From: Cyanobium sp. FGCU52
GTDB taxonomy: Bacteria > Cyanobacteriota > Cyanobacteriia > PCC-6307 > Cyanobiaceae
NCBI GenBank assembly: GCA_024958715.1
Contig: JANWUS010000063.1
Span: forward strand, 1-64,000
DNA: 64,000 bases
Direction of reading: 5' to 3'
A program made the translations under genes and the position numbers. The notes below the pieces were generated by a model. It made no database searches and was not told where the DNA came from. It saw nothing but the letters and a program-made list of their open reading frames with translations. Positions 1-64,000 of this stretch are shown here, in pieces; the first letter of the stretch is position 1, and each line of letters opens with the position of its first letter.

Positions 1-264
1 GCGAGGCCAGAGCGCCTCCTGAGGGACGCGGAGCTTGCTACCTAATCAAGATTCATTTTATACCTTGCCTCGCTCAACAGCGGGGTGGGGGGGGGGGTTG
101 ACAGTGATGCGGGCGTCACAGCCACGTCGGCTCGGCAGTGGATCTGGCCGCCCGAGTGCGGCGTGAGCCATCGCTCCGGGCGCAGAGGAGGCTCCGCCTG
201 CTCCAAATCCTCCATCTCAGCTGCGTTGAGCCGGGCGATGGGCCTTGGTGCCGCTGGGTGGTGA
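1..264. other. Window edge, no supported gene
   Basis: No convincing gene is seen here. The plus-strand frame from base 1 closes at 45 with an unrecognisable 14-codon tail. A 93-codon minus-strand frame (42-323) is rich in Pro and Arg, overlaps the HepT gene in another frame and resembles nothing known. The stretch contains a pure 11-base G run at 87-97 preceded by GGGGT, and a TTGACA hexamer at 98-103 with no matching -10 box. It lies downstream of the minus-strand toxin gene and may be a 3' untranslated or decayed region. Confidence 0.4.
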
Positions 265-786
265 TCAGCCCGAGGAGTGATCGCTCTCGGCCAGGGCAAT
301 GAGCTCGGCGAGCCAGTGATCAAAGGCCTGCAGATCGGCGCACAGCTGCGGCCAGAGCATCAGGGCGCCGCTGAGGCGCTGCAGCACCTGATCGGGATCG
401 AGATCATCGGCATACAGGTGGCGCACCACATGCCGAAAGCCCAGCAGCAATCCCAGCGCCCGGGCGGTGTCCGGCGAGAGCAGCGCCGGTCTGTGCTCCG
501 TCGCCAGCGTGAGACGGTCCAGCAGGCGGCGGTGCCAGTCGGCCCCTTCAGGGGTGCCACCGTTGAGCACCCGCACGATCTGAAGCAGACAGCGCTCGAC
601 GCCGGTGTAGAAGCTCTGCAGGCGCAATGCCGCCGCATCCACCCGTTCCGCATCGGCACCCTCACGCTGCCAGCGCTCCGCCAGGCCGGCCAGGCTGTCG
701 ATCAGCACCGTGAGCCGCCGCCGCTCCACGGCCAGATCCGTGGCCAGATCGCGCAGTCGCTGGGGTGGGAGCGGATCGGCAGCCAT
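265..786 (-). CDS. hepT: HepT-like HEPN ribonuclease toxin
   Basis: A 173-residue helical protein carrying the HEPN toxin signature RX4HXY as 'RHVVRHLY' near residue 118. In characterised MntA/HepT systems this Arg-His pair forms the RNase active site, and the Tyr is AMPylated by the partner nucleotidyltransferase, which inactivates the toxin. The ATG overlaps the stop of the upstream mntA-like gene by one base (TGATG), so the two are translationally coupled in antitoxin-toxin order. The length fits the longer HepT-like group. The motif and partner make the family assignment strong; toxicity is inferred. Confidence 0.82.
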   Translation of the reverse strand: MAADPLPPQRLRDLATDLAVERRRLTVLIDSLAGLAERWQREGADAERVDAAALRLQSFYTGVERCLLQIVRVLNGGTPEGADWHRRLLDRLTLATEHRPALLSPDTARALGLLLGFRHVVRHLYADDLDPDQVLQRLSGALMLWPQLCADLQAFDHWLAELIALAESDHSSG

Positions 787-1169
787 CAGGTCAACCGCTG
801 GCCTTCGGCGCGGATCCTCTCCTGCCAGTGGATCGGCAGCGTCTCTAGGCGCACCAGATCCACGGCGACCGCGGCGGATCCCGGCCGCTCAGCGGCGTCG
901 GCGCGGCCCTCAGCCACCAGCGCCAGGGCCTCTGGCAGCTCACCGGCAGGGAGGCCAGCCACGGCCAGATCGAGATCCGAATCCGCGTGCAGGCCAGGGC
1001 CCAGCACGGAGCCGAACAACCAGAGCGAAAGATCGGGCCAGCGCTGGCGCAGCGTTGCGGCGATCGCGACAGCGTGGCTCTGCAGCTGCACACGCCTCTC
1101 CTCCCGCCTTGCCGCTTCGGAGGCCCAGCGTTGCCGCCAGTGATCGCGTTGGCCTGGGGTGACAACCAT
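786..1169 (-). CDS. mntA: MntA-like minimal nucleotidyltransferase antitoxin
   Basis: A 127-residue minimal nucleotidyltransferase with the GSX10DXD motif ('GSVLGPGLHADSDLD', about residues 53-67) and a later acidic 'AVDLV' strand carrying the third catalytic carboxylate. Family members AMPylate the Tyr of the HepT RX4HXY motif. The track start is a TTG at 1172; I prefer the ATG directly after it at 1169. It is the first gene of the pair and overlaps hepT by one base. No strong ribosome binding site is visible. It could be called simply a nucleotidyltransferase-domain protein if the partnership is not accepted. Confidence 0.82.
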   Translation of the reverse strand: MVVTPGQRDHWRQRWASEAARREERRVQLQSHAVAIAATLRQRWPDLSLWLFGSVLGPGLHADSDLDLAVAGLPAGELPEALALVAEGRADAAERPGSAAVAVDLVRLETLPIHWQERIRAEGQRLT

Positions 1170-1187
1170 CAATGGAGCGTAATCAGC

Positions 1188-1289
1188 TCATGCACAGCAG
1201 GGTTGGTCACCGCGGCGCGCCTCCTCAGCGAGCTTCTGCGCGAGGCCGTCCGGCAGCCGGAGGCTGTTCACACCCTTACACGCGCTCAC
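1188..1289 (-). pseudogene. Possible remnant of a ribbon-helix-helix antitoxin
   Basis: A 33-codon minus-strand frame from a GTG at 1289 contains 'NSLRLPDGLAQKLAEEARR', which reads like the start of a CopG/RHH antitoxin (beta strand, then 'LPDGLAQKLAEEA' as helix A). It ends at a stop after 'CCA' instead of continuing into the second helix. It lies between alaS and the mntA/hepT pair. The similarity is by eye only. It may be a decayed antitoxin gene or a chance match. Confidence 0.3.
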
Positions 1290-1384
1290 GGATGACCACT
1301 CACGCTTCGTTCTGCGAGGCAGGGTCACTGGAAGGTCGGTCCGTTCCGGGGTGAACTTGGCCTGGGCCTTGAGCGCCTGCGCCC

Positions 1385-4096
1385 TCAGCCCAACGCCGCG
1401 CCGAACTGCTCCCGCAACTGCTGCTCCGCCTGGCGCAGGGCCCCAACCAGCGCCGTGCCGTCACGCCCGCCGGCCTGGGCGAGGTTGGGCCGGCCGCCGC
1501 CACCGCCGCCGCACGCCTTGGCCACGCCGCCGATGAACTTGCCCGCCTGCTGGCCGGCGGCGATCACCGCTTTGCCAAAGGCGGCCACCAGAATCACCTT
1601 GCCGAGATCACTCGGATCGGGCAAGCCGCCCAGCACCACGGCGGCGCCCTCGCCCAGCTGATCGGCCAGCCCCAGGGCGGCGCTCTGCAGCCCCGCTCCA
1701 TCCACACCATCGAGGCGGGCCACCAGCAGCTGGAAATCGCCAACCCGTTCAGCCTTGTCCGCCAGCGCCGCAGCCTTCGCCAGCGCCAGTTCGCCGCGGG
1801 CCGCCGCCAGCGCCTTGCCGCTGGCCTTGAGTTCGTCCTGCAGCGCTGCCACGCGATCGACGATTTCGCCGGGCTGGGCCTTGAAGCGCTCGCCCAGCTG
1901 CTTCACCACCGCGTCCCGCTCATTGAGATAGGCCAGCACCGCCGGACCTGCCACCGCCTCAATGCGGCGGATGCCCGCCGCCACGCCGCTCTCGCTGACG
2001 ATCTTGAACAGGCCGATCTCGGCGGTGTTGGCCACGTGGGTGCCGCCGCACAGCTCCATCGACACGCCCGGCACATCCACCACCCGCACCACGTCGGCGT
2101 ACTTCTCGCCGAACATCGCCACGGCGCCGGCGGCCTTGGCCTTCTCGATCGCCATCTCCTGAACCTCGAGGGTGTGGGCCTCGGCGATCCAGCCGTTGAT
2201 CAGGGCCTCGATCTGCTCCAGCTCGGCTGAGGTCACGGCGCGGGGGCAGTGGAAGTCGAAGCGCAGGCGATCGAAATCCACCAGTGAGCCCGCCTGGCCG
2301 ATGCCCGGATCCACCACCTGCTTGAGCGCCGCCTGCAGCAGGTGGGTGGCCGTGTGGTTGGCCTGGGCGCGGCGGCGGCAGGCGGCATCCACCCGGGCGG
2401 TGAGCAGGTCGCCTACCGCCACGCAGCCCCGCTCGATCCGGCCGCTGTGCACGAACACCGAGCGATTGCGGCTCACCCCCTCGATACTCACGATCACACC
2501 CGCATCCACGCTGGTCTGGTCGCCGCCGCCCAGCAGCACACCGCGGTCGCCCACCTGGCCACCGCCCTCGCCATAGAAAGGGGTGGAATCGAGCACCAGC
2601 TGCACCTGATCACCGGCGCCGGCCAGGGTGGCCGGCTCGCCATTCACCACCAGGGCCAGCACACAACTGGGGTGTTCGAGAGCCTCGTAGCCCTTGAAAG
2701 TCGTGGCCGCCGCCGTGGCCGCCACCTGATCAATGGCCTCCTGAAGGGTGAGGTCGATGCTCACGGCAGCAGCCTTGGCCCGCTGGCGCTGCTCCTCCAT
2801 CGCCAGCTCGAAGCCGGCCACATCCACCGTGAGGCCATGCTCCTCGGCGATCTCCTCGGTGAGCTCCAGCGGGAAGCCGTAGGTATCGTAGAGCTCGAAG
2901 GCCTGGGCGCCGCTGATCTGGCTGGGTTGGCTGGCGAGCACGTCGGCCAGCAGCTTCTCGCCCCGCTCCAGGGTCTCCAGGAAGCGGGCCTCCTCGCGCT
3001 CCAGCTCCGCCAGGATCACGGCCCGGCGCTCCAGCAGCTGCGGATAGGCCTCGCCCATCAGCGCGATCGACGCCTCGCCCATCGCCGCCAGGAAGGGTTT
3101 GTCGATACCCAGCAGCCGTCCGTGGCGCACCACGCGGCGCAGCAGGCGCCGCAGGATGTAGCCGCGGCCGAGGTTGCTGGCGGTGACGCCGTCGCCGATC
3201 AGCTGGGTGACGGCGCGGCTGTGGTCGCCGATCACCTTGAGGCTGGTTTTCCCTTTCTCATCCAGACCTCGGTATTCCACCCCGGCCAGACCCGCCGCCG
3301 CCTCGATCAGCGGATAGATCAGGTCGGTTTCGTAGTTGTTCGGCACTCCCTGCAGGATCTGGGCCATGCGCTCGAGGCCCATGCCGGTGTCGATGTTGCG
3401 CGCCGCCAGGGGCGTGAGCGTGCCCTGGGCGTCGCGGTTGTACTGCATGAACACCAGGTTGTAGAACTCGATGAAACGCGTGTCGTCCTCGAGGTCGATG
3501 GCGTCGTCGCCGAGCTCGGGCCTGAAGTCGTAGTAGATCTCCGAGCAGGGTCCGCAGGGGCCGGTGGGGCCGGAGGCCCAGAAGTTGTCGGCCTCATCCA
3601 TGCGGATGATCCGCTTCGGGTTCACGCCCACCGTGTCGCGCCAGATCGCCTCGGCCTCGTCGTCCTCGCGGAAGACGCTCACCACCAGGTTCTCGGGCGC
3701 CAGGCCGAACACCCCGGTGCTCAGCTCCCAGGCCCAGGCGATCGCCTGCTCCTTGAAGTAATCGCCGAAGGAGAAGTTGCCGAGCATCTCGAAGAAGGTG
3801 TGATGCCGCGCCGTGCGGCCCACGTTCTCGATGTCGTTGGTGCGGATGCACTTCTGGCTGCTGGTGGCCCGCGGCGCCGGCCGCTCCGCCTGACCCAAAA
3901 ACACCGGCTTGAACGGCAGCATCCCGGCGATCGTGAGCAGAACCGTGGGGTCGTCGGGGATCAGGGAGGCACTCGGCATCGGCCGGTGGCCCCGCTGCTC
4001 GTAGAAGCGCAGGAAGGCCGCCCGGATCTCGGCGCCGCTGCGGGGGCGGGGGCTCGCCGGGCCGTCGGTGGGAGCGGGGGAGGGGGCGGCGGCCAT
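1385..4096 (-). CDS. alaS: Alanine--tRNA ligase
   Basis: Charges tRNA-Ala with alanine in the cytoplasm and edits mischarged Ser/Gly. At about 903 residues it has the usual bacterial length. The class II catalytic core is at the N terminus ('[25 protein letters not shown]' region). The editing-site zinc ligands are HTATH (about 579-583) and CGGTH (about 680-684). The C-Ala region ends with a Gly-rich '[19 protein letters not shown]'. The start is placed at the ATG giving 'MAAAPSPAP', followed by the conserved '[16 protein letters not shown]'. An ATG 12 codons upstream is also possible. The extra N-terminal Pro/Ala segment is typical of high-GC genomes. The track's 2221-residue ORF is this gene fused to meaningless upstream sequence. 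Confidence 0.97.
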
Positions 4097-4173
4097 GGAC
4101 CCGGGGCGAGGAGCGTGTCGTTCTGAGGGCATGATCGCCCAGAGGCTGACGCCGCCTGCGAACGATCCGGGCG

Positions 4174-4680
4174 ATGATCCACCGGACCGCCCCCCGCCGC
4201 GCGTTGCGCCCCCCCACCGCCTTCGCCCCTGTCCTGCGACCCGCCGACCCCGACGTGACGGATCGGGCGCGGCTGCGCTGGCGGTCGCTGAGCTGGGCCC
4301 TGCTCGCCGCCGCCGTGGCCGGCGGCCTCTCCCTGCTCGGCGCCGCAACCCCATGGGCCGGCCCGACCGCCGGCCTGGAATCGGCCCTGCGCGCCGCCGG
4401 CTGCGGCTTCTTCTATGGCCTGCTCGCCTTCCACCTGCAGCGGGTCGATCCCGACGACGGCCATCTGCAGGCGGGTCTGGTGGGGGCGGTCTGCGGCATC
4501 CGCAGCCTCGGCGCCCCCCTGACCCTGCCGGCGTCCAGCCCGCTGGAGACGCCCCTGTCCTGGCTGGAGGCGGCGCTGCTGGCGCTAGGGCAGCAGTGGC
4601 TGCCCCTGTGGCTGCCCCTGGTCGGGGCCGCCTTCGCCCTGCCACTGGCCGTGCGGCGGTGGCCGGCGCTGCGGCCCTGA
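4174..4680 (+). CDS. Small hypothetical membrane protein
   Basis: A 168-residue protein with no recognised family. A basic N terminus is followed by hydrophobic stretches around 40-58 ('[16 protein letters not shown]'), 77-87, 98-110 and 135-158, suggesting three or four membrane segments. It is divergent from alaS with a 77-base gap and lies 85 bases upstream of the SNF2 helicase on the same strand, so it may share that promoter. An internal GTG near 4255 (before '[11 protein letters not shown]') is an alternative start that would remove the Pro/Arg-rich leader. Function unknown. Confidence 0.6.
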
Positions 4681-4765
4681 GACCGCCGTTCCCCCATGAT
4701 GGGGCCGCAGAACGGGCTGGAGCTCTTGCCTGCGTTCCCGCCCCCCCGGCCCTGACCCCCCGGCC

Positions 4766-7700
4766 ATGAGCCTGCTTCATGCCACCTGGCTGTTTCCGCC
4801 GAGCGGAGCGGGCGGGCGGCTTCTGCTGTGGGCCGACACCTGGCGGGTGGCCACGCCGGCATCCCCGGCCCTGACGGAGGTGCCGGACCATCCCTTCTCC
4901 CTGAACGTCGACGACCTGGGGGCCTGGCTCGACGACAACGGCCACTGGTCGGAGGCGTTCCGACCGGCGGAGGCGGTGCTGACCCTGCCCAGCCGCAGCC
5001 AGGCGGCCCGGGGCCGCAAGCGCGCGGCCGATGCCGCCTGGAGCGGGCTTCCCCTGCAGGCCGGCGAACCGATCCCCCGCGAACCCCAGTGGTGGCCCTG
5101 GCGCGTGGAGGGCCTGGCCCTCGATCCCGGCGCCGCCGGCGAATGGCTCTCCACCCTGCCCCTCTCCGGTGACCATCCCGGCCTGGCGGACGACCTGCGC
5201 TGGTGGACCCATCTGCAGCGCTGGGCCCTGAGCCTGCTCGCCCGGGGACGGTGGCTGCCCCAGGTGGAGGAGGGACGGGCCCACTGGCTCCCCCTTCTGA
5301 ACCGGGAAGGCGACCGGCACCGTCTGGAGGAACTGGCGGTGGGGCTGCCGCAGGTGGCCACCTGCGCCATGGGCAGCGGGATGCCGGGGGAGGCGGCAGC
5401 GCTGGCCTGCCGGCGGCCGGGCAGCGGCCGGCTGCGGGTGGCGAGCCTGCTGGAGGCCCTGCTCGACGGGCAGCTGCGCAGCGGCTTCGAACCCGCCGCC
5501 GACGGGCTGGATCCCCTGCTGATCGCCTGGCAGAAGGGCCTGGGCAAGGGCAACGGCCAGCTCGGCCTCGACGAGGAGGACACGGAACGCCTGGAGATCG
5601 CCACCCACCACTGGCGCGAGGCGGTGGCGGGCCGGGTGGCTCCGGCCCGCGCCTGCCTGGAGCTGTTCACGCCGCCGGAGGGCGAGGAGCTTTGGGAGCT
5701 GCGCTTCGGCCTGCAGGCGGAGGCCGACCCGAGTCTGAAGGTGCCGGCGGGGGTGGTGTGGGCCCGGGGCAACCGCTCCCTGCAGCTGGGGGAGGTGGAG
5801 GTGCCGGAGCCGGGCGAACTGCTGCTGGAGGGCCTGGGCCGGGCCCTGCAGGTGTTCGAGCCGATCGAGCGCGGCCTCGACGCCGCGGCGCCGGAAACGA
5901 TGCAGCTGACCCCGGCCGAGGCCTTCGTGCTGGTGCGCACCGCGGCCGTGCAGCTGCGCGACGTGGGGGTGGGCGTGCTGCTGCCCCCCAGCCTCAGCGG
6001 CGGTCTGGCGAGCCGGCTGGGCCTGGCGATCGAGGCGGAACTGCCGGCCCGCTCCCGCGGCTTCAGCCTCGGCGAGAGCCTGGAGTGGCGCTGGGATCTG
6101 ATGATCGGCGGCGTCACCCTCACCCTGCGGGATCTGGAGCGGCTGGCGGCAAAGCGCAGCCCGCTGGTGCAGCACAAGGGCGCCTGGATCGAGCTCCGCC
6201 CCGGCGATCTCAGGAACGCCGAGCGCTTCTGCGCCGCCGACCCGGCCCTCAGCCTCGACGATGCCCTGCGACTCACCGCCACCGACGGCGAGACGCTGAT
6301 GCGGCTGCCGGTGCACCGGTTCACGGCGGGCCCGCGGCTGCAGGCGGTGCTGGAGCAATACCACCAGCAGAAGGCCCCCGATCCCCTGCCGGCGCCGGAG
6401 GGCTTTGCCGGCCAGCTGCGGCCCTATCAGGAGCGGGGCCTGGGCTGGCTCGCCTTCCTGCATCGCTTCGACCAGGGGGCCTGCCTGGCGGACGACATGG
6501 GTCTGGGCAAAACGATCCAGCTGCTGGCCTTCCTCCAGCACCTCAAGGCGGAGCAGGAACTGCGCCGGCCCGTGCTGCTGGTGGCCCCCACCTCGGTGCT
6601 CACGAACTGGAAGCGGGAGGCGGCCGGTTTCACGCCGGAACTGGAGGTGCGCGAGCACTACGGCCCACGCCGGCCCTCCAGCGAAGCGGCCCTCACCAAG
6701 GCCCTCGACGGCGTGGATCTGGTGCTGACCACCTACGGCCTGCTCCATCGCGACAGCGAACTGCTGGAGAGCGTGGACTGGCAGGGGGTGGTGATCGACG
6801 AGGCCCAGGCGATCAAGAACCCCTCCGCCAAGCAGAGCCAGGCCGCCCGCGACCTGGCCCGTCCCCGCAAGCAGGGCCGCTTCCGCATCGCCCTCACCGG
6901 CACGCCGGTGGAGAACCGCGTCAGCGAGCTCTGGGCGCTGATGGACTTCCTCAACCCGCGGGTGCTGGGCGATGAGCCCTTCTTCCGCCAGCGCTACCGG
7001 CTGCCGATCGAGCGCTATGGCGACATGAGCTCCCTGCGCGATCTCAAGGCCCGGGTGGGCCCGTTCATCCTGCGCCGGCTCAAGACCGACAAGTCGATCA
7101 TCTCCGACCTGCCGGAGAAGGTGGAGCTCAGGGAGTGGGTGGGGCTGGCGCCGGAGCAGGTGAAGCTCTACCGCCGCACGGTCGACGAGAGCCTGGATGC
7201 GATCGCCCGCGCGCCCCTGGGCCAGAAGCACGGCCAGGTGCTGGCCCTGCTCACCCGCCTCAAGCAGATCTGCAACCACCCGGCCCTGGCCCTCAAGGAA
7301 GACGCTGTGGGCAGCGATTTCGCCTCCCGCAGCGCCAAGGTGCAGCGCCTGGAGGAGATCCTCGAGGAGGTGATCGAAGCGGGCGACCGGGCGCTGCTGT
7401 TCACCCAGTTCGCCGAATGGGGCCACCTGCTCAAGGCCCATCTGGAGCGCCGCTGGCGGCAGGAGGTGCCGTTCCTGCACGGCGGCACCACCAAGACCGA
7501 ACGGCAGGCGATGGTGGACCGCTTCCAGGAGGATCCGCGCGGTCCCCAGCTGTTCCTGCTCTCGCTCAAGGCCGGCGGTGTGGGGCTGAACCTCACCCGG
7601 GCCAGCCATGTGTTCCATGTCGACCGCTGGTGGAATCCGGCGGTGGAGAACCAGGCCACCGACCGGGCCTACCGCATCGGCCAGACCAACCGGGTGCTGG

Positions 7701-7858
7701 TGCACAAGTTCATCACCAGCGGTTCGGTGGAGGAGCGCATCGACCGGATGATCAGCGAGAAGTCGCGGCTGGCCGAAGACATCGTCGGCAGCGGCGAGGA
7801 ATGGCTGGGCGGCCTCGAGGTGGGCCAGCTGCGGGAACTGGTGGCGCTGGAGGAATGA
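4766..7858 (+). CDS. SNF2-family DEAD/DEAH-box helicase
   Basis: A 1030-residue SNF2-type ATPase/translocase. The first half (about 1-530) matches the bacterial SNF2-associated region. The ATPase core has Walker A '[10 protein letters not shown]' near 576, the DEAH-variant '[16 protein letters not shown]' near 675 and motif III '[10 protein letters not shown]'. The C-terminal helicase lobe has '[10 protein letters not shown]', '[13 protein letters not shown]' and '[12 protein letters not shown]' near 970. Such proteins move on double-stranded DNA and remodel protein-DNA complexes; the exact role of the bacterial stand-alone type is unknown. It is followed after 94 bases by a SWIM zinc-finger gene, a recurrent partner of bacterial SNF2 proteins. 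Family assignment is firm; the biological role is open. Confidence 0.95.
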
Positions 7859-7952
7859 AGCGCCGCGGCCGCGCCAGCGAACAGCTCCCGGCGCCACCGG
7901 CCTGCAGACTGGCGCCAGGCAGTCGCTCGCGAGCGCAACTCCGCCCCTCCCC

Positions 7953-8855
7953 ATGACCGTCACCCCCGCCGGCTCGATCACCACCCAGCTGGGCCAGCAG
8001 GGTCTGGGCCAGCAGCCCTGGTGGGTGGAGCAGTGGATGGAGCTGATCAACTCCTACCGCTACAAGAAAAGACTCGAGCGCGCCTGGGACTACGCCAGAA
8101 GCGGCAACGTGCTCTCGATCCGCTTCGAGGGGCGCCGGGTGCACGCCCGGGTGCAGGGCAGCGAGAAGGATCCCTACAAGGTGAAGCTCTGGCTCGACGT
8201 GCTCAACGACGAGGACTGGGGCTATGTGCTCGAGGCCCTCAGCCGCAAGGCCCGCTGGTCGGCCCAGCTGCTGGCCGGGATCATGCCCCAGGACATCGAG
8301 CGGGCCTTCGCCGCCAGTGGCAAGCGGCTGTTCCCGTTCAAGCTGCAGGAGGTGCGCAGCGAGTGCAGCTGCCTCGACAAGGCGAACCCCTGCAAGCACA
8401 TCAGCGCCGTGTACTACCTGATGGGGGATCGCTTCAGCGAGGACCCCTTCGTGCTCTTCCAGCTGCGCGGCCGCACCCGCAGCCAGCTGCTGGAGGAGCT
8501 GGCCCGCCGCCGGCGGGAGGGGTCCGAGGGCCGCGTGGAGACGGCCCCCCATCCCCTGCACCCCGCCCTTCTGGATCCGGCGCGCTGGTGGCGTTACGAC
8601 GCCCCCCTCGATCCCGACCTCGTGGTGATCACCCCGGCAATGGAGGGCGAGTCGGGCCTCGAAGGTGCGGGGCCCCTGCCCCTGGCGGAGGAGCCCCGGT
8701 TTCCGGAGGCCAATCGGCTGTTTCTGGAGCACCTGCACGAGCAGGGCGCGCGCATGGGCCAGCTGGCGATGGCGCGGGCCATGGCCACGGGCAACGACAA
8801 CGGCGAAGGGAGTGGCGACGGGAGTGGCGTAGGCAGCGGCGGCGAGGGCCCATGA
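7953..8855 (+). CDS. SWIM zinc-finger protein
   Basis: A 300-residue protein with a SWIM zinc finger (CxC...CxH) seen as '[12 protein letters not shown]' at about residues 137-148. SWIM domains bind DNA or protein and often occur beside or within SNF2 ATPases, and this gene directly follows one. The N-terminal 'QQPWWVEQW' and '[19 protein letters not shown]' region is typical of the cyanobacterial version. The C terminus is a low-complexity Gly/Ser/Asp tail. Its TGA overlaps the ATG of the MEKHLA gene (ATGA), so those two are coupled. It is probably an accessory subunit of the helicase, by context. Confidence 0.88.
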
Positions 8856-9346
8856 GCGACCGGCCCACCGCCGGGGAAGCGCCCTGGCTGTCGGCGAGTG
8901 TCTGCGAGGTGGCGGCCCGGATCCTGCAGGGCCACCTCCGGGCCTTCGGCCGGCCCCTGCTGGCCGGCTGCGGTCCGCAACGCGATGCCCGCCACGCCGC
9001 CCAGGAGCTGTTTGCCACCCCCACGGTGGTGCTGGCCCATGACGGCAGCGCCGATCCCCGGCTGATCTACGCCAACCGGGCGGCCCTGCTGCTGTGGCGC
9101 CAGCGCTGGGACACGATGGTTGGCCTGCCCTCCCGGCTCACGGCCGAACCGGGCGAGCGGCTGGAGCGGGCAGCAGCCCTGGAGCAGGCCCGCCTCCGGG
9201 AAGCCCTGCAGGGCTATGGCGGGATCCGGATCGACAGCGGCGGACGGCGCTTCCGCATCGAGAACGCCAGGCTCTGGACCCTCCGCGATCGCCAGGGGAC
9301 CCCCTGCGGCCAGGCGGCGACCTTCGCCCGCTGGTGGTGGCTCTGA
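8852..9346 (+). CDS. MEKHLA (PAS-like) domain protein
   Basis: A 164-residue protein that is almost entirely a MEKHLA domain: 'AHDGSADPRLIYANRAALLLW', 'LPSRLTAEP', 'YGGIRIDSGGRRFRIENA' and 'GQAATFARWWW' match the family in order. The domain is PAS-related and was first described at the C terminus of plant HD-ZIP III proteins; cyanobacteria carry stand-alone copies of unknown ligand. The start is the ATG overlapping the stop of the SWIM gene by four bases; the longer track ORF is upstream read-through. Its coupling to the SNF2/SWIM genes may be simple co-transcription. Confidence 0.88.
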   Translation: MSDRPTAGEAPWLSASVCEVAARILQGHLRAFGRPLLAGCGPQRDARHAAQELFATPTVVLAHDGSADPRLIYANRAALLLWRQRWDTMVGLPSRLTAEPGERLERAAALEQARLREALQGYGGIRIDSGGRRFRIENARLWTLRDRQGTPCGQAATFARWWWL

Positions 9347-9373
9347 ACGAGGGTGACGCCGAGCGGGACCCGC

Positions 9374-9820
9374 TCAGGGCCGGGAGCCTTCATGCACTTC
9401 CACGGCGCTCAGCTGAACGCCGATCACGGTGATCAGGGGATGGTTGTCGACCCAGCGCACCAGACCCTCCAGCTCAAACCATTCGTTGCCGCCGGCGCCG
9501 ATGTCGAGGTGGCAGGGCAGATCCACGGCGATGGGATGGCCGCCTTCAAGGGCCAGCTTCATCCCGTCGGGGCTGATGTCCACGATCTCGCCGGTGAGCG
9601 GCGCGGCGGAACCGTCCCCGAAACGCACCTGGGCCAGGGCAAAGTTCTCCGGCGGCTTGAACCGATCCGTGCGAGCCCCCGCCTCAAGGTAGTGCTGCAG
9701 GCGCTGCAGGGCCCGGCGGTACCGATCCAGGTCTCCAGGGGGGACCGGCCTCCGACGGCTTGCCAACGTTCTAGGCCGGCCACTGAGCGGCGACCAGCCT
9801 CCACCCCCACTTCGTCGCAC
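9374..9820 (-). CDS. PilZ-like domain protein
   Basis: The C-terminal half looks like a PilZ c-di-GMP receptor: a basic 'RTDRF' segment, a beta-rich stretch, then 'EIVDISPDGMKLAL' matching the (D/N)xSxxG motif and 'VRWVDNHPLITVIGVQL' as the last strands. The N terminus is poorly defined. The track ORF opens with a TTG at 9934; I use the in-frame GTG at 9820, and a TTG at 9766 ('LASRRRPVPPGDLDRY') is also possible. The Arg-motif spacing is loose, so c-di-GMP binding is not certain. It is convergent with the MEKHLA gene and divergent from flv3. Confidence 0.6.
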   Translation of the reverse strand: MRRSGGGGWSPLSGRPRTLASRRRPVPPGDLDRYRRALQRLQHYLEAGARTDRFKPPENFALAQVRFGDGSAAPLTGEIVDISPDGMKLALEGGHPIAVDLPCHLDIGAGGNEWFELEGLVRWVDNHPLITVIGVQLSAVEVHEGSRP

Positions 9821-9904
9821 ACTGAAAAGCGTGCCAGGGGCTGCCGAGGCCGACCCTTCCGCCGGTGGAGGCACCGCGATCACGGCGCTCCGGCCCCTGA
9901 GCGC

Positions 9905-9937
9905 CTGATCAGTGGAACCAGAAACGCTGATCAATGG
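9905..9937. promoter_or_regulatory. Paired direct repeat upstream of flv3
   Basis: CTGATCAGTGG (9905-9915) and CTGATCAATGG (9927-9937) differ at one base and start exactly 22 bases apart, about two helical turns. They lie 76-108 bases before the flv3 ATG. This geometry suits a dimeric or tandem-binding regulator. No known cyanobacterial box is matched, so the regulator is unidentified. Confidence 0.35.
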
Positions 9938-10012
9938 GCGCGGTCGACGGCCGACCTGTTCCGCGTGAACCCTTCCTAAAGTCCACCCCTCCGAGGTTGG
10001 ACAAAGAATCCG

Positions 10013-11821
10013 ATGACCTACGCCACCGGCCTCACCACACCCCTCAGCGCTGACGCTTCCGGCTCACCACCGCCGACCCCCTGCTCCACCGTCGGTCGCC
10101 TGAGCCTGCAGTGCGAACCGATCGCGCCCGACACCACGGCGATCCGTTCCCTCGACTGGGACCGCAGCCGCTTCGACATCGAATTCGGCCTGCGCAACGG
10201 CACCACCTACAACAGCTTCCTGGTGCGGGGTGAGCGCACTGCCCTGATCGACACCAGCCACCTGAAGTTCGAGGCCACCTGGCTGCCGCTGCTGGCGGAG
10301 CAGATCGATCCGAAGGAGATCGATGTTCTGATCGTTTCCCATACCGAACCCGACCATTCCGGCCTGATCGGCCACCTGATCGAGCGCAATCCCGAGATCG
10401 AGATCGTGGCCTCCAAGGTGGCGATCCAGTTCCTCGAGAACCAGGTGCATCGCCCCTTCCGCTCGCGGGCGGTGAAGAGCGGCGAGGAGCTGGATCTGGG
10501 CGTGAATCCCAGCAGCGGCGTGGCCCATCGCTTCGAATTCCTGAGCGCGCCGAACCTGCACTGGCCCGACACGATCTTCTCCTTCGATCACGGCACCGGC
10601 ATCCTCTACACCTGCGATGCCTTCGGCCTCCACTACTGCTCCGAGGATCTCTTCGACGTGGACCCCGGCGCGATCGCGCCCGACTTCCGCTTCTACTACG
10701 ACTGCCTGATGGGACCCAACGCCCGCAGCGTGCTGCAGGCGCTGAAGCGGATGGACGCCCTGCCGCCGATCACCACCATCGCCGTGGGCCACGGGCCGCT
10801 GCTGCGCCACCACCTGGGCCTGTGGCTGGGTGATTACCGCGACTGGAGCGCGGGCCGCAGCAAGGGCGAGGCCTATGCGGCCGTCTGTTACGTGAGCCAA
10901 TACGGCTTCTGCGACCGCATCAGCCAGGCGATCGCCCGCGGGATCGGCAAGGCCGAAGCCCAGGTGCAGCTGGTGGACCTGCGGGCCACCGATCCCCAGG
11001 AGCTGGCGGCGCTGGTGGGTGAGGCGGCGGCGGTGGTGGTGCCCACCTGGCCGGCGGCGCCGGACGCCGATCTGCAGGCCTCGATCGGCACGCTGCTGGC
11101 GGCGCTCCATCCCAAGCAGTGGGTGGCCTGCTACGACGCCTTCGGCGGCCACGACGAACCGATCGACCAGGTTGCCGACCGCCTGCGCAGCCTCGGCCAG
11201 CGCGATGCCTTCGCCCCCCTGCGCATCCGCCAGGTACCGGACGCGGCCGATTACCAGCGCTGCGAGGAGGCCGGCACCGACCTGGGGCAGCTGCTGACCC
11301 GGGAAAAAACCATCGCGGCGATGAAGGCCCTCGACGGCGACCTGGACAAGGCCCTTGGGCGTCTGTCCGGCGGGCTGTACGTGGTGACGGCCCGCCAGGG
11401 GGAAGGGGAAGGCGTGCGCAGCGGCGCGATGGTGGCCAGCTGGGTGAGCCAGGCCAGCTTCGATCCGCCCGGCATCACCGTGGCGGTGGCCAAGGACCGG
11501 GCGATCGAGGCCCTGATGCAGGTGGGCGATCGCTTCGTGCTCAACATCCTGCGCGAGGACAACCACCAGCCCCTGCTGCGCCATTTCCTGCGGCGCTTCC
11601 CGCCCGGCGCCGACCGCTTCGCGGGCGTGTCCGTGCTGGAGGGTGTGGCGGCCGGCGGCCCTGTGCTGGGCGACGCGCTGGCCTTCCTCGGCTGCCGGGT
11701 GGCCCAGCGCATGGAGGGGCCCGACCACTGGATCATCTACGCGGAGGTGGAGCAGGGGAACGTGGCCGATGCCACCGCCGCCACCGCCGTTCATCACCGC
11801 AAGGTGGGGAACCACTACTGA
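10013..11821 (+). CDS. flv3: Flavodiiron protein Flv3 (canonical diiron site)
   Basis: A 602-residue class C flavodiiron protein: metallo-beta-lactamase-like diiron domain, flavodoxin-like FMN domain (from about 285) and NAD(P)H:flavin-reductase domain (about 455-602, 'GAMVASWVSQASF'). All diiron ligands are present: HTEPDH at about 109-114, the His of 'NLHWPD', the Asp of 'CDAFG' and the His of 'AVGHGPLL'. In cyanobacteria Flv1 and Flv3 work as a heteromer that reduces O2 to water with photosynthetic electrons. The complete ligand set marks this as the Flv3-type subunit. Its stop overlaps the next ATG by one base (TGATG), giving coupled, roughly equal synthesis. Confidence 0.94.
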   Translation: MTYATGLTTPLSADASGSPPPTPCSTVGRLSLQCEPIAPDTTAIRSLDWDRSRFDIEFGLRNGTTYNSFLVRGERTALIDTSHLKFEATWLPLLAEQIDPKEIDVLIVSHTEPDHSGLIGHLIERNPEIEIVASKVAIQFLENQVHRPFRSRAVKSGEELDLGVNPSSGVAHRFEFLSAPNLHWPDTIFSFDHGTGILYTCDAFGLHYCSEDLFDVDPGAIAPDFRFYYDCLMGPNARSVLQALKRMDALPPITTIAVGHGPLLRHHLGLWLGDYRDWSAGRSKGEAYAAVCYVSQYGFCDRISQAIARGIGKAEAQVQLVDLRATDPQELAALVGEAAAVVVPTWPAAPDADLQASIGTLLAALHPKQWVACYDAFGGHDEPIDQVADRLRSLGQRDAFAPLRIRQVPDAADYQRCEEAGTDLGQLLTREKTIAAMKALDGDLDKALGRLSGGLYVVTARQGEGEGVRSGAMVASWVSQASFDPPGITVAVAKDRAIEALMQVGDRFVLNILREDNHQPLLRHFLRRFPPGADRFAGVSVLEGVAAGGPVLGDALAFLGCRVAQRMEGPDHWIIYAEVEQGNVADATAATAVHHRKVGNHY

Positions 11822-13704
11822 TGGCCCCCTCCCTCACGCCCCCTCCGCCGTCGCCCACCACCGATCCCGGCAAGCCCGCCAGCGGCAGCCCTCAGGCCGG
11901 CGAGCGCCGGGTGATCCGCCTGCCGATCGAGCCGGGGCTGGTGTGCCTGCGGGGCCTCAGCCCCCGGCGTCTGCGCTTCGAGGTGGAGTACGGCCTCGAG
12001 CGCGGCACCACCGCCAACAGCTTCCTGTTCGAGGCGGGCACCGCCGTCGATGGCCACCCCGTGCCGCCGGTGCTGGTGCATCCCCCCGGCATGACCTACG
12101 CCGAGCCGTTCTTCGCCGCCCTCGCCGAAACGGTGCCGGCCGACGCCCCCCTCAAGGTGGTGGTGGGGGTGGTGAACCCCAATCGGGTGGAGCTGCTGCG
12201 GGCGATGGCGAGCCGCTGGCCCAACCTGAGCCTGGTGGCCTCGAACCCCGGCGCCCAGCTCGTGCGGGAGCTGTGGGAGCAACGCCGGCCGCCCGCCCCC
12301 GGCGCGCCCGAGCCCCCGCCGCTGCCCCCGCTCCCCCCGATCGACGTGGTGAAGCAGGAGGTGAGCCGCCCCCTGGCGGGCCCCCTGCGGCTGCGGCTGA
12401 TCCCCGCCCCCACACCCCGCTGGCCTGGGGCGCTGATGGCCTTCGAGGAGCACACCGGGCTGCTGATGAGCAGCAAGTTCTTCTCGGCCCACCTCTGCAG
12501 CGACGCCTTCGAGGAGAGCAACCGCAGCAGCACCGAGGAGGACCGCCGCTGGTTCTACGACTGCCTGATGGCGCCGATGGCCCGGCAGGTGGACACGGTG
12601 GTGGACCGGCTCGAGGAACTGCCGATCCGCACCATCGCCCCCTTCCACGGCCCCGCCATCGCCCAGAGCTGGCGCAGCCTGCTGGCCGACTACCGGCGCT
12701 GGGGGGAGAACCAGGAGAAGGCCAGCCTGTCGGTGGCGCTGCTGTTCGCCAGCGCCTACGGCAACACGGCGGCGATCGCCGATGCCCTCGCCCGCGGGGT
12801 GGCCCGCAGCGGCGTGCGGGTGGAGAGCATCAACTGCGAGTTCGCCCCGGCCGAGCAGCTGATCGCGGCGATCCGGGGCTGCGATGCCCTGCTGATCGGC
12901 TCCCCCACCCTGGGGGGCCATGCCCCCACGCCGATCGTCTCGGCGCTGGGCACGGTGCTCACCGAGGGCGATCGCAGCAGGCCGGTGGGGGTGTTCGGCA
13001 GCTACGGCTGGAGCGGCGAGGCGATCGACCTGCTGGAGAGCAAGCTGCGCGATGGCGGCTTCCCCTTCGCCTTCGAGCCGATCCGGGTGAACTTCAGCCC
13101 CGATCCGCCCACCCTGCGCACGCTTGAGGAAACAGGCCTGGCCCTGGGCCGCCGTCTGCAGACCGAACAGCGCCGCTCGCGCCTGCGTCGTCCGGGCGGG
13201 GGGCTGCAGGAGAGCCGCAGCAACCCGGCGATCCAGGCCCTGGGCCGGATCGTGGGCTCCCTGTGCGTGCTCACCACCCGCAAGGGTGAAGGGGCGGCAG
13301 CGATGGGCGGCGCGATGGTGGCCAGCTGGGTGAGCCAGGCCAGCTTCAGCCCGCCCGGCTTCACGGTGGCGGTGGCGAAGGACCGGGCGGTGGAAACCCT
13401 GCTGCACGTGGGCGATCGCTTCGCCCTCAACGTGCTGGCCGAGGGGCGGGAGAACGGACCGATGAAGCGCTTCCTGCAGCCGTTCGTGCCCGGCGAGGAC
13501 CGCTTCGCCGGCATGGAGCTGGAGGAGAGCCCCGGGGGCCAGCCGGTGCTGCCGGAAGCCCTGGCCTGGCTGGAGGCCACGGTGAGTCAGCGGATGGAAT
13601 GCGGCGATCACTGGCTGCTCTATGCCCAGGTGAGCAGCGGCGGCCTGCTCGACGCCAAGGGCGTCACGGCGGTGCATCAGCGGCGGACCGGCCTGGCCTA
13701 CTGA
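11821..13704 (+). CDS. flv1: Flavodiiron protein Flv1 (non-canonical metal site)
   Basis: A 627-residue partner of Flv3 with the same three-domain order. The diiron motif is degenerate: the HxExDH stretch is replaced by 'NPNRVE', the 'LHWPD' His by Arg ('PTPRWPG') and the bridging Asp by Lys ('SSKFFS'), while 'FHGPA' keeps one His. This pattern is the mark of Flv1-type (class A) subunits. The flavodoxin-like ('FASAYGNTAAIADAL') and C-terminal flavin-reductase domains look complete. A Pro-rich insert ('PPLPPLPPID') sits in the lactamase domain. The start is the ATG overlapping the flv3 stop; the longer track ORF is out-of-frame read-through inside flv3. Confidence 0.93.
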   Translation: MAPSLTPPPPSPTTDPGKPASGSPQAGERRVIRLPIEPGLVCLRGLSPRRLRFEVEYGLERGTTANSFLFEAGTAVDGHPVPPVLVHPPGMTYAEPFFAALAETVPADAPLKVVVGVVNPNRVELLRAMASRWPNLSLVASNPGAQLVRELWEQRRPPAPGAPEPPPLPPLPPIDVVKQEVSRPLAGPLRLRLIPAPTPRWPGALMAFEEHTGLLMSSKFFSAHLCSDAFEESNRSSTEEDRRWFYDCLMAPMARQVDTVVDRLEELPIRTIAPFHGPAIAQSWRSLLADYRRWGENQEKASLSVALLFASAYGNTAAIADALARGVARSGVRVESINCEFAPAEQLIAAIRGCDALLIGSPTLGGHAPTPIVSALGTVLTEGDRSRPVGVFGSYGWSGEAIDLLESKLRDGGFPFAFEPIRVNFSPDPPTLRTLEETGLALGRRLQTEQRRSRLRRPGGGLQESRSNPAIQALGRIVGSLCVLTTRKGEGAAAMGGAMVASWVSQASFSPPGFTVAVAKDRAVETLLHVGDRFALNVLAEGRENGPMKRFLQPFVPGEDRFAGMELEESPGGQPVLPEALAWLEATVSQRMECGDHWLLYAQVSSGGLLDAKGVTAVHQRRTGLAY

Positions 13705-13776
13705 GGCGCTAACTCATACTCACTCCGACTTGGTGTAGCCTCCCTGGCAGTGACGCCCGCGGGGCGACCCCCAACC

Positions 13777-14490
13777 ATGGACCTCTCCAAGCCAGGAACC
13801 CACGCCAATCTCGAAGCCGCCTTCGGCGGCGAGAGCATGGCCAACCGCAAGTACCTCTTCTTCGCCGACGTGGCCAGGCAGCTCGGCAACGCCGAGCTGG
13901 CGAAGCTGTTCCGCGACACCGCCGCCCAGGAGACCGAGCACGCCTTCGCCCACTTCCGCCTGCTGCACCCGGAGCTGGTGGTCGCCGATCCCGCCGCTCT
14001 CTCCGACGAGGAGAAGCAGACGGTGCTGGCCCGCTGCCTGGAGCTGGCGATCGAGAGCGAAACCTACGAATACACCACCATGTACCCGGAGTTCGCCGCC
14101 CAGGCCCGGGCCGACCGCGACGGCGAGGCGGTGGCGGAGTTCGAGGAGCAGATCGACGAATCGAAGGATCACGCCGCCATCTTCCGCAAGGCCGCCGATA
14201 ACTTCGGCCTGCTGGCGCCGGTGGAGCAGCACCATGCCCAGCGCTACGGCGTGGCCCTGGAGGCGCTGCACGGCAACGGCAAGGCCGGCGAAGCCGCCAC
14301 CCCGGTGCCCGGCAAGTGGATCTGCAAGGTGTGCTCGATGATCTACGACCCGGCCGTCGGCGACCCCGACTCCGGCATCGCAGCCGGCACGCCGTTCGAA
14401 GCGATCCCCGACGACTGGGAGTGTCCGCTGTGCGGGGCGAGGAAGGCCAGCTTCGTGCCCTACCGCGAGCCCGAACTGCTGGCCGCCTGA
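13777..14490 (+). CDS. rbr: Rubrerythrin
   Basis: A 237-residue rubrerythrin. The N-terminal four-helix ferritin-like domain carries the diiron carboxylates ('[16 protein letters not shown]', 'AAQETEHAF', '[18 protein letters not shown]', '[10 protein letters not shown]'). The C-terminal rubredoxin knuckle has two Cys pairs, '[12 protein letters not shown]' and '[10 protein letters not shown]'. Rubrerythrins act as peroxidases, taking electrons through the rubredoxin centre. The ATG giving 'MDLSKPGT' is chosen over the track's GTG nine codons earlier because it starts at the conserved helix. It lies 72 bases after flv1 on the same strand, which fits a shared role against reactive oxygen, although a separate promoter is possible. 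Confidence 0.93.
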
Positions 14491-14505
14491 GTCAGGCCGG
14501 TGGCC

Positions 14506-14718
14506 TCAGGCCGCGTGGGGCGGGGTGGGGTGCGAACCCCCACCCGCCTGAAAGGGCAGCACGAGGGTGGCCCAGTGGTCGGGACGCTCAGGGCGTCGGC
14601 GGCGGGCCTGGCGCACACCGAACGGTACCCGCACCACATTGGTGCCTTCCTCGCGGAAGGTGCCACCACCCGTGGTGCCTCCGCTGCCTCCGCCACCACT
14701 GATGCCGTTGCCGTTCAT
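14506..14718 (-). CDS. Possible small hypothetical protein
   Basis: A 70-codon frame from an ATG at 14718 in the 326-base gap between rubrerythrin and gcvP. It has a Gly/Ser-rich start followed by 'FREEGTNVVRVPFGVRQARR' and 'PDHWATLVLPF', which looks more protein-like than the other frames. In the same frame upstream there is a hydrophobic stretch ('LPCLLPLAAAFFAFQIVGT') that could be part of a longer product starting at a rare codon. No family is recognised and no ribosome binding site is obvious. The rest of the gap holds nothing I can name. Confidence 0.3.
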   Translation of the reverse strand: MNGNGISGGGGSGGTTGGGTFREEGTNVVRVPFGVRQARRRRPERPDHWATLVLPFQAGGGSHPTPPHAA

Positions 14719-14816
14719 GGTCCCCACGATCTGAAAGGCGAAAAATGCAGCCGCCAGAGGCAGCAAGCACGGCAATGATGCTGCACCCGAGCAGAAGTCG
14801 GTAGTGGCGGCACCTG

Positions 14817-17774
<2,958 letters not shown>

Positions 17775-17785
17775 GGGCGGAGCTT

Positions 17786-17792
17786 TATAATA
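17786..17792. promoter_or_regulatory. Candidate bidirectional -10 element
   Basis: TATAAT reads perfectly on the plus strand at 17786-17791, upstream of the nucleotidyltransferase gene at 17863. TATTAT reads on the minus strand at 17792-17787, just before gcvP. No clear -35 hexamer is seen in either direction. For gcvP it would leave almost no leader. Confidence 0.35.
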
Positions 17793-17862
17793 GCGAGCGA
17801 TTCTAGGGGTGTTTCGAAGTCGGTTGGGACACAGGCTGGGGCGATGCCGGTAGCGTTGCGCC

Positions 17863-18282
17863 ATGGCCCGCGCCGCTGCCCAGCCGTTTGAGCCGCCGGC
17901 GATCCCCTGGCGGCAGCCACGCGCGCTTGCGCCTCAGCTGGATCTTGGCCCGGGCCTTGATCCGCAGCGGTGCCATGAGGGTCTGGCCCGGCTGTGCAAG
18001 GAAGCGGACGTGTTGGCGGTAGTGGCTTTCGGCTCGCGGGCCCGGGGGGAAGCGCGGGCGGAGTCCGACCTGGATCTGGCGGTGATCGTGCGCGAGGACC
18101 GGCTCACCCCGGCGGAGAAGGCCGCCTGCTGGCGCCGCTTCCGCCAGCGGATCGGCCCGCTGGGTGTGGGGGTGGATCTGGTGGTAGCGGGCCGCGCCGA
18201 CGCCGAGCAACTGAGCGGCTCCCGCTGGCATGTGTTCGGGGACGTGGCCCGCGAAGGGAGAGTGCTGCATGTCGCCGGCTGA
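17863..18282 (+). CDS. Minimal nucleotidyltransferase of a second MNT/HEPN pair
   Basis: A 139-residue protein with the nucleotidyltransferase motif GSX10DXD ('[18 protein letters not shown]', about residues 58-75) and a following '[10 protein letters not shown]' strand with the third acidic residue. It is only distantly similar by eye to the MntA-like protein at the left end of the window. Its 3' end overlaps the HEPN gene by 14 bases in another frame, so the two form a coupled module. It sits on the opposite strand between gcvH and gcvP. It is the likely antitoxin or modifying partner, by analogy with MNT/HEPN systems. Confidence 0.82.
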
Positions 18283-18553
18283 GGACGCCCGCCTGCTGCT
18301 GGCGATCGTGCGCCGACACCTGCGCAGCCTCCGCTTCGGGCTGGATCCGGCCTACCCCGAGGAGGACTGGGGCTTCACGGCCCAGCAGGCGCTGGAGAAG
18401 CTGCTGAAGGCCTGGATCGTGCTGGGCGATCGTCAGCCGCCCAGGGTTCACGATCTGGCGGACCTGACCCTGCTGGCGGGAAGGCAGGAGCTGCTGGCGC
18501 TCCTGGAGACGGAACTGGAGCGATGTGAGCGGGCGGTAGCGGCGATGGCCTGA
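18269..18553 (+). CDS. HEPN-domain protein
   Basis: A 94-residue helical protein. 'EEDWGFTAQQALEKLLKAWIVL' followed by 'DRQPPRVHDLADL' is the classic HEPN (PF05168-type) core, with an Arg-x5-His pair in place of the RX4HXY of the HepT group. The ATG at 18269 is chosen because AGGGAG (18254-18259) lies at suitable distance and '[18 protein letters not shown]' is a typical N terminus; the track start is too early. It overlaps the nucleotidyltransferase by 14 bases. It may be an RNase toxin or a regulatory partner; activity is not shown by the sequence. Confidence 0.8.
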   Translation: MSPAEDARLLLAIVRRHLRSLRFGLDPAYPEEDWGFTAQQALEKLLKAWIVLGDRQPPRVHDLADLTLLAGRQELLALLETELERCERAVAAMA

Positions 18554-18560
18554 GCCGCCT

Positions 18561-18950
18561 TCAGGCCGCTCCCACCCTTCCGCGGTAGGTGGCGGCACCC
18601 ATCAGGGCCTCGATCCGCTCGGGAGCGGCGGGCCGCACCACCAGCAGCCAGCCTTCGCCGTAGGGGTCGTTCTGCAGTTCCTCGGGGCTGGCCAGCACCG
18701 CCTCGTTGCGGGCCTCCACCGTGCCGCCGATCGGGGCCAGCAGATCCTCCACCGCCTTCACCGATTCCACGCTGCCGAAGCTGCGCCCCTCCTCCAGGGC
18801 GGCGCCCACCTCCGGCAGCTCCACGAACACGATGTCGCCCAGCTGGTCGATGGCGAAGGCGCTCAGTCCGATGCGCACCAGACCATCCTCGGGGCGCACG
18901 TATTCATGGCTGTCGGCGTAGCGGCAGTCGTCGGGGAAGGAAAGCGCCAT
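18561..18950 (-). CDS. gcvH: Glycine cleavage system H protein
   Basis: A 129-residue lipoyl carrier that shuttles the aminomethyl intermediate between P-, T- and L-proteins. The lipoylation site is the Lys in 'GSVESVKAVEDLLAP' (about residue 64), within the usual 'YADSHEYVRPEDGLVRIGLS...DIVFVELPEVG' context. The start is 'MALSFPDD'; the longer track ORF is leader. It is 49 bases downstream of the PLP-lyase gene on the same strand and 8 bases from the convergent HEPN gene. gcvP lies beyond the inserted toxin-antitoxin pair. gcvT is not in the window. Confidence 0.95.
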   Translation of the reverse strand: MALSFPDDCRYADSHEYVRPEDGLVRIGLSAFAIDQLGDIVFVELPEVGAALEEGRSFGSVESVKAVEDLLAPIGGTVEARNEAVLASPEELQNDPYGEGWLLVVRPAAPERIEALMGAATYRGRVGAA

Positions 18951-18999
18951 GGCCGGGGCGGGACGGTGCGGGGAGCGCGCCCAGTCTGCCCGGTGCCGC

Positions 19000-20268
19000 T
19001 CAGGCCGGCAGCAGCTCGGCCGCGGCCAGGGCCGCCACGGCCTTCTCCAGGGCGAGGGCGCTGTGGGCGTGGTGGCTGCCGCCCTGCACGTAGAGCACGA
19101 ACGGCTCGCGCAGGGGGCCATCGGCGGAAAACTCGCTGGTGCTGCCGTCGATGAAGGTGCCGCCCGCCATCACCAGCTCGCTGGCGTAACCGGGCATGGG
19201 GGCTGGCACCGGATCGAGGTAGGAGCCCACGGGCGAGGTGGCCTGGAAGGCCCGGCAGACAGCCTTGATCCGCTCGGGCGAGCCCAGCCGCACCGCCTGG
19301 ATCACGTCGCTGCGGCGGACCCCCGCCTGGGGCTGGACGGCGAAGCCGAGGCCCTCGAACACGGTGGCGGCGAGGTCGGCGCCGATCAGGGCCTCGGCCA
19401 CCATCTGGGGCGCCAGGAACAGGCCCTGGAACAGCAGGCGGTGGAGATCGAAACCGGTGCCGCCCTCGCTGCCGATCCCCGGGGCGGTGAGGCGGCAGCA
19501 GGCCTGCTCGACCAGCTCGCGGCGGCCGGCCACGTAGCCGCCGGTGGGGGCGATGGTGCCGCCCAGGTTCTTGATCAGGGAGCCGGCGATCAGGTCGGCG
19601 CCCACGGCGGTGGGCTCCTGCTCCTGCACCAGCTCGCCGTAGCAGTTGTCGACGAACACCAGCGTGTCCGGCCGCAGGGTCTTCACCCGCTCGGCGAGGC
19701 GGCCGATGGTGGCCACGTCGAGGGAGGGGCGCCAGCTGTAGCCGCAGCTGCGCTGGATCAGCACCATGCGGGTGGGCAGCGAGAGCGCCTCCTCCAGCCG
19801 GTCCTCGTCGACGCCGCCATCGGCCAGCAGGGGAAGCTCGTCGTAGGTGATGCCGAACTCGGCGAGCGAGCCCTGGCCCTGGCCGCGCAGGCCGATCACC
19901 TCCTCGAGGGTGTCGTAGGGGCGGCCGGTGAGGGAGAGCAGGCGATCGCCGGGGCGGAGCACGCCGAACAGGGCGGCGGCGATGGCGTGGGTGCCGCTCA
20001 CGAACTGCAGGCGCACGGCGGCGGCCTCAGCCTCCAGCACCCGGGCGAAGACGCGATCGAGGGTGTCGCGGCCCAGATCGCCGTGGCCGTAGCCGCTGAC
20101 GGAGGCGAAGTGGTGCACCCCCACGCGCTCGGCGGCGAAGGCCTCGAGCACGCGCCGCAGCCGGGGAGCCACGGCGGCGGTGCGGGCCGCGGCCAGCGGT
20201 GCCAGAGCGCTGAGGGCGGCGGCGAGCTGGTCGACGGCCCAGGCCTGGGGGTTGAGGATCGGGGTCAA
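19000..20268 (-). CDS. Methionine gamma-lyase family (aluminum-resistance-like) PLP protein
   Basis: A fold-type I PLP enzyme of about 422 residues, of the family often labelled 'methionine gamma-lyase family' or 'aluminum resistance protein'. Typical segments are 'HHFASVSGYGHGDLGRDTLD', 'RLQFVSGTHAIAAALFG', 'FVDNCYGELVQEQEP' and 'AGSLIKNLGGTIAPTGGYVAG', where the Lys of 'SLIKN' is the expected PLP anchor. The substrate in cyanobacteria is not established. The track ORF runs far upstream; I start at the TTG (20268) just before 'TPILNPQAW', because no nearer ATG or GTG exists and the length then fits the family. It is probably co-transcribed with gcvH, a common arrangement by recollection. Confidence 0.85.
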   Translation of the reverse strand: MTPILNPQAWAVDQLAAALSALAPLAAARTAAVAPRLRRVLEAFAAERVGVHHFASVSGYGHGDLGRDTLDRVFARVLEAEAAAVRLQFVSGTHAIAAALFGVLRPGDRLLSLTGRPYDTLEEVIGLRGQGQGSLAEFGITYDELPLLADGGVDEDRLEEALSLPTRMVLIQRSCGYSWRPSLDVATIGRLAERVKTLRPDTLVFVDNCYGELVQEQEPTAVGADLIAGSLIKNLGGTIAPTGGYVAGRRELVEQACCRLTAPGIGSEGGTGFDLHRLLFQGLFLAPQMVAEALIGADLAATVFEGLGFAVQPQAGVRRSDVIQAVRLGSPERIKAVCRAFQATSPVGSYLDPVPAPMPGYASELVMAGGTFIDGSTSEFSADGPLREPFVLYVQGGSHHAHSALALEKAVAALAAAELLPA

Positions 20269-20557
20269 GGAGACGGAGAGAGACTTCCGGGATCCGGAGG
20301 ATGGACGGCGGCAACGGCCACCCGTGCCCCCGGGGAAGGAATGTATGGGTCGGCGGATCAGGATCAGGCGCTGCCTTGCCCTGGGGGCGCCGCCATCGCC
20401 ACTCCTGCAGCCCGGATGATCGCCGGCAAGGTCTTCGGGCCCACCACCCTGGTGCTGCGCTGCTTCTCCTGGATGGCCTCCACGGGTGAGCCGCCGCCCG
20501 GCCGGTAGATTTCGCTGCTTCCGGCAGGCGGCCGGATCCGCCCTTGCCCGAGACAAC
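20269..20557. other. Divergent intergenic region
   Basis: About 290 bases between the minus-strand PLP-lyase and the plus-strand desaturase, expected to hold both promoters. I see no clear -35/-10 pair. A 39-codon minus-strand frame (20364-20483, 'VEAIQEKQRSTRVVGPKTLP') looks mildly protein-like but has no ribosome binding site and no known relative. Confidence 0.3.
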
Positions 20558-21514
20558 TTGACGACAGCCCCTTCCGAGCCCCACGGGGCGGTGAACCTTC
20601 GCCTCCCCAGCCCGGAACCGGCGGCTCCCGAAGCGCGCCGCCAGGCGCGGCTGCGCGCGGGCCTGGTGCTGCCCAGGGCACCGTTGCCGCCGCGCCAGCG
20701 GCGCCGCAAGCTGGGCACCACCAGCTTCATGCTGGCGCTGCACGTGGGCGCGGTGGCGGCGCTGCTGCCCCGGTTCTGGAGCTGGCAGGCGGTGGCGGTG
20801 CTGGCGGTTCTGTACTGGACCACGGTGCTGGGGGTGACCCTGGGCCTGCACCGGCTGCTGGCCCACCGGGCGTTCGAGGCGCCGAAGCCGCTGGAGCGGC
20901 TGCTGGTGCTGATGGGCACCCTGGCCTGCCAGAGCGGCCCGATCGAATGGGTGGGGCTGCACCGCCATCACCACCTCCACTCCGACCAGCCCAACGACCA
21001 CCACGACGCGGGCCGGGGGTTGTGGTGGGCCCACAGCGAGTGGATGCTGCACCAGATCCCGGCCCTGGCCCACGTGGAGCGGCTCACGGGCGATCTGGAG
21101 CGGGATCCCTTTTACCGCTGGCTCGACCGCTGGTTCCTGCTGCTGCAGCTGCCCCTCGGCGTGGCGCTGTACGCGGCGGGGGAGGCCTGGAAGGTGCCGG
21201 GCGGCGGGCTGGCCCTGGTGCTCTGGGGCATCCCCCTGCGCCTGGTGCTTGTGTATCACGTCACCTGGCTGGTGAACTCGGCCACCCACGCCTTCGGCTA
21301 CCGCAACTTCGACTGCCCCGACCGCTCGCGCAACTGCTGGTGGGTGGCACTGCTGAGCTTCGGCGAGGGCTGGCACAACAACCACCATGCCCACCCCTCC
21401 AGCGCCCGCCACGGGCTGCGCTGGTTCGAGTTCGACCTCACCTGGCAGCACATCCGCCTGCTGCGGGCCCTGGGCTGGGCGCGGCGGGTGCGGCTGGCGC
21501 GTTACCCGGGCTGA
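20558..21514 (+). CDS. Acyl-CoA/acyl-lipid desaturase (DesC-like), copy 1
   Basis: A membrane-bound fatty acid desaturase of about 318 residues. The three His boxes are in order: 'HRLLAH' (HX4H), 'HRHHH' and 'HNNHH' (HXXHH). The surrounding '[13 protein letters not shown]', 'LTGDLERDPFYRWLD' and '[13 protein letters not shown]' match delta-9 type enzymes that introduce the first double bond into membrane lipids, using ferredoxin. Two hydrophobic hairpins bracket the boxes. The start is uncertain: the TTG at 20558 is used, while the track uses a GTG 24 codons upstream and a GTG about ten codons further in is possible. It is paralogous to the desaturase at 22.4 kb. Confidence 0.9.
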   Translation: MTTAPSEPHGAVNLRLPSPEPAAPEARRQARLRAGLVLPRAPLPPRQRRRKLGTTSFMLALHVGAVAALLPRFWSWQAVAVLAVLYWTTVLGVTLGLHRLLAHRAFEAPKPLERLLVLMGTLACQSGPIEWVGLHRHHHLHSDQPNDHHDAGRGLWWAHSEWMLHQIPALAHVERLTGDLERDPFYRWLDRWFLLLQLPLGVALYAAGEAWKVPGGGLALVLWGIPLRLVLVYHVTWLVNSATHAFGYRNFDCPDRSRNCWWVALLSFGEGWHNNHHAHPSSARHGLRWFEFDLTWQHIRLLRALGWARRVRLARYPG

Positions 21515-22428
21515 GGCCCGCCACCCACGCCACCGCTCACTCCTCCGCCGGTGCGCTCGAGTTCGCGGCGGACCGCGGCCGCCAGGTCGGCGGAGGGCGG
21601 GGCGGCCTGAAGCGGATCGAGCAGGGCGGCGCGGCTGCGCAGCAGGGCCAGGAAGCGCTCGGCCGTGAGTTCCTCCTCGCCGGCGGCCCCGAGCTGGGCG
21701 AGGGTGCGGCGCAGGTCGGACAGTTCGGCCTCCAGTTCGGCGGAGGTGTAGTCGTGCTGGCCGGCCATCACGGCGGCGAACTGCTCCCGGCGGGCGCGGC
21801 GGGTCGGGGGGTAGGCGGCCAGCAGCTGATCACGGCACTGGCGCCAGGGACGGCCGGCGGTGAGCAGCAGGGCGAGGGCGGCGCTGAGGGCCGGAGCTTC
21901 GGCCTCGGCGATGCGTTGATCGAAGGCGGGCGGCGGGAGCCGCAGTCCCACGAACACCTCCAGCAGTTCGCCGGGGCCGAGCACGGTCTGGGCGTCGTCG
22001 CGCACGGGCAGGGCGGAGGCCTGGAGGGCTTCGATCACATCGGGATGAACAGCGAGGCGGGCGAGGGCGGGGCCGGCGACGAGGGGATCGAGGCGACCGC
22101 CGGGGGCCTCCTGGGCCAGCCAGCGATTGATGGCGCCGAGGGCGAAGAACACCTCGGGGCCGGGGGAGGCGAGCTTGCCGTTGCGCAGCATCGACAGCTG
22201 GGAGTTGTGCACGCGGCCGAGGTCGAGGGCATCGGCGAGGGCGGGGAGGACGCGGTGCGACCAGCCGTTGCGGGCATGCCAGACGCGGATGAGATGGGCG
22301 AAGGCGACACGGCCCGCGGCAAGAGATTCGCGGTGGCCCAAGCGATCGACTCCCTGCTCGATGAATCTGATGGGATCAGGATCGGCTGTGATCCGAATCC
22401 GTATTGCTATCATCGTAACGCTCTGCAT
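21502..22428 (-). CDS. Hypothetical protein with possible HTH-like segment
   Basis: About 308 residues, with no family I can name. The N-terminal third contains 'LGRVHNSQLSMLRNGKLASPGPEVFFALGAINRWL', which has the rhythm of a helix-turn-helix or MerR/XRE-like recognition region. The rest is helical, with 'SAELEAELSDLRRTLAQLGA' near the C terminus. The 3' end overlaps the first desaturase by 13 bases (convergent). The ATG at 22428 leaves only 15 bases to the divergent desaturase ATG, so a later start is plausible, such as the TTG at 22341 ('LGHRESLAAG'). It could be a regulator of its desaturase neighbours, but only by position. Confidence 0.65.
   Translation of the reverse strand: MQSVTMIAIRIRITADPDPIRFIEQGVDRLGHRESLAAGRVAFAHLIRVWHARNGWSHRVLPALADALDLGRVHNSQLSMLRNGKLASPGPEVFFALGAINRWLAQEAPGGRLDPLVAGPALARLAVHPDVIEALQASALPVRDDAQTVLGPGELLEVFVGLRLPPPAFDQRIAEAEAPALSAALALLLTAGRPWRQCRDQLLAAYPPTRRARREQFAAVMAGQHDYTSAELEAELSDLRRTLAQLGAAGEEELTAERFLALLRSRAALLDPLQAAPPSADLAAAVRRELERTGGGVSGGVGGGPQPG
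22408..22413 (+). promoter_or_regulatory. Candidate -10 box for the second desaturase
   Basis: TATCAT lies 31 bases before the ATG at 22444, in the most AT-rich part of this region. No convincing -35 hexamer is present upstream. If used, it lies inside the 5' end of the divergent gene as drawn. Confidence 0.25.
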
Positions 22429-22443
22429 CGAGGTCGGTCCTTC

Positions 22444-23445
22444 ATGGCCGCCACCCCCCTCTCCCGCCGCCCCGGCCCCGCCGGCGCCCCGCTCCAGGCC
22501 CAGCACACCCGCCGGGCCGCCACCATCACCTCCGGCCACGACGCCCTGCGTCGCGCCGAGTCGCTGCACAACCCGCGCCGGGGTGAACCGGCCGGCACGG
22601 TGCCGAAAGGCCAGCGCTGGGGAACCATCGCCTTCATGGTGGTGATCCACGTGCTCGCGCTGGTGGCCCTGCTGCCCCAGTTCTGGAGCGTGCCGGCGGT
22701 GGCCAGCCTGCTGGTTCTCTACTGGGTCACGGCCTGCCTGGGGGTCACGATCGGCTACCACCGCCTGCTGAGCCACCGGGCCTTCCGGGTGCCCCAGTGG
22801 CTGGAGCGTTTCTTCGCCACCTGCGGCGCCCTGAGCTGCCAGCACGGCCCGATCGACTGGGTGGGGCTGCACCGCCACCACCACAAGTTCTCCGATACGG
22901 ATGCGGATCACCATGACAGCAACAAGGGCTTCTGGTGGAGCCACATGGGCTGGATGTTCGAGGAGATCCCGGCGATGGGGGCGGTGCCCCGGCTCACGGG
23001 CGACCTGGCGGCCGATCCCTACTACCGCTGGCTGAACAGCTGGTTCCTGAGCCTGCAGGTGGTGCTGGGCCTGCTGCTGTTCTGGATCGGCACCGTGACC
23101 GGTGCCGGCGGCTGGGCCCTGGTGCTGTGGGGCATCCCCCTGCGCCTGGTGCTCGTGTATCACTGCACCTGGCTGGTGAATTCCGCCACCCACGCCTGGG
23201 GCGAGGCGGTGCACGAGAGCGGCGACAAGTCGCGCAACAACCCCTGGGTGGCGGCGCTCACCTTCGGCGAGGGCTGGCACAACAACCACCACGCCTATCC
23301 CCATTCGGCCCGTCACGGCTTCGGCCCCGGCCAGATCGATCTCACCTGGCAGCACATCCGGCTGATGCGGGCCCTGGGCCTGGCCACGCAGGTGCGGCTG
23401 CCGCGGGCCGCGGGGGCCCCTGAGGCCGCCCGCCCCGTGGCGTAG
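22444..23445 (+). CDS. Acyl-CoA/acyl-lipid desaturase (DesC-like), copy 2
   Basis: A 333-residue delta-9 type membrane desaturase with His boxes 'HRLLSH', 'HRHHH' and 'HNNHH' and the same flanking signatures as copy 1 ('[13 protein letters not shown]', '[15 protein letters not shown]', '[12 protein letters not shown]'). It shares long identical blocks with copy 1, so the two are paralogues. It differs at the second box ('[12 protein letters not shown]' against 'LHSDQPNDHHDA') and has a longer N terminus. The start is the ATG of '[11 protein letters not shown]'. The pair probably differs in acyl substrate or temperature response, which the sequence does not decide. Confidence 0.92.
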
Positions 23446-23488
23446 GGTGGTCGATCGGATTTCAGGGAAACCAGCGGTTTCGTACGTC

Positions 23489-23947
23489 ATGGCCAAGCGT
23501 GTTCAGGTGGTGCTCAGCGAAGACGTGCTGAGCCTCGGCAGGAACGGTGACCTGGTGGAGGTGGCCCCCGGCTACGCCCGCAACTTCCTGGTTCCCCAGG
23601 GCAAGGCGGTGCCCGTCACCGCAGCGGTGCTGCGCCAGGTGGAACACCGCCGCGCCAAGGAGGCCGAGCGCCAGGCGGCGCTGAAGCAGGAGGCGATCGC
23701 CCTGCGCACTGCCCTCGACACCATCGGCCGCTTCACGGTGAAGAAGCAGACCGGCGGCGACGACGTGCTGTTCGGCACCGTGACCAACGGCGACGTCGCC
23801 GAAGCGATCGAGGCCGCCACCAAGAAGGAGATCGACCGTCGCGACATCTCCGTGCCGGAGATCCACCGCACCGGCAGCTACAAGGTGCAGGTGAAGCTGC
23901 ACCCGGAGGTCACCGCCGAGGTGAACCTCGAAGTGGTGAGCTATTGA
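23489..23947 (+). CDS. rplI: 50S ribosomal protein bL9
   Basis: A 152-residue ribosomal protein of the large subunit. The N-terminal RNA-binding domain shows '[36 protein letters not shown]', followed by the long connecting helix ('[16 protein letters not shown]') and the C-terminal domain ending 'VNLEVVSY'. The ATG of 'MAKRVQV' is the start; the track start lies 14 codons too early. It is followed by a strong intrinsic terminator and then dnaB, a neighbourhood common in bacteria. Confidence 0.97.
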
Positions 23948-23983
23948 TCCGCCCGCAGCCGGCGCCGGCCGCTGCGCTACATG

Positions 23984-24013
23984 AACCCCCGGGGCCCGGG
24001 CTCCGGGGGTTTT
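23984..24013 (+). terminator. Intrinsic terminator after rplI
   Basis: AACCCCCGG (23984-23992) pairs with CCGGGGGTT (24003-24011) around a 10-base loop and is followed by a short T run (TTTTG). The stem is nine perfect base pairs, 36 bases after the rplI stop. Confidence 0.8.
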
Positions 24014-24158
24014 GTTGTGAGGACGCCAGGGCTGGCGGAGCCTCCAGGGGGCACACCCCAGCGATGGGGTGGCAGGGCTGGCGCAAACGCCCCTCCCGGG
24101 GGAGGATAACTCTCCCCCCACCCCCTGCGCGCCGGACACCGGCCGCCCGTGACTCCCG

Positions 24159-25577
24159 ATGGTGAGCGTTCCCCTCAGCGGCTCCAGCGCCGACGCCGAA
24201 GCGGGGGGCCCCCGGGGCGGCCGCGGCTGGAACCGCGGTGAGGCCAGCTTCGAGGCGCTGCCGGATTCGGTGCCGCCCCAGAACCTGGAGGCGGAGGAGG
24301 CGGTGCTGGGCGGGATCCTGCTCGATCCCGACGCCATCGGGCGGGTGGCGGATGTGCTGCGGCCCGAGGCCTTCTACCTGGGGGCGCACCGGGAGATCTA
24401 CCGCACGGCCCTGATGCTGCACGGCCAGGGCAAGCCCACCGACCTCACGGCGATGGCGGCCTGGCTGGCGGACACGGGGCAGCTGGAGAAGGTGGGCGGC
24501 ACGGGGCGGCTCACGGAACTGGTGGAACGCACGCTGTCCACGGCGTCGATCGACCAGGTGGCGCGGCTGGTGATGGACAAGTTCCTGCGGCGGCGGCTGA
24601 TCCGCTCGGGAAACGAGGTGATCCAGCTGGGCTTCGACCAGAGCAAGCCGATGGAGCAGGTGCTCGATGAGGCGGAGCAGAAGATCTTCGCCATCAGCCA
24701 GGAGAAGCCGAGCACGGGTCTGACGCCCACGGCCGAGATTCTCACCCGCACGTTCGAGGAGATCGAGAGCCGCTCGATGGGCACGGCGGTGGCCGGCATC
24801 CCGGTGAACTTCTACGACCTGGACGCGATGACCCAGGGGCTGCAGCGCAGCGACCTGGTGATCATCGCGGGGAGGCCGGCGATGGGCAAAACGGCGATCA
24901 CGCTGAACCTGGCGAAGAACGTGGCGCAGCTGCACGACCTGCCGGTGTGCGTGTTCTCGCTGGAGATGAGCAAGGAGCAGCTCACCTACCGGCTGCTGGC
25001 GATGGAGGTGGGGATCGAGAGCGGGCGACTGCGCACGGGCCGGCTGCAGCAGGAGGAGTGGCCGCTGCTGGGGCAGGGGATCAGCACGCTGGGGCGGCTG
25101 CCGATCTTCATCGACGACAAGCCCAATGCGGGGGTGCTGGAGATGCGCTCGCTGTGCCGGCGGCTGATGGCCGAAAGCGGCAAGGAGCTGGGGCTGGTGG
25201 TGATCGACTACCTGCAGCTGATGGAGGGGGGCGGCTCCGACAACCGGGTGCAGGAGCTGTCGCGGATCACGCGGGGGTTGAAGCAGATGGCCAGGGAGCT
25301 GAACGTGCCGGTGATCGCGCTCTCGCAGCTGAGCCGGGGCGTGGAGGCGCGCACGAACAAGCGGCCGATGCTGAGCGACCTGCGGGAATCGGGCTCGATC
25401 GAGCAGGACGCCGACCTGGTGCTGATGATCTACCGCGACGAGTACTACAACCCGGAAACGGCCGACCGGGGGATCACGGAGGTGATCGTGACCAAGCACC
25501 GCAACGGGCCCGTGGGCACGGTGAAGCTGCTGTTCGAGCCCCAGTTCACCCGCTTCCGCAACCTGGCGGCGCCCTGA
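24159..25577 (+). CDS. dnaB: Replicative DNA helicase DnaB
   Basis: The hexameric 5'-3' helicase of the replication fork. At 472 residues it has the usual length. The N-terminal domain ('PPQNLEAEEAVLGGILLDPDA') is followed by a RecA-like C-terminal domain with Walker A 'AGRPAMGKTAITLNLA' near 240, Walker B 'LGLVVIDYLQLM' near 350 and the DnaB signature 'SQLSRGVEARTNKRPMLSDLRESG'. No intein is present, unlike some cyanobacterial dnaB genes. The leader after the rplI terminator holds a small hairpin (ACCCCA-GCGA-TGGGGT at 24055-24070) and two copies of CAGGGCTGGCG (24027, 24073). A weak GAGGC/GCCTC hairpin spans its stop codon, without a T run. Confidence 0.97.
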   Translation: MVSVPLSGSSADAEAGGPRGGRGWNRGEASFEALPDSVPPQNLEAEEAVLGGILLDPDAIGRVADVLRPEAFYLGAHREIYRTALMLHGQGKPTDLTAMAAWLADTGQLEKVGGTGRLTELVERTLSTASIDQVARLVMDKFLRRRLIRSGNEVIQLGFDQSKPMEQVLDEAEQKIFAISQEKPSTGLTPTAEILTRTFEEIESRSMGTAVAGIPVNFYDLDAMTQGLQRSDLVIIAGRPAMGKTAITLNLAKNVAQLHDLPVCVFSLEMSKEQLTYRLLAMEVGIESGRLRTGRLQQEEWPLLGQGISTLGRLPIFIDDKPNAGVLEMRSLCRRLMAESGKELGLVVIDYLQLMEGGGSDNRVQELSRITRGLKQMARELNVPVIALSQLSRGVEARTNKRPMLSDLRESGSIEQDADLVLMIYRDEYYNPETADRGITEVIVTKHRNGPVGTVKLLFEPQFTRFRNLAAP

Positions 25578-25667
25578 GGCAGGGGCCTCCCGGAGCATAC
25601 CGAAACGCCATGCTCCCAAAAGCAGGTGCCCTTGGCCCTCGCTTTCCGCTGGCACCAGCGCGGACCC

Positions 25668-25895
25668 ATGGCCCAACAGAGCATCACGGTGCGGGTCGAG
25701 CCGGAGCTGGTCCGCTGGTTCCGCGAGGAAACCCACCTTCCCCTCAGCCAGGCGGTGAATGAAGCACTGCGCCTGCTGCAGGCCAGGCTGCAGACCGCGC
25801 AACTGCAACGGCAGATCGATCGGGAGCTGGCCGAGGGCGAAGCGTTGGTGAGCCCAGACGAACTGGCCTACTGGCAGAGGCTCAGCGATGGCTGA
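25668..25895 (+). CDS. Ribbon-helix-helix antitoxin of a MazF-like pair
   Basis: A 75-residue protein. 'SITVRVEPELVRWFREETHLPLSQAVNEALRLLQ' fits a CopG/MetJ-type ribbon-helix-helix, followed by a charged C-terminal arm that probably wraps the toxin. The ATG giving 'MAQQSITV' is preferred to the track start 14 codons upstream. It overlaps the MazF-like gene by eight bases, the usual antitoxin-first order. The pair is inserted between dnaB and mnmG on the same strand. It probably autorepresses its own promoter, by family behaviour. Confidence 0.78.
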   Translation: MAQQSITVRVEPELVRWFREETHLPLSQAVNEALRLLQARLQTAQLQRQIDRELAEGEALVSPDELAYWQRLSDG

Positions 25896-26241
25896 GGCGC
25901 CCGGAACTGTGGCGTTCAGCCCCGGCTCGGTGCTGGTGCGACGGGCCGATCACCAGGCGGGAGACAGCAAACTCAGGCCCTGTGTGGTCGTCTCCAGCGA
26001 GGCGCGGGGCGTCGATCCCCACGCGGACACCGTGATCGTGGTGCCGCTGAGCTCCGACACCGATGGCCGCCAGCGGCTCGCCATGCCGGTGATCGTTCCC
26101 GATACCGGCAATGGCCTCCAGCACACCTCCGCCGCGATGGCCGGACGCGTCTCCAGCGTCCGCAAGACACGCCTGGTTCAGAGGATCGGTGAGGTGAGCG
26201 CCAGCGACTGCGCCGCATCCGGCGGGGCGTGGTGGCCGTGA
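25888..26241 (+). CDS. MazF/PemK-family endoribonuclease toxin
   Basis: A 117-residue MazF/PemK-type protein: '[25 protein letters not shown]' corresponds to the first strands with the conserved 'RPCVVVS', and '[10 protein letters not shown]' and '[21 protein letters not shown]' to the later strands. Members cleave mRNA at short motifs and are held by a partner antitoxin, here the RHH gene it overlaps. The usual 'GD' after 'V.L' is altered ('[10 protein letters not shown]'), so activity may differ. About 60 bases separate it from mnmG. Confidence 0.8.
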
Positions 26242-26302
26242 TCGGGCTGGCCGAGCTGCTGGTAACGGGCTCACCCTACCCAACGCCAGTGAGAATGGTG
26301 TG

Positions 26303-28258
26303 ATGGCCAGCTCCGCATCCCCCACCGCCGCGTCCCCCACCGAAACCTTCGAGCTGATCGTGGTGGGCGGCGGCCACGCCGGCTGCGAGGCGGCCCTCAC
26401 CGCCGCCCGGCTCGGCATCCGCACCGCCCTGTTCACCCTCAACCTCGATCGCATCGCCTGGCAGCCCTGCAATCCGGCGGTAGGCGGTCCGGCCAAGAGC
26501 CAGCTGGTGCATGAAGTGGATGCCCTCGGCGGCGTGATCGGTCGGCTGGCCGATGCCACCGCCCTTCAGAAACGGGTGCTCAACGCCAGCCGTGGCCCGG
26601 CGGTGCGGGCCCTGCGGGCCCAGACGGACAAGCGTCAGTACGCGCGCCAGATGCTGCAGCTGCTGCAGCACACCCCCCACCTCAGCCTGCGCGAGGCGAT
26701 GGTGACGGGCCTGCTCACCGAAGGCAGCGCCGAGAACGGCGACCTGCGCATCACGGGCGTGCGCACCTTCTTCGGCAGCACCTACGCCGCCGACGCCGTG
26801 ATCCTCACCACCGGCACCTTCCTCGGCGGCCGCATCTGGGTGGGCCACCAGTCGATGAGTGCCGGCCGGGCCGGCGAGCAGGCCGCCGAGGGACTCACGG
26901 AGGCCCTGCAGGAGCTGGGCTTCCGCATGGATCGCCTCAAAACCGGCACCCCCGCCCGGGTCGACCGGCGCAGCGTCGCCCTCGACCGGCTGGAGGAGCA
27001 GCCCAGCGACGCCCACGACCGCTTCTTCTCCTTCGATCCCGCCAGCTGGAGCAGCGGCGAGCCGATGAGCTGCCACCTCACCCGCACCACCGCCGCCACC
27101 CACCGGCTGATCCGCGACAACCTCCACCTCACCCCCATCTACGGCGGCGTGATCGACAGCAAGGGGCCGCGCTACTGCCCCTCGATCGAGGACAAGATCG
27201 TGCGCTTCGCCGATAAGGACAGCCACCAGATCTTCCTTGAGCCGGAGGGGCGCGACACCCCCGAGCTCTACGTGCAGGGCTTCTCCACCGGCCTGCCGGA
27301 GGCGCTGCAGCTCGAACTGCTGCGCACCCTCCCCGGCCTGGAGCAGTGCGTGATGCTGCGGCCCGCCTATGCCGTCGACTACGACGTTCTCCCCGCCACC
27401 CAGCTGAAGCCCTCGCTGGAGACCAAGCGCGTGCAGGGCCTGTTCTCCGCCGGCCAGCTCAACGGCACCACCGGCTACGAGGAGGCCGCTGCCCAGGGTC
27501 TGGTGGCCGGCCTCAACGCCGCCCGCCGGCTGCGGGGCCAGGATCCCGTGCACTTCCCCCGCCAGGGCAGCTACATCGGCACATTGATCGACGACCTGGT
27601 CACCAAGGACCTGAAGGAGCCCTACCGGGTGCTCACCAGCCGCAGCGAATACCGGCTCGTGCTCCGCGGCGACAACGCCGACCGGCGGCTCACCCCCCTG
27701 GGCCGCGAGCTGGGGCTGCTCGACGATCGCCGCTGGCAGCTGTTCGAGGCCAAGCAGGCGGCGATCGAGGCCGAGAAGCGGCGGCTGGAAACCGTGCGGC
27801 TGCGCGCGGGCGATCCCGCCGCCCCGGCCGTGGAGGCCGCCACCGGCGCGGCGATCCGGGGCTCGATCACCCTCGCCGACCTGCTGCGCCGCCCCGGCTT
27901 CCACGCCGACGACCTGGCCGCCCATGGCCTGGCGGATCCGGCCCTGGGCCGCGAGGTGCGCGAGGGCGCCGAGATCGACATCAAATACAGCGGCTACCTG
28001 GCCCGCCAGGAGCAGCAGATCGAGCAGGTGCGGCGCCAGGAGCAGCGCCCCCTCAGCCCCAGCCTCGACTACGGCGCCATCACCACCCTCTCCAGCGAGG
28101 CCCGCGAACGGCTGACCGCGGTGCGGCCCGTGAGTCTGGGCCAGGCCGCCCGCATCCCCGGCGTCAGCCCTGCCGATGTGAATGCCCTGCTGCTGTGGCT
28201 GGAGCTGGAGAAACGGCGCCTTGAAAGCCTGGTTACAGTTGCACATCCGCCGCGCTGA
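26303..28258 (+). CDS. mnmG: tRNA uridine-5-carboxymethylaminomethyl modification enzyme MnmG
   Basis: The FAD protein that, with MnmE, installs the cmnm5 group on wobble U34 of certain tRNAs. At 651 residues it has the normal length. The FAD site is '[21 protein letters not shown]'; family signatures are '[21 protein letters not shown]' and '[14 protein letters not shown]', and the C-terminal helical domain ends '...[16 protein letters not shown]'. The ATG after the track's GTG is used as start. mnmE is not in the window. It is followed after eight bases by the membrane-anchored gene, suggesting one transcript. Confidence 0.96.
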
Positions 28259-28266
28259 AGGTCCCG

Positions 28267-29199
28267 GTGAACGCTGGACGCCCCGGCCATGAACCGGGCC
28301 ATCGGCCCCTGCGGGGGATTCCGCGCTCGCGCGCCTTCTGGGAGCTGAATGCCGAGCAGATGATGAACCGGCTGTTCGAGCCGGACGAACCGCTCGACCT
28401 CGACACACCGGCCGACGCAGCCCCCGAGCCGGCCCGCCTCCAGTCCGTGCCACGGCCCCAGCAGGAGAGCACCCCAAGCCGCCGGCGGCGGGCCGCCAGC
28501 CCGCAGACGCCCCGGCCTGCCTCTCCTCTGCGCGCCTCGCTGCGGGAGCAGCCCTGGCTGCTGGCCGCCGCCCTCGGCGGCGTGGGACTGGTGTCGGCAC
28601 TGGTGTCGGCCCTCTACCTCACCCAGTGGAACCGGATGCAGCAGGCGCTCACCCAGGAGCGCAACCTGCTGCTGCTGGAGCGGCTGCGCAGCTTCGGGCC
28701 CGCCACCCCGGCCGCCGCTCCGCCGGCACCGGCCACCCCCGCGGCGCCGGTGCTGCCGCCTCCGGCCGGCACCGCCGCGGCCGGCCTCGAGAACCTGCCG
28801 CCGCCACCGCCCGAGGAGCCCTGGATGCAGCAGCTCTCTCAGCTTCCCGGTGGCGGCGCTCCCGCCGCCATACCCGCCCCCGCCGCCGCCGCTGCTCCGG
28901 GCCGCTCTGCCGCGCCGCTGCTGCGGGTGCCGGTGAGCCCGCCCCTGGCCGCCGCCCTCAGGCGCGCTCCCACCCGTCCGGCGGCCGCCAGCGGGCCGGT
29001 GCCCGTGCTGGTGGGGGTGGTGGCGGCCCCAGGCCAGGCCGGTTCCGCCATCTTCCAGGTGGGCTCCCTCTCCACCAGTGCCGGGGTGGGCGAAACGATC
29101 AGCGGCACCAGCTGGCGGCTGCGCAGCGCCAGCGCCGACAGCGCCGTGATCGAGCGCGACGGCGAGCAGCGCACCGTGGTCATCGGCAACGGCGGCTGA
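28267..29199 (+). CDS. Single-pass membrane protein with PilP/GspC-like C-terminal domain
   Basis: A 310-residue protein with a cytoplasmic N-terminal part, one membrane helix (about 98-118, 'LLAAALGGVGLVSALVSALYL'), a long Pro/Ala-rich linker and a small beta-rich C-terminal domain. The latter ('VPVLVGVVAAPGQAGSAIFQVG', 'GVGETISGTSWRLRSASADSAVIERDG') resembles the homology region of PilP and GspC, which link inner-membrane and outer-membrane parts of type IV pilus and type II secretion machines. GAAGG sits just upstream of the GTG start; ATGs at 28360/28363 are alternatives. No other pilus gene is near. The assignment is by pattern and moderate. Confidence 0.6.
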   Translation: MNAGRPGHEPGHRPLRGIPRSRAFWELNAEQMMNRLFEPDEPLDLDTPADAAPEPARLQSVPRPQQESTPSRRRRAASPQTPRPASPLRASLREQPWLLAAALGGVGLVSALVSALYLTQWNRMQQALTQERNLLLLERLRSFGPATPAAAPPAPATPAAPVLPPPAGTAAAGLENLPPPPPEEPWMQQLSQLPGGGAPAAIPAPAAAAAPGRSAAPLLRVPVSPPLAAALRRAPTRPAAASGPVPVLVGVVAAPGQAGSAIFQVGSLSTSAGVGETISGTSWRLRSASADSAVIERDGEQRTVVIGNGG

Positions 29200-29209
29200 T
29201 CCTCACCCC

Positions 29210-29833
29210 GTGTCCCCCTCCTCCCTCGCCGCCCATCCCTTGCTTCCCTCACCCCGCAGCCTCTGGCAGGCGCCGGCGGCGGAGGTGGTGTCCGCGCGGG
29301 CGGGCCGCAGCCTCTCCGGCGCCTGGAAGCTGCTGCTCCTGGGCGACGGCAGTCCCACCCGACACCTGCAGCTGCTCACCGGCGCGCCGGTGGAGGTTGA
29401 GCTCATCGCCATGGCCCCGGACTCCGGGGAAGACCCCCTCACCCCCGAGGAGGTGGCTGAGCTGGCGCCTCCCCTGCTGCGGCGGCAGGTGTGGCTGGCC
29501 TGCGGCGGCCTCACCCTCGGCTGGGCTGAGAGCTGGTGGAACCAGGCCGAGGCCGAGGCGCACCTGCGCGACCGCAGCCGCCCGATCTGGCTCAGCCTCA
29601 CCGCTGGCCGAGCGGAACTGTTCCGCGAGGTGGACGGCCTGGGCCAGGTGCAGGCCGACTGGCTGGAGCAGCGCTTCGGCCATGGCGGTCCGTTCTGGAG
29701 TCGGCACTATCGCTTCTTCCGCCAGGGCCGCGAACTGACCGTGATCCGGGAGGTGTTTTCGCCCGAACTCCAGCGCTGGCTTGGGCCCGCGACCACCAGC
29801 CCGGCGACCGAGCCCCCGGTCCTCTCTTCATGA
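29210..29833 (+). CDS. Chorismate lyase, cyanobacterial DUF98 type
   Basis: A 207-residue protein of the DUF98 chorismate pyruvate-lyase family, with 'LLLGDGSPTRHLQLLTGAPVEVELI' and 'RRQVWLACGGLTLGWAESWWN' as landmarks. In cyanobacteria this enzyme makes 4-hydroxybenzoate from chorismate for plastoquinone synthesis. It starts at a GTG ten bases after the preceding stop and is the last gene of the mnmG run. Bacterial UbiC is only distantly related, so no symbol is given. Confidence 0.85.
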   Translation: MSPSSLAAHPLLPSPRSLWQAPAAEVVSARAGRSLSGAWKLLLLGDGSPTRHLQLLTGAPVEVELIAMAPDSGEDPLTPEEVAELAPPLLRRQVWLACGGLTLGWAESWWNQAEAEAHLRDRSRPIWLSLTAGRAELFREVDGLGQVQADWLEQRFGHGGPFWSRHYRFFRQGRELTVIREVFSPELQRWLGPATTSPATEPPVLSS

Positions 29834-29906
29834 CGTTTCATGAACTTAGTAACAGGTCCCCACAGTTGCGCCTTGACGGATTGACGGCCGCCATCACCTA
29901 ACCAGG

Positions 29907-30458
29907 ATGCAGGGATCCGAAACGACCCCCATGACCCGCCCCAGCCGCAACGGCCCGCCGGGCCCCAGCCGCGATGGTGATTGGCTCAGCCTCACCGACC
30001 TGGGCCGCATCTACGGCATTTCCGCCGTACACACCGGCAAGCTGCTCGTCGCCGCCGGCCTGCGCCAGGCCAACGGCGAACCCAGCCGCAAGGCCCTGAT
30101 GGCAGGCCTGGCCTGGCAGCAGCATCCGGGCCACCACCACCAGGCCCTCTGGAACCGCGAGGGTTGCGGCCCCCACCTCGAGCGTCAGGGCGTGGAGCCC
30201 CAGCAGCAACGCAATCTTGTGGGCCTCTGGGCCGACCTGCTCACCGCCCTCCAGCAGGGGTCCCCTTCGATCGCCGTCTCGGCCGAGGAGATGGCCGGGG
30301 ATCTGCCGAAGGAACTGGTGGCACCGGTGAACCGGGAACTGCGCCAGCGCGGCTCCACCTTCCAGGTGCGCAGTTCGCTCAGGAGAGCCGCAGCGCCTCG
30401 GCCTGCTTGCTCGCCTGTTCCAGCTGCCGACGCAGGCGATCCTCGTCGGTGTGGCTGA
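29907..30458 (+). CDS. Hypothetical protein with N-terminal HTH-like segment
   Basis: A 183-residue protein. 'WLSLTDLGRIYGISAVHTGKLLVAAGLRQANGEPSRKAL' (about 26-64) looks like a helix-turn-helix of the kind found in phage-type and cyanobacterial small regulators. The rest is helical and Gln/Leu-rich. The last 80 bases overlap the 3' end of the convergent DUF1269 gene, and the final 25 residues are Ala/Pro/Cys-rich, so the true C terminus may have been extended by loss of a stop. An ATG at 29931 is an alternative start. Function unknown. Confidence 0.6.
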   Translation: MQGSETTPMTRPSRNGPPGPSRDGDWLSLTDLGRIYGISAVHTGKLLVAAGLRQANGEPSRKALMAGLAWQQHPGHHHQALWNREGCGPHLERQGVEPQQQRNLVGLWADLLTALQQGSPSIAVSAEEMAGDLPKELVAPVNRELRQRGSTFQVRSSLRRAAAPRPACSPVPAADAGDPRRCG

Positions 30459-30900
30459 GGTTGGTGCGAAGCAGGGTGGCGTGCGGGGCATGAACCCGCA
30501 GCCGATCGATCAGCCGATCGGGGGTGGCATCCTTCACCAGCAGGCAGAGGGCGGCGGTGCCGGGCTTGAGGGTTTCACCCACCTCCCGCATGAAGCCGTC
30601 GTTGATGCCCAGATCGGACATCGACCCTGAGGCCGCCCCCAGGCCCGCCCCCACCGCAGCCCCCAGCAGGGGGTTGAGGAACAGCAGACCCACCAGGGAG
30701 CCCCAGAAGCCACCCCCCAGGGCGCCGGCGGTGGTGAGGTTGATGGCCTGGTGCAGATGCACCTTGCCGTCCTTGTCGTTCTCCACCACGACGGCGTCTT
30801 CGATGGCGATCAGCTGCTCGCGCTGGATGTCGACCAGCTCGCGGCGCACGGTTTCGGCCTCATCCACGGTGGGGAAGCCCACCACGACCAGCTGGCTCAT
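30379..30900 (-). CDS. DUF1269 family protein
   Basis: A 173-residue protein with the DUF1269 layout: 'MSQLVVVGFPTVDEAETVRREL' as first strand and helix, 'DAVVVENDKDGKVHLHQAINLTTAGALGG' in the middle, and a Gly-rich hydrophobic hairpin ('FWGSLVGLLFLNPLLGAAVGAGLGAASG') that probably inserts in or lies on a membrane. 'GTAALCLLVKDATPDRLIDRL' ends the domain. The role of the family is unknown. It is convergent with, and overlaps, the preceding hypothetical gene. Confidence 0.85.
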   Translation of the reverse strand: MSQLVVVGFPTVDEAETVRRELVDIQREQLIAIEDAVVVENDKDGKVHLHQAINLTTAGALGGGFWGSLVGLLFLNPLLGAAVGAGLGAASGSMSDLGINDGFMREVGETLKPGTAALCLLVKDATPDRLIDRLRVHAPHATLLRTNLSHTDEDRLRRQLEQASKQAEALRLS

Positions 30901-30949
30901 CAGACGTGCGGTTCCAGACCGATCAAAACGAGGTCAATAGTAAATGGGC

Positions 30950-31528
30950 TCAGCGGCGCCGGCTGGAGCGGGGCAGAGGCCGGCCGCCCGGGGGCTGGGG
31001 ATCGGCGGGCGGCAACTCCGTCGGGGCCGCCGCCGGACGCTGCCAGCGGGGAAGGGTGAAGGCCTCGTCGGCGGGCCAGTCGTCGGCTGGGGCCGGACTC
31101 GCAGCTGGTTCCGGGCCCGGACCGCGGAGCCCGCGGCGGGAGATCGCCTCCAGCGGCCGCCGGGCCGAAGCACGCACCGGGGGCGCCGATGCGGCCGGTG
31201 CCGCCGCCGGTTCCTGCCAGGGCTCACGCCAGTCGTCGCCGTCGTCCTCCAGCAGCCGGTCGAGCTTGTCCTCCACCCAGCGGCCCAGATCGGCCGGGCG
31301 GAATGCACCCGCACCCGGCCGGCCGCCAGGCCGGCTGCCGGCCCCTCGCGAACCGCCCCGCGAACCCGGGCGGGCGCCGGAGACGCCCTCCACGAACTGC
31401 CGGCCGGCGCTCACCCAGCGGTCGAGCCGCTCCTCCAGCGGATCTCCCTCGCGCCTGGTGCCCCGGCGCCCCTCCGACCGGAAGTCCGAACGGGGATAGG
31501 CACTGCGGTCGTTGTCGTAACCATCCAT
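30950..31528 (-). CDS. Hypothetical Arg/Pro-rich protein
   Basis: A 192-residue protein of low complexity. Short ordered segments are visible: 'DPLEERLDRWVSAGRQFVEGVSG' and 'ADLGRWVEDKLDRLLEDDGDDWREPW', separated and followed by Gly/Arg/Pro/Ala-rich linkers. These two amphipathic segments look like repeats of one helix ('RWV..G/DKLD/F'). The ATG of 'MDGYDNDRSAYP' is used; the track's GTG is three codons earlier. It is the last of three minus-strand genes after the SprT-like gene. No function can be assigned. Confidence 0.6.
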   Translation of the reverse strand: MDGYDNDRSAYPRSDFRSEGRRGTRREGDPLEERLDRWVSAGRQFVEGVSGARPGSRGGSRGAGSRPGGRPGAGAFRPADLGRWVEDKLDRLLEDDGDDWREPWQEPAAAPAASAPPVRASARRPLEAISRRGLRGPGPEPAASPAPADDWPADEAFTLPRWQRPAAAPTELPPADPQPPGGRPLPRSSRRR

Positions 31529-31558
31529 GGGGCGCACGTTACCGGGCCTGCATCGGCC

Positions 31559-31654
31559 TCAGCGCCGCCGCATTGCCAACCAGCGCTCCCGGCCCAGGCC
31601 CACCAGGGCAATGGTGAGACCGCTCCACTCCAGCGTCCAGAGAAAGACGGCCAT
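31559..31654 (-). CDS. Possible 31-residue membrane peptide
   Basis: A short frame missing from the ORF track. It starts at an ATG 22 bases after the SprT-like stop and encodes one hydrophobic helix ('VFLWTLEWSGLTIALVGLG') followed by a basic end ('RERWLAMRRR'). The design resembles the single-helix small subunits of photosynthetic and respiratory complexes, but I cannot match it to a named one. It lies between two genes on the same strand. No ribosome binding site is evident. Confidence 0.4.
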   Translation of the reverse strand: MAVFLWTLEWSGLTIALVGLGRERWLAMRRR

Positions 31655-31676
31655 CGATGTCTGCGACAGGGCGAGA

Positions 31677-32237
31677 TTAGGCGGCGCTGCGGGGCTCGAA
31701 CACCAGCAGGCAGCTCGGATCCCAGCGGCCGCCGTGGAAGCGCTCGCAGCAGCGGCGGCAGGCCAGCCCGCGGCGGCGGCGCTGGTAGGCGGCCTCGTGA
31801 GCGCAGCGGGGGCAGCGGGCGATCCAGCGGGCCGCCTCCCGGGGCAGGGGGTAGCGGTGGCGCAGCTCCACCTTGAACCCCGGCTGGGAGCGGTTGATCG
31901 CCTCCATCCGTCCGCGGAAGCGAGGGCCGTGCACCTCCCGCTCCTCCAGCACCCGATCGACCCAGGCGTGGATCATCTCGTGGCAGAGCGTGCTGAGGGT
32001 GGCCTCCCGGGGCAGGGGCTCCAGCAGCGGCCGCGAGAGCACGATCTCGCACAGGTCGGAGCCATCGGCGCGCCAGCCGCGGCGGTAGAGGCCGGCGGTG
32101 CGGGTGAGGCGACCGTCGCTCCAGCGCAGCGCCACCAGGGGACGGCCGTCAGGCGCCAGGGTCCCGTCGAAGTGCTCCCGGTTGAGGCGGTGGAAGAGGG
32201 GCAGCAGCGGTTCCAGGGGCACGGCGAGCCGTCGCAC
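31677..32237 (-). CDS. SprT-like zinc metalloprotease-domain protein
   Basis: About 186 residues with the SprT/Spartan fold. The zinc-binding HExxH is 'LCHEMIHAWVDRVL', with a following His in 'EVHGPRFRGRM'. A C-terminal Cys4-type zinc ribbon is 'CPRCAHEAAY...CRRCC'. Eukaryotic SPRTN cleaves DNA-protein crosslinks; bacterial SprT proteins are poorly characterised. The start is uncertain: GTG at 32237 ('VRRLAVPLEP') is used, with GTG at 32222 possible, and the long track ORF is upstream read-through. It is divergent from the plus-strand gene at 32316. Confidence 0.85.
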   Translation of the reverse strand: MRRLAVPLEPLLPLFHRLNREHFDGTLAPDGRPLVALRWSDGRLTRTAGLYRRGWRADGSDLCEIVLSRPLLEPLPREATLSTLCHEMIHAWVDRVLEEREVHGPRFRGRMEAINRSQPGFKVELRHRYPLPREAARWIARCPRCAHEAAYQRRRRGLACRRCCERFHGGRWDPSCLLVFEPRSAA

Positions 32238-32315
32238 CGCGGCATCATGGCGCTGCCGCGACGGCCGGCGGGGTCGTCGGTCAGACTCGCCGCCAGCGAA
32301 CCGCACGCACACGGC

Positions 32316-34920
<2,605 letters not shown>

Positions 34921-34932
34921 GCGGCCACTGGT

Positions 34933-35211
34933 TCAGGCCGTCTGAACGCCCTTCCAGAAGGCGACCCGCCCCTTGATCTCGGCAGCGGCCTGCTTCGGCT
35001 CCGGGTAGTACCAGGCGGCGTTGGCGTTCACCTGATCGCCCATCACCACGTCGTAGTAGTGGGCCTCCCCCTTCCAGCCGCAGACGCTGCGGTGCGTCGA
35101 AGGGCGGACATGGGCCGGGTCGAGGGAATCGGCGGGGAAATAGGCGTTGCCTTCGAGCTTGACGATGTCGTCGCTGCTGGCGATCACGACGCCGTTCCAG
35201 CGGGCTTCCAT
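34933..35211 (-). CDS. DUF427 domain protein
   Basis: A 92-residue protein that is one complete DUF427 domain: 'MEARWNGVVIASSDDIVKLEGNAYFPADSL', 'STHRSVCGWKGEAHYYDV' and 'AWYYPEPKQAAAEIKGRVAFW' follow the family pattern. The fold is a small beta barrel of unknown function. The start is the ATG of 'MEARWNG'; the 36 extra residues in the track ORF are leader. Confidence 0.88.
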   Translation of the reverse strand: MEARWNGVVIASSDDIVKLEGNAYFPADSLDPAHVRPSTHRSVCGWKGEAHYYDVVMGDQVNANAAWYYPEPKQAAAEIKGRVAFWKGVQTA

Positions 35212-35276
35212 GGCAGGGGGGCGAAGGGTGTCCTCATCCTGCTGCCTAGGCTCAACCCACTGCCGGGATGCCCGCC

Positions 35277-35450
35277 ATGGATCAGCCCGCGACCGAAGCC
35301 ACCTCCCTTCCCACCGCACCCCGCTCGATCAAGACGGAGTGCGGCCGGGCCAAGTACGCCGAACTGGCGCAGCGCCAGGGCCCCCTGGCGCGGCTGCGGC
35401 TGGCCTGGTTCGTGGCGATCGCCAGCCTCAGGGACTGGCGGCTGCCCTGA
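35277..35450 (+). CDS. Small hypothetical protein
   Basis: A 57-residue frame from the second of two close ATGs. 'SIKTECGRAKYAELAQRQGPLARLRLAWFVAIASLRDWRLP' looks like a folded, basic, amphipathic peptide. It is divergent from the DUF427 gene with a 65-base gap. No family is recognised and no ribosome binding site is clear. Confidence 0.4.
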   Translation: MDQPATEATSLPTAPRSIKTECGRAKYAELAQRQGPLARLRLAWFVAIASLRDWRLP

Positions 35451-35852
35451 GAGCGAATGGAGCCCGCCAGCCTGCGGCAGTGCTGCCGGTGGGCGCAGAA
35501 ACGTCTGCCGGGATTCACAGCATCAGTGAATGCGTGCTCGGTGATCTGGCTGCAGATCGGCTGCTGATCGCGAGTTCTTATCCACCGGGGGCCGACCTGT
35601 AGAACCCGGCACGAGCACCGCGGCACCGTCGGGCCCCTAGAGAACAAAGGTGCTGACAACAGCTCGGTGACTCCCGGCGCTGCGAGGGAACTGGAGTTCA
35701 CCGAAAGGGCATCCAATGAAATAAATGAATACAACAGCCCGCCCGCACTACACACCCTTGTCGCGCAGACGACACTTAGCGGAAGCTTAACCAGGGCACA
35801 AATAGTTCACGACAAACAAAATGACAGGATTGAGCAAAAATTCCCTTCCTCC
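35451..35852. other. Gap before the giant phosphatase gene
   Basis: About 400 bases without a supported gene. The second half (35690-35850) is clearly more AT-rich than its surroundings and may hold the promoter of the following gene. The track extends the giant ORF to a GTG at 35667, but those 62 codons look non-coding. A GC-rich imperfect hairpin lies near 35465-35500, without a T run. Confidence 0.4.
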
Positions 35853-38800
35853 GTGTCTCTGAGCTTCGTTCGACTGGAATCCCCGATCCAGGCCGTCAAC
35901 GGTGTGATCAACTTGGCGACGGCGCCTCTTACGGCGAATGCGGAAATATCTGCCTTCAATCCTGCGAGTGGATTCATTTACACCGTTGGAGGTGGCTCAG
36001 GCTCCATCGTTGTCAGCGATCTCACAGATCCATCCCGGCCGAAAGCCGTAGCGATCGCCAAACCTGCCGACAACAGTCAGACCCTTCAGAGTGTTGCCGT
36101 CTTCGGCAAACTGCTGGCCGTAGCAGTTCAGAATACAGTTAAAACGGATCCGGGTTTCGTCCAGTTCTACGACCTCAGCAACCCGGCACTTCCCGTTCAT
36201 ATCAGCACGGTCTCCGTCGGCGCCCTGCCCGACATGGTCAAGTTCAGCGCCGACGGCAAGAAGCTGCTGATCACCAACGAGGCCGAACCGAATTCGGACT
36301 ACACCATTGATCCTGTCGGCTCGATCTCGCTGATCGACACCTCCGGCTATCTCGCCAACACTCCGGCAGCCCCAGCCCAGGCTAATGTTCAGACTGCAGA
36401 TTTCAGTGCCTGGAACAATCGCAAGGCCGAGCTTGTCAATCGTGGCATCCGCATCACCGGCAAATCCGGCGTAACCACCACGGTAGCTCAGGATATTGAG
36501 CCAGAAGCGATTGCGATCACAGCCGATGGCAAAACGGCCTTTATCTCGCTGCAGGAAAACAACGCAATTGCCGTGCTGGACATCAGCACCACCACTCCGA
36601 AGATCACTTCGATCTTCTCGGCCGGCATCAAAGACTGGGATCGCGGCCAGGCAACAGCCACCAACATCACCTACACCCTCAGCTATGCCGCCGGCAACGC
36701 CAACCTCCCTACCGGCGTGCAGCCGGGCGGTCTGTCGGGCCTCTGGTTTGACGGGGTGGAGACGGTATCCGGCAAGCAGCTGGATATCTATTACTCCATC
36801 ACCGATCGCGGCCCCAACGGCACCCTGACCAACGGCCAGCGTCAGTTCCTGGATCCCGACTTCCAGCCCAGCATCTACAAGCTGGGCATGGATCGCGCCA
36901 CGGGTGCGGTGACCGAGCTTGGAAAGATCGGCCTCAAGCGTGTGGACGGCACGGCGCTCACCGGCCTGCCGCAGCTGGCGGGCAAGGATGAGGTTCCGGT
37001 GGATGCTGACAACAACCCACTGCCCTACGACCCCTTCGGCATCGACTCGGAGACCGTTTCGGTGTTCACGACCACCATCGCTGGTGTGAGCCGCAAGGTG
37101 TTCGCTGTCGGTGATGAATACCGCGGCCAGATTAGCCTGTTTGATTTCAGCACCGGCAATCTCATCCAGCGCTACATTCCCGCCGGCCAGAAGGCCCAGC
37201 TGCAGGCCCAGCACGGCAGCGTGATCGGCGCCGAAACGATCGACAGCCTGCCGGCGATCTACGCCAACCGCTGGGCCAACCGCGGCATTGAAGGCATGGC
37301 CTTCAACAGCACCGATGGGTTGCTCTACGCCTTCGTGCAGAGCCCGCTCGACAAAGACGGCCTTGGCCTCAGTGCAAGCCGCAGCAAATCCGAGCTGACC
37401 CGCATCCTGGCGATCGATCCCGCCACCGGTGTGCCGGTGAAGGAGCATCTCTACCTGCTCAGCGGTCGCACCGGCCAGGACAAGATCGGCGATGTCACCT
37501 ACGACGCCGCCCGTGGCGTGTTCCTGGTGATGGAGCGCGACAGCACCTGGGCGCTCAATGGCTACAAGAGCGTGTACGAGGTGGATCTGCGCGGTGCAAC
37601 CAACACCCTGCCACTCACCCTCGCCAGCACGGGCTCCGCCAGCTGGATGGACGCCATCGGCGTCGCCAGCCCCGAGCTGCTGGACAACAGCCTCACCCTG
37701 GTGGGCGGGGTCTACACCGCTTCCAGCGCCGACCGACTGGCGGATGCCGGCATCAAGCTGGTGAACAAGGTGGAGCTGTTCAACCTGCCATCTGTTGGCG
37801 GCACGATCGCCTACGACAAGCCGGAGGGCCTGACCCTTCGCGACGATGGCGCAGTCATCATCAACTACGACAACGACTTCGGCACCGAAGGAGCGAACGG
37901 CAACGCCTTCACGGTGGTGACCTTCAGCAATCCGGCAGTGGACACCGAAGACAATGCGAATGGCGGATATACCCCTGCCACGAACCACGATGTCTACGGC
38001 CTTGTCATGCCCGATGGCCTGGCCACCTTCGCCTACAAGGGTGAGAATTTTATTCTCGCCGCCGGCGAGGGCGACGACAGGAACGACTTCCTCAACCCCG
38101 ACGAAACGGCGCGGGTGTCCGCCCTGCTCACGGCAGCTGCATCCGCCACACCCGCCCAGAAGGCCGGTTTGCTGGCAGCGAATGCCCAGCGCCTGAACAT
38201 CCTCACCAACACCGGTGATTACGACGGCGATGGCATCGTCGATCAGGCCTATGCAACCGGCTCACGCTCGCTGAGAATCTTCGATTCCAAAGGAAATGTT
38301 GTCTGGGATTCAGGGGTTGCCCTCGAGGAGCTCGCCAATGCTCGCGGCATCTATCCGGTCAACGATCGTGAAGATGCCAAGGGTGTGGAACCCGAGATGG
38401 TGGAAGTATTCACCACCAACGGCCGCACCTACGCCTTCGTGGCGTTGGAGCGCACCACCACCAGCATGGCGGCGATCTTTGATGTTTCGAATCCCTATGC
38501 GCCGGTGGCGGTGGATCCGGTGATCTTCCCCGACGCCCAGCGGGTGGAGGGCATCACCTTCCTCACCACCGCCACCAATGCGGCCCGCAGTGTGATCGCC
38601 TCCAGCGAAGGCAATGACGTGGTGTCGGTTGTCGATTTCCCTGTTCCCTGGCGGCTGCAGCTGCTCCACCTCTCCGATGGCGAGGCGGGCCTGCTGGCGT
38701 CCCAGACCGCTCCCTTCCTGGCGGGGCTGGTGGATGGGTTCGACAACCTGTACGCCAACACGCTGATCCTGGCCGGCGGCGACAACTTCATCCCCAGCCC

Positions 38801-41726
38801 CTTTCTCAACGGCGGCACCGACATCAGCGTGCGCGATGAGCTCAACGCCACCACCGGCTCCACGATCAGCCTGGCCGCCACCGCGAACCATCCGATCGCG
38901 GCGGTGGACATCGCCATCCACAACCTGATCGGCGTGGAGGCCTCCACGATCGGCAACCACGAATTCGATCTGGGTTCGCGGGTGTTCCGCGACTCGTTCA
39001 CCCCCGGATCTGTTGCCGGCTGGGTGGGGGCCCAATTCCCCTACCTCTCGGCCAATCTCGACTTCAGCGCCGACACGGATCTGAACCCCCGTTTCACCAA
39101 CACCGTCGGTGTTGGCGGCCTGGAGGAGGCCAGCAGCCAGAAGGGCCGAATCGTGCCTTCGGCGGTCGTCACCAAGAACGGCGAGAAGATCGGACTGGTG
39201 GGTGCCACCACCCAGATCATTGAGCAGATCAGCTCCACCGGTGGGGTGGAGGTGAAGGGCTTCAGCGGCGATGGCAGCGAGCGCGACGACATGGCCCTTC
39301 TGGCCAGCCAGTTGCAGCCGGTGATCGACGACCTGATCAATCAGGGCGTGAACAAGGTGATCCTGATGGCTCACCTGCAGCAGATCGGTAACGAGAAGGC
39401 ACTGGCGCAGCTGTTACGTGGGGTGGACATCATCCTCGCGGGCGGATCCAATACCCGCCTGGGCGACAGCAACGATCAGGCCGTCGCCTTCCCTGGCCAT
39501 GCCGCCAGCTTCGCCGACACCTATCCCCTGGTGACCAGCGACGCCGACGGTGGCACCACGCTGATCGTGAATACCGACAACGAATACACCTATCTCGGCC
39601 GCCTGGTGGTGGACTTCGATGCACAGGGGCGAATCATTCCTTCCAGCATTGATCCGCTGATCAGCGGCGCCTATGCCGCCACGGCCGCCAATGTGGCCAA
39701 GGCCTGGAACGTGAGTGAGGCCCAGCTCGCCAGCACAGCCTTCGCGGAGGGCACCAAGGCAGAGAACGTGCAGGATCTCACCGATGCCGTGCAGTCGGTG
39801 ATCGCCAGCAAGGACGGCCAGGTGTGGGGCTACAGCACCGTCTATCTGGAGGGGGAACGGGCCCTGGTGCGCGGACAGGAAACCAACCTGGGCAATCTCA
39901 CGGCTGATGCCAACCTCGCCTACGCCAAGAGCGTCGATCCCTCGGTGGTGCTCTCCCTGAAGAACGGCGGGGGCATCCGTTCCCAGATTGGCTCCATCGA
40001 CGTGGTCACCGGCGAGAAGAAACCCCCAGCCGCCAACCCAGCCGCCGGCAAGCCTGAGGGCGGCATCTCCACGCTCGATATCGAAAATTCCCTTCGCTTC
40101 AACAACAGCCTTTCTCTGGTGACGGTGACTGCCAGCAAGCTTCGGGAACTCCTGGAGCATGGGGTGGCCAGCTATCCCAACCAGGGCCGGTTCCCGCAGG
40201 TGTCTGGCGTGGCCTTCAGCTTCGACCCAACCAAGCCCGCCGGCAGCCGGATCGTGAACCTGACAATCGAAGATGCCACGGGCAAGGATCTCGACCTGAT
40301 CGTGCGCAACGGGACCCTTTACGGCGACCCGGACCGCACCTTCCGGATGGTGACGCTCAACTTCCTGGCTGGGGGCGGGGACAGCTACCCCTTCCCCACC
40401 GATCCCTCGATCAACCGGGTCGATCTCTACAATCCCTCCGCCGCCAAAACCGGTGCGGCCACCTTCGCCGGAGATGGCACCGAGCAGGATGTGCTGGCCG
40501 AGTATCTGGCCGCAAACCATGCAAACCCGGAGGCTGCCTATTCCATCGCTGAAACAGCCGCCGCGCTGGATCTGCGGCTGCAAAATCTCAGCCAGCGTAA
40601 CGACACGGTGGTGGATCCCGCCACCCTCTCCCTCAGCGCCCTCTCGGCCGACAAGGAGGAAGGCAACCTCGGCTCCACACCCTTCACCTTCACGATCCAG
40701 CGCGAGGGTGATCCCTCCGTTGCCGTGAGTGTGGCCTGGGCCGTGGCCGCCTCTGGCACCAACGCCGCCGACGCACTCGATTTCGCTGATGCTGCCCTCC
40801 CCAGCGGCATCGCCACCCTGGAGGCCGGGCAGACCAGCCAGCAGATCACCCTCAATGTGGTCGGCGATGGTTTCTTCGAGGGAGATGAATCCTTCACCTT
40901 GAGCCTCTCCAATCCAGTGGGCGGCATCCTCCTGGCTGGAGCGACCAGCGCCAGCGGCCGCATCCAGAACGACGACCTCTCGTCCCCTCCTGCCTACACC
41001 TTCAGCAAGAGCGCTGATGCGATCGATGAGGGCTCCTCCCTCGCCATCGGCGTCTCCACCGCCAACGTGCCTGCAGGCTCTCCTCTCTACTGGCGCTTCT
41101 CCGGAGCTGGCATCACGGCCGCCGACTTCAGCGATGGCCTGCTCGAGGGATCCACAGCTCTTGGCTCCGATGGCCGCGCTGGTTTCTCCAAAGCCATCGC
41201 CGCTGATGCCGCCAACGATCCCGATGAAACCCTCGAACTGCGCTTCTACAGCGATGCGGCCCGCAGCCAGCAGGTTGGCTCCACCGTCAATGTGCTCCTG
41301 AAGCAGCCCAGTGTGGGCGTGATCACCGATGGCAGCGATGCGATCACAGGCACCGGCTACGACGAAACCCTCATCGGCGTGCCCATGGGCTCCCCGCTCC
41401 GCGGGCGGGGATCCCTCGATCGGCTCACCGGTGGGGGAGGCGATGACCTCTTTGTGCTGGGCGATGCCGCAGGCCGCTTCTATGACGATGGCACCCCTGG
41501 ACTGGGCAGCGCCGATCTGGCCCTGATCACCGATTTCAACGCCGGTGATCGCATCCAGCTCCACGGCCTCGCCACCGACTACCGCCTGATCAGCGCGCGC
41601 TACTCCGGCCTGGCCGGCGTGCGCATCGATGCGCTCTCGCCCACCCCTGAGGCGATCGGCTTTGTGCAGGGATCCACCCTGGCGTCTCTGAATCTGGCCC
41701 ATTCCTCCCAGTTTCTATTTGTTTGA
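35853..41726 (+). CDS. Giant secreted phytase-like / 5'-nucleotidase / Calx-beta / RTX protein
   Basis: About 1957 residues from the GTG of 'VSLSFVRLES'. It has a choice-of-anchor I type beta-propeller (about 1-210, resuming near 780-920), an esterase-like-activity-of-phytase domain (about 280-690, 'RGIEGMAFNSTDGLLYAF') and a 5'-nucleotidase metallophosphatase domain (about 930-1260; 'GNHEFDLG', with variant 'LHLSDGEAG'). A 5'-nucleotidase C-terminal domain (about 1330-1560, 'LKNGGGIR'), a Calx-beta repeat (about 1585-1705, 'EGNLGSTPFTFTIQREGDPS') and an RTX-type end ('LTGGGGDDLFVLGDA') follow. There is no signal peptide and the C-terminal end suits type I secretion, so it is probably an extracellular organic-phosphate scavenger. 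GC content and codon use are lower than in the neighbours. The usual His in DxH is Glu. Confidence 0.85.
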   Translation: MSLSFVRLESPIQAVNGVINLATAPLTANAEISAFNPASGFIYTVGGGSGSIVVSDLTDPSRPKAVAIAKPADNSQTLQSVAVFGKLLAVAVQNTVKTDPGFVQFYDLSNPALPVHISTVSVGALPDMVKFSADGKKLLITNEAEPNSDYTIDPVGSISLIDTSGYLANTPAAPAQANVQTADFSAWNNRKAELVNRGIRITGKSGVTTTVAQDIEPEAIAITADGKTAFISLQENNAIAVLDISTTTPKITSIFSAGIKDWDRGQATATNITYTLSYAAGNANLPTGVQPGGLSGLWFDGVETVSGKQLDIYYSITDRGPNGTLTNGQRQFLDPDFQPSIYKLGMDRATGAVTELGKIGLKRVDGTALTGLPQLAGKDEVPVDADNNPLPYDPFGIDSETVSVFTTTIAGVSRKVFAVGDEYRGQISLFDFSTGNLIQRYIPAGQKAQLQAQHGSVIGAETIDSLPAIYANRWANRGIEGMAFNSTDGLLYAFVQSPLDKDGLGLSASRSKSELTRILAIDPATGVPVKEHLYLLSGRTGQDKIGDVTYDAARGVFLVMERDSTWALNGYKSVYEVDLRGATNTLPLTLASTGSASWMDAIGVASPELLDNSLTLVGGVYTASSADRLADAGIKLVNKVELFNLPSVGGTIAYDKPEGLTLRDDGAVIINYDNDFGTEGANGNAFTVVTFSNPAVDTEDNANGGYTPATNHDVYGLVMPDGLATFAYKGENFILAAGEGDDRNDFLNPDETARVSALLTAAASATPAQKAGLLAANAQRLNILTNTGDYDGDGIVDQAYATGSRSLRIFDSKGNVVWDSGVALEELANARGIYPVNDREDAKGVEPEMVEVFTTNGRTYAFVALERTTTSMAAIFDVSNPYAPVAVDPVIFPDAQRVEGITFLTTATNAARSVIASSEGNDVVSVVDFPVPWRLQLLHLSDGEAGLLASQTAPFLAGLVDGFDNLYANTLILAGGDNFIPSPFLNGGTDISVRDELNATTGSTISLAATANHPIAAVDIAIHNLIGVEASTIGNHEFDLGSRVFRDSFTPGSVAGWVGAQFPYLSANLDFSADTDLNPRFTNTVGVGGLEEASSQKGRIVPSAVVTKNGEKIGLVGATTQIIEQISSTGGVEVKGFSGDGSERDDMALLASQLQPVIDDLINQGVNKVILMAHLQQIGNEKALAQLLRGVDIILAGGSNTRLGDSNDQAVAFPGHAASFADTYPLVTSDADGGTTLIVNTDNEYTYLGRLVVDFDAQGRIIPSSIDPLISGAYAATAANVAKAWNVSEAQLASTAFAEGTKAENVQDLTDAVQSVIASKDGQVWGYSTVYLEGERALVRGQETNLGNLTADANLAYAKSVDPSVVLSLKNGGGIRSQIGSIDVVTGEKKPPAANPAAGKPEGGISTLDIENSLRFNNSLSLVTVTASKLRELLEHGVASYPNQGRFPQVSGVAFSFDPTKPAGSRIVNLTIEDATGKDLDLIVRNGTLYGDPDRTFRMVTLNFLAGGGDSYPFPTDPSINRVDLYNPSAAKTGAATFAGDGTEQDVLAEYLAANHANPEAAYSIAETAAALDLRLQNLSQRNDTVVDPATLSLSALSADKEEGNLGSTPFTFTIQREGDPSVAVSVAWAVAASGTNAADALDFADAALPSGIATLEAGQTSQQITLNVVGDGFFEGDESFTLSLSNPVGGILLAGATSASGRIQNDDLSSPPAYTFSKSADAIDEGSSLAIGVSTANVPAGSPLYWRFSGAGITAADFSDGLLEGSTALGSDGRAGFSKAIAADAANDPDETLELRFYSDAARSQQVGSTVNVLLKQPSVGVITDGSDAITGTGYDETLIGVPMGSPLRGRGSLDRLTGGGGDDLFVLGDAAGRFYDDGTPGLGSADLALITDFNAGDRIQLHGLATDYRLISARYSGLAGVRIDALSPTPEAIGFVQGSTLASLNLAHSSQFLFV

Positions 41727-41746
41727 TGTTCACGCCCGTTCCTTCC

Positions 41747-42253
41747 ATGAAAAGTCCCATGCGTTTGTCTGCCATTGCCGTTCTCACCGGCACCGCCGCC
41801 TCCCTTCTCTTCTCTGCTCCAGCCCAGGCTGTTGGTGTCAACTTCGGTGGGGTTCTCTACGACGTGACGGTCGTGGAAACCTCCTATACCGGTTCGGTCG
41901 AGTTGTTTCAACTGCCTCCCCTTGGCAAAATGCCCTGGTGGGGAAGCCAATCCAATGCAGATTTCTTTGCCGGTGAAGTCTTCACCTCTCTGGGTGAAGG
42001 CTCAACAGCAGGCTACGGACCCCTCTTTGCCTTCGACTACGACCCATCAATCGCTGAGGTGATCGGCAGCCTCCAGGATCTCAGCGCGCCAGGTTCCTTC
42101 ATCGATGGCACTCCCGCCGCCACGGCCACGGTGAAATACGCCATCGCCAACGCCAACGCCACAACCCCCGTCCCCGGTCCCCTGCCTCTCTTCGGCGCCG
42201 CCGCGGCCTTTGGCTGGTCGCGCCAGCTCAGGCGACGCCTACGCATCCGTTGA
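41747..42253 (+). CDS. PEP-CTERM-type exported protein
   Basis: A 168-residue exported protein. The signal peptide is 'MRLSAIAVLTGTAASLLFSAPAQA' in type, with cleavage after AQA. The mature part is beta-rich and without a known domain. The C terminus 'VPGPLPLFGAAAAFGWSRQLRRRLR' is the cyanobacterial PEP-CTERM sorting form: a short motif, a hydrophobic helix and an Arg cluster. The ATG at 41747 is chosen over the track start nine codons earlier. It begins 20 bases after the giant phosphatase stop. No exosortase gene is in the window. Confidence 0.8.
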   Translation: MKSPMRLSAIAVLTGTAASLLFSAPAQAVGVNFGGVLYDVTVVETSYTGSVELFQLPPLGKMPWWGSQSNADFFAGEVFTSLGEGSTAGYGPLFAFDYDPSIAEVIGSLQDLSAPGSFIDGTPAATATVKYAIANANATTPVPGPLPLFGAAAAFGWSRQLRRRLRIR

Positions 42254-42381
42254 GCGCCTTAGCCGACGCAGGCCGAGTTGCCCTGGCGCTCACCAATGCC
42301 AGCGGAGCTGCCATTGAACGCTTGCTGGTGTCCTTCAACGGCGAACAGTGGCGCAATGGTTGCACCACCACGGCCCAACGG
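42253..42381 (+). pseudogene. Scrap of a larger secreted protein gene
   Basis: In the frame running on past the PEP-CTERM gene, 'ALALTNASGAAIERLLVSF' and 'NGEQWRNG' followed by 'TTTAQ' look like a piece of a beta-rich module found in extracellular nuclease and lamin-tail type proteins. The similarity fades into Arg/His-rich nonsense after about 45 codons and there is no start. It is probably a leftover of a deleted gene. Recognition is by memory of the motif and is tentative. Confidence 0.3.
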
Positions 42382-42438
42382 CGTCGACATCGGCATCAGT
42401 CGCACCGACTCATGCCGAGGCATAGGTGCGATCCCTGC

Positions 42439-43056
42439 TCAGGTCGGCGGCTCGGATCCCTCAAGCGCCCGGCGCGAGGCCCGGCCCGCCACCCACACGC
42501 TCGCCACGGTGGCCAGCACCCCCACGATCCGCAGGGCCCAGGTGCCGGCATCGGCCTCACCGGAGAGCACCTCGCCGAAGCGGGCCACGTCGCCCGCCAG
42601 GGCCCCCAGACCCACGAACAGGATCGTGCCGGGCAGGATGCCGATCAGGCCGATGGTGTAGTCGCGCAGGCTCACCTCGCTGAGGCCGTAGGCCAGGTTG
42701 AGCAGGGAGAAGGGGAAGGCGGGCGAGAGGCGGGTGAGCAGCACCAGCTTCAGGCCCTCCCGGCTCACCGCCTGCTCTACCGCCAGCAGCTTCGGCAGCG
42801 CCTGCATGCGCTGGCGGGCCCAATCGCGCAGCACGTGGCGGCCGAGCAGGAAGGCGGCCTCGGCGCCGAGGCAGGCCCCCAGGAACACCAGCACGCTGCC
42901 CGTGAGCGTGCCGTAGAGGGCGCCGGCCAGCATCGAGGCCCACACCCCCGGCAGCAGCAGGGTGACCCAGAGGGCATAGAGAGGCACGAAGGCGGCGGCC
43001 CCCAGGGGGCTGCGCAGGGCCGGCAGCCACGACGACAGCAGGTGCGAAGCGTCCAT
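42439..43056 (-). CDS. TVP38/TMEM64 (VTT) family membrane protein
   Basis: A 205-residue integral membrane protein of the SNARE-associated/VTT (DedA-related) family. Landmarks are 'LLPGVWASMLAGALYGTLTGSVLVFLGACLGAEAAFLLGRH', 'LVLLTRLSPAFPFSLLNLAYGLS' and 'YTIGLIGILPGTILFVGLGALAGD', giving about six membrane segments with the reentrant 'F/LLTRLSP.FPF' motif. Related proteins are linked to lipid scrambling or transport. It is the last gene of the minus-strand run after glnT, 32 bases away. Confidence 0.9.
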   Translation of the reverse strand: MDASHLLSSWLPALRSPLGAAAFVPLYALWVTLLLPGVWASMLAGALYGTLTGSVLVFLGACLGAEAAFLLGRHVLRDWARQRMQALPKLLAVEQAVSREGLKLVLLTRLSPAFPFSLLNLAYGLSEVSLRDYTIGLIGILPGTILFVGLGALAGDVARFGEVLSGEADAGTWALRIVGVLATVASVWVAGRASRRALEGSEPPT

Positions 43057-43088
43057 CGGCGCGGCCGTAAGGCCGCACCGTAGGCGGC

Positions 43089-44360
43089 TCAGGCGGTGGC
43101 CGGGACCGTGGGCAGGCGGTGGCGAACGGCGAGGGCCCGGTAGGCGGCGCAGAACTCCGGGCCCAGGGCTTCAGAGAGCACGGTGTCGGCCTCGAAGGCG
43201 GCCAGGGCCTCCGCCAGGCTGGTGGGCAGGCGCCGGGCCTCGGCCTCCGAGGGCGGGTGGGTGTAGGCGTTGGTGTCGAGACGAGGGCCGGGGTCGAGCT
43301 GGCGCTCGATGCCGTCGAGACCGGCCGCCAGCACGGCGGCCTGCAGCAGGTAGGGGCTGGCGGCGCCGTCGCCGAGGCGCAGCTCGATCCGGCCGGCGTC
43401 GGGAATGCGGATCATGTGGGTGCGGTTGTTGCCGCCGTAGGTGATCCAGGAGGGCGACCAGGAGGCGACGGAGGTGCTGGTGGCCCGGCCGAGCCGGCGG
43501 TAGCTGGCCTCCACCGGGTTGGTGAGGGCGCAGAGGGCCGGAGCATGGGCCAGCAGACCGGCGAGGAACTGATAGCCGAGGGTGGAGAGCCCGAGCTCGC
43601 CGGCGGGATCGGCGAACAGGTTGGTGCCCTCGCCGCTCCAGAGGGAGAGGTGCAGGTGGGCGCCGTTGCCGGTGAGCTCATCGAAGGGCTTGGGCTCGAA
43701 GCTGGCCCGCAGGCCGTGGCGCTCCGCCAGGGTGGCCACCATCACGCGGAAGAAGGCGTGGCGGTCGGCGGTGGTGAGGGCGTGATCGAAGGTCCAGTTG
43801 ATCTCGAACTGGCCGTTGGCGTCCTCGTGGTCGGCCTGATAGGGACCCCAGCCCAGGGCCTCCATGGCCTCCAGCAGCTCGGAGATCAGGGGGTAGCGGC
43901 GCATCAGCGCCAGCTGGTCGTAGCAGGGTTTCTCGCCGGTGTCGCGGGTGTCGGCGATGGCATCGGCGAGCGGATCGAGCAGGAAGAATTCGGGCTCCAC
44001 CCCCGTGCGCAGATGCAGCCCCTTGGCGGCGGCCCGCTCGAGCTGGCGCTGCAGCACCAGGCGCGGCGCCTGCTCCAGCGGCACACCGCCCACCGCCAGG
44101 TCGGTGGCCACCCAGGCCACCTCCGGCTGCCAGGGCAACTGGGTGAGGCTGGCGGGATCGGGGCGGGCCAGCACGTCGGCGTCGGCCGGGGTCATCTCCA
44201 GCCAGGCGGCGAAACCGGCGAAGCCGGCACCCTCGACCGCCAGCTCGGCCGCGGCGGAGGCCGGCACCAGCTTGGCCCGCTGCACGCCGAACAGGTCGCT
44301 GAAGGAGAAGAGGTAATGGCGCACCCCGTGATGGGCGGCGAAGGCGGCGAGGTCGGTCAT
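43089..44360 (-). CDS. glnT: Type III (GlnT-like) glutamine synthetase family protein
   Basis: A 423-residue glutamine synthetase fold protein. Active-site motifs are present: 'GVEPEFFLLDP' (metal Glu), 'DANGQFEINW', 'NGAHLHLSLW' (ATP/metal His), and 'NNRTHMIRIPDAGRIELRLGD' (glutamate and phosphate Arg). The sequence suits the short 'type III glutamate-ammonia ligase' group (GlnT), which includes gamma-glutamyl-amide ligases, rather than the long cyanobacterial GlnN. The substrate amine is therefore open. Its ATG overlaps the stop of the upstream hydrolase by four bases, implying a joint pathway. The start is 'MTDLAAFAAHHG'; the track ORF is much too long. Confidence 0.85.
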   Translation of the reverse strand: MTDLAAFAAHHGVRHYLFSFSDLFGVQRAKLVPASAAAELAVEGAGFAGFAAWLEMTPADADVLARPDPASLTQLPWQPEVAWVATDLAVGGVPLEQAPRLVLQRQLERAAAKGLHLRTGVEPEFFLLDPLADAIADTRDTGEKPCYDQLALMRRYPLISELLEAMEALGWGPYQADHEDANGQFEINWTFDHALTTADRHAFFRVMVATLAERHGLRASFEPKPFDELTGNGAHLHLSLWSGEGTNLFADPAGELGLSTLGYQFLAGLLAHAPALCALTNPVEASYRRLGRATSTSVASWSPSWITYGGNNRTHMIRIPDAGRIELRLGDGAASPYLLQAAVLAAGLDGIERQLDPGPRLDTNAYTHPPSEAEARRLPTSLAEALAAFEADTVLSEALGPEFCAAYRALAVRHRLPTVPATA

Positions 44361-45373
44361 GGCTGGGGAAGAAGGGCGTCGAGGGCGTGGCGGATGAAGG
44401 CCTGCTCGCGGGGCTGGTCGCGGGGGTTGCCGGCCCGGTGACCGAGGGGCGAGTCGAGCTCGAGGAAGCGGGCCCCGGGGATCAGGGCCGCCTCGGCGCG
44501 GCAGTCGGCGGGGGTGAAGTAGAGGTCGTGGGAGCCGGCGATCACGCAGGTGGCGGCCTGGATGCGGCCGAGGGCCGCGGCCAGGTCGTCGCCGCAGCCG
44601 GCGGCCGCCGCCACGTCGCTGGCGAGCCAGGTGTCGAGCATCGCCAGCAGGTTGTGGGGGTCGTGACGCCGGTAGGCCGGCAGCCACGCCTGCTCCACGT
44701 AGTCGTCGACCGTGGCGTAGCCGAGCCGCAGGTGCTCGCCGGCCGCGTAGAAGGGCTGGCTGGCGGCCCAGCTGGCGTAGATCAGCGCGAAGGTGCGCAG
44801 CCCCTGCTCCGGCAGGGCCGTGAAGCGCTCGCCGTTCCAGGCCGGATCGGCGGTGAGCGCCTGGCGCAGGCTGAGCAGGAACAGGCGGTTGTGGGGGGTG
44901 GTGCGGGCGGTGCCGCAGAGGCAGCAGAGGCGGCGGCTGCGCTCCGGCTCCAGCACGCCCCAGTGGTAGGCCTGCTGGGCCCCCATCGACCAGCCGTAGA
45001 TCAGGGCGGGCGCCTCGACGCCGAACACCTCCTCCAGCAGGCGGCGCTGGGCGCGCACGTTGTCGGCGTGGCGGATGAGCCAGCCCTGTTCGGCGGTGCC
45101 GATCGGGCTGTTGCTGGGGCTGCTGGAGCGGCCGTTGCCGAACTGGCTCGCCAGCACGATGCACCAGCGGGCGGGATCGAGCACCGGCCCCACCACCCAG
45201 TCGAGATCCTCCAGCCAGGCGCCGTAGGAGCTGGGATGGAGCACGAGGTTGGAGCGGTCGGGGGCGAGCTGGCCGAACACCCTGTAGCTGAGGTGGGCGT
45301 CGTCGAGCTCGCGGCCGTTGTCGAAGCGGAAGCGGCCGAGGCGAAAGATCTGCTCGCCGGGGGGGAGGGTCAT
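44357..45373 (-). CDS. MetX-like alpha/beta-fold hydrolase
   Basis: A 338-residue alpha/beta hydrolase resembling homoserine O-acetyltransferase (MetX). The nucleophile elbow is 'YGWSMGAQQAYHWG' (Ser about 129). The acid is in 'AGSHDLYFTPADC' and the base His in 'SPLGHRAGNP'. 'ASQFGNGRSSSPSNS' takes the place of the MetX substrate-loop signature, so the acyl acceptor is probably not homoserine. It is translationally coupled to glnT (four-base overlap) and lies 16 bases after the desaturase stop. Hydrolase or acyltransferase activity cannot be told apart from the sequence. Confidence 0.8.
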   Translation of the reverse strand: MTLPPGEQIFRLGRFRFDNGRELDDAHLSYRVFGQLAPDRSNLVLHPSSYGAWLEDLDWVVGPVLDPARWCIVLASQFGNGRSSSPSNSPIGTAEQGWLIRHADNVRAQRRLLEEVFGVEAPALIYGWSMGAQQAYHWGVLEPERSRRLCCLCGTARTTPHNRLFLLSLRQALTADPAWNGERFTALPEQGLRTFALIYASWAASQPFYAAGEHLRLGYATVDDYVEQAWLPAYRRHDPHNLLAMLDTWLASDVAAAAGCGDDLAAALGRIQAATCVIAGSHDLYFTPADCRAEAALIPGARFLELDSPLGHRAGNPRDQPREQAFIRHALDALLPQP

Positions 45374-45389
45374 CGGGGGGATGCTGCGC

Positions 45390-46334
45390 TCAACCGGCCT
45401 GGGGCAGGGCCAGGGCGGAGAGGTCGCGGCGGAACTCGCGGTGCACCGCCAGGTAGCCGACGCCGATGTGCTCAAGCTGGGGCGCCAGGAGCGCATGGGC
45501 CTCGGGGGCGGCGTGGAACGGCAGCGAGGGGTAGAGGTGGTGCTCGGCGTGGAACGGCATGTTCCACATCAGCCGGCGCAGGGGCGCCAGGGTGAGGGTG
45601 GTGCGGGTGTTGCGCAGGCCGTCGGGCTCGAAGGGGCAGCCGCCGTGTTCGGCCATCAGCACGAAGCGCAGCAGCGGCTGGCCGATGGCCAGGGGCAGCA
45701 GCCAGAAGCGCAGCAGGGCATCGGAGCCGGCGGCGATCGAGGCCACGGCAAGCAGGGCGTAGAGCCCGATCTGCAGCCGGATCGAGCGCACCACCTTCGG
45801 CGCCACCGCTTCAGGGATGTAGGGACAGCCCTCGAAGGCACCCACCAGGCCACGGGCGTGGCCGCGGATCTTGCCGATCCACCAGGGAAGGCCGCTCAGC
45901 TCCAGCAGGTAGCTGGCCAGGTTGTGGGGCGGCGCATCCTCCAGTTCGGGATCGAGCCCGATCTGGTGGGTGTAGCGGTGGTGCCACTGGTGGTAGCGGC
46001 GGTAGAAGTCGGCGTTGTAGAAGCTGAGCGCCCCGGCCCCCCAGGCCACGGCGTCGTTGAGCCAGCGGCTCTGAAAGGCGGTGCGGTGGCCGCACTCGTG
46101 CATGGCGCAGAAGCCGAAGGCCAGCCCGGCGCCGAGCAGCAGCAGGCCGGCGAGCCGCAGGGGCAGGGGCAACGCCGCGGAACCCCAGGCCAGCCCGCCC
46201 ACCAGCAGCACCGCCAGATGGAAGGCGAGCTGGCGAAGGCCCGGCCCATCGCGGCGCTCGTTAAGGCGCTCGAGCTCGGCCGAGGGGATCAGATCCCGGG
46301 TGACGGGAGGGGGCGGCGGCGCCGTCGACGTCAA
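45390..46334 (-). CDS. Membrane fatty acid desaturase family protein
   Basis: A 314-residue membrane di-iron enzyme of the fatty acid desaturase superfamily, distinct from the two DesC-like copies. The His boxes are 'HECGHRTAF' (HxxxH), 'HQWHHRYTH' (HxxHH) and 'HAEHHLYP' (HxxHH), with hydrophobic hairpins between them. This arrangement suits omega-type desaturases and carotenoid hydroxylase/ketolase-like enzymes; the substrate is not clear. The only start before the conserved part is a TTG at 46334. It heads the coupled desaturase-hydrolase-glnT run and lies 27 bases after the EAL-GGDEF stop. Confidence 0.85.
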   Translation of the reverse strand: MTSTAPPPPPVTRDLIPSAELERLNERRDGPGLRQLAFHLAVLLVGGLAWGSAALPLPLRLAGLLLLGAGLAFGFCAMHECGHRTAFQSRWLNDAVAWGAGALSFYNADFYRRYHQWHHRYTHQIGLDPELEDAPPHNLASYLLELSGLPWWIGKIRGHARGLVGAFEGCPYIPEAVAPKVVRSIRLQIGLYALLAVASIAAGSDALLRFWLLPLAIGQPLLRFVLMAEHGGCPFEPDGLRNTRTTLTLAPLRRLMWNMPFHAEHHLYPSLPFHAAPEAHALLAPQLEHIGVGYLAVHREFRRDLSALALPQAG

Positions 46335-46361
46335 GGCGGGAAGCAGGCGAAAGTTCGATCC

Positions 46362-48461
46362 TCAGCCAGCGCCGCGGCTCGCATGGTCCACGGCGGACGT
46401 TCCGGCGGCGCCATCGAGGGTGCGGCCGACCACCCGGTTGCGGCCGCTGCGCTTGGCCGCGTAGAGGCAGTCGTCGGCGAGCTGCAGGAGCAGATCCACC
46501 GCGCAGGCGCTGCCGCTCTCCGGCCGCAAGATGGCGATGCCGACGCTGATGGTGAGGCGATGGCCGGCCTCGGCGGACGGATGGTGGATGCCGGCGCCCT
46601 CCACCAGCTGGCGCAGCTCCTCACCGACGGCGAGGGCACGCCCGGCATCATGGTCCGGCAGGATCAGGCCGAACTCCTCCCCCCCGAGCCGGGCGACGAA
46701 GCCGGTATTGCGGGGCAGGTGGGCCGCCAGCAGGGCCGCAACCTGGCTCAGGCACGCATCGCCGTGGGCGTGGCCGAGGGTGTCGTTGATCTGCTTGAAG
46801 CGATCAAGATCGATCAGGGCCAGGGCCAGGGGCTTGCCGGCGGTGACCACGGCGACGACTTCGGCACGGATGCGTGAATCGAAACTCCGCCGATTCGGCA
46901 GTTCCGTGAGTGAATCGAGCAACGCCAGTCGGCTGGCCCGCTCGCATTCGAAGGCATGAAACAGCAGACTCAGCAGATTGCTGAGCATTTCGATCCGCTC
47001 CACCTGGGCCTCGCTGAATCGTTGCGTACCGCGCAGACAGATGGAGACCACCGGGGTCGAGACCCCTCGTGATGAGAGGCGAAGCCCGAGATAGTCGGTG
47101 CCGCCCTGCTGGCGCAAATCCTCCAGATAGGCGAAACCCGCCGTCTCCCCATCACCGAGCGGCAGACGCACGATCGGCGCGCGGGTGGCGATGTGGTGCA
47201 GCACGCTGCTGAGATGCTGTGCCGTCTGCAGAAAATCGCGCTGCATGCGAATGCTCTGCACCTCCCCTGGTCTGGTGACATGCCAGATGAACTGGTGGCA
47301 ATCCACCTCCTCCTGATCCGGCAGGAAGGCGAATGACAGGCGCAGCACATCCAGATTCAGGCTCTGCAGTTCGCGGAGGCAACAAAGCATCACCTCCTCG
47401 AAATCGCGCATGCTCGCCCAGTGATTCAGCACATAGCGCTCCAGTGGCATCGGCGCCAGCGCTGCCGTTGGGATGGGCTTGGCCAGCAAGGGCGCCTGGA
47501 CCCGGGCATCGGCCTGCTGGATACGGCTGCTCATTGCGCTCAGGCAGTCCGGCTTCAGCCAGGGGCTGTCGCGCAGGAACGGGGCGAGCTCCGGCCAGGG
47601 CAGCGGCTTGGCGATCAGGTAGCCCTGCAAGGCATCCACCCCCAGACGCAGCAGCAGCTCCAGGTCGCGCTGCTGTTCAACGCCCTCGGCCACGACGGTC
47701 TTGCCGAAACCGTGCACCGCCTCGATCAGGGAACCCACGAAGGTCTGCATCCGGAAGGAGGCGGCGATCCCTCGCACCAGCTGCAGATCGAGCTTGATGG
47801 CGTCGTACCAGGCCTCGCAGAGGCGCCGGTAGTTGGACAGACCCGAGCCGAAGTCATCCACCAGCAGACGGACGTTCAGCTCCTCCATCAGTCGCTGCGA
47901 GACCGAGCGCATGTCGTCGACGCCCGGCAGCTGCTCCATGGCGGCCGTCTCAGACAGCTCGAAGCGGAACAGGTCACGGTCCACCCGCTGGTCGCGCACC
48001 TGGCGGATGAGGGCGTCCTGACGCTCGATCGTCTCGACAGAGCCTGCGCTGATGTTGACCGTGATGTAACGGATGCGCTGACGCAGAGGACCCAGGGCAT
48101 GCCAGGCCTGCTGCACGTCTCCCAGGCGCTGCAAAACCAGCTCATCGAGCCGATGGACCAGCCCCAGCTCCTGGGCGCACTGCACCACCGCTCCGGTGCC
48201 GAGGGCCGCCAGTGCGGGCGAGCGAAAGCGCACCAACAGTTCCATCGCGCATTGGCCGGGGTCGCGCACCAGCAGGATGGGCTGGAAGCGCAATTCGAAA
48301 TCTTCTGCCTGCAGGGCCCCCAGCTGCGCGGCGATGATCGGATCGTTGGCTTTGCGCGTTGGAGCGCCGCCGCTGTGCGGGCCTCGACCTGCTCCTCCTC
48401 TGAGTCGCAGACGGCCGCGACGACCGGAGGGCCGGCGACTGGAAGAGGAAGGAGCTGGCAA
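46362..48461 (-). CDS. EAL-GGDEF protein with reversed domain order
   Basis: About 699 residues. The EAL phosphodiesterase domain comes first (about 45-300): 'FQPILLV', 'MELLVRF' (ELL form of EAL), 'VNISAG', 'FELSETA', 'LLVDDFGSGLSNYRRL', 'IKLDLQLV' and 'VVAEGVEQ', so the catalytic residues look intact. A GAF-like middle follows. A GGDEF diguanylate cyclase domain is last (about 525-690) with the active 'RLGGEEFGLIL'. Most dual proteins have GGDEF before EAL. The start is weak: the only in-frame codon is a TTG at 48461, and a stop lies seven codons upstream, so the true N terminus may be missing or frameshifted. No membrane segment is seen. Confidence 0.85.
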   Translation of the reverse strand: MPAPSSSSRRPSGRRGRLRLRGGAGRGPHSGGAPTRKANDPIIAAQLGALQAEDFELRFQPILLVRDPGQCAMELLVRFRSPALAALGTGAVVQCAQELGLVHRLDELVLQRLGDVQQAWHALGPLRQRIRYITVNISAGSVETIERQDALIRQVRDQRVDRDLFRFELSETAAMEQLPGVDDMRSVSQRLMEELNVRLLVDDFGSGLSNYRRLCEAWYDAIKLDLQLVRGIAASFRMQTFVGSLIEAVHGFGKTVVAEGVEQQRDLELLLRLGVDALQGYLIAKPLPWPELAPFLRDSPWLKPDCLSAMSSRIQQADARVQAPLLAKPIPTAALAPMPLERYVLNHWASMRDFEEVMLCCLRELQSLNLDVLRLSFAFLPDQEEVDCHQFIWHVTRPGEVQSIRMQRDFLQTAQHLSSVLHHIATRAPIVRLPLGDGETAGFAYLEDLRQQGGTDYLGLRLSSRGVSTPVVSICLRGTQRFSEAQVERIEMLSNLLSLLFHAFECERASRLALLDSLTELPNRRSFDSRIRAEVVAVVTAGKPLALALIDLDRFKQINDTLGHAHGDACLSQVAALLAAHLPRNTGFVARLGGEEFGLILPDHDAGRALAVGEELRQLVEGAGIHHPSAEAGHRLTISVGIAILRPESGSACAVDLLLQLADDCLYAAKRSGRNRVVGRTLDGAAGTSAVDHASRGAG

Positions 48462-48601
48462 TGACGGGCGCGAAGGTGTTCAGGGCCTGCACCATGGTGG
48501 CGGATCCTTTGCCTTCTGGCCCCTCAGCCCCATCCACCGGTGGGCTTGGTTGACAGCGAAGCCGCTGACCACATCTCGACGCACACGGCTCTTTCGTCCC
48601 G

Positions 48602-49765
48602 ATGGTTAAAACTGCGTGGCGTGATGTCCTGCCGGCGCACAACTCAGTGGAATCGACAGCCCTGATCGTCGGTGGTGGCATCGCCGGACTGGCCAGTGCC
48701 ATTGCCCTTGGCCGGCAGGGCTGGCGTTGCACGATCCTCGAGCACGATGTCGCCCGTAGCCGCCCTGGCCAGGGGCTGTTGGCACCCCCCAGCGGCCGCA
48801 AGGCTCTGGAGCAGCTCGGGGTGGGCGGCGTCGACAGCTGCAGCGCTCCCATCGACGTCTTCGAGCTCTGTCAGCGCGATGGCAGCACCCTCCGGCGTTT
48901 CCCGATCCCTGGCTCGATGGCTGTGCTGCATCGGGATCTGCTGGAGCTGCTCCTGCGTTCTCTGCCCGCCAGCACCCAGCTGATGCCCAGCCGCTGCGTC
49001 GGCCTGGACACCCGCACCGATGGCTTCCTGGACCCGATCGATACGGAGGGGCGCCGCTGGCGCAGCGATCTCGTCGTGGCTGCCGATGGCGTGGGATCGC
49101 TGTGTCGCCGGCTGCTGTTCCCCCAGGCCCGGCTGACCCCGGAACGCACCACCGAGACCGTGTCGGTGCTCCAGAGGCCGGACCTGGCGCGATCCCTGGG
49201 GATCAGTTGCCGCAAGTTCCATGATGCTGAGGCGGGTCTGGCGCTGGGGTTGTTGCCTTGTCGCGATGGGCAGGGGGTCGTCTTCTGCCAGTTCGCCACG
49301 GCGCTGCATTCCCCGGGCGACGCCGCGGATTTGGCGATGCTGCTGCGGCGCTCTTTCGGTGGCTGGAATGCCTGTGTCGACAGCCTGCTGAGCGACCGTG
49401 ACATCGACCAAGGACGCCTCTGGCACACCACCGATCTCGACCCGCTGCCGCGATTGTTCGCGGGCAATCTGGTGTTGGTGGGCGACAGCGCCCATCCCCT
49501 GCTCACCGTTACCAGTCAGGGCGCATCATCGGCCTTGGAAGATGCGCTGGTGCTGGCCAATGCCCTGGCGGGGGTCAGCGGCAACGAGCCCGAGACCCTG
49601 ACCACGGCCCTGGATCGTTACAGCCGTGCCCGGCTGCCGGTGGTCGCCAAGTTGGTGTGTGAAGGACGCCAGAAGCAGCAGCAGTTCCTGGATCCCCACC
49701 ACGGCGCCAAGGCTGCCAGCGCTCCACTGGTGGGCTTCGGTCTGGAGCCGATCCTTGCCGGATGA
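48602..49765 (+). CDS. FAD-dependent monooxygenase
   Basis: A 387-residue flavoprotein of the aromatic hydroxylase/UbiH type. The N-terminal Rossmann motif is 'ALIVGGGIAGLASAIALGRQG', the middle 'DLVVAADGVGSLCRRLL' is the DG motif, and 'NLVLVGDSAHPLLTVTSQGASSALEDA' is the GD motif that contacts the FAD ribityl chain. The substrate is unknown. An alternative start is a GTG near 48647. Its last codons overlap the aminotransferase-like gene (ATGA), so the two are coupled. A TTGACA lies at 48550-48555 upstream without a good -10. Confidence 0.87.
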   Translation: MVKTAWRDVLPAHNSVESTALIVGGGIAGLASAIALGRQGWRCTILEHDVARSRPGQGLLAPPSGRKALEQLGVGGVDSCSAPIDVFELCQRDGSTLRRFPIPGSMAVLHRDLLELLLRSLPASTQLMPSRCVGLDTRTDGFLDPIDTEGRRWRSDLVVAADGVGSLCRRLLFPQARLTPERTTETVSVLQRPDLARSLGISCRKFHDAEAGLALGLLPCRDGQGVVFCQFATALHSPGDAADLAMLLRRSFGGWNACVDSLLSDRDIDQGRLWHTTDLDPLPRLFAGNLVLVGDSAHPLLTVTSQGASSALEDALVLANALAGVSGNEPETLTTALDRYSRARLPVVAKLVCEGRQKQQQFLDPHHGAKAASAPLVGFGLEPILAG

Positions 49766-50973
49766 CGCCCCCCGATCCCTTCGGCGAGCTGTTCGGAGAT
49801 GCATCCGTTCCGCACGAGGCCCTGCGTCGCCAGGCCTTCAACCTGCGCTGGGCCACCCAGCCAGCGGATGTGATTCCGCTCACGGCTGCCGATCCGGATT
49901 TTCCCGTGGCGCCCGCGGTGCGCGAGGCGATCGCCCGCCAGGCGCGGCAAGGGCTGTTCTGCTACGGGCCGGCCGAGGGCCTGCCGGCGTTTCGCGACGC
50001 CTGTTCCCGCTTCAGCGAGGAGCGGCGCCACTGCCCTGCCAGGCCGGAGCAGGTGCTGGCCGTCGACAGTGCCGCCGCCGGCATGCGGCAGGTGTGCGCC
50101 CACCTGCTGCGGCCGGGCGATGAGGCGATCATCTTCGACCCGGTCGACTTCCTGTTTCAGGCGGCGGTGGAGGCCGCGGGCGGCCGGGTGCGACGATTGC
50201 CCGTGGATGCGCTGAGCGGTGAGCTCGCCCTGGACCAGCTGGAGTCTCTGGTCACACCCCGCACACGCCTGCTGGGGATCTGCAATCCGCTCAATCCGGT
50301 GGGCCGGGTGCTGCGCCAGGAGGAGCTGGAGCGGCTGGCCAGCTTGGCGCTGCGCCATCACCTGGTGATCCTCAATGACGAGGTCTGGGCCGACATCGTC
50401 TACCCACCGCACCGGTTCCAGAGCGTGGCGGCCCTGGGGCCGGAGCTGGCGGCCCGCTGCTGGACGGTGCACGGCTTCTCCAAGAACTATGGCCTGGCGG
50501 GGCTGCGGGTGGGCTGCGTGGTGACGCCCGATGCCGCCGCCTGCGCGGCACTGGCGCACTCCAGCCTGGCCAGCACCACGATGAGCGGGGTTTCCACCCT
50601 GTCGCAGATCGCGGCCGTCGCCGCCCTGCAGGAGGCCGACGACTGGCTGGCGGCCTGGCTGCAGCACCTGCGGCGGCAGCGGGATCTGGCGGTGGCGGAG
50701 CTGGGCACGATGCCGGGCACGCGGGTGAGGGCTCCGGAAGGCACCTACGTGCTGTTCCCCCAGGTGGACCACCGCGGCCTGGAGCCTGAAGCCCTGACGG
50801 CGCGACTGCTGGAGCGCCAGCGCCTGGCGGTGGTGCCGGGCTCGCCGCGGTGGTTCGGCCCCGGGGCGCAGGGCCATCTGCGGCTGGTGTTCTCCACCTC
50901 CGAGGCGATCCTGCGCGAAGGCCTCAGCCGGTTGCAGCGCGGCCTGGAGGAGCTGGCGGAGGACAGCGGATGA
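49762..50973 (+). CDS. MalY/PatB-like PLP C-S lyase or aminotransferase
   Basis: A 403-residue fold-type I PLP enzyme of the class I/II aminotransferase group nearest to MalY/PatB cystathionine beta-lyases. Landmarks are 'IPLTAADPDFPVAPAVREA', 'GICNPLNPVGRVLRQEELERL', 'ILNDEVWADIVY' and the PLP Lys in 'VHGFSKNYGLAGLRVG' (about 239). The conserved Arg that binds the carboxylate is in 'GHLRLVFST'. Whether it cleaves C-S bonds or transaminates cannot be settled here. It overlaps both neighbours by four bases (ATGA), so three genes are coupled. Confidence 0.85.
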   Translation: MTPPDPFGELFGDASVPHEALRRQAFNLRWATQPADVIPLTAADPDFPVAPAVREAIARQARQGLFCYGPAEGLPAFRDACSRFSEERRHCPARPEQVLAVDSAAAGMRQVCAHLLRPGDEAIIFDPVDFLFQAAVEAAGGRVRRLPVDALSGELALDQLESLVTPRTRLLGICNPLNPVGRVLRQEELERLASLALRHHLVILNDEVWADIVYPPHRFQSVAALGPELAARCWTVHGFSKNYGLAGLRVGCVVTPDAAACAALAHSSLASTTMSGVSTLSQIAAVAALQEADDWLAAWLQHLRRQRDLAVAELGTMPGTRVRAPEGTYVLFPQVDHRGLEPEALTARLLERQRLAVVPGSPRWFGPGAQGHLRLVFSTSEAILREGLSRLQRGLEELAEDSG

Positions 50974-51506
50974 GCCCAGGATCACGGCCGGGACGCTCGG
51001 CAAAGGACAGGCCCCGCGGCATGGGAGGCGGCATGGCGGAGGGCCCCGAAGCCCAGCTGGTGGAGAAGCTGCGCCGCATCGAGACCCTGTTCGCCCGGGC
51101 AGGGAGCGAGGGGGAGCGAGTGGCGGCGGAGCGGGCCCGCGAGCGGATCCGGGCGCGGCTGGAGGAGCTGGCCGGCGAAGAGCCGCCGATCGAGTTCCGC
51201 TTCTCCCTGTCGGATCAGTGGTCACGCCATCTGTTCGTGGCGCTGATGCGACGCTACGGCATCCAGCCCTACCGCTACCGCGGCCAACGGCGCACCACGG
51301 TGATGGCCCGCCTCAGCCGCAGCTTCGTGAACGAGACCCTCTGGCCGGAATTCCTGGAACTGCAGAGCACGCTCTCGGCTTACTTCGACGCCCTCACCGA
51401 CAGGGTGATCGAGCAGGCGCTTGAGGTGAAGGCAGGCGAGGCGGAGGAGCAGGCCCAACCGGCACCGCAGCTGCCGCCGCAGGATCACCAGGCGTCGTTG
51501 CTGTAG
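50970..51506 (+). CDS. DUF2786-like hypothetical protein
   Basis: A 178-residue protein. 'QLVEKLRRIETLFARAGSEGERVAAERARERI' (about 29-60) has the look of the DUF2786 helical repeat. It is followed by 'IEFRFSLSDQWSRHLFVALMRRYGIQPYRYRGQRRTTVMARLSRSF', a conserved-looking globular part. The C terminus is Gln/Pro/Glu-rich. It starts at the ATG overlapping the C-S lyase stop. Function unknown. A likely terminator follows 70 bases on. Confidence 0.65.
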   Translation: MSPGSRPGRSAKDRPRGMGGGMAEGPEAQLVEKLRRIETLFARAGSEGERVAAERARERIRARLEELAGEEPPIEFRFSLSDQWSRHLFVALMRRYGIQPYRYRGQRRTTVMARLSRSFVNETLWPEFLELQSTLSAYFDALTDRVIEQALEVKAGEAEEQAQPAPQLPPQDHQASLL

Positions 51507-51574
51507 ATGGCCAGCAGGCTCCTGCTCCACCCACCGGGGAGTTCGTCGTGAGCCGTCCTGACCCCTGAACGGAT

Positions 51575-51603
51575 CCCTGCGCTGATCGGGGCGCCGGGCT
51601 TTT
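51575..51603 (+). terminator. Intrinsic terminator of the monooxygenase/C-S lyase operon
   Basis: CCC-T-GCGC (51575-51582) pairs with GCGC-C-GGG (51591-51598) with one internal mismatch, followed by CTTTT. It lies about 70 bases after the last gene of the plus-strand run. The remaining sequence to 51800 shows open frames on both strands but nothing recognisable. Confidence 0.5.
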
Positions 51604-51800
51604 GAGGGTCCTGGCATGGAGGCTGGATTGGCCGGCCCGCGCCGATCTGGAGCGAAGACTTCGGCTGGCCCATTGCGCCGCAGGGCCTTCAGATCGCTGT
51701 GCCCGGCAGCGTTGCCCTTGACCTGGGGAGCCGATCGGAGGATGGGCAACAGCGCGCGCCTCTGGCTTCGCCTTGGGGTGTGCCGCGCTTACCGCTGCCA

Positions 51801-53426
51801 TCAGCCCTGGCCTGGCGACTGGTCGCGCAGGGCCGGCACATAGGGAATCAAGCCCTTGGCGAAGGCTTCCACCTGAATCTCCAGCGGCAGGGTGCGTACG
51901 TCCTGAATGAAGCCATCCACCTCCAGCATCCAGGGGATCGACGCGTGCTCCAGCAGGCTGGGCAGGCACCAGTTAGGCGCGAAGGGATGGATGCCCAACA
52001 GGTCGCGGACCTTTTTGGAGTGGGACTGGGCGGTGCTGGCGGAGACGCCGAAGGCGTCCCAGATCGTCTTGGGCGTGCAGTGGGGCGTCTGGGAGGGATC
52101 AAAGAGAAAGTTGGCCGACCCGATGGCATGCACCACCCCCGCGCACCAGGAAGGCTCCCGCCCCGTCAGCAGCGGTGAAGGACGCTTGCGGGCCAGAGCC
52201 GCCAGGGCGGCATGGATCAGCTCGCGGTAGTCGTGGTTCAGATGGCTCGTACAGAAGGGATCAATCCGGGCCATCAGGGCGTCGACGCGCTGCCGCAGCG
52301 CCGCTGGCACCTTCGGGGCAGGCTTGTCGGCAGAGGTTTGGGACATGCCGGCGTTGTTCTGCGACTGGTACGCATCGCCAGTCTCTCCGCTGGGATGGGT
52401 CACACCGATCAGCACCGGCAGGGTCATCCCGGCCACCTTGAGGCGGAAACGGCGGCGGCGCGGTGGGATGGCCTGCTGCCACAGGCCGGCCAGCTGCGGT
52501 TCGGTGTCCAGCCATTCGCACAGGGCCAGGGCGATCAGCTCCAGACGCCAGACGTCCATCCGTCGCGGCGGCATCAGCATCCGATCCGGCTCGACGAGCA
52601 TCACGGTGGGGAAGGCATCGCCGTCGGCCACGGGCCACCCGTGCTGGCGGATCTCCCGCAGCAGGCCCCTGGGCATGGCGCTCTGCGCTTCGAAGTTGAT
52701 CACCCGATAGGCGGGAAACAGCGCCATGGCCTGCCCATCACCGGCGTCCAGCCGTTCGGCCGCCTGCACATAGCGGCCGTAATCCTCGACCGAATCGAAC
52801 AGGATCACGCCATGGCTCTCCCCCTGCTGCCCGATGATGCAGCCGCTCCAGCCCCGGATGCCCAACGGGATGCAGGTGACCTGAAACAGATGGCCGTCAG
52901 TGGGAAAGCGTCGCCACGGCCGCCGGTCGTAGAGCGCGGCGGCCACCTCAAAGAAGCCCTGCACCACCTCAGGGGTGACGTCCTGGGTGAAGTAGGTGGT
53001 GAGCGCCTCCAGCCCCCGCGGCGCGTCGGCTGGGGCGACATGCTCCCGCAGGCTCTCGGCCACCGCCGCCAGGCGGGGCGTTTTCCCCTGGGCCACCAGA
53101 ACGCCCGGCAACAGGCCGGGAACCAGCTTCAGCAGCCTGGAGCTGTCCACCACCACCCGCTTCGGCTCGCCCGGCCGGCAGGGGGGCTGGGGCTCGTGGC
53201 GGGCCTGGGTGATCGCCTGCTGCAACACCTCCAGGGGCCGCTGCGGATGGCCCGGCACCATGGCGCGCACGGCGCCACTGGCATCCACCACCAGCACCAC
53301 CAGGGGGCGATAGCGGACGCCATCCTCGCCAGGCACCGTGGCGGGCAGGGTCACCAGGCCGATCTCCCACACCGTGGCGTGAGTGGCGATACCAAAGCCA
53401 CGCGGCCGCTGGTCAGGGCTGCCCAT
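51801..53426 (-). CDS. DUF6930/DUF6398-like protein
   Basis: A 541-residue cytoplasmic protein. The first two thirds (about 1-350) contain a domain of the DUF7309/DUF6930 sort seen in uncharacterised bacterial proteins ('DGHLFQVTCIPLGIRGWSGCIIGQQGESHGVILFDS'). The C-terminal part (about 385-510) matches DUF6398: 'DYRELIHAALAALARKRPSPLLTGREPSWCAGVVHAIG', 'NFLFDPSQTPH' and 'FGVSASTAQSHSKKVRDLLGI', where the last piece looks like a helix-turn-helix. Role unknown. It is divergent from hsdM with a 180-base gap, next to the restriction island, so a defence link is possible but not shown. Confidence 0.7.
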   Translation of the reverse strand: MGSPDQRPRGFGIATHATVWEIGLVTLPATVPGEDGVRYRPLVVLVVDASGAVRAMVPGHPQRPLEVLQQAITQARHEPQPPCRPGEPKRVVVDSSRLLKLVPGLLPGVLVAQGKTPRLAAVAESLREHVAPADAPRGLEALTTYFTQDVTPEVVQGFFEVAAALYDRRPWRRFPTDGHLFQVTCIPLGIRGWSGCIIGQQGESHGVILFDSVEDYGRYVQAAERLDAGDGQAMALFPAYRVINFEAQSAMPRGLLREIRQHGWPVADGDAFPTVMLVEPDRMLMPPRRMDVWRLELIALALCEWLDTEPQLAGLWQQAIPPRRRRFRLKVAGMTLPVLIGVTHPSGETGDAYQSQNNAGMSQTSADKPAPKVPAALRQRVDALMARIDPFCTSHLNHDYRELIHAALAALARKRPSPLLTGREPSWCAGVVHAIGSANFLFDPSQTPHCTPKTIWDAFGVSASTAQSHSKKVRDLLGIHPFAPNWCLPSLLEHASIPWMLEVDGFIQDVRTLPLEIQVEAFAKGLIPYVPALRDQSPGQG

Positions 53427-53606
53427 GGCAGGGAATCATTGGGCCCAGATTTTCCCATCGTTCGGCACCAGGGTCACCGCCAGCCCTCCGATGCGTCAGT
53501 GGCGGCGACGGTGGCTCGACGGGAACGGTCGAGATGAGGGCTGGGAGTGGGGCTTTCCGCTCCCTAGCCTTGGCCAGCTCCAAAGCCCAGCGCTCCGCCA
53601 GAGCCC

Positions 53607-55517
53607 ATGGATCAGGCCACCCACAACCGGATCGTGAGCTTCCTGTGGGGCATCGCCGACGATGTGCTGCGCGATCTGTTCCGGCGCGGCAAGTATCCGG
53701 ATGTGATCCTGCCGATGTGTGTACTGCGTCGGCTGGATGCGGTGCTGGAGCCCACCAAGCCGAAGGTGCTGGAGACGAAAGCCCGCCTGGATGCGGCGGA
53801 GATCAAGGAGCAGGCGGGGGCGTTATGCAAGGCAGCGGGTCAGGCCTTTTACAACATCTCGCCCTTTGTGCTGCGCGATCTCGCCAGCCGGGGCAGCGAA
53901 CAGAAACTACGGGCCGATTTCGAAGCGTATCTGGAGGGGTTTTCAGAGAATGTGCAAGATATCATGGAGAATTTCAAATTCCGCAACCATATTCCCACCC
54001 TTTCCCGCTCCGATTCGCTCGGCACGCTGATCAGCAAGTTTCTCGATCCCCAGGTGGATCTGAGCCCGGCCGCGCTCGACAACCACGCCATGGGCACGGT
54101 GTTCGAAGAGCTGGTGCGCCGCTTCAATGAGGAGAACAACGAGGAGGCGGGTGAGCACTGGACACCGCGCGATGCCGTGCGGTTGATGACCACATTGATG
54201 TTTCGCCCGATTGCCGCCTTGGTCAAGAGCGGCACCTATCTGCTCTACGACGACGCCTGCGGCACCGGCGGAATGCTCACCGTGGCGGACGAAACCCTGC
54301 GCGAGCTGGCGGCGGCCTTTGGGCAGGAGGTGGTGACCCGCCTCTATGGCCAGGAGATCAACCCGGAAACCTATGCGGTCTGCAAGGCCGACATGCTACT
54401 CAAAGGGGAGGGCGAACACGCCGACACGATCATGGGCGGCGCCGAGTGGTCAACCTTGTCGCACGATGCCTTTGCGGGGATGGTGTTTGATTTCATGCTC
54501 TCCAACCCGCCCTATGGCAAGAGCTGGAAGAAGGATCTGGAGGTGATGGGCGGCAAGAAGGAGATGAAGGATCCGCGCTTCCAGGTGAACCATCGCGGCG
54601 AGGTGTTGTCGCTGGTGACGCGCTCCAGCGACGGCCAGATGCTGTTCCTGGCCAACATGGCCAGCAAGATGAACCACGAGACACCCCTGGGCAGCCGCAT
54701 CGCCCAGGTGCATAACGGCTCCTCGCTGTTCACCGGCGACGCGGGATCGGGCGAGAGCAACATCCGCCGCTGGCTGTTTGAAAACGACTGGGTGGAGGCG
54801 ATCGTGGCCCTGCCCCTCAATCTCTTCTACAACACGGGGATTGCCACCTATGTGTGGCTGCTGAGCAACCGCAAAACGCCCGAACGGCAGGGCAAGGTGC
54901 AGCTGATCGATGCCAGCGGCTGGTTCGAGCCCTTGCGCAAGAACCAGGGCAAAAATAACTGCATCATGGGCCCGGCCGACATCGAGCGGGTGATGGCGGC
55001 CTATGACGCCATGGAGGAGAGCGACCACGCCAAGGTGTTTGCCAATGAAGCCTTCGGCTATTGGAAGGTGAGCGTGGAGCGCCCATTGCGCCTGCACAGC
55101 CGCATCACCCAGGCGGCGATCGAGGCGCTGCGCAGCGCGTCGGGCGACCGGGAGATTCGTGAAACGTTCTGGGTCGACTACGGCGAGGCGCTGCTGAACA
55201 ACTTCGCCAACCTGAGACCGGAGCTGGAGCAGCGGTTGCGGGAGTGGAGCGCCGGCGATGACGCCGCGGAGGACAACGACGAGGGCGCCGACGACGAGGG
55301 CGACGAAAAGCCCAGCGGCAAGGGCGGCATCCCCGAGAAGCGCCGCAAGAAGCTGCTGGATCCAGCCACCTGGATGCGCGATGCCCAGCTGGCGGCGGCG
55401 GCCGAAGCGCTGCGGGAGCTGTTCGACGAGGAGCTGTCGACGACCACAACCACTTCCGCAGCGAGGTGCAGAACGCCCTCAAGCTGCAGGGCCTCAAGCT
55501 CAGCGCCGTGGACCTGA
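53607..55517 (+). CDS. hsdM: Type I restriction-modification N6-adenine methyltransferase (frameshifted near 3' end)
   Basis: Modification subunit HsdM: with HsdS it methylates adenine in the target site, and with HsdR it forms the restriction complex. An N-terminal helical domain ('MDQATHNRIVSFLWGIADDVLRDLFRRGKYPDVILPM') precedes the methyltransferase core with the SAM motif 'DDACGTGGMLTVADETL' and catalytic 'NPPYGKSWKKD'. The frame is good for about 610 residues and then becomes a Thr/Ser-rich nonsense tail. The expected C terminus continues in another frame. Adding one T after 55436 restores 'ELFDDHNHFRSEV' and a full product of about 775 residues. It may be a real mutation or a sequencing error. 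Confidence 0.9.
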   Translation: MDQATHNRIVSFLWGIADDVLRDLFRRGKYPDVILPMCVLRRLDAVLEPTKPKVLETKARLDAAEIKEQAGALCKAAGQAFYNISPFVLRDLASRGSEQKLRADFEAYLEGFSENVQDIMENFKFRNHIPTLSRSDSLGTLISKFLDPQVDLSPAALDNHAMGTVFEELVRRFNEENNEEAGEHWTPRDAVRLMTTLMFRPIAALVKSGTYLLYDDACGTGGMLTVADETLRELAAAFGQEVVTRLYGQEINPETYAVCKADMLLKGEGEHADTIMGGAEWSTLSHDAFAGMVFDFMLSNPPYGKSWKKDLEVMGGKKEMKDPRFQVNHRGEVLSLVTRSSDGQMLFLANMASKMNHETPLGSRIAQVHNGSSLFTGDAGSGESNIRRWLFENDWVEAIVALPLNLFYNTGIATYVWLLSNRKTPERQGKVQLIDASGWFEPLRKNQGKNNCIMGPADIERVMAAYDAMEESDHAKVFANEAFGYWKVSVERPLRLHSRITQAAIEALRSASGDREIRETFWVDYGEALLNNFANLRPELEQRLREWSAGDDAAEDNDEGADDEGDEKPSGKGGIPEKRRKKLLDPATWMRDAQLAAAAEALRELFDEELSTTTTTSAARCRTPSSCRASSSAPWT

Positions 55518-55933
55518 AGTTGCTGCTCAAGCAGGTGAGCTGGCGCGAGGAGAGCGCCCCGCCGGTGATCGCCAAGGTGCACAAGGGCGGCCGGGTGGCG
55601 GCCGATCCCCTGCGCGGCCTGTTCCCGCTGGAGCTGGGCGGCAAGGCCTGCGTAGTGGAGTACGAACCCGATGCCGACCTGCGCGACAGCGAGCAGATCC
55701 CGCTGCTGGAGGAGGGCGGCATCGAGGCCTTCCTGCAGCGGGAAGTGCTGCCCTACACCCCCGATGCCTGGTTCAACCCCGAGGCCACCAAGGTGGGCTA
55801 CGAGGTGAGCTTCACCCGCCACTTCTACAAACCCAAGCCCCTGCGCAGCCTCGCCGAGATCGCCGCCGACATCCGCGCCATCGAGGCGGAAGCCGAGGGC
55901 CTGCTCGATGGGCTGCTGGTGGGGGCGGGGTGA
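55439..55933 (+). pseudogene. hsdM: C-terminal fragment of hsdM in shifted frame
   Basis: This frame carries the normal HsdM end: 'DDHNHFRSEVQNALKLQGL', 'VSWREESAPPVIAKVHKGG', 'EYEPDADLRDSEQIPLLEEGGIEAFLQREVLPYTPDAW' and 'VSFTRHFYKPKPLRSLAEI'. It has no start of its own other than an internal GTG at 55466. It joins the upstream hsdM frame across a one-base deletion in a tandem 'gagctgttcgacga / gagctgtcgacga' repeat. It could be made as a separate polypeptide only by reinitiation at that GTG. Confidence 0.8.
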
Positions 55934-55954
55934 GGGCCTCCTTATGCAACGCAG

Positions 55955-56031
55955 CCTTCACCATGGCGCCGCCAGGGCTCCATACGCAACGCTGCGTTTA
56001 ACATGAAGGCCTGTGGCGCCCATGCGCAAGG
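55955..56031. repeat. Imperfect inverted repeat around the Fic gene start
   Basis: CCTTCACCATGGCGCC (55955-55970) and GGCGCCCATGCGCAAGG (56015-56031) are imperfect inverted copies. Between them lies a near-perfect palindrome AACGC-T-GCGTT (55988-55998). They span the 88-base gap and the first codons of the Fic gene, so they could be an operator or an mRNA hairpin that hides the start. Confidence 0.4.
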
Positions 56032-57218
56032 CTGAGCGATGCATGGCTGAAGCCCAGGCCCACCGCGCCGGTCGTTACCGCACCCAGCCCACGGGATATC
56101 GAGCCTTCCTGCCGGCGCCTCTGCCGCCCGATCCGCCCCTGCGGCTGGAGGGGGAGTTGCAACTGCTGCTGTCCCAGGCCGACCGTGCCCTGGGCCGGCT
56201 GGACGGATCGGTGGAAACGCTGCCCAATCCCGATCTGTTCGTGCTGATGTACGTGCGCAAGGAGGCGGTGCTCTCCAGCCAGATCGAAGGCACCCAAAGC
56301 TCCCTGCAGGATCTGCTGGCGGCGGAGGCCCAGCTGTTCGGCGCCGACAGCCTGCCCAAGGATGTAGATGAGGTGGTGAATTACGTGCGGGCGATGAAGC
56401 ACGGTCTGGCGCGGCTGGAGAGCTTGCCGGTATCGATGCGGCTGATTGGCGAGATCCACGCGGAGCTGCTGCAGGGGGTGCGCGGCAGCCGGTTGACGCC
56501 GGGCGAGCTACGCCGCAGCCAGAACTGGATCGGCCCCAGCGGTTGCAGCCTGGCGACGGCCACCTTCGTGCCGCCTCCACCGGAGGAGCTGCCGGAGGCG
56601 CTGGGGGCCCTGGAGCGGTTTCTGCATCAGCAGGATGCGATCCCGGCGCTGATCAAAATCGGCCTGGCCCATGCGCAGTTCGAAACGATCCACCCGTATC
56701 TCGATGGCAACGGCCGGGTGGGGCGGCTTTTGATCACGTTTCTACTCACGGAGCGGGGCATCCTGCAGAAGCCGGTGTTGTATCTCTCCCATTACTTCAA
56801 GCAGCAACGCCAGGCCTACTACGACCATCTACAGGCGGTGCGGGAGGCGGGCAACTGGGAGGGCTGGCTGGCCTTCTTTCTGCGGGGCGTGGCGGTGGTG
56901 AGCCAGGAGGCCAGCGGCACGGCCCGGCGGATCCTGGCGATGCGGGAGGAGCACCGGGCGCAGATCACCATCCACCTCGGCCGCGCCGCCGGCAATGGCC
57001 ATCGCGTGCTGGAAAGCCTGTACGACCGGCCGATCGTGAGCGTGCAGGCCATCCAGGAGTTGATCGGCGGCACCTATGCGGCCGCCAACAGCCTGGTGGC
57101 ACGGCTGGAGCAGCTGGGCATCCTGCGCGAGATGACCGGCCAGAAGCGCAACCGCCGCTTCTGCTATCAGCCCTACGTGGAGCTGTTCGGCGACTCGCCC
57201 CAGGAGGTGCTGCCGTGA
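56022..57218 (+). CDS. Fic-domain protein, self-inhibited class
   Basis: About 398 residues. The Fic active-site motif is complete: 'HPYLDGNGRVGR' (about 224-235), matching HxFx(D/E)GNGRxxR with Tyr for Phe. The inhibitory motif (S/T)xxxE(G/N) is present on the N-terminal side as 'SSQIEGTQSS' (about 85), so it is a class II, self-inhibited AMP-transferase. A Fic_N domain precedes and a winged-helix-like C-terminal part ('SVQAIQELIGGTYAAANSLVARLEQLGILRE') follows. Starts at 56013 (GTG) or 56043 (ATG) are also possible. Its stop overlaps hsdS (GTGA), tying it into the restriction operon. Confidence 0.92.
   Translation: MRKAERCMAEAQAHRAGRYRTQPTGYRAFLPAPLPPDPPLRLEGELQLLLSQADRALGRLDGSVETLPNPDLFVLMYVRKEAVLSSQIEGTQSSLQDLLAAEAQLFGADSLPKDVDEVVNYVRAMKHGLARLESLPVSMRLIGEIHAELLQGVRGSRLTPGELRRSQNWIGPSGCSLATATFVPPPPEELPEALGALERFLHQQDAIPALIKIGLAHAQFETIHPYLDGNGRVGRLLITFLLTERGILQKPVLYLSHYFKQQRQAYYDHLQAVREAGNWEGWLAFFLRGVAVVSQEASGTARRILAMREEHRAQITIHLGRAAGNGHRVLESLYDRPIVSVQAIQELIGGTYAAANSLVARLEQLGILREMTGQKRNRRFCYQPYVELFGDSPQEVLP
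57202..57207 (+). promoter_or_regulatory. Ribosome binding site of hsdS
   Basis: A perfect AGGAGG, seven bases before the GTG at 57215 and inside the end of the Fic gene. It fixes the start of hsdS, which the ORF track misses, and shows coupling to fic. Confidence 0.8.
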
Positions 57219-58606
57219 TCGAGGATCTGAAGCCTTATCCGCAGTACAAGGATTCAGGACTGCCGTGGCTGGGGGAGGTGCCGGCGCATTGGGAGATCAG
57301 ACGCAATGGCGGGTTGTTCCAGCAGCGCAATGATTCGGGCGCTAACGAGTTGCCGATTCTGGAGGTTTCGCTGCGAACGGGTGTGCGGGTGCGCGACTTC
57401 GCCACATCCAAGCGCAAGCAGGTGATGACCGACCGCTCGAAGTACAAGCGAGCTGGACAGGGTGACCTTGTCTACAACATGATGCGCATGTGGCAGGGAG
57501 CCGCAGGGATCGCACCCGTGAGCGGCTTGATCAGCCCGGCTTATGTTGTGTGCAGAGCCCTGCCTGGCATTGACTCTAGCTATTTCTCCAGGCTCTTCAA
57601 AACCGACGACTATCTGGCGGAGATTGATGCCGCATCGAGGGGCATCGTCAAAGATAGAAATCGACTGTATTGGGATCAGTTCAAACAAATCTGCAGCCCC
57701 TTGCCACCAGCCAGCGAACAAGTCGCCATCGCCCGCTTCCTCACCTGGGCCACCAACCGCCTGGACCGCGCCATCGGAGCCAAGCGCCGCATCATCGCCC
57801 TGCTGCAGGAGCAGAAGCAGGCCATCATCCATCGCGCCGTGACGCGGGGGCTGGATCCCGCCGTGCCGCTCAAGGATTCGGGGATTCCCTGGCTGGGGGA
57901 GATTCCGGAGCATTGGGAGGTGAGGCGTGCCAAGTATCTTTTCCGTGAAGTTGATCGCCGCTCACAGACAGGTACAGAAACCCATCTTGCCATGAGCCAA
58001 AGGCTTGGCCTCGTGCCAAGCAGCATGGTGCAGAGCACTCTTCGTTCGCAGTCTTATGCAGGCGGCAAACTCTGCAGCTCGGGCGACCTCGTTCTCAATC
58101 GTCTGAAAGCCCACTTGGGTGTTTTTGCTGTCGCCAAGCAGGATGGAGTCATCAGCCCGGACTACACAGTGCTCCGCGAGCAGGCATTGGCTCACGCCGA
58201 TTACTACGCGTGCATTCTGAAGTCGCCTGGATGCCGTGGAGAACTGCAGACGCGAGCGAAAGGGATAGTTGAGGGCTTTTGGCGCCTGTATACAGACGAC
58301 TTTTACGAAATCCGCCTGCCCACTCCACCAATAGATGAGCAGCTGCTGATAATGGATTTAGCCTCGCAACAAACGCGAGGTCAAGAGACAGCCATTTCCC
58401 GACTTGAATCGGAAATCACCCTCCTGCGCGAATACCGCACCCGCCTGATTGCCGATGTGGTGACGGGCAAGCTGGATGTGCGGGAGGTGGCGAAGGGGTT
58501 GCCGGAGGATGTAGAGCCGCCAATCCAGTCGGATGCCGCTGGCTACGATGGAGACGAAGCAGAGGATGATTCCGACTCAGATCCGATCGATACCGAGGAG
58601 GTTTGA
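57215..58606 (+). CDS. hsdS: Type I restriction-modification specificity subunit
   Basis: A 463-residue HsdS that recognises the two halves of the bipartite DNA target. Two target-recognition domains are preceded by matching headers, 'DSGLPWLGEVPAHWEIRR' (about 14) and 'DSGIPWLGEIPEHWEVRR' (about 222). Each is followed by a helical spacer ('AKRRIIALLQEQKQAIIHRAVTRGLD' and 'LESEITLLREYRTRLIADVVTGKLDV'). The first and second recognition domains differ, as expected for an asymmetric site. The GTG start overlaps the fic stop by four bases. The last codons are Asp/Glu-rich. The DNA target cannot be predicted by eye. Confidence 0.93.
   Translation: MIEDLKPYPQYKDSGLPWLGEVPAHWEIRRNGGLFQQRNDSGANELPILEVSLRTGVRVRDFATSKRKQVMTDRSKYKRAGQGDLVYNMMRMWQGAAGIAPVSGLISPAYVVCRALPGIDSSYFSRLFKTDDYLAEIDAASRGIVKDRNRLYWDQFKQICSPLPPASEQVAIARFLTWATNRLDRAIGAKRRIIALLQEQKQAIIHRAVTRGLDPAVPLKDSGIPWLGEIPEHWEVRRAKYLFREVDRRSQTGTETHLAMSQRLGLVPSSMVQSTLRSQSYAGGKLCSSGDLVLNRLKAHLGVFAVAKQDGVISPDYTVLREQALAHADYYACILKSPGCRGELQTRAKGIVEGFWRLYTDDFYEIRLPTPPIDEQLLIMDLASQQTRGQETAISRLESEITLLREYRTRLIADVVTGKLDVREVAKGLPEDVEPPIQSDAAGYDGDEAEDDSDSDPIDTEEV
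58595..58601 (+). promoter_or_regulatory. Ribosome binding site of the ATPase gene
   Basis: GAGGAGG, six bases before the ATG at 58608 and inside the end of hsdS. It decides the start of the ATPase (the track ORF begins 25 codons too early) and indicates translation directly after hsdS. Confidence 0.75.
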
Positions 58607-58607
58607 C

Positions 58608-59807
58608 ATGACAGCTGAAGCCAAAGCGCCTTTCATTAAGCGGATAGAGCCAACCAATTTTCTCTCATTTGGCTCTGATAACACTGGGATTGATCTTCTG
58701 CCGCTGAATGTGCTGATCGGTCCGAATGGATCAGGTAAGTCCAACCTGATCGAGGCAGTGTCACTGCTGCGTGCGGCACCTCGCGACCGCGGCCATGACC
58801 TCCGCGATGTGACGCTCAAGGGGGGCGGTGTAGAGGAGTGGATCTGGAAAGGAAGCCCACAGGGCGTGGCCCAGATCGACTGGCTAGTCAATGACCCGAA
58901 GGCGCCGAAACCCCTGCGACATGCTCTCGTCTTTCATGCCTTGGGGCAAGGCTTCGCCTTAAAGGATGAACGAGTGGAGTACAGCGAGCCCCAACCTGGC
59001 CAACAGACGCCGTACTTTTTCTATCGCTACCAAGAAGGCAGGCCGGTGGTGAACGTACGCGATCAGGGGCAGCGGCAACTAGCCCATGACAGCATCGAAC
59101 CAGATCGCTCAATCTTGGCCCAACGGCGTGATCCAGACAGCTATCCAGAGCTTGCCTGGTTGGCCAGCCATTACGAACGTATTCGTATCTATAGAGAATG
59201 GGAGTTTGGCCGGAATGCAACCTTCCGCGCTCCCCAGCGAGCTGATCAACCCAACGACGTACTCGCGGAAGATTTCTCCAACCTTGGGCTTTTCCTCAAT
59301 CGCCTCAAGACCCGTCATCCAACTGCCGCGCGCGCAATTCTTGATGGTCTGACCGATCTCTATGACGGGCTGACTGAGTTCACTGTGCTAGTCGAAGGTG
59401 GTACGGTTCAGGTGTTTTTTATGGAAGGAGAGTTTGCGATCCCTGCCACCCGCCTCTCCGATGGCACGCTTCGCTATCTCTGCCTGCTGGCCATCCTCTG
59501 CGAGTCTAATCCACCACCGCTGGTCTGCATCGAAGAGCCCGAACTGGGACTGCACCCGGATGTTTTGCCAAGGCTAGCGGATCACCTGTTAGCAGCCTCA
59601 CAGCGAACCCAGTTAATCGTCACCACTCACTCCGATATTCTGGTGGATGCGTTGAGCGAACAACCGGAATCGGTTGTCGTCTGCGAAAAGCATCATGGCG
59701 CCACATCCATGACACGCTTGGCGACTGATGAGCTGCAGGCATGGCTGGAGAAGTATCGCCTGGGTGAGCTATGGATCAGTGGCGAGCTGGGGGGAACCCG
59801 CTGGTGA
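58608..59807 (+). CDS. AAA/ABC-type ATPase (AAA_21, OLD-like)
   Basis: A 399-residue ATPase of the RecF/SMC-like group found in many defence loci. It has Walker A 'LIGPNGSGKSNLIEAVSLLR' (about 38), a signature-like 'RLSDGTLRYLCLLAIL' (about 284), Walker B 'VCIEEPELGLHPDVLPRLADHL' (about 307) and the 'TQLIVTTHSDILVDAL' switch. A coiled-coil or insertion region lies between the halves. No nuclease domain is attached. It overlaps the DUF4276 gene by four bases, and ATPase plus DUF4276 is a recurrent pair. It is embedded between hsdS and hsdR. Confidence 0.9.
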   Translation: MTAEAKAPFIKRIEPTNFLSFGSDNTGIDLLPLNVLIGPNGSGKSNLIEAVSLLRAAPRDRGHDLRDVTLKGGGVEEWIWKGSPQGVAQIDWLVNDPKAPKPLRHALVFHALGQGFALKDERVEYSEPQPGQQTPYFFYRYQEGRPVVNVRDQGQRQLAHDSIEPDRSILAQRRDPDSYPELAWLASHYERIRIYREWEFGRNATFRAPQRADQPNDVLAEDFSNLGLFLNRLKTRHPTAARAILDGLTDLYDGLTEFTVLVEGGTVQVFFMEGEFAIPATRLSDGTLRYLCLLAILCESNPPPLVCIEEPELGLHPDVLPRLADHLLAASQRTQLIVTTHSDILVDALSEQPESVVVCEKHHGATSMTRLATDELQAWLEKYRLGELWISGELGGTRW

Positions 59808-60418
59808 GTGCCCATCTCTACATCGAAGGCGGCGGCAACTCCAAGGAGGAGAAGATCCGTTGCCGTGAAGCCTTCTCCACCCTGCTCAAGAGCCAGGGCT
59901 TCAGTGGGCGCATGCCGCGGCTCACAGCCTGCGGTGGCCGTGGCGCTGCTTTCGACGACTTCAAAACCGCTCACACCACCGCAAAACCTGGCCATTTCAT
60001 TGGCCTGCTGATCGACAGCGAAGATCCACTGGCCATGCCCATGGAACCCCAGGAACAACAAACCTGGGAGCATCTCAGGCAACGAGATGATTGGGCACAG
60101 CCCAACGGTGCCACCGATGATCAGGTGCTGTTCATGACCACCTGCATGGAGACCTGGATCGCGGCTGATCGAGAAACCCTGCGGGCACACTACGGGCAAG
60201 GCCTCAATGAAAACCAACTCCCACCAACCACATCCCTCGAATCACGGCACAGACACACTGTTCAAGACTCCTTGGAGAAGGCCACATCAGCCTGCTCAAA
60301 CGCCTATCGAAAAGGCAAACGCTCGCATGAAGTCCTGGGCAAACTGAAGCCAGCCGTGTTGGCAGCCCTGCTCCCCAGCTTCGCTCGGGCCATGGCCATT
60401 CTTGAACAGAAGCTTTAA
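59804..60418 (+). CDS. DUF4276 (TOPRIM-like) protein
   Basis: A 204-residue protein of the DUF4276 family: 'LYIEGGGNSKEEKIRCREAF' is the N-terminal 'EG.G.' strand-loop, 'FIGLLIDSEDP' the middle acidic strand and 'QVLFMTTCMETWIAADRETLRAHYG' the later core. The conserved Glu and Asp positions give it a TOPRIM-like appearance, so nuclease activity is possible but not shown. The GTG start overlaps the ATPase stop, so the two are translationally coupled effector candidates. Confidence 0.85.
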   Translation: MSAHLYIEGGGNSKEEKIRCREAFSTLLKSQGFSGRMPRLTACGGRGAAFDDFKTAHTTAKPGHFIGLLIDSEDPLAMPMEPQEQQTWEHLRQRDDWAQPNGATDDQVLFMTTCMETWIAADRETLRAHYGQGLNENQLPPTTSLESRHRHTVQDSLEKATSACSNAYRKGKRSHEVLGKLKPAVLAALLPSFARAMAILEQKL

Positions 60419-60452
60419 GGCATGCCACAAGGCAGCGTCTCATCTCCAATGA

Positions 60453-60695
60453 ACCCAGCGGGGGAGGCCCAATTATCTGCATGCCTGTCTCTGCTACGTG
60501 ACCCGCAAGGCCATGACCAACACCAGCCTGCGCACTCGCATGGGAGTTGAAGCCCGCAACCGCGCCACGGTGTCGCGCGTCATCCGCAAGGCCGTCGAAG
60601 CCGGGGCCATCGTGCCCGCCGATCCGGAGGCAGCCCCAAAACTCAGGCGCTACCTGCCGATCTGGGCGGCGGTCGGACCCAACAAGCAGCCATGA
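60453..60695 (+). pseudogene. C-terminal remnant of an AlbA_2/Schlafen-type ATP-binding regulator
   Basis: The frame 'PNYLHACLCYVTRKAMTNTSLRTRMGVE', then 'RNRATVSRVIRKAVEAGAI' and 'RRYLPIWA', reproduces the winged-helix end of AlbA_2-domain putative transcriptional regulators. Only about 80 codons remain, opening after a stop at 60450 with no start. The rest of the gene has been lost. Such genes are frequent passengers of type I restriction loci. Confidence 0.6.
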
Positions 60696-61086
60696 GCCGT
60701 TTACTTGACGGGTACTTGATGGGAAGTCCCGTTCACGGAGTGCGATGCCGTGAGGTCGCCTGTCACGGCAAGGCTTTTGCGACCCAGCTTTTACTTGATG
60801 GGTTCTTGATCGGGACGGGTACCGCTGCGGGTGGGCCCAGCGTCAAAGCCAGAGCCTGCCGGGTCCAGCTGGGGAACCTCTCCATCGCCCAGCCTCCCAC
60901 AGTCCCGCCCTTGTGCTCCATCCCCGAGAGCTTTAATAAGGCCACTCCACAGCAGACCCTTAGCAAACAACTTAGTAAAGTCTGCCAGTAGAGCCCGGCC
61001 CCGAGATCCCAGACCCCGCCTTGCTTCTCCCATTGCTACCCCCCCATCCTCCAAACTGGTCTCAGGCCCCCGATTCCCCCGGCCCC
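60696..61086. other. Non-coding leader before hsdR
   Basis: About 390 bases without a credible gene. A 99-codon plus-strand frame (60692-60991) runs through the repeats but resembles nothing. The stretch contains the direct repeats described separately and, nearer hsdR, an AT-rich segment with two CTTAG(C/T)AAA copies (about 60958-60978), which may belong to an hsdR promoter. Confidence 0.45.
60701..60815 (+). repeat. Direct repeats of about 24 bases upstream of hsdR
   Basis: TTACTTGACGGGTACTTGAT (60701-60720, continuing GGGA) recurs as TTACTTGATGGGTTCTTGAT (60791-60810, continuing CGGGA), 90 bases apart. Each copy has an internal half-repeat ACTTGAYGGG / (A/T)CTTGATSGG. They lie between the AlbA_2 remnant and hsdR and could be recombination scars or operators. 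Confidence 0.6.
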
Positions 61087-64000
61087 ATGCCCACCGACAC
61101 CAGCGAGCAGGGCCTGGAAGCGCTGATCACCCGGGCGATGACCGGGCGCACCCACCTGCTGGAGCCGCCCCACCAGCCCACGCCATCCGCCACCGCGGTG
61201 AGTGGCGGCAGCGGTTGGTTGCTGGGGGATCCGCGCCACTACGACCGCAACTTCTGCCTGGATCTGGTGCAGCTGCAGGGCTTCCTGGAAGCCACCCAGC
61301 CAGTCGTAGCTGAAGCCGTTCAGATCAGCGTGGATGGGCCCACACGCCGGCAATTCCTCACCCGCCTGGAGAAGCAGATCGGCCAGCACGGCGTGGTGGA
61401 GGTGCTGCGCAAGGGCATTCGCCATGGCCCCCACGAGATTCAGCTCTTCTACGGCACCCCCTCCCCTGGCAATGCCCGCGCCGCGGAGCTGTTTGCCCAG
61501 AACCGCTTCAGCCTCACCCGCCAGCTCTCCTACAGCTCCGACCAGACCCGCCGCGCTCTTGATCTGGCCTTGTTCGTGAACGGCCTGCCGGTGGCCACGT
61601 TTGAACTCAAGAACAACCTCACCTGCCAGAACGTCCGTCACGCCATTGCGCAATACCAACAGGATCGCGATCCCCGCGAGCCCCTGTTCGCCTTCGCCCG
61701 CTGCCTGGTGCACTTCGCCGTGGATGAGCAGGAGGTGCACTTCTGCACCCATCTCAAGGGGAAAGACTCGGAGTTTCTCCCCTTCAACAAGGGCACCAGC
61801 AGCGGCGGCTCAGGCAATCCACCCAACCCCGCCGGCCTGGCCACGGACTACCTCTGGGAGCAGATCCTCACCCCCGCCAGCCTCACCGACATCCTGGAGA
61901 ACTATGCCCAGGTGGTGGAGAAGAAGCATCCCCGCAGCGGCCGCAAAACCTACAAGCAGATCTTCCCCCGCTACCACCAGCTTGATGTGGTGCGCTCGCT
62001 GCTGGCTGATGTGGCCGCCCATGGCGCCGGCCGCTGTTACCTGGCCCAGCATTCAGCCGGCAGCGGCAAGAGCAACTCGATCACCTGGCTGACGCACCAG
62101 GTGGGCGATGTGACCCACAACGGCGAGCGGGTGTTTGACACCGTGATCGTGGTCACCGACCGCCGCAACCTCGATGAACAGCTGCGCGGCAACATCCTTG
62201 ATTTCATGCAGGTGGGGGCCACCGTCGGCGCCGTGACCGGCCGGGGCAGCTCCAAGACCCAACAGCTGCGCCAGTTCCTCGAAGCGGGCAAGAAGATCAT
62301 CATCTGCACCCTGCAGACCTTCCCCGAACTCTGCCGCCAGCTCGACAACGCACCGCCTGGACGGCGCTATGCGGTGATCATCGACGAAGCCCACTCCAGC
62401 CAGGGCAGCAAGGCTTCCGCCGCCCTCAACCAGTCGCTGGCTGACGACGCCCAGCCCCTGGCTGATGACGCCGATATGGAAGACGTTGTGAATGCGGTGA
62501 TCGAGGAGCGAATGCGCAGCCGCAAGCTGCTCGCCAATGCCAGCTATTTCGCCTTCACCGCCACGGCCAAGGCAAAAACGCTGGAACTGTTCGGCACACC
62601 CCTGCCGCCCGATGGCGAGGGCAAGATCGGCCGGCGGCCATTTCATGTGTACACGATGAAGCAGGCGATCGAGGAGAAGTTCATCCTCAACGTGCTGCAG
62701 TACTACATGCCGGTGAGCAGTTACTGCCGGCTGGCAAAAACGATCGAGGCTGATCCGCTGTTCGACAGCAAGCGTGCCCGCGGCAAGCTGCGGCGCTATG
62801 TGGAAAGCCATTCGAGAGCCATCCGCGACAAGGCGGCAATCATGGTGGATCATTTCCTCGATGATGTGCTGCCCCTGCGGGAGATGAAGGGCGAGGCCCG
62901 GGCGATCGTGGTGACGGGCGGCATTGAGCGGGCGGTGCAGTATTTCGGCGCCGTTCGCACCTATCTGGCGGAACGGCGTAGCCCCTTCCTGCCGATCGTG
63001 GCCTTCTCCGGCGAGCACGACTTTGGCGACGGGCCAGTCAGCGAAGCCTCCCTCAATGGCTTCCCCAGCAGCGAGATCACCAGCCGCATCCAGGAGGATC
63101 CCTATCGCTTCCTGATCTGTGCCGACAAGTTTCAGACCGGCTACGACGAGCCGCTGCTGCAGGCCATGTACGTGGATAAGGCCTTGGGCGGCATCCAGGC
63201 GGTGCAAACGCTTTCGCGCCTCAACCGCGCCGCCACCGGCAAGAGCAAGGTGTTTGTGCTCGATTTCCAGGACAACGCCGCCGCCGTGGAAGCCGCCTTC
63301 GCCGACTACTACAAAACCACCCTGCTCAGCCAGGAAACCGACCCCAACAAGCTCCACGACCTCCGCGATGACCTCGACAAGCTGGGCGTGTACACCTGGC
63401 CTCTGGTGGAGGAGTTCGTGGCCTTGTTTCTCAGCAGCAGCGATCGTGAGGCGCTGCAACCACTCCTCAATCACTGCCGCCAGATCTACAGCGAACAGCT
63501 CAACGAAGACGACCAGGTGGCCTTCAAGGGCAAGGCCAAGGCCTTCGTGCGCAGCTACGACTTCCTGGCCACGATCCTGCCGTACGCCAACCCTGAATGG
63601 GAGAAGCTCTCGATCTTTCTCACCCTGCTGGTGCGGGCTCTACCGGCTCCTGAAGAAGACGATCTCACCAAGGGCATGCTGGAGCTGATCGACCTCGACA
63701 GCTACCGGATCGACAGAAAGCCACAACAGTCCATTCCACTGCCGGATGACGACGCCAGCCTCGATCCGGCGCCGGTTTCAGGCGGTGGCTTCAGGCCCGA
63801 GCCCGAGCTGGATCCCCTGTCGGTGATTGTCACCAACTTCAACGACCAGTTCGGCACCAGCTTCAACGACGAAGACCGCATCGGTCGCCTGATCCGCGAC
63901 GAGATCGCCCCCCAGGTGGCCCAGGATCAGCGCTACCGCAACGCCCGCGCCAACACCCCCAACACCGCCGGGATCGAACTCCAAGCCTCCCTCAACCGCG
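61087..64000 (+). CDS. hsdR: Type I restriction enzyme R subunit (3' end outside window)
   Basis: The motor and nuclease subunit HsdR. At least 971 codons are present and no stop is reached by 64000. An N-terminal nuclease domain of the PD-(D/E)xK type has 'PVATFELKNNLTCQNVRHAIAQY' (about 170). The superfamily 2 translocase follows, with Walker A 'AQHSAGSGKSNSITWL' (about 322), DEAH box 'VIIDEAHSSQGSKA' (about 433), motif III 'YFAFTATAKAKTLELF' and motif VI region 'KFQTGYDEPLLQAMYVDKAL'. The ATG of 'MPTDTSEQGLEAL' is the start. The track shows only shadows because the true frame runs off the end. The gene looks intact so far. Confidence 0.95.
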   Translation, partial: MPTDTSEQGLEALITRAMTGRTHLLEPPHQPTPSATAVSGGSGWLLGDPRHYDRNFCLDLVQLQGFLEATQPVVAEAVQISVDGPTRRQFLTRLEKQIGQHGVVEVLRKGIRHGPHEIQLFYGTPSPGNARAAELFAQNRFSLTRQLSYSSDQTRRALDLALFVNGLPVATFELKNNLTCQNVRHAIAQYQQDRDPREPLFAFARCLVHFAVDEQEVHFCTHLKGKDSEFLPFNKGTSSGGSGNPPNPAGLATDYLWEQILTPASLTDILENYAQVVEKKHPRSGRKTYKQIFPRYHQLDVVRSLLADVAAHGAGRCYLAQHSAGSGKSNSITWLTHQVGDVTHNGERVFDTVIVVTDRRNLDEQLRGNILDFMQVGATVGAVTGRGSSKTQQLRQFLEAGKKIIICTLQTFPELCRQLDNAPPGRRYAVIIDEAHSSQGSKASAALNQSLADDAQPLADDADMEDVVNAVIEERMRSRKLLANASYFAFTATAKAKTLELFGTPLPPDGEGKIGRRPFHVYTMKQAIEEKFILNVLQYYMPVSSYCRLAKTIEADPLFDSKRARGKLRRYVESHSRAIRDKAAIMVDHFLDDVLPLREMKGEARAIVVTGGIERAVQYFGAVRTYLAERRSPFLPIVAFSGEHDFGDGPVSEASLNGFPSSEITSRIQEDPYRFLICADKFQTGYDEPLLQAMYVDKALGGIQAVQTLSRLNRAATGKSKVFVLDFQDNAAAVEAAFADYYKTTLLSQETDPNKLHDLRDDLDKLGVYTWPLVEEFVALFLSSSDREALQPLLNHCRQIYSEQLNEDDQVAFKGKAKAFVRSYDFLATILPYANPEWEKLSIFLTLLVRALPAPEEDDLTKGMLELIDLDSYRIDRKPQQSIPLPDDDASLDPAPVSGGGFRPEPELDPLSVIVTNFNDQFGTSFNDEDRIGRLIRDEIAPQVAQDQRYRNARANTPNTAGIELQASLNR

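Follow-up and report, generated by a model that had tools for sequence, protein, structure and literature searches.

Gene content and genomic context of a cyanobacterial des-hyd-gmaS trio, a candidate module for the assimilation of small amines

What do a 'glnT' ligase, an alpha/beta-hydrolase and a membrane desaturase-like protein do together when their genes stand side by side in a cyanobacterial genome? The ligase gene belongs to the type now called gmaS, a biomarker of bacteria that use methylamine (PMC7948447); finding gmaS in a genome suggests the N-methylglutamate (NMG) pathway. The locus described here lies in the first 64,000 nucleotides of a contig of Cyanobium sp. FGCU52 (referred to as the window), and its three genes, des, hyd and gmaS, are all on the minus strand. 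No earlier description of a des-hyd-gmaS module was found in the open-access literature searched.

The first gene, des (45390..46334), has a TTG start and codes for a 314 aa membrane protein, a MocD-like non-haem di-iron oxygenase from the fatty-acid-desaturase superfamily; hyd (44357..45373) codes for a 338 aa alpha/beta-hydrolase of the PRK07581/MekB group, and gmaS (43089..44360) for a 423 aa ligase of the gamma-glutamylmethylamide-synthetase type. The des stop codon ends at 45390 and the hyd ATG is at 45373, so that 16 bases separate them, and the hyd stop TGA (44359-44357) and the gmaS ATG (44360-44358) have in common the four bases ATGA (44357..44360), as read from the sequence. Both the 16-base spacing and the four-base overlap were thus as the original prediction had described, and so were the families at fold level (PF00487 FA_desaturase, Abhydrolase_1/PRK07581 and Gln-synt_C/TIGR03105). 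The ATGA makes translational coupling of hyd and gmaS likely in this genome; the overlap is peculiar to it, the hyd-gmaS gap being 11-372 bases in relatives.

Judged by its sequence, the window 'GlnT' is an amine-type (GmaS-like) ligase and not an ammonia-assimilating enzyme, in agreement with what had been proposed for it. It scores 578 bits against TIGR03105 in a profile search (cut-off 469.6) and is 61.3% identical to the crystallised RhGmaS (7CQL), with 22 of 23 functional residues kept. The catalytic residues Asp177, Glu186 and Arg312 (RhGmaS numbering) are present as D177, E186 and R313, and all residues of the amine pocket (Lys30, Tyr147, Gln175, Asp177, Glu179, Glu186 and Asn188) are identical. 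Both residues of the glutamine synthetase ammonia site, Asp50' and Glu304, are missing and replaced by Ala48 and Trp301, as in RhGmaS, an enzyme with a Km of 27 uM for methylamine vs 8.7 mM for NH4Cl (PMC7948447). In a careful 37-row tree the trio enzymes, RhGmaS and alphaproteobacterial GmaS proteins from mgs (methylamine) operons form a single 30-row clade with support of 100/99, within which the branching is left without resolution; an order seen in a quick 60-row tree was not confirmed there, and no claim is therefore built on it. The trio probably joins small amines, for example methylamine, to glutamate.

The protein Des matches PF00487 (8e-40 in a profile search), yet falls under the cut-off of every named NCBIfam desaturase. 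A lipid or carotenoid desaturase or hydroxylase identity is not supported, the DesA, DesB and CrtR equivalog models giving only 22-23 bits against cut-offs of 475-500. Nine histidines (H79, H83, H115, H118, H119, H230, H262, H265 and H266) are identical in 79 of 79 homologues. A sequence search returned no solved desaturase homologue; with an AlphaFold model (pLDDT 88.6), Foldseek places AlkB above SCD1, and plasmid homologues are annotated as fatty acid desaturase or MocD-like. Des therefore resembles MocD-type oxygenases, with an AlkB-like fold, and stands well apart from the families of lipid desaturases. The annotated relatives among the MocD-type oxygenases of rhizobia belong to the same superfamily at about 30-41% identity, but the MocD-like gene that was inspected has a MocE-like Rieske protein and a reductase, neither of which adjoins the cyanobacterial des; the electron donor of Des is probably host ferredoxin.

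The hydrolase Hyd reaches 371.7 bits against NF005757 (cut-off 332), and its Ser129-Asp283-His312 triad is kept in 80 of 80 homologues. Its nearest solved fold is the MekB acetylesterase (TM 0.90, 35% identity), and it has the fold and the Ser-Asp-His triad in common with MekB and MetX. It differs from MetX in falling well short of the equivalog cut-offs (84 of 500 bits for MetX_acetyl, and 86.6 bits vs 331), and from both in having a membrane oxygenase as its partner. Because these scores are so low, and because the genome has no MetA (which is also missing in 39 of 40 relatives) and no MetY-family sulfhydrylase above cut-off, a MetX role was rejected; the earlier label 'MetX-like' fails in that sense, and Hyd is better called MekB-like. 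These results bear on the plainest view of the locus, that three ordinary genes adjoin: one for a glutamine synthetase of the ammonia type, one for a desaturase of lipids or carotenoids, and one for a MetX of the methionine pathway. Automatic annotations do use such names, e.g. 'type III glutamate--ammonia ligase', but with the ammonia-site residues gone, the MetX scores under cut-off, no MetY-family partner above cut-off in the genome, and a gene order conserved in many families, we regard this as very improbable.

The association of the three genes, whose absence the original prediction had named as a refutation, is conserved. The des-hyd-gmaS order is kept in every complete locus of the genus, where the trio stands in several different surroundings, and in many other families. 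The cultured Leptolyngbya sp. BL0902 has the trio on a plasmid. Among 242 genomes of the class, 86 of the 87 that have des and hyd on one contig place them next to each other on the same strand, and genomes with a clade-A GmaS (clade limits being score limits) have hyd in 70 of 71 cases and des in 69 of 71, many of them unlinked. The grouping of des, hyd and gmaS exceeds chance, and the three form a conserved, co-inherited unit in cyanobacteria. Four genomes (G092, G136, G170 and G240) have hyd but neither GmaS clade A nor clade B, and three (G054, G163 and G221) have des but neither hyd nor GmaS A/B. Bradyrhizobium and other alphaproteobacteria have a hyd-des pair, often beside a TetR gene, with no gmaS nearby, so the pair is able to act outside a GmaS context.

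The marker of the NMG pathway, PF04267 (the SoxD-like subunit of NMG dehydrogenase), occurs in none of the 92 hyd genomes and in 24 of the 150 others (Fisher p = 7e-6 over 242 cyanobacterial genomes, such p-values overstating independence because genomes share ancestry). It is likewise found in 0/90 genomes in which hyd/des accompany a GmaS of clade A or clade B, vs 9/16 of the remaining GmaS A/B genomes; neither set of partners occurs in seven GmaS A/B genomes. Clade B alone repeats the pattern, with no marker in the 18 genomes that have hyd and a marker in 9 of 17 otherwise. The present genome (G000) and all 25 genomes of the genus searched lack PF04267, and the stand-alone MgsB (the GXGXG subunit of NMG synthase) is missing from this genome, which has a fused GOGAT only, and from the trio genomes examined; forms of the GmaS-operon type occur only in G025, G029, G030 and G038. 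A canonical NMG pathway was rejected here. Compared with the known pathway (gmaS, mgsABC, mgdABCD), the ligase falls in the RhGmaS clade with its active site kept, which presumably leaves the entry step unchanged, but des and hyd stand in place of mgs and mgd, of which none was found either in this genome or in those trio genomes that were examined. Since the marker is absent from all 90 genomes with the pair and present in 9 of 16 without it, des and hyd probably replace the NMG enzymes downstream of GmaS. Mutual exclusion of the trio and the NMG pathway also suggests that a small amine is broken down or assimilated, rather than that a compound is built.

We therefore favour, at a probability of about one half, an amine-assimilation module in which a GmaS-first pathway has a different second half. 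GmaS, with ATP, would couple glutamate to a small alkylamine, methylamine or ethylamine being the likeliest, to give a gamma-glutamyl amide; Des, a ferredoxin-fed membrane di-iron oxygenase, would then hydroxylate this amide at its N-alkyl carbon; and Hyd, a serine hydrolase, would cleave the oxidised intermediate or complete its breakdown, so that nitrogen is regained either in glutamine or in glutamate, the latter together with an oxidised fragment. A more specific version can be offered tentatively: an NMG-independent cyanobacterial route for methylamine (or ethylamine), in which the MocD-like enzyme dealkylates the gamma-glutamylalkylamide oxidatively, the MekB-like hydrolase completes the release, nitrogen enters as glutamine, and the C1 product is formaldehyde or formate.

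By analogy, the logic of the trio would be that of two known routes, with unrelated oxygenase and hydrolase families. In the Ipu isopropylamine pathway the ligase IpuC glutamylates the amine, and monooxygenation and hydrolysis follow (PMC6776027). The same three activities, a GS-like ligase, a monooxygenase-type protein and a hydrolase, are encoded together in the trio; in Arthrobacter, Ipu relies on a multicomponent P450 system and a postulated amidotransferase-like hydrolase, whereas the trio has a protein of the FA_desaturase family and an alpha/beta-hydrolase. In aniline and 1-naphthylamine degradation a GS-like ligase (AtdA1, NpaA1) tags the amine and so enables an oxygenase (PMC11335346), a sequence of events that the trio would share, but the substrates are aromatic, the dioxygenase is multicomponent, and the ligases are placed in a GoaS group apart from GmaS (PMC11335346). 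A further TIGR03105 ligase, a GlnT paralogue in a guanidinase operon of the same genome (contig C55), also lies beside an oxygenase and nitrogen-compound genes; it belongs to a separate clade with an altered pocket (mostly T48, S175, D188, F189 and N237), and its neighbour is a Rieske oxygenase instead of Des.

Two other readings of the same parts deserve consideration. Des and Hyd might act first on a larger N-alkyl compound, such as an N-alkyl amide, and free from it methylamine or a different small amine for capture by GmaS, a scheme suggested by Hyd homologues at about 36-41% identity in amide/urea clusters (with an amidase, a urt-type transporter, an ANTAR regulator with a substrate-binding protein, and a cytosine permease) and by the alphaproteobacterial pairs that lack gmaS. 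Such a module should tolerate the NMG pathway, yet the two do not co-occur in 242 genomes, and the GmaS product would be left without a known consumer in these genomes; we consider it unlikely. GmaS might instead merely detoxify methylammonium, a toxic ammonium analogue, with export of the product and an unrelated task for Des and Hyd. Absence of the NMG enzymes does leave the product without a canonical fate, as this would require, but the three genes are inherited together almost without exception, linked or not, which makes it improbable.

If the amine-assimilation reading is correct, many primary producers among the cyanobacteria would be able to reach alkylamine nitrogen themselves, by an unrecognised way of using organic nitrogen. 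Two widespread genes that now bear the labels 'alpha/beta fold hydrolase' and 'fatty acid desaturase' would gain a function, and the annotation 'type III glutamate--ammonia ligase' would be corrected. Should much of cyanobacterial gmaS work with these two partners instead, the NMG reading of gmaS would be wrong for those cyanobacteria.

Upstream of des in relatives, NtcA-like sites are present in 11 of 28 cases vs 15 of 181 controls (p = 7e-5), which is consistent with nitrogen scavenging; none was found upstream of the window copy. The sites also bear on the suggestion of a biosynthetic trio whose product is a gamma-glutamyl or acyl-amide metabolite. A ligase, an oxygenase and an acyl-handling hydrolase could yield a decorated amide, and some MetX-fold enzymes are acyltransferases; even so, the trio is not accompanied in any conserved way by genes for a transporter, a carrier protein or tailoring enzymes, Des lies under every lipid desaturase cut-off, and exclusion with a catabolic pathway, together with the NtcA-like sites, better matches nitrogen use. 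We hold such biosynthesis to be improbable. Of the original idea that the genes build or recycle a gamma-glutamyl or acyl-amide compound, recycling of a gamma-glutamyl compound is near to our own model; no result suggests that the product is an acyl-amide or a lipid, and building is disfavoured by the NMG exclusion.

Two flanking genes on the same strand were dropped as members of the module because neither is conserved with the trio: a gene for a VTT-domain membrane protein (42439..43056), 32 bases downstream of gmaS, and an EAL-GGDEF gene (46362..48461), 27 bases upstream of des. Co-transcription of the EAL-GGDEF gene with the trio is possible, and EAL or GGDEF genes also lie near the trio at loci L035, L051 and L064.

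Three adjacent minus-strand genes in the 3.48-Mb genome of Cyanobium sp. FGCU52 (contig C63) make up the trio: des (46334-45390), encoding a predicted MocD-like membrane oxygenase of 314 residues, hyd (45373-44357), a 338-residue alpha/beta-hydrolase, and gmaS (44360-43089; 'glnT'), a 423-residue ligase of the gamma-glutamylmethylamide synthetase (GmaS) type. Their noted spacing was confirmed in the sequence, with 16 bases between des and hyd and a common 4-base ATGA at the hyd stop and gmaS start. The same-strand run extends in both directions, with an EAL-GGDEF gene (46362-48461) immediately upstream and a VTT-domain gene downstream, and locus comparison shows that these neighbours are not kept as trio partners. 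At loci L035, L051 and L064, too, the trio has an EAL or GGDEF gene in its vicinity, and FAD monooxygenase and PatB/GntC-like PLP enzyme genes overlap by 4 bases on the plus strand at 48602-50973.

The ligase is very likely of the amine type, because of its profile score (578 bits against TIGR03105; cut-off 469.6), its residues and its phylogenetic placement. Its top solved structures are 9QUR, a glutamate-methylamine ligase, and 7CQL, which we take to be RhGmaS of Rhodovulum sp. 12E13, having matched the entry to the RhGmaS paper ourselves. The 7CQL numbering agrees with the residues given in PMC7948447, and the two proteins share 61.3% identity over 403 positions, including 22 of 23 functional positions checked from that study – among them catalytic Asp177, Glu186 and Arg312, and the entire amine pocket – the sole mismatch being Tyr191 in RhGmaS to Phe. 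Both have Ala48 and Trp301 where glutamine synthetase has ammonia-site Asp50' and Glu304, and the Km values of RhGmaS are 27 uM (methylamine), 58 uM (ethylamine) and 8.7 mM (NH4Cl) according to PMC7948447. The phylogeny agrees with the suspicion that this 'GlnT' is an amine ligase: a careful tree places it in a 30-row clade (support 100/99; internal branch order not resolved) with RhGmaS and alphaproteobacterial enzymes, all four annotated genes of which lie in mgs operons.

The guanidinase-linked paralogue on contig C55 falls in a separate clade with an altered pocket (mostly T48, S175, D188, F189 and N237). Its operon (L057, 12436-32435) encodes an arginase-family protein, HypA, HypB, an ABC transporter, a GbcA-like Rieske oxygenase and this second GlnT; similar operons occur at L037-L047 and L058, and adjoin the trio in many same-genus genomes. 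On an Alisedimentitalea scapharcae plasmid (L204), two paired ureohydrolase genes are followed in a row by a hyd homologue and a member of the glutamine synthetase family, in any order, an arrangement similar to clusters that degrade guanidine compounds.

The hydrolase, first described as MetX-like, falls below the MetX family cut-off (84 bits; cut-off 500), and the nearest structure to its model (pLDDT 85) is the MekB acetylesterase (TM 0.90, 35% identity). The triad Ser129-Asp283-His312 is kept in 80/80 homologues. The genome (99.9% complete) contains no MetX, MetA or MetY above the family cut-off, so hyd is unlikely to serve methionine synthesis by way of acyl-homoserine; MetA is also lacking in 39 of 40 relatives. 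The oxygenase carries PF00487, and its scores of 22-40 bits lie below the cut-offs (380-500) of all named desaturase and hydroxylase models. Nine histidines are invariant across 79 homologues, one plasmid homologue is annotated MocD-like, and the AlphaFold model (pLDDT 88.6) matches AlkB (TM 0.57) better than stearoyl-CoA desaturase (TM 0.38), its two top structural matches being chains of chloroplast Ycf2/Orf2971-FtsHi complexes.

The trio is conserved: the gene order des-hyd-gmaS is the same in every complete same-genus locus, in several differing surroundings. A plasmid of Leptolyngbya BL0902 also carries the entire trio, and one of Nostoc carries hyd-gmaS. Of 242 genomes surveyed in the class, 90 have both hyd and des, two have only hyd and five only des; in the 87 cases with both on one contig, the two are adjacent on the same strand in all but one (86). 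GmaS proteins were assigned to clade A, which contains the window protein, or to a second group, B (about 50-55% identity), by bit-score limits that we set from match lists. Clade A (>500 bits) is present in 71 genomes; hyd accompanies it in 70 of them and des in 69. In 35 genomes its gene and hyd share a strand and are at most 300 bases apart, and in many others the two are unlinked, which argues for a functional tie exceeding mere linkage. Group B does not co-occur with clade A in the 242 genomes; hyd is found without clade A in 22 genomes, and 18 of these carry group B.

The relationship to the N-methylglutamate (NMG) pathway suggests where des and hyd act. The SoxD-like subunit PF04267 is usable here as an NMG dehydrogenase marker, because 14 genomes encode it no more than 6 kb away from another, more distant GmaS. 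FGCU52 and its genus lack it, and the 24 genomes of the class that have it are all without clade-A GmaS (p = 2e-4), hyd (p = 7e-6) and des (p = 3e-6). Group-B GmaS is found in both states: the 18 genomes with hyd all lack the marker, and nine of the 17 without hyd have it (p = 3e-4). The stand-alone MgsB subunit (40 genomes) shows the same pattern. All p-values are guides only, as the genomes share kinship; even so, both states are found within families f2, f3, f12, f15, f24 and f26. A second hyd-like paralogue (38-41% identity) occurs in marker genomes G025, G051, G052, G080, G123, G142, G182 and G203.

Chiefly from this exclusion, we infer that des and hyd act downstream of GmaS, since nothing should keep an amine-releasing module upstream of it from coexisting with the NMG pathway. 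The main alternative, that the pair works on a nitrogen compound of its own, draws on 62 of 80 alphaproteobacterial loci (L222-L301, mostly Bradyrhizobium) in which hyd-des is kept without gmaS, often beside a TetR gene and rarely an iron-containing alcohol dehydrogenase, and on remoter hyd homologues in amide and urea clusters. With the pair downstream, GmaS would join an amine to glutamate at the expense of ATP, des would hydroxylate the N-alkyl carbon of the gamma-glutamyl amide, and hyd, alone or after spontaneous collapse, would yield an oxidised fragment together with either glutamine or glutamate. Precedents for glutamylation ahead of oxygenation are the Ipu route (PMC6776027) and the 1-naphthylamine route (PMC11335346), where the oxygenase does not accept the free amine. 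Cyanophyceae GmaS were included in the alignment of PMC7948447; no earlier account of the des-hyd-gmaS unit or its exclusion of NMG genes was found in the open-access literature, and prior description elsewhere is possible.

A GntR-UTRA regulator gene adjoins des in seven loci, divergently where read in detail. The consensus for NtcA is GTAN8TAC, and putative sites are enriched in the 300 bases preceding des in AT-rich relatives (11/28, versus 15/181 control genes; p = 7e-5), as NtcA control would predict; none was found upstream of des in the window. Two genomes have an iron-containing alcohol dehydrogenase close to des and to gmaS of group B.
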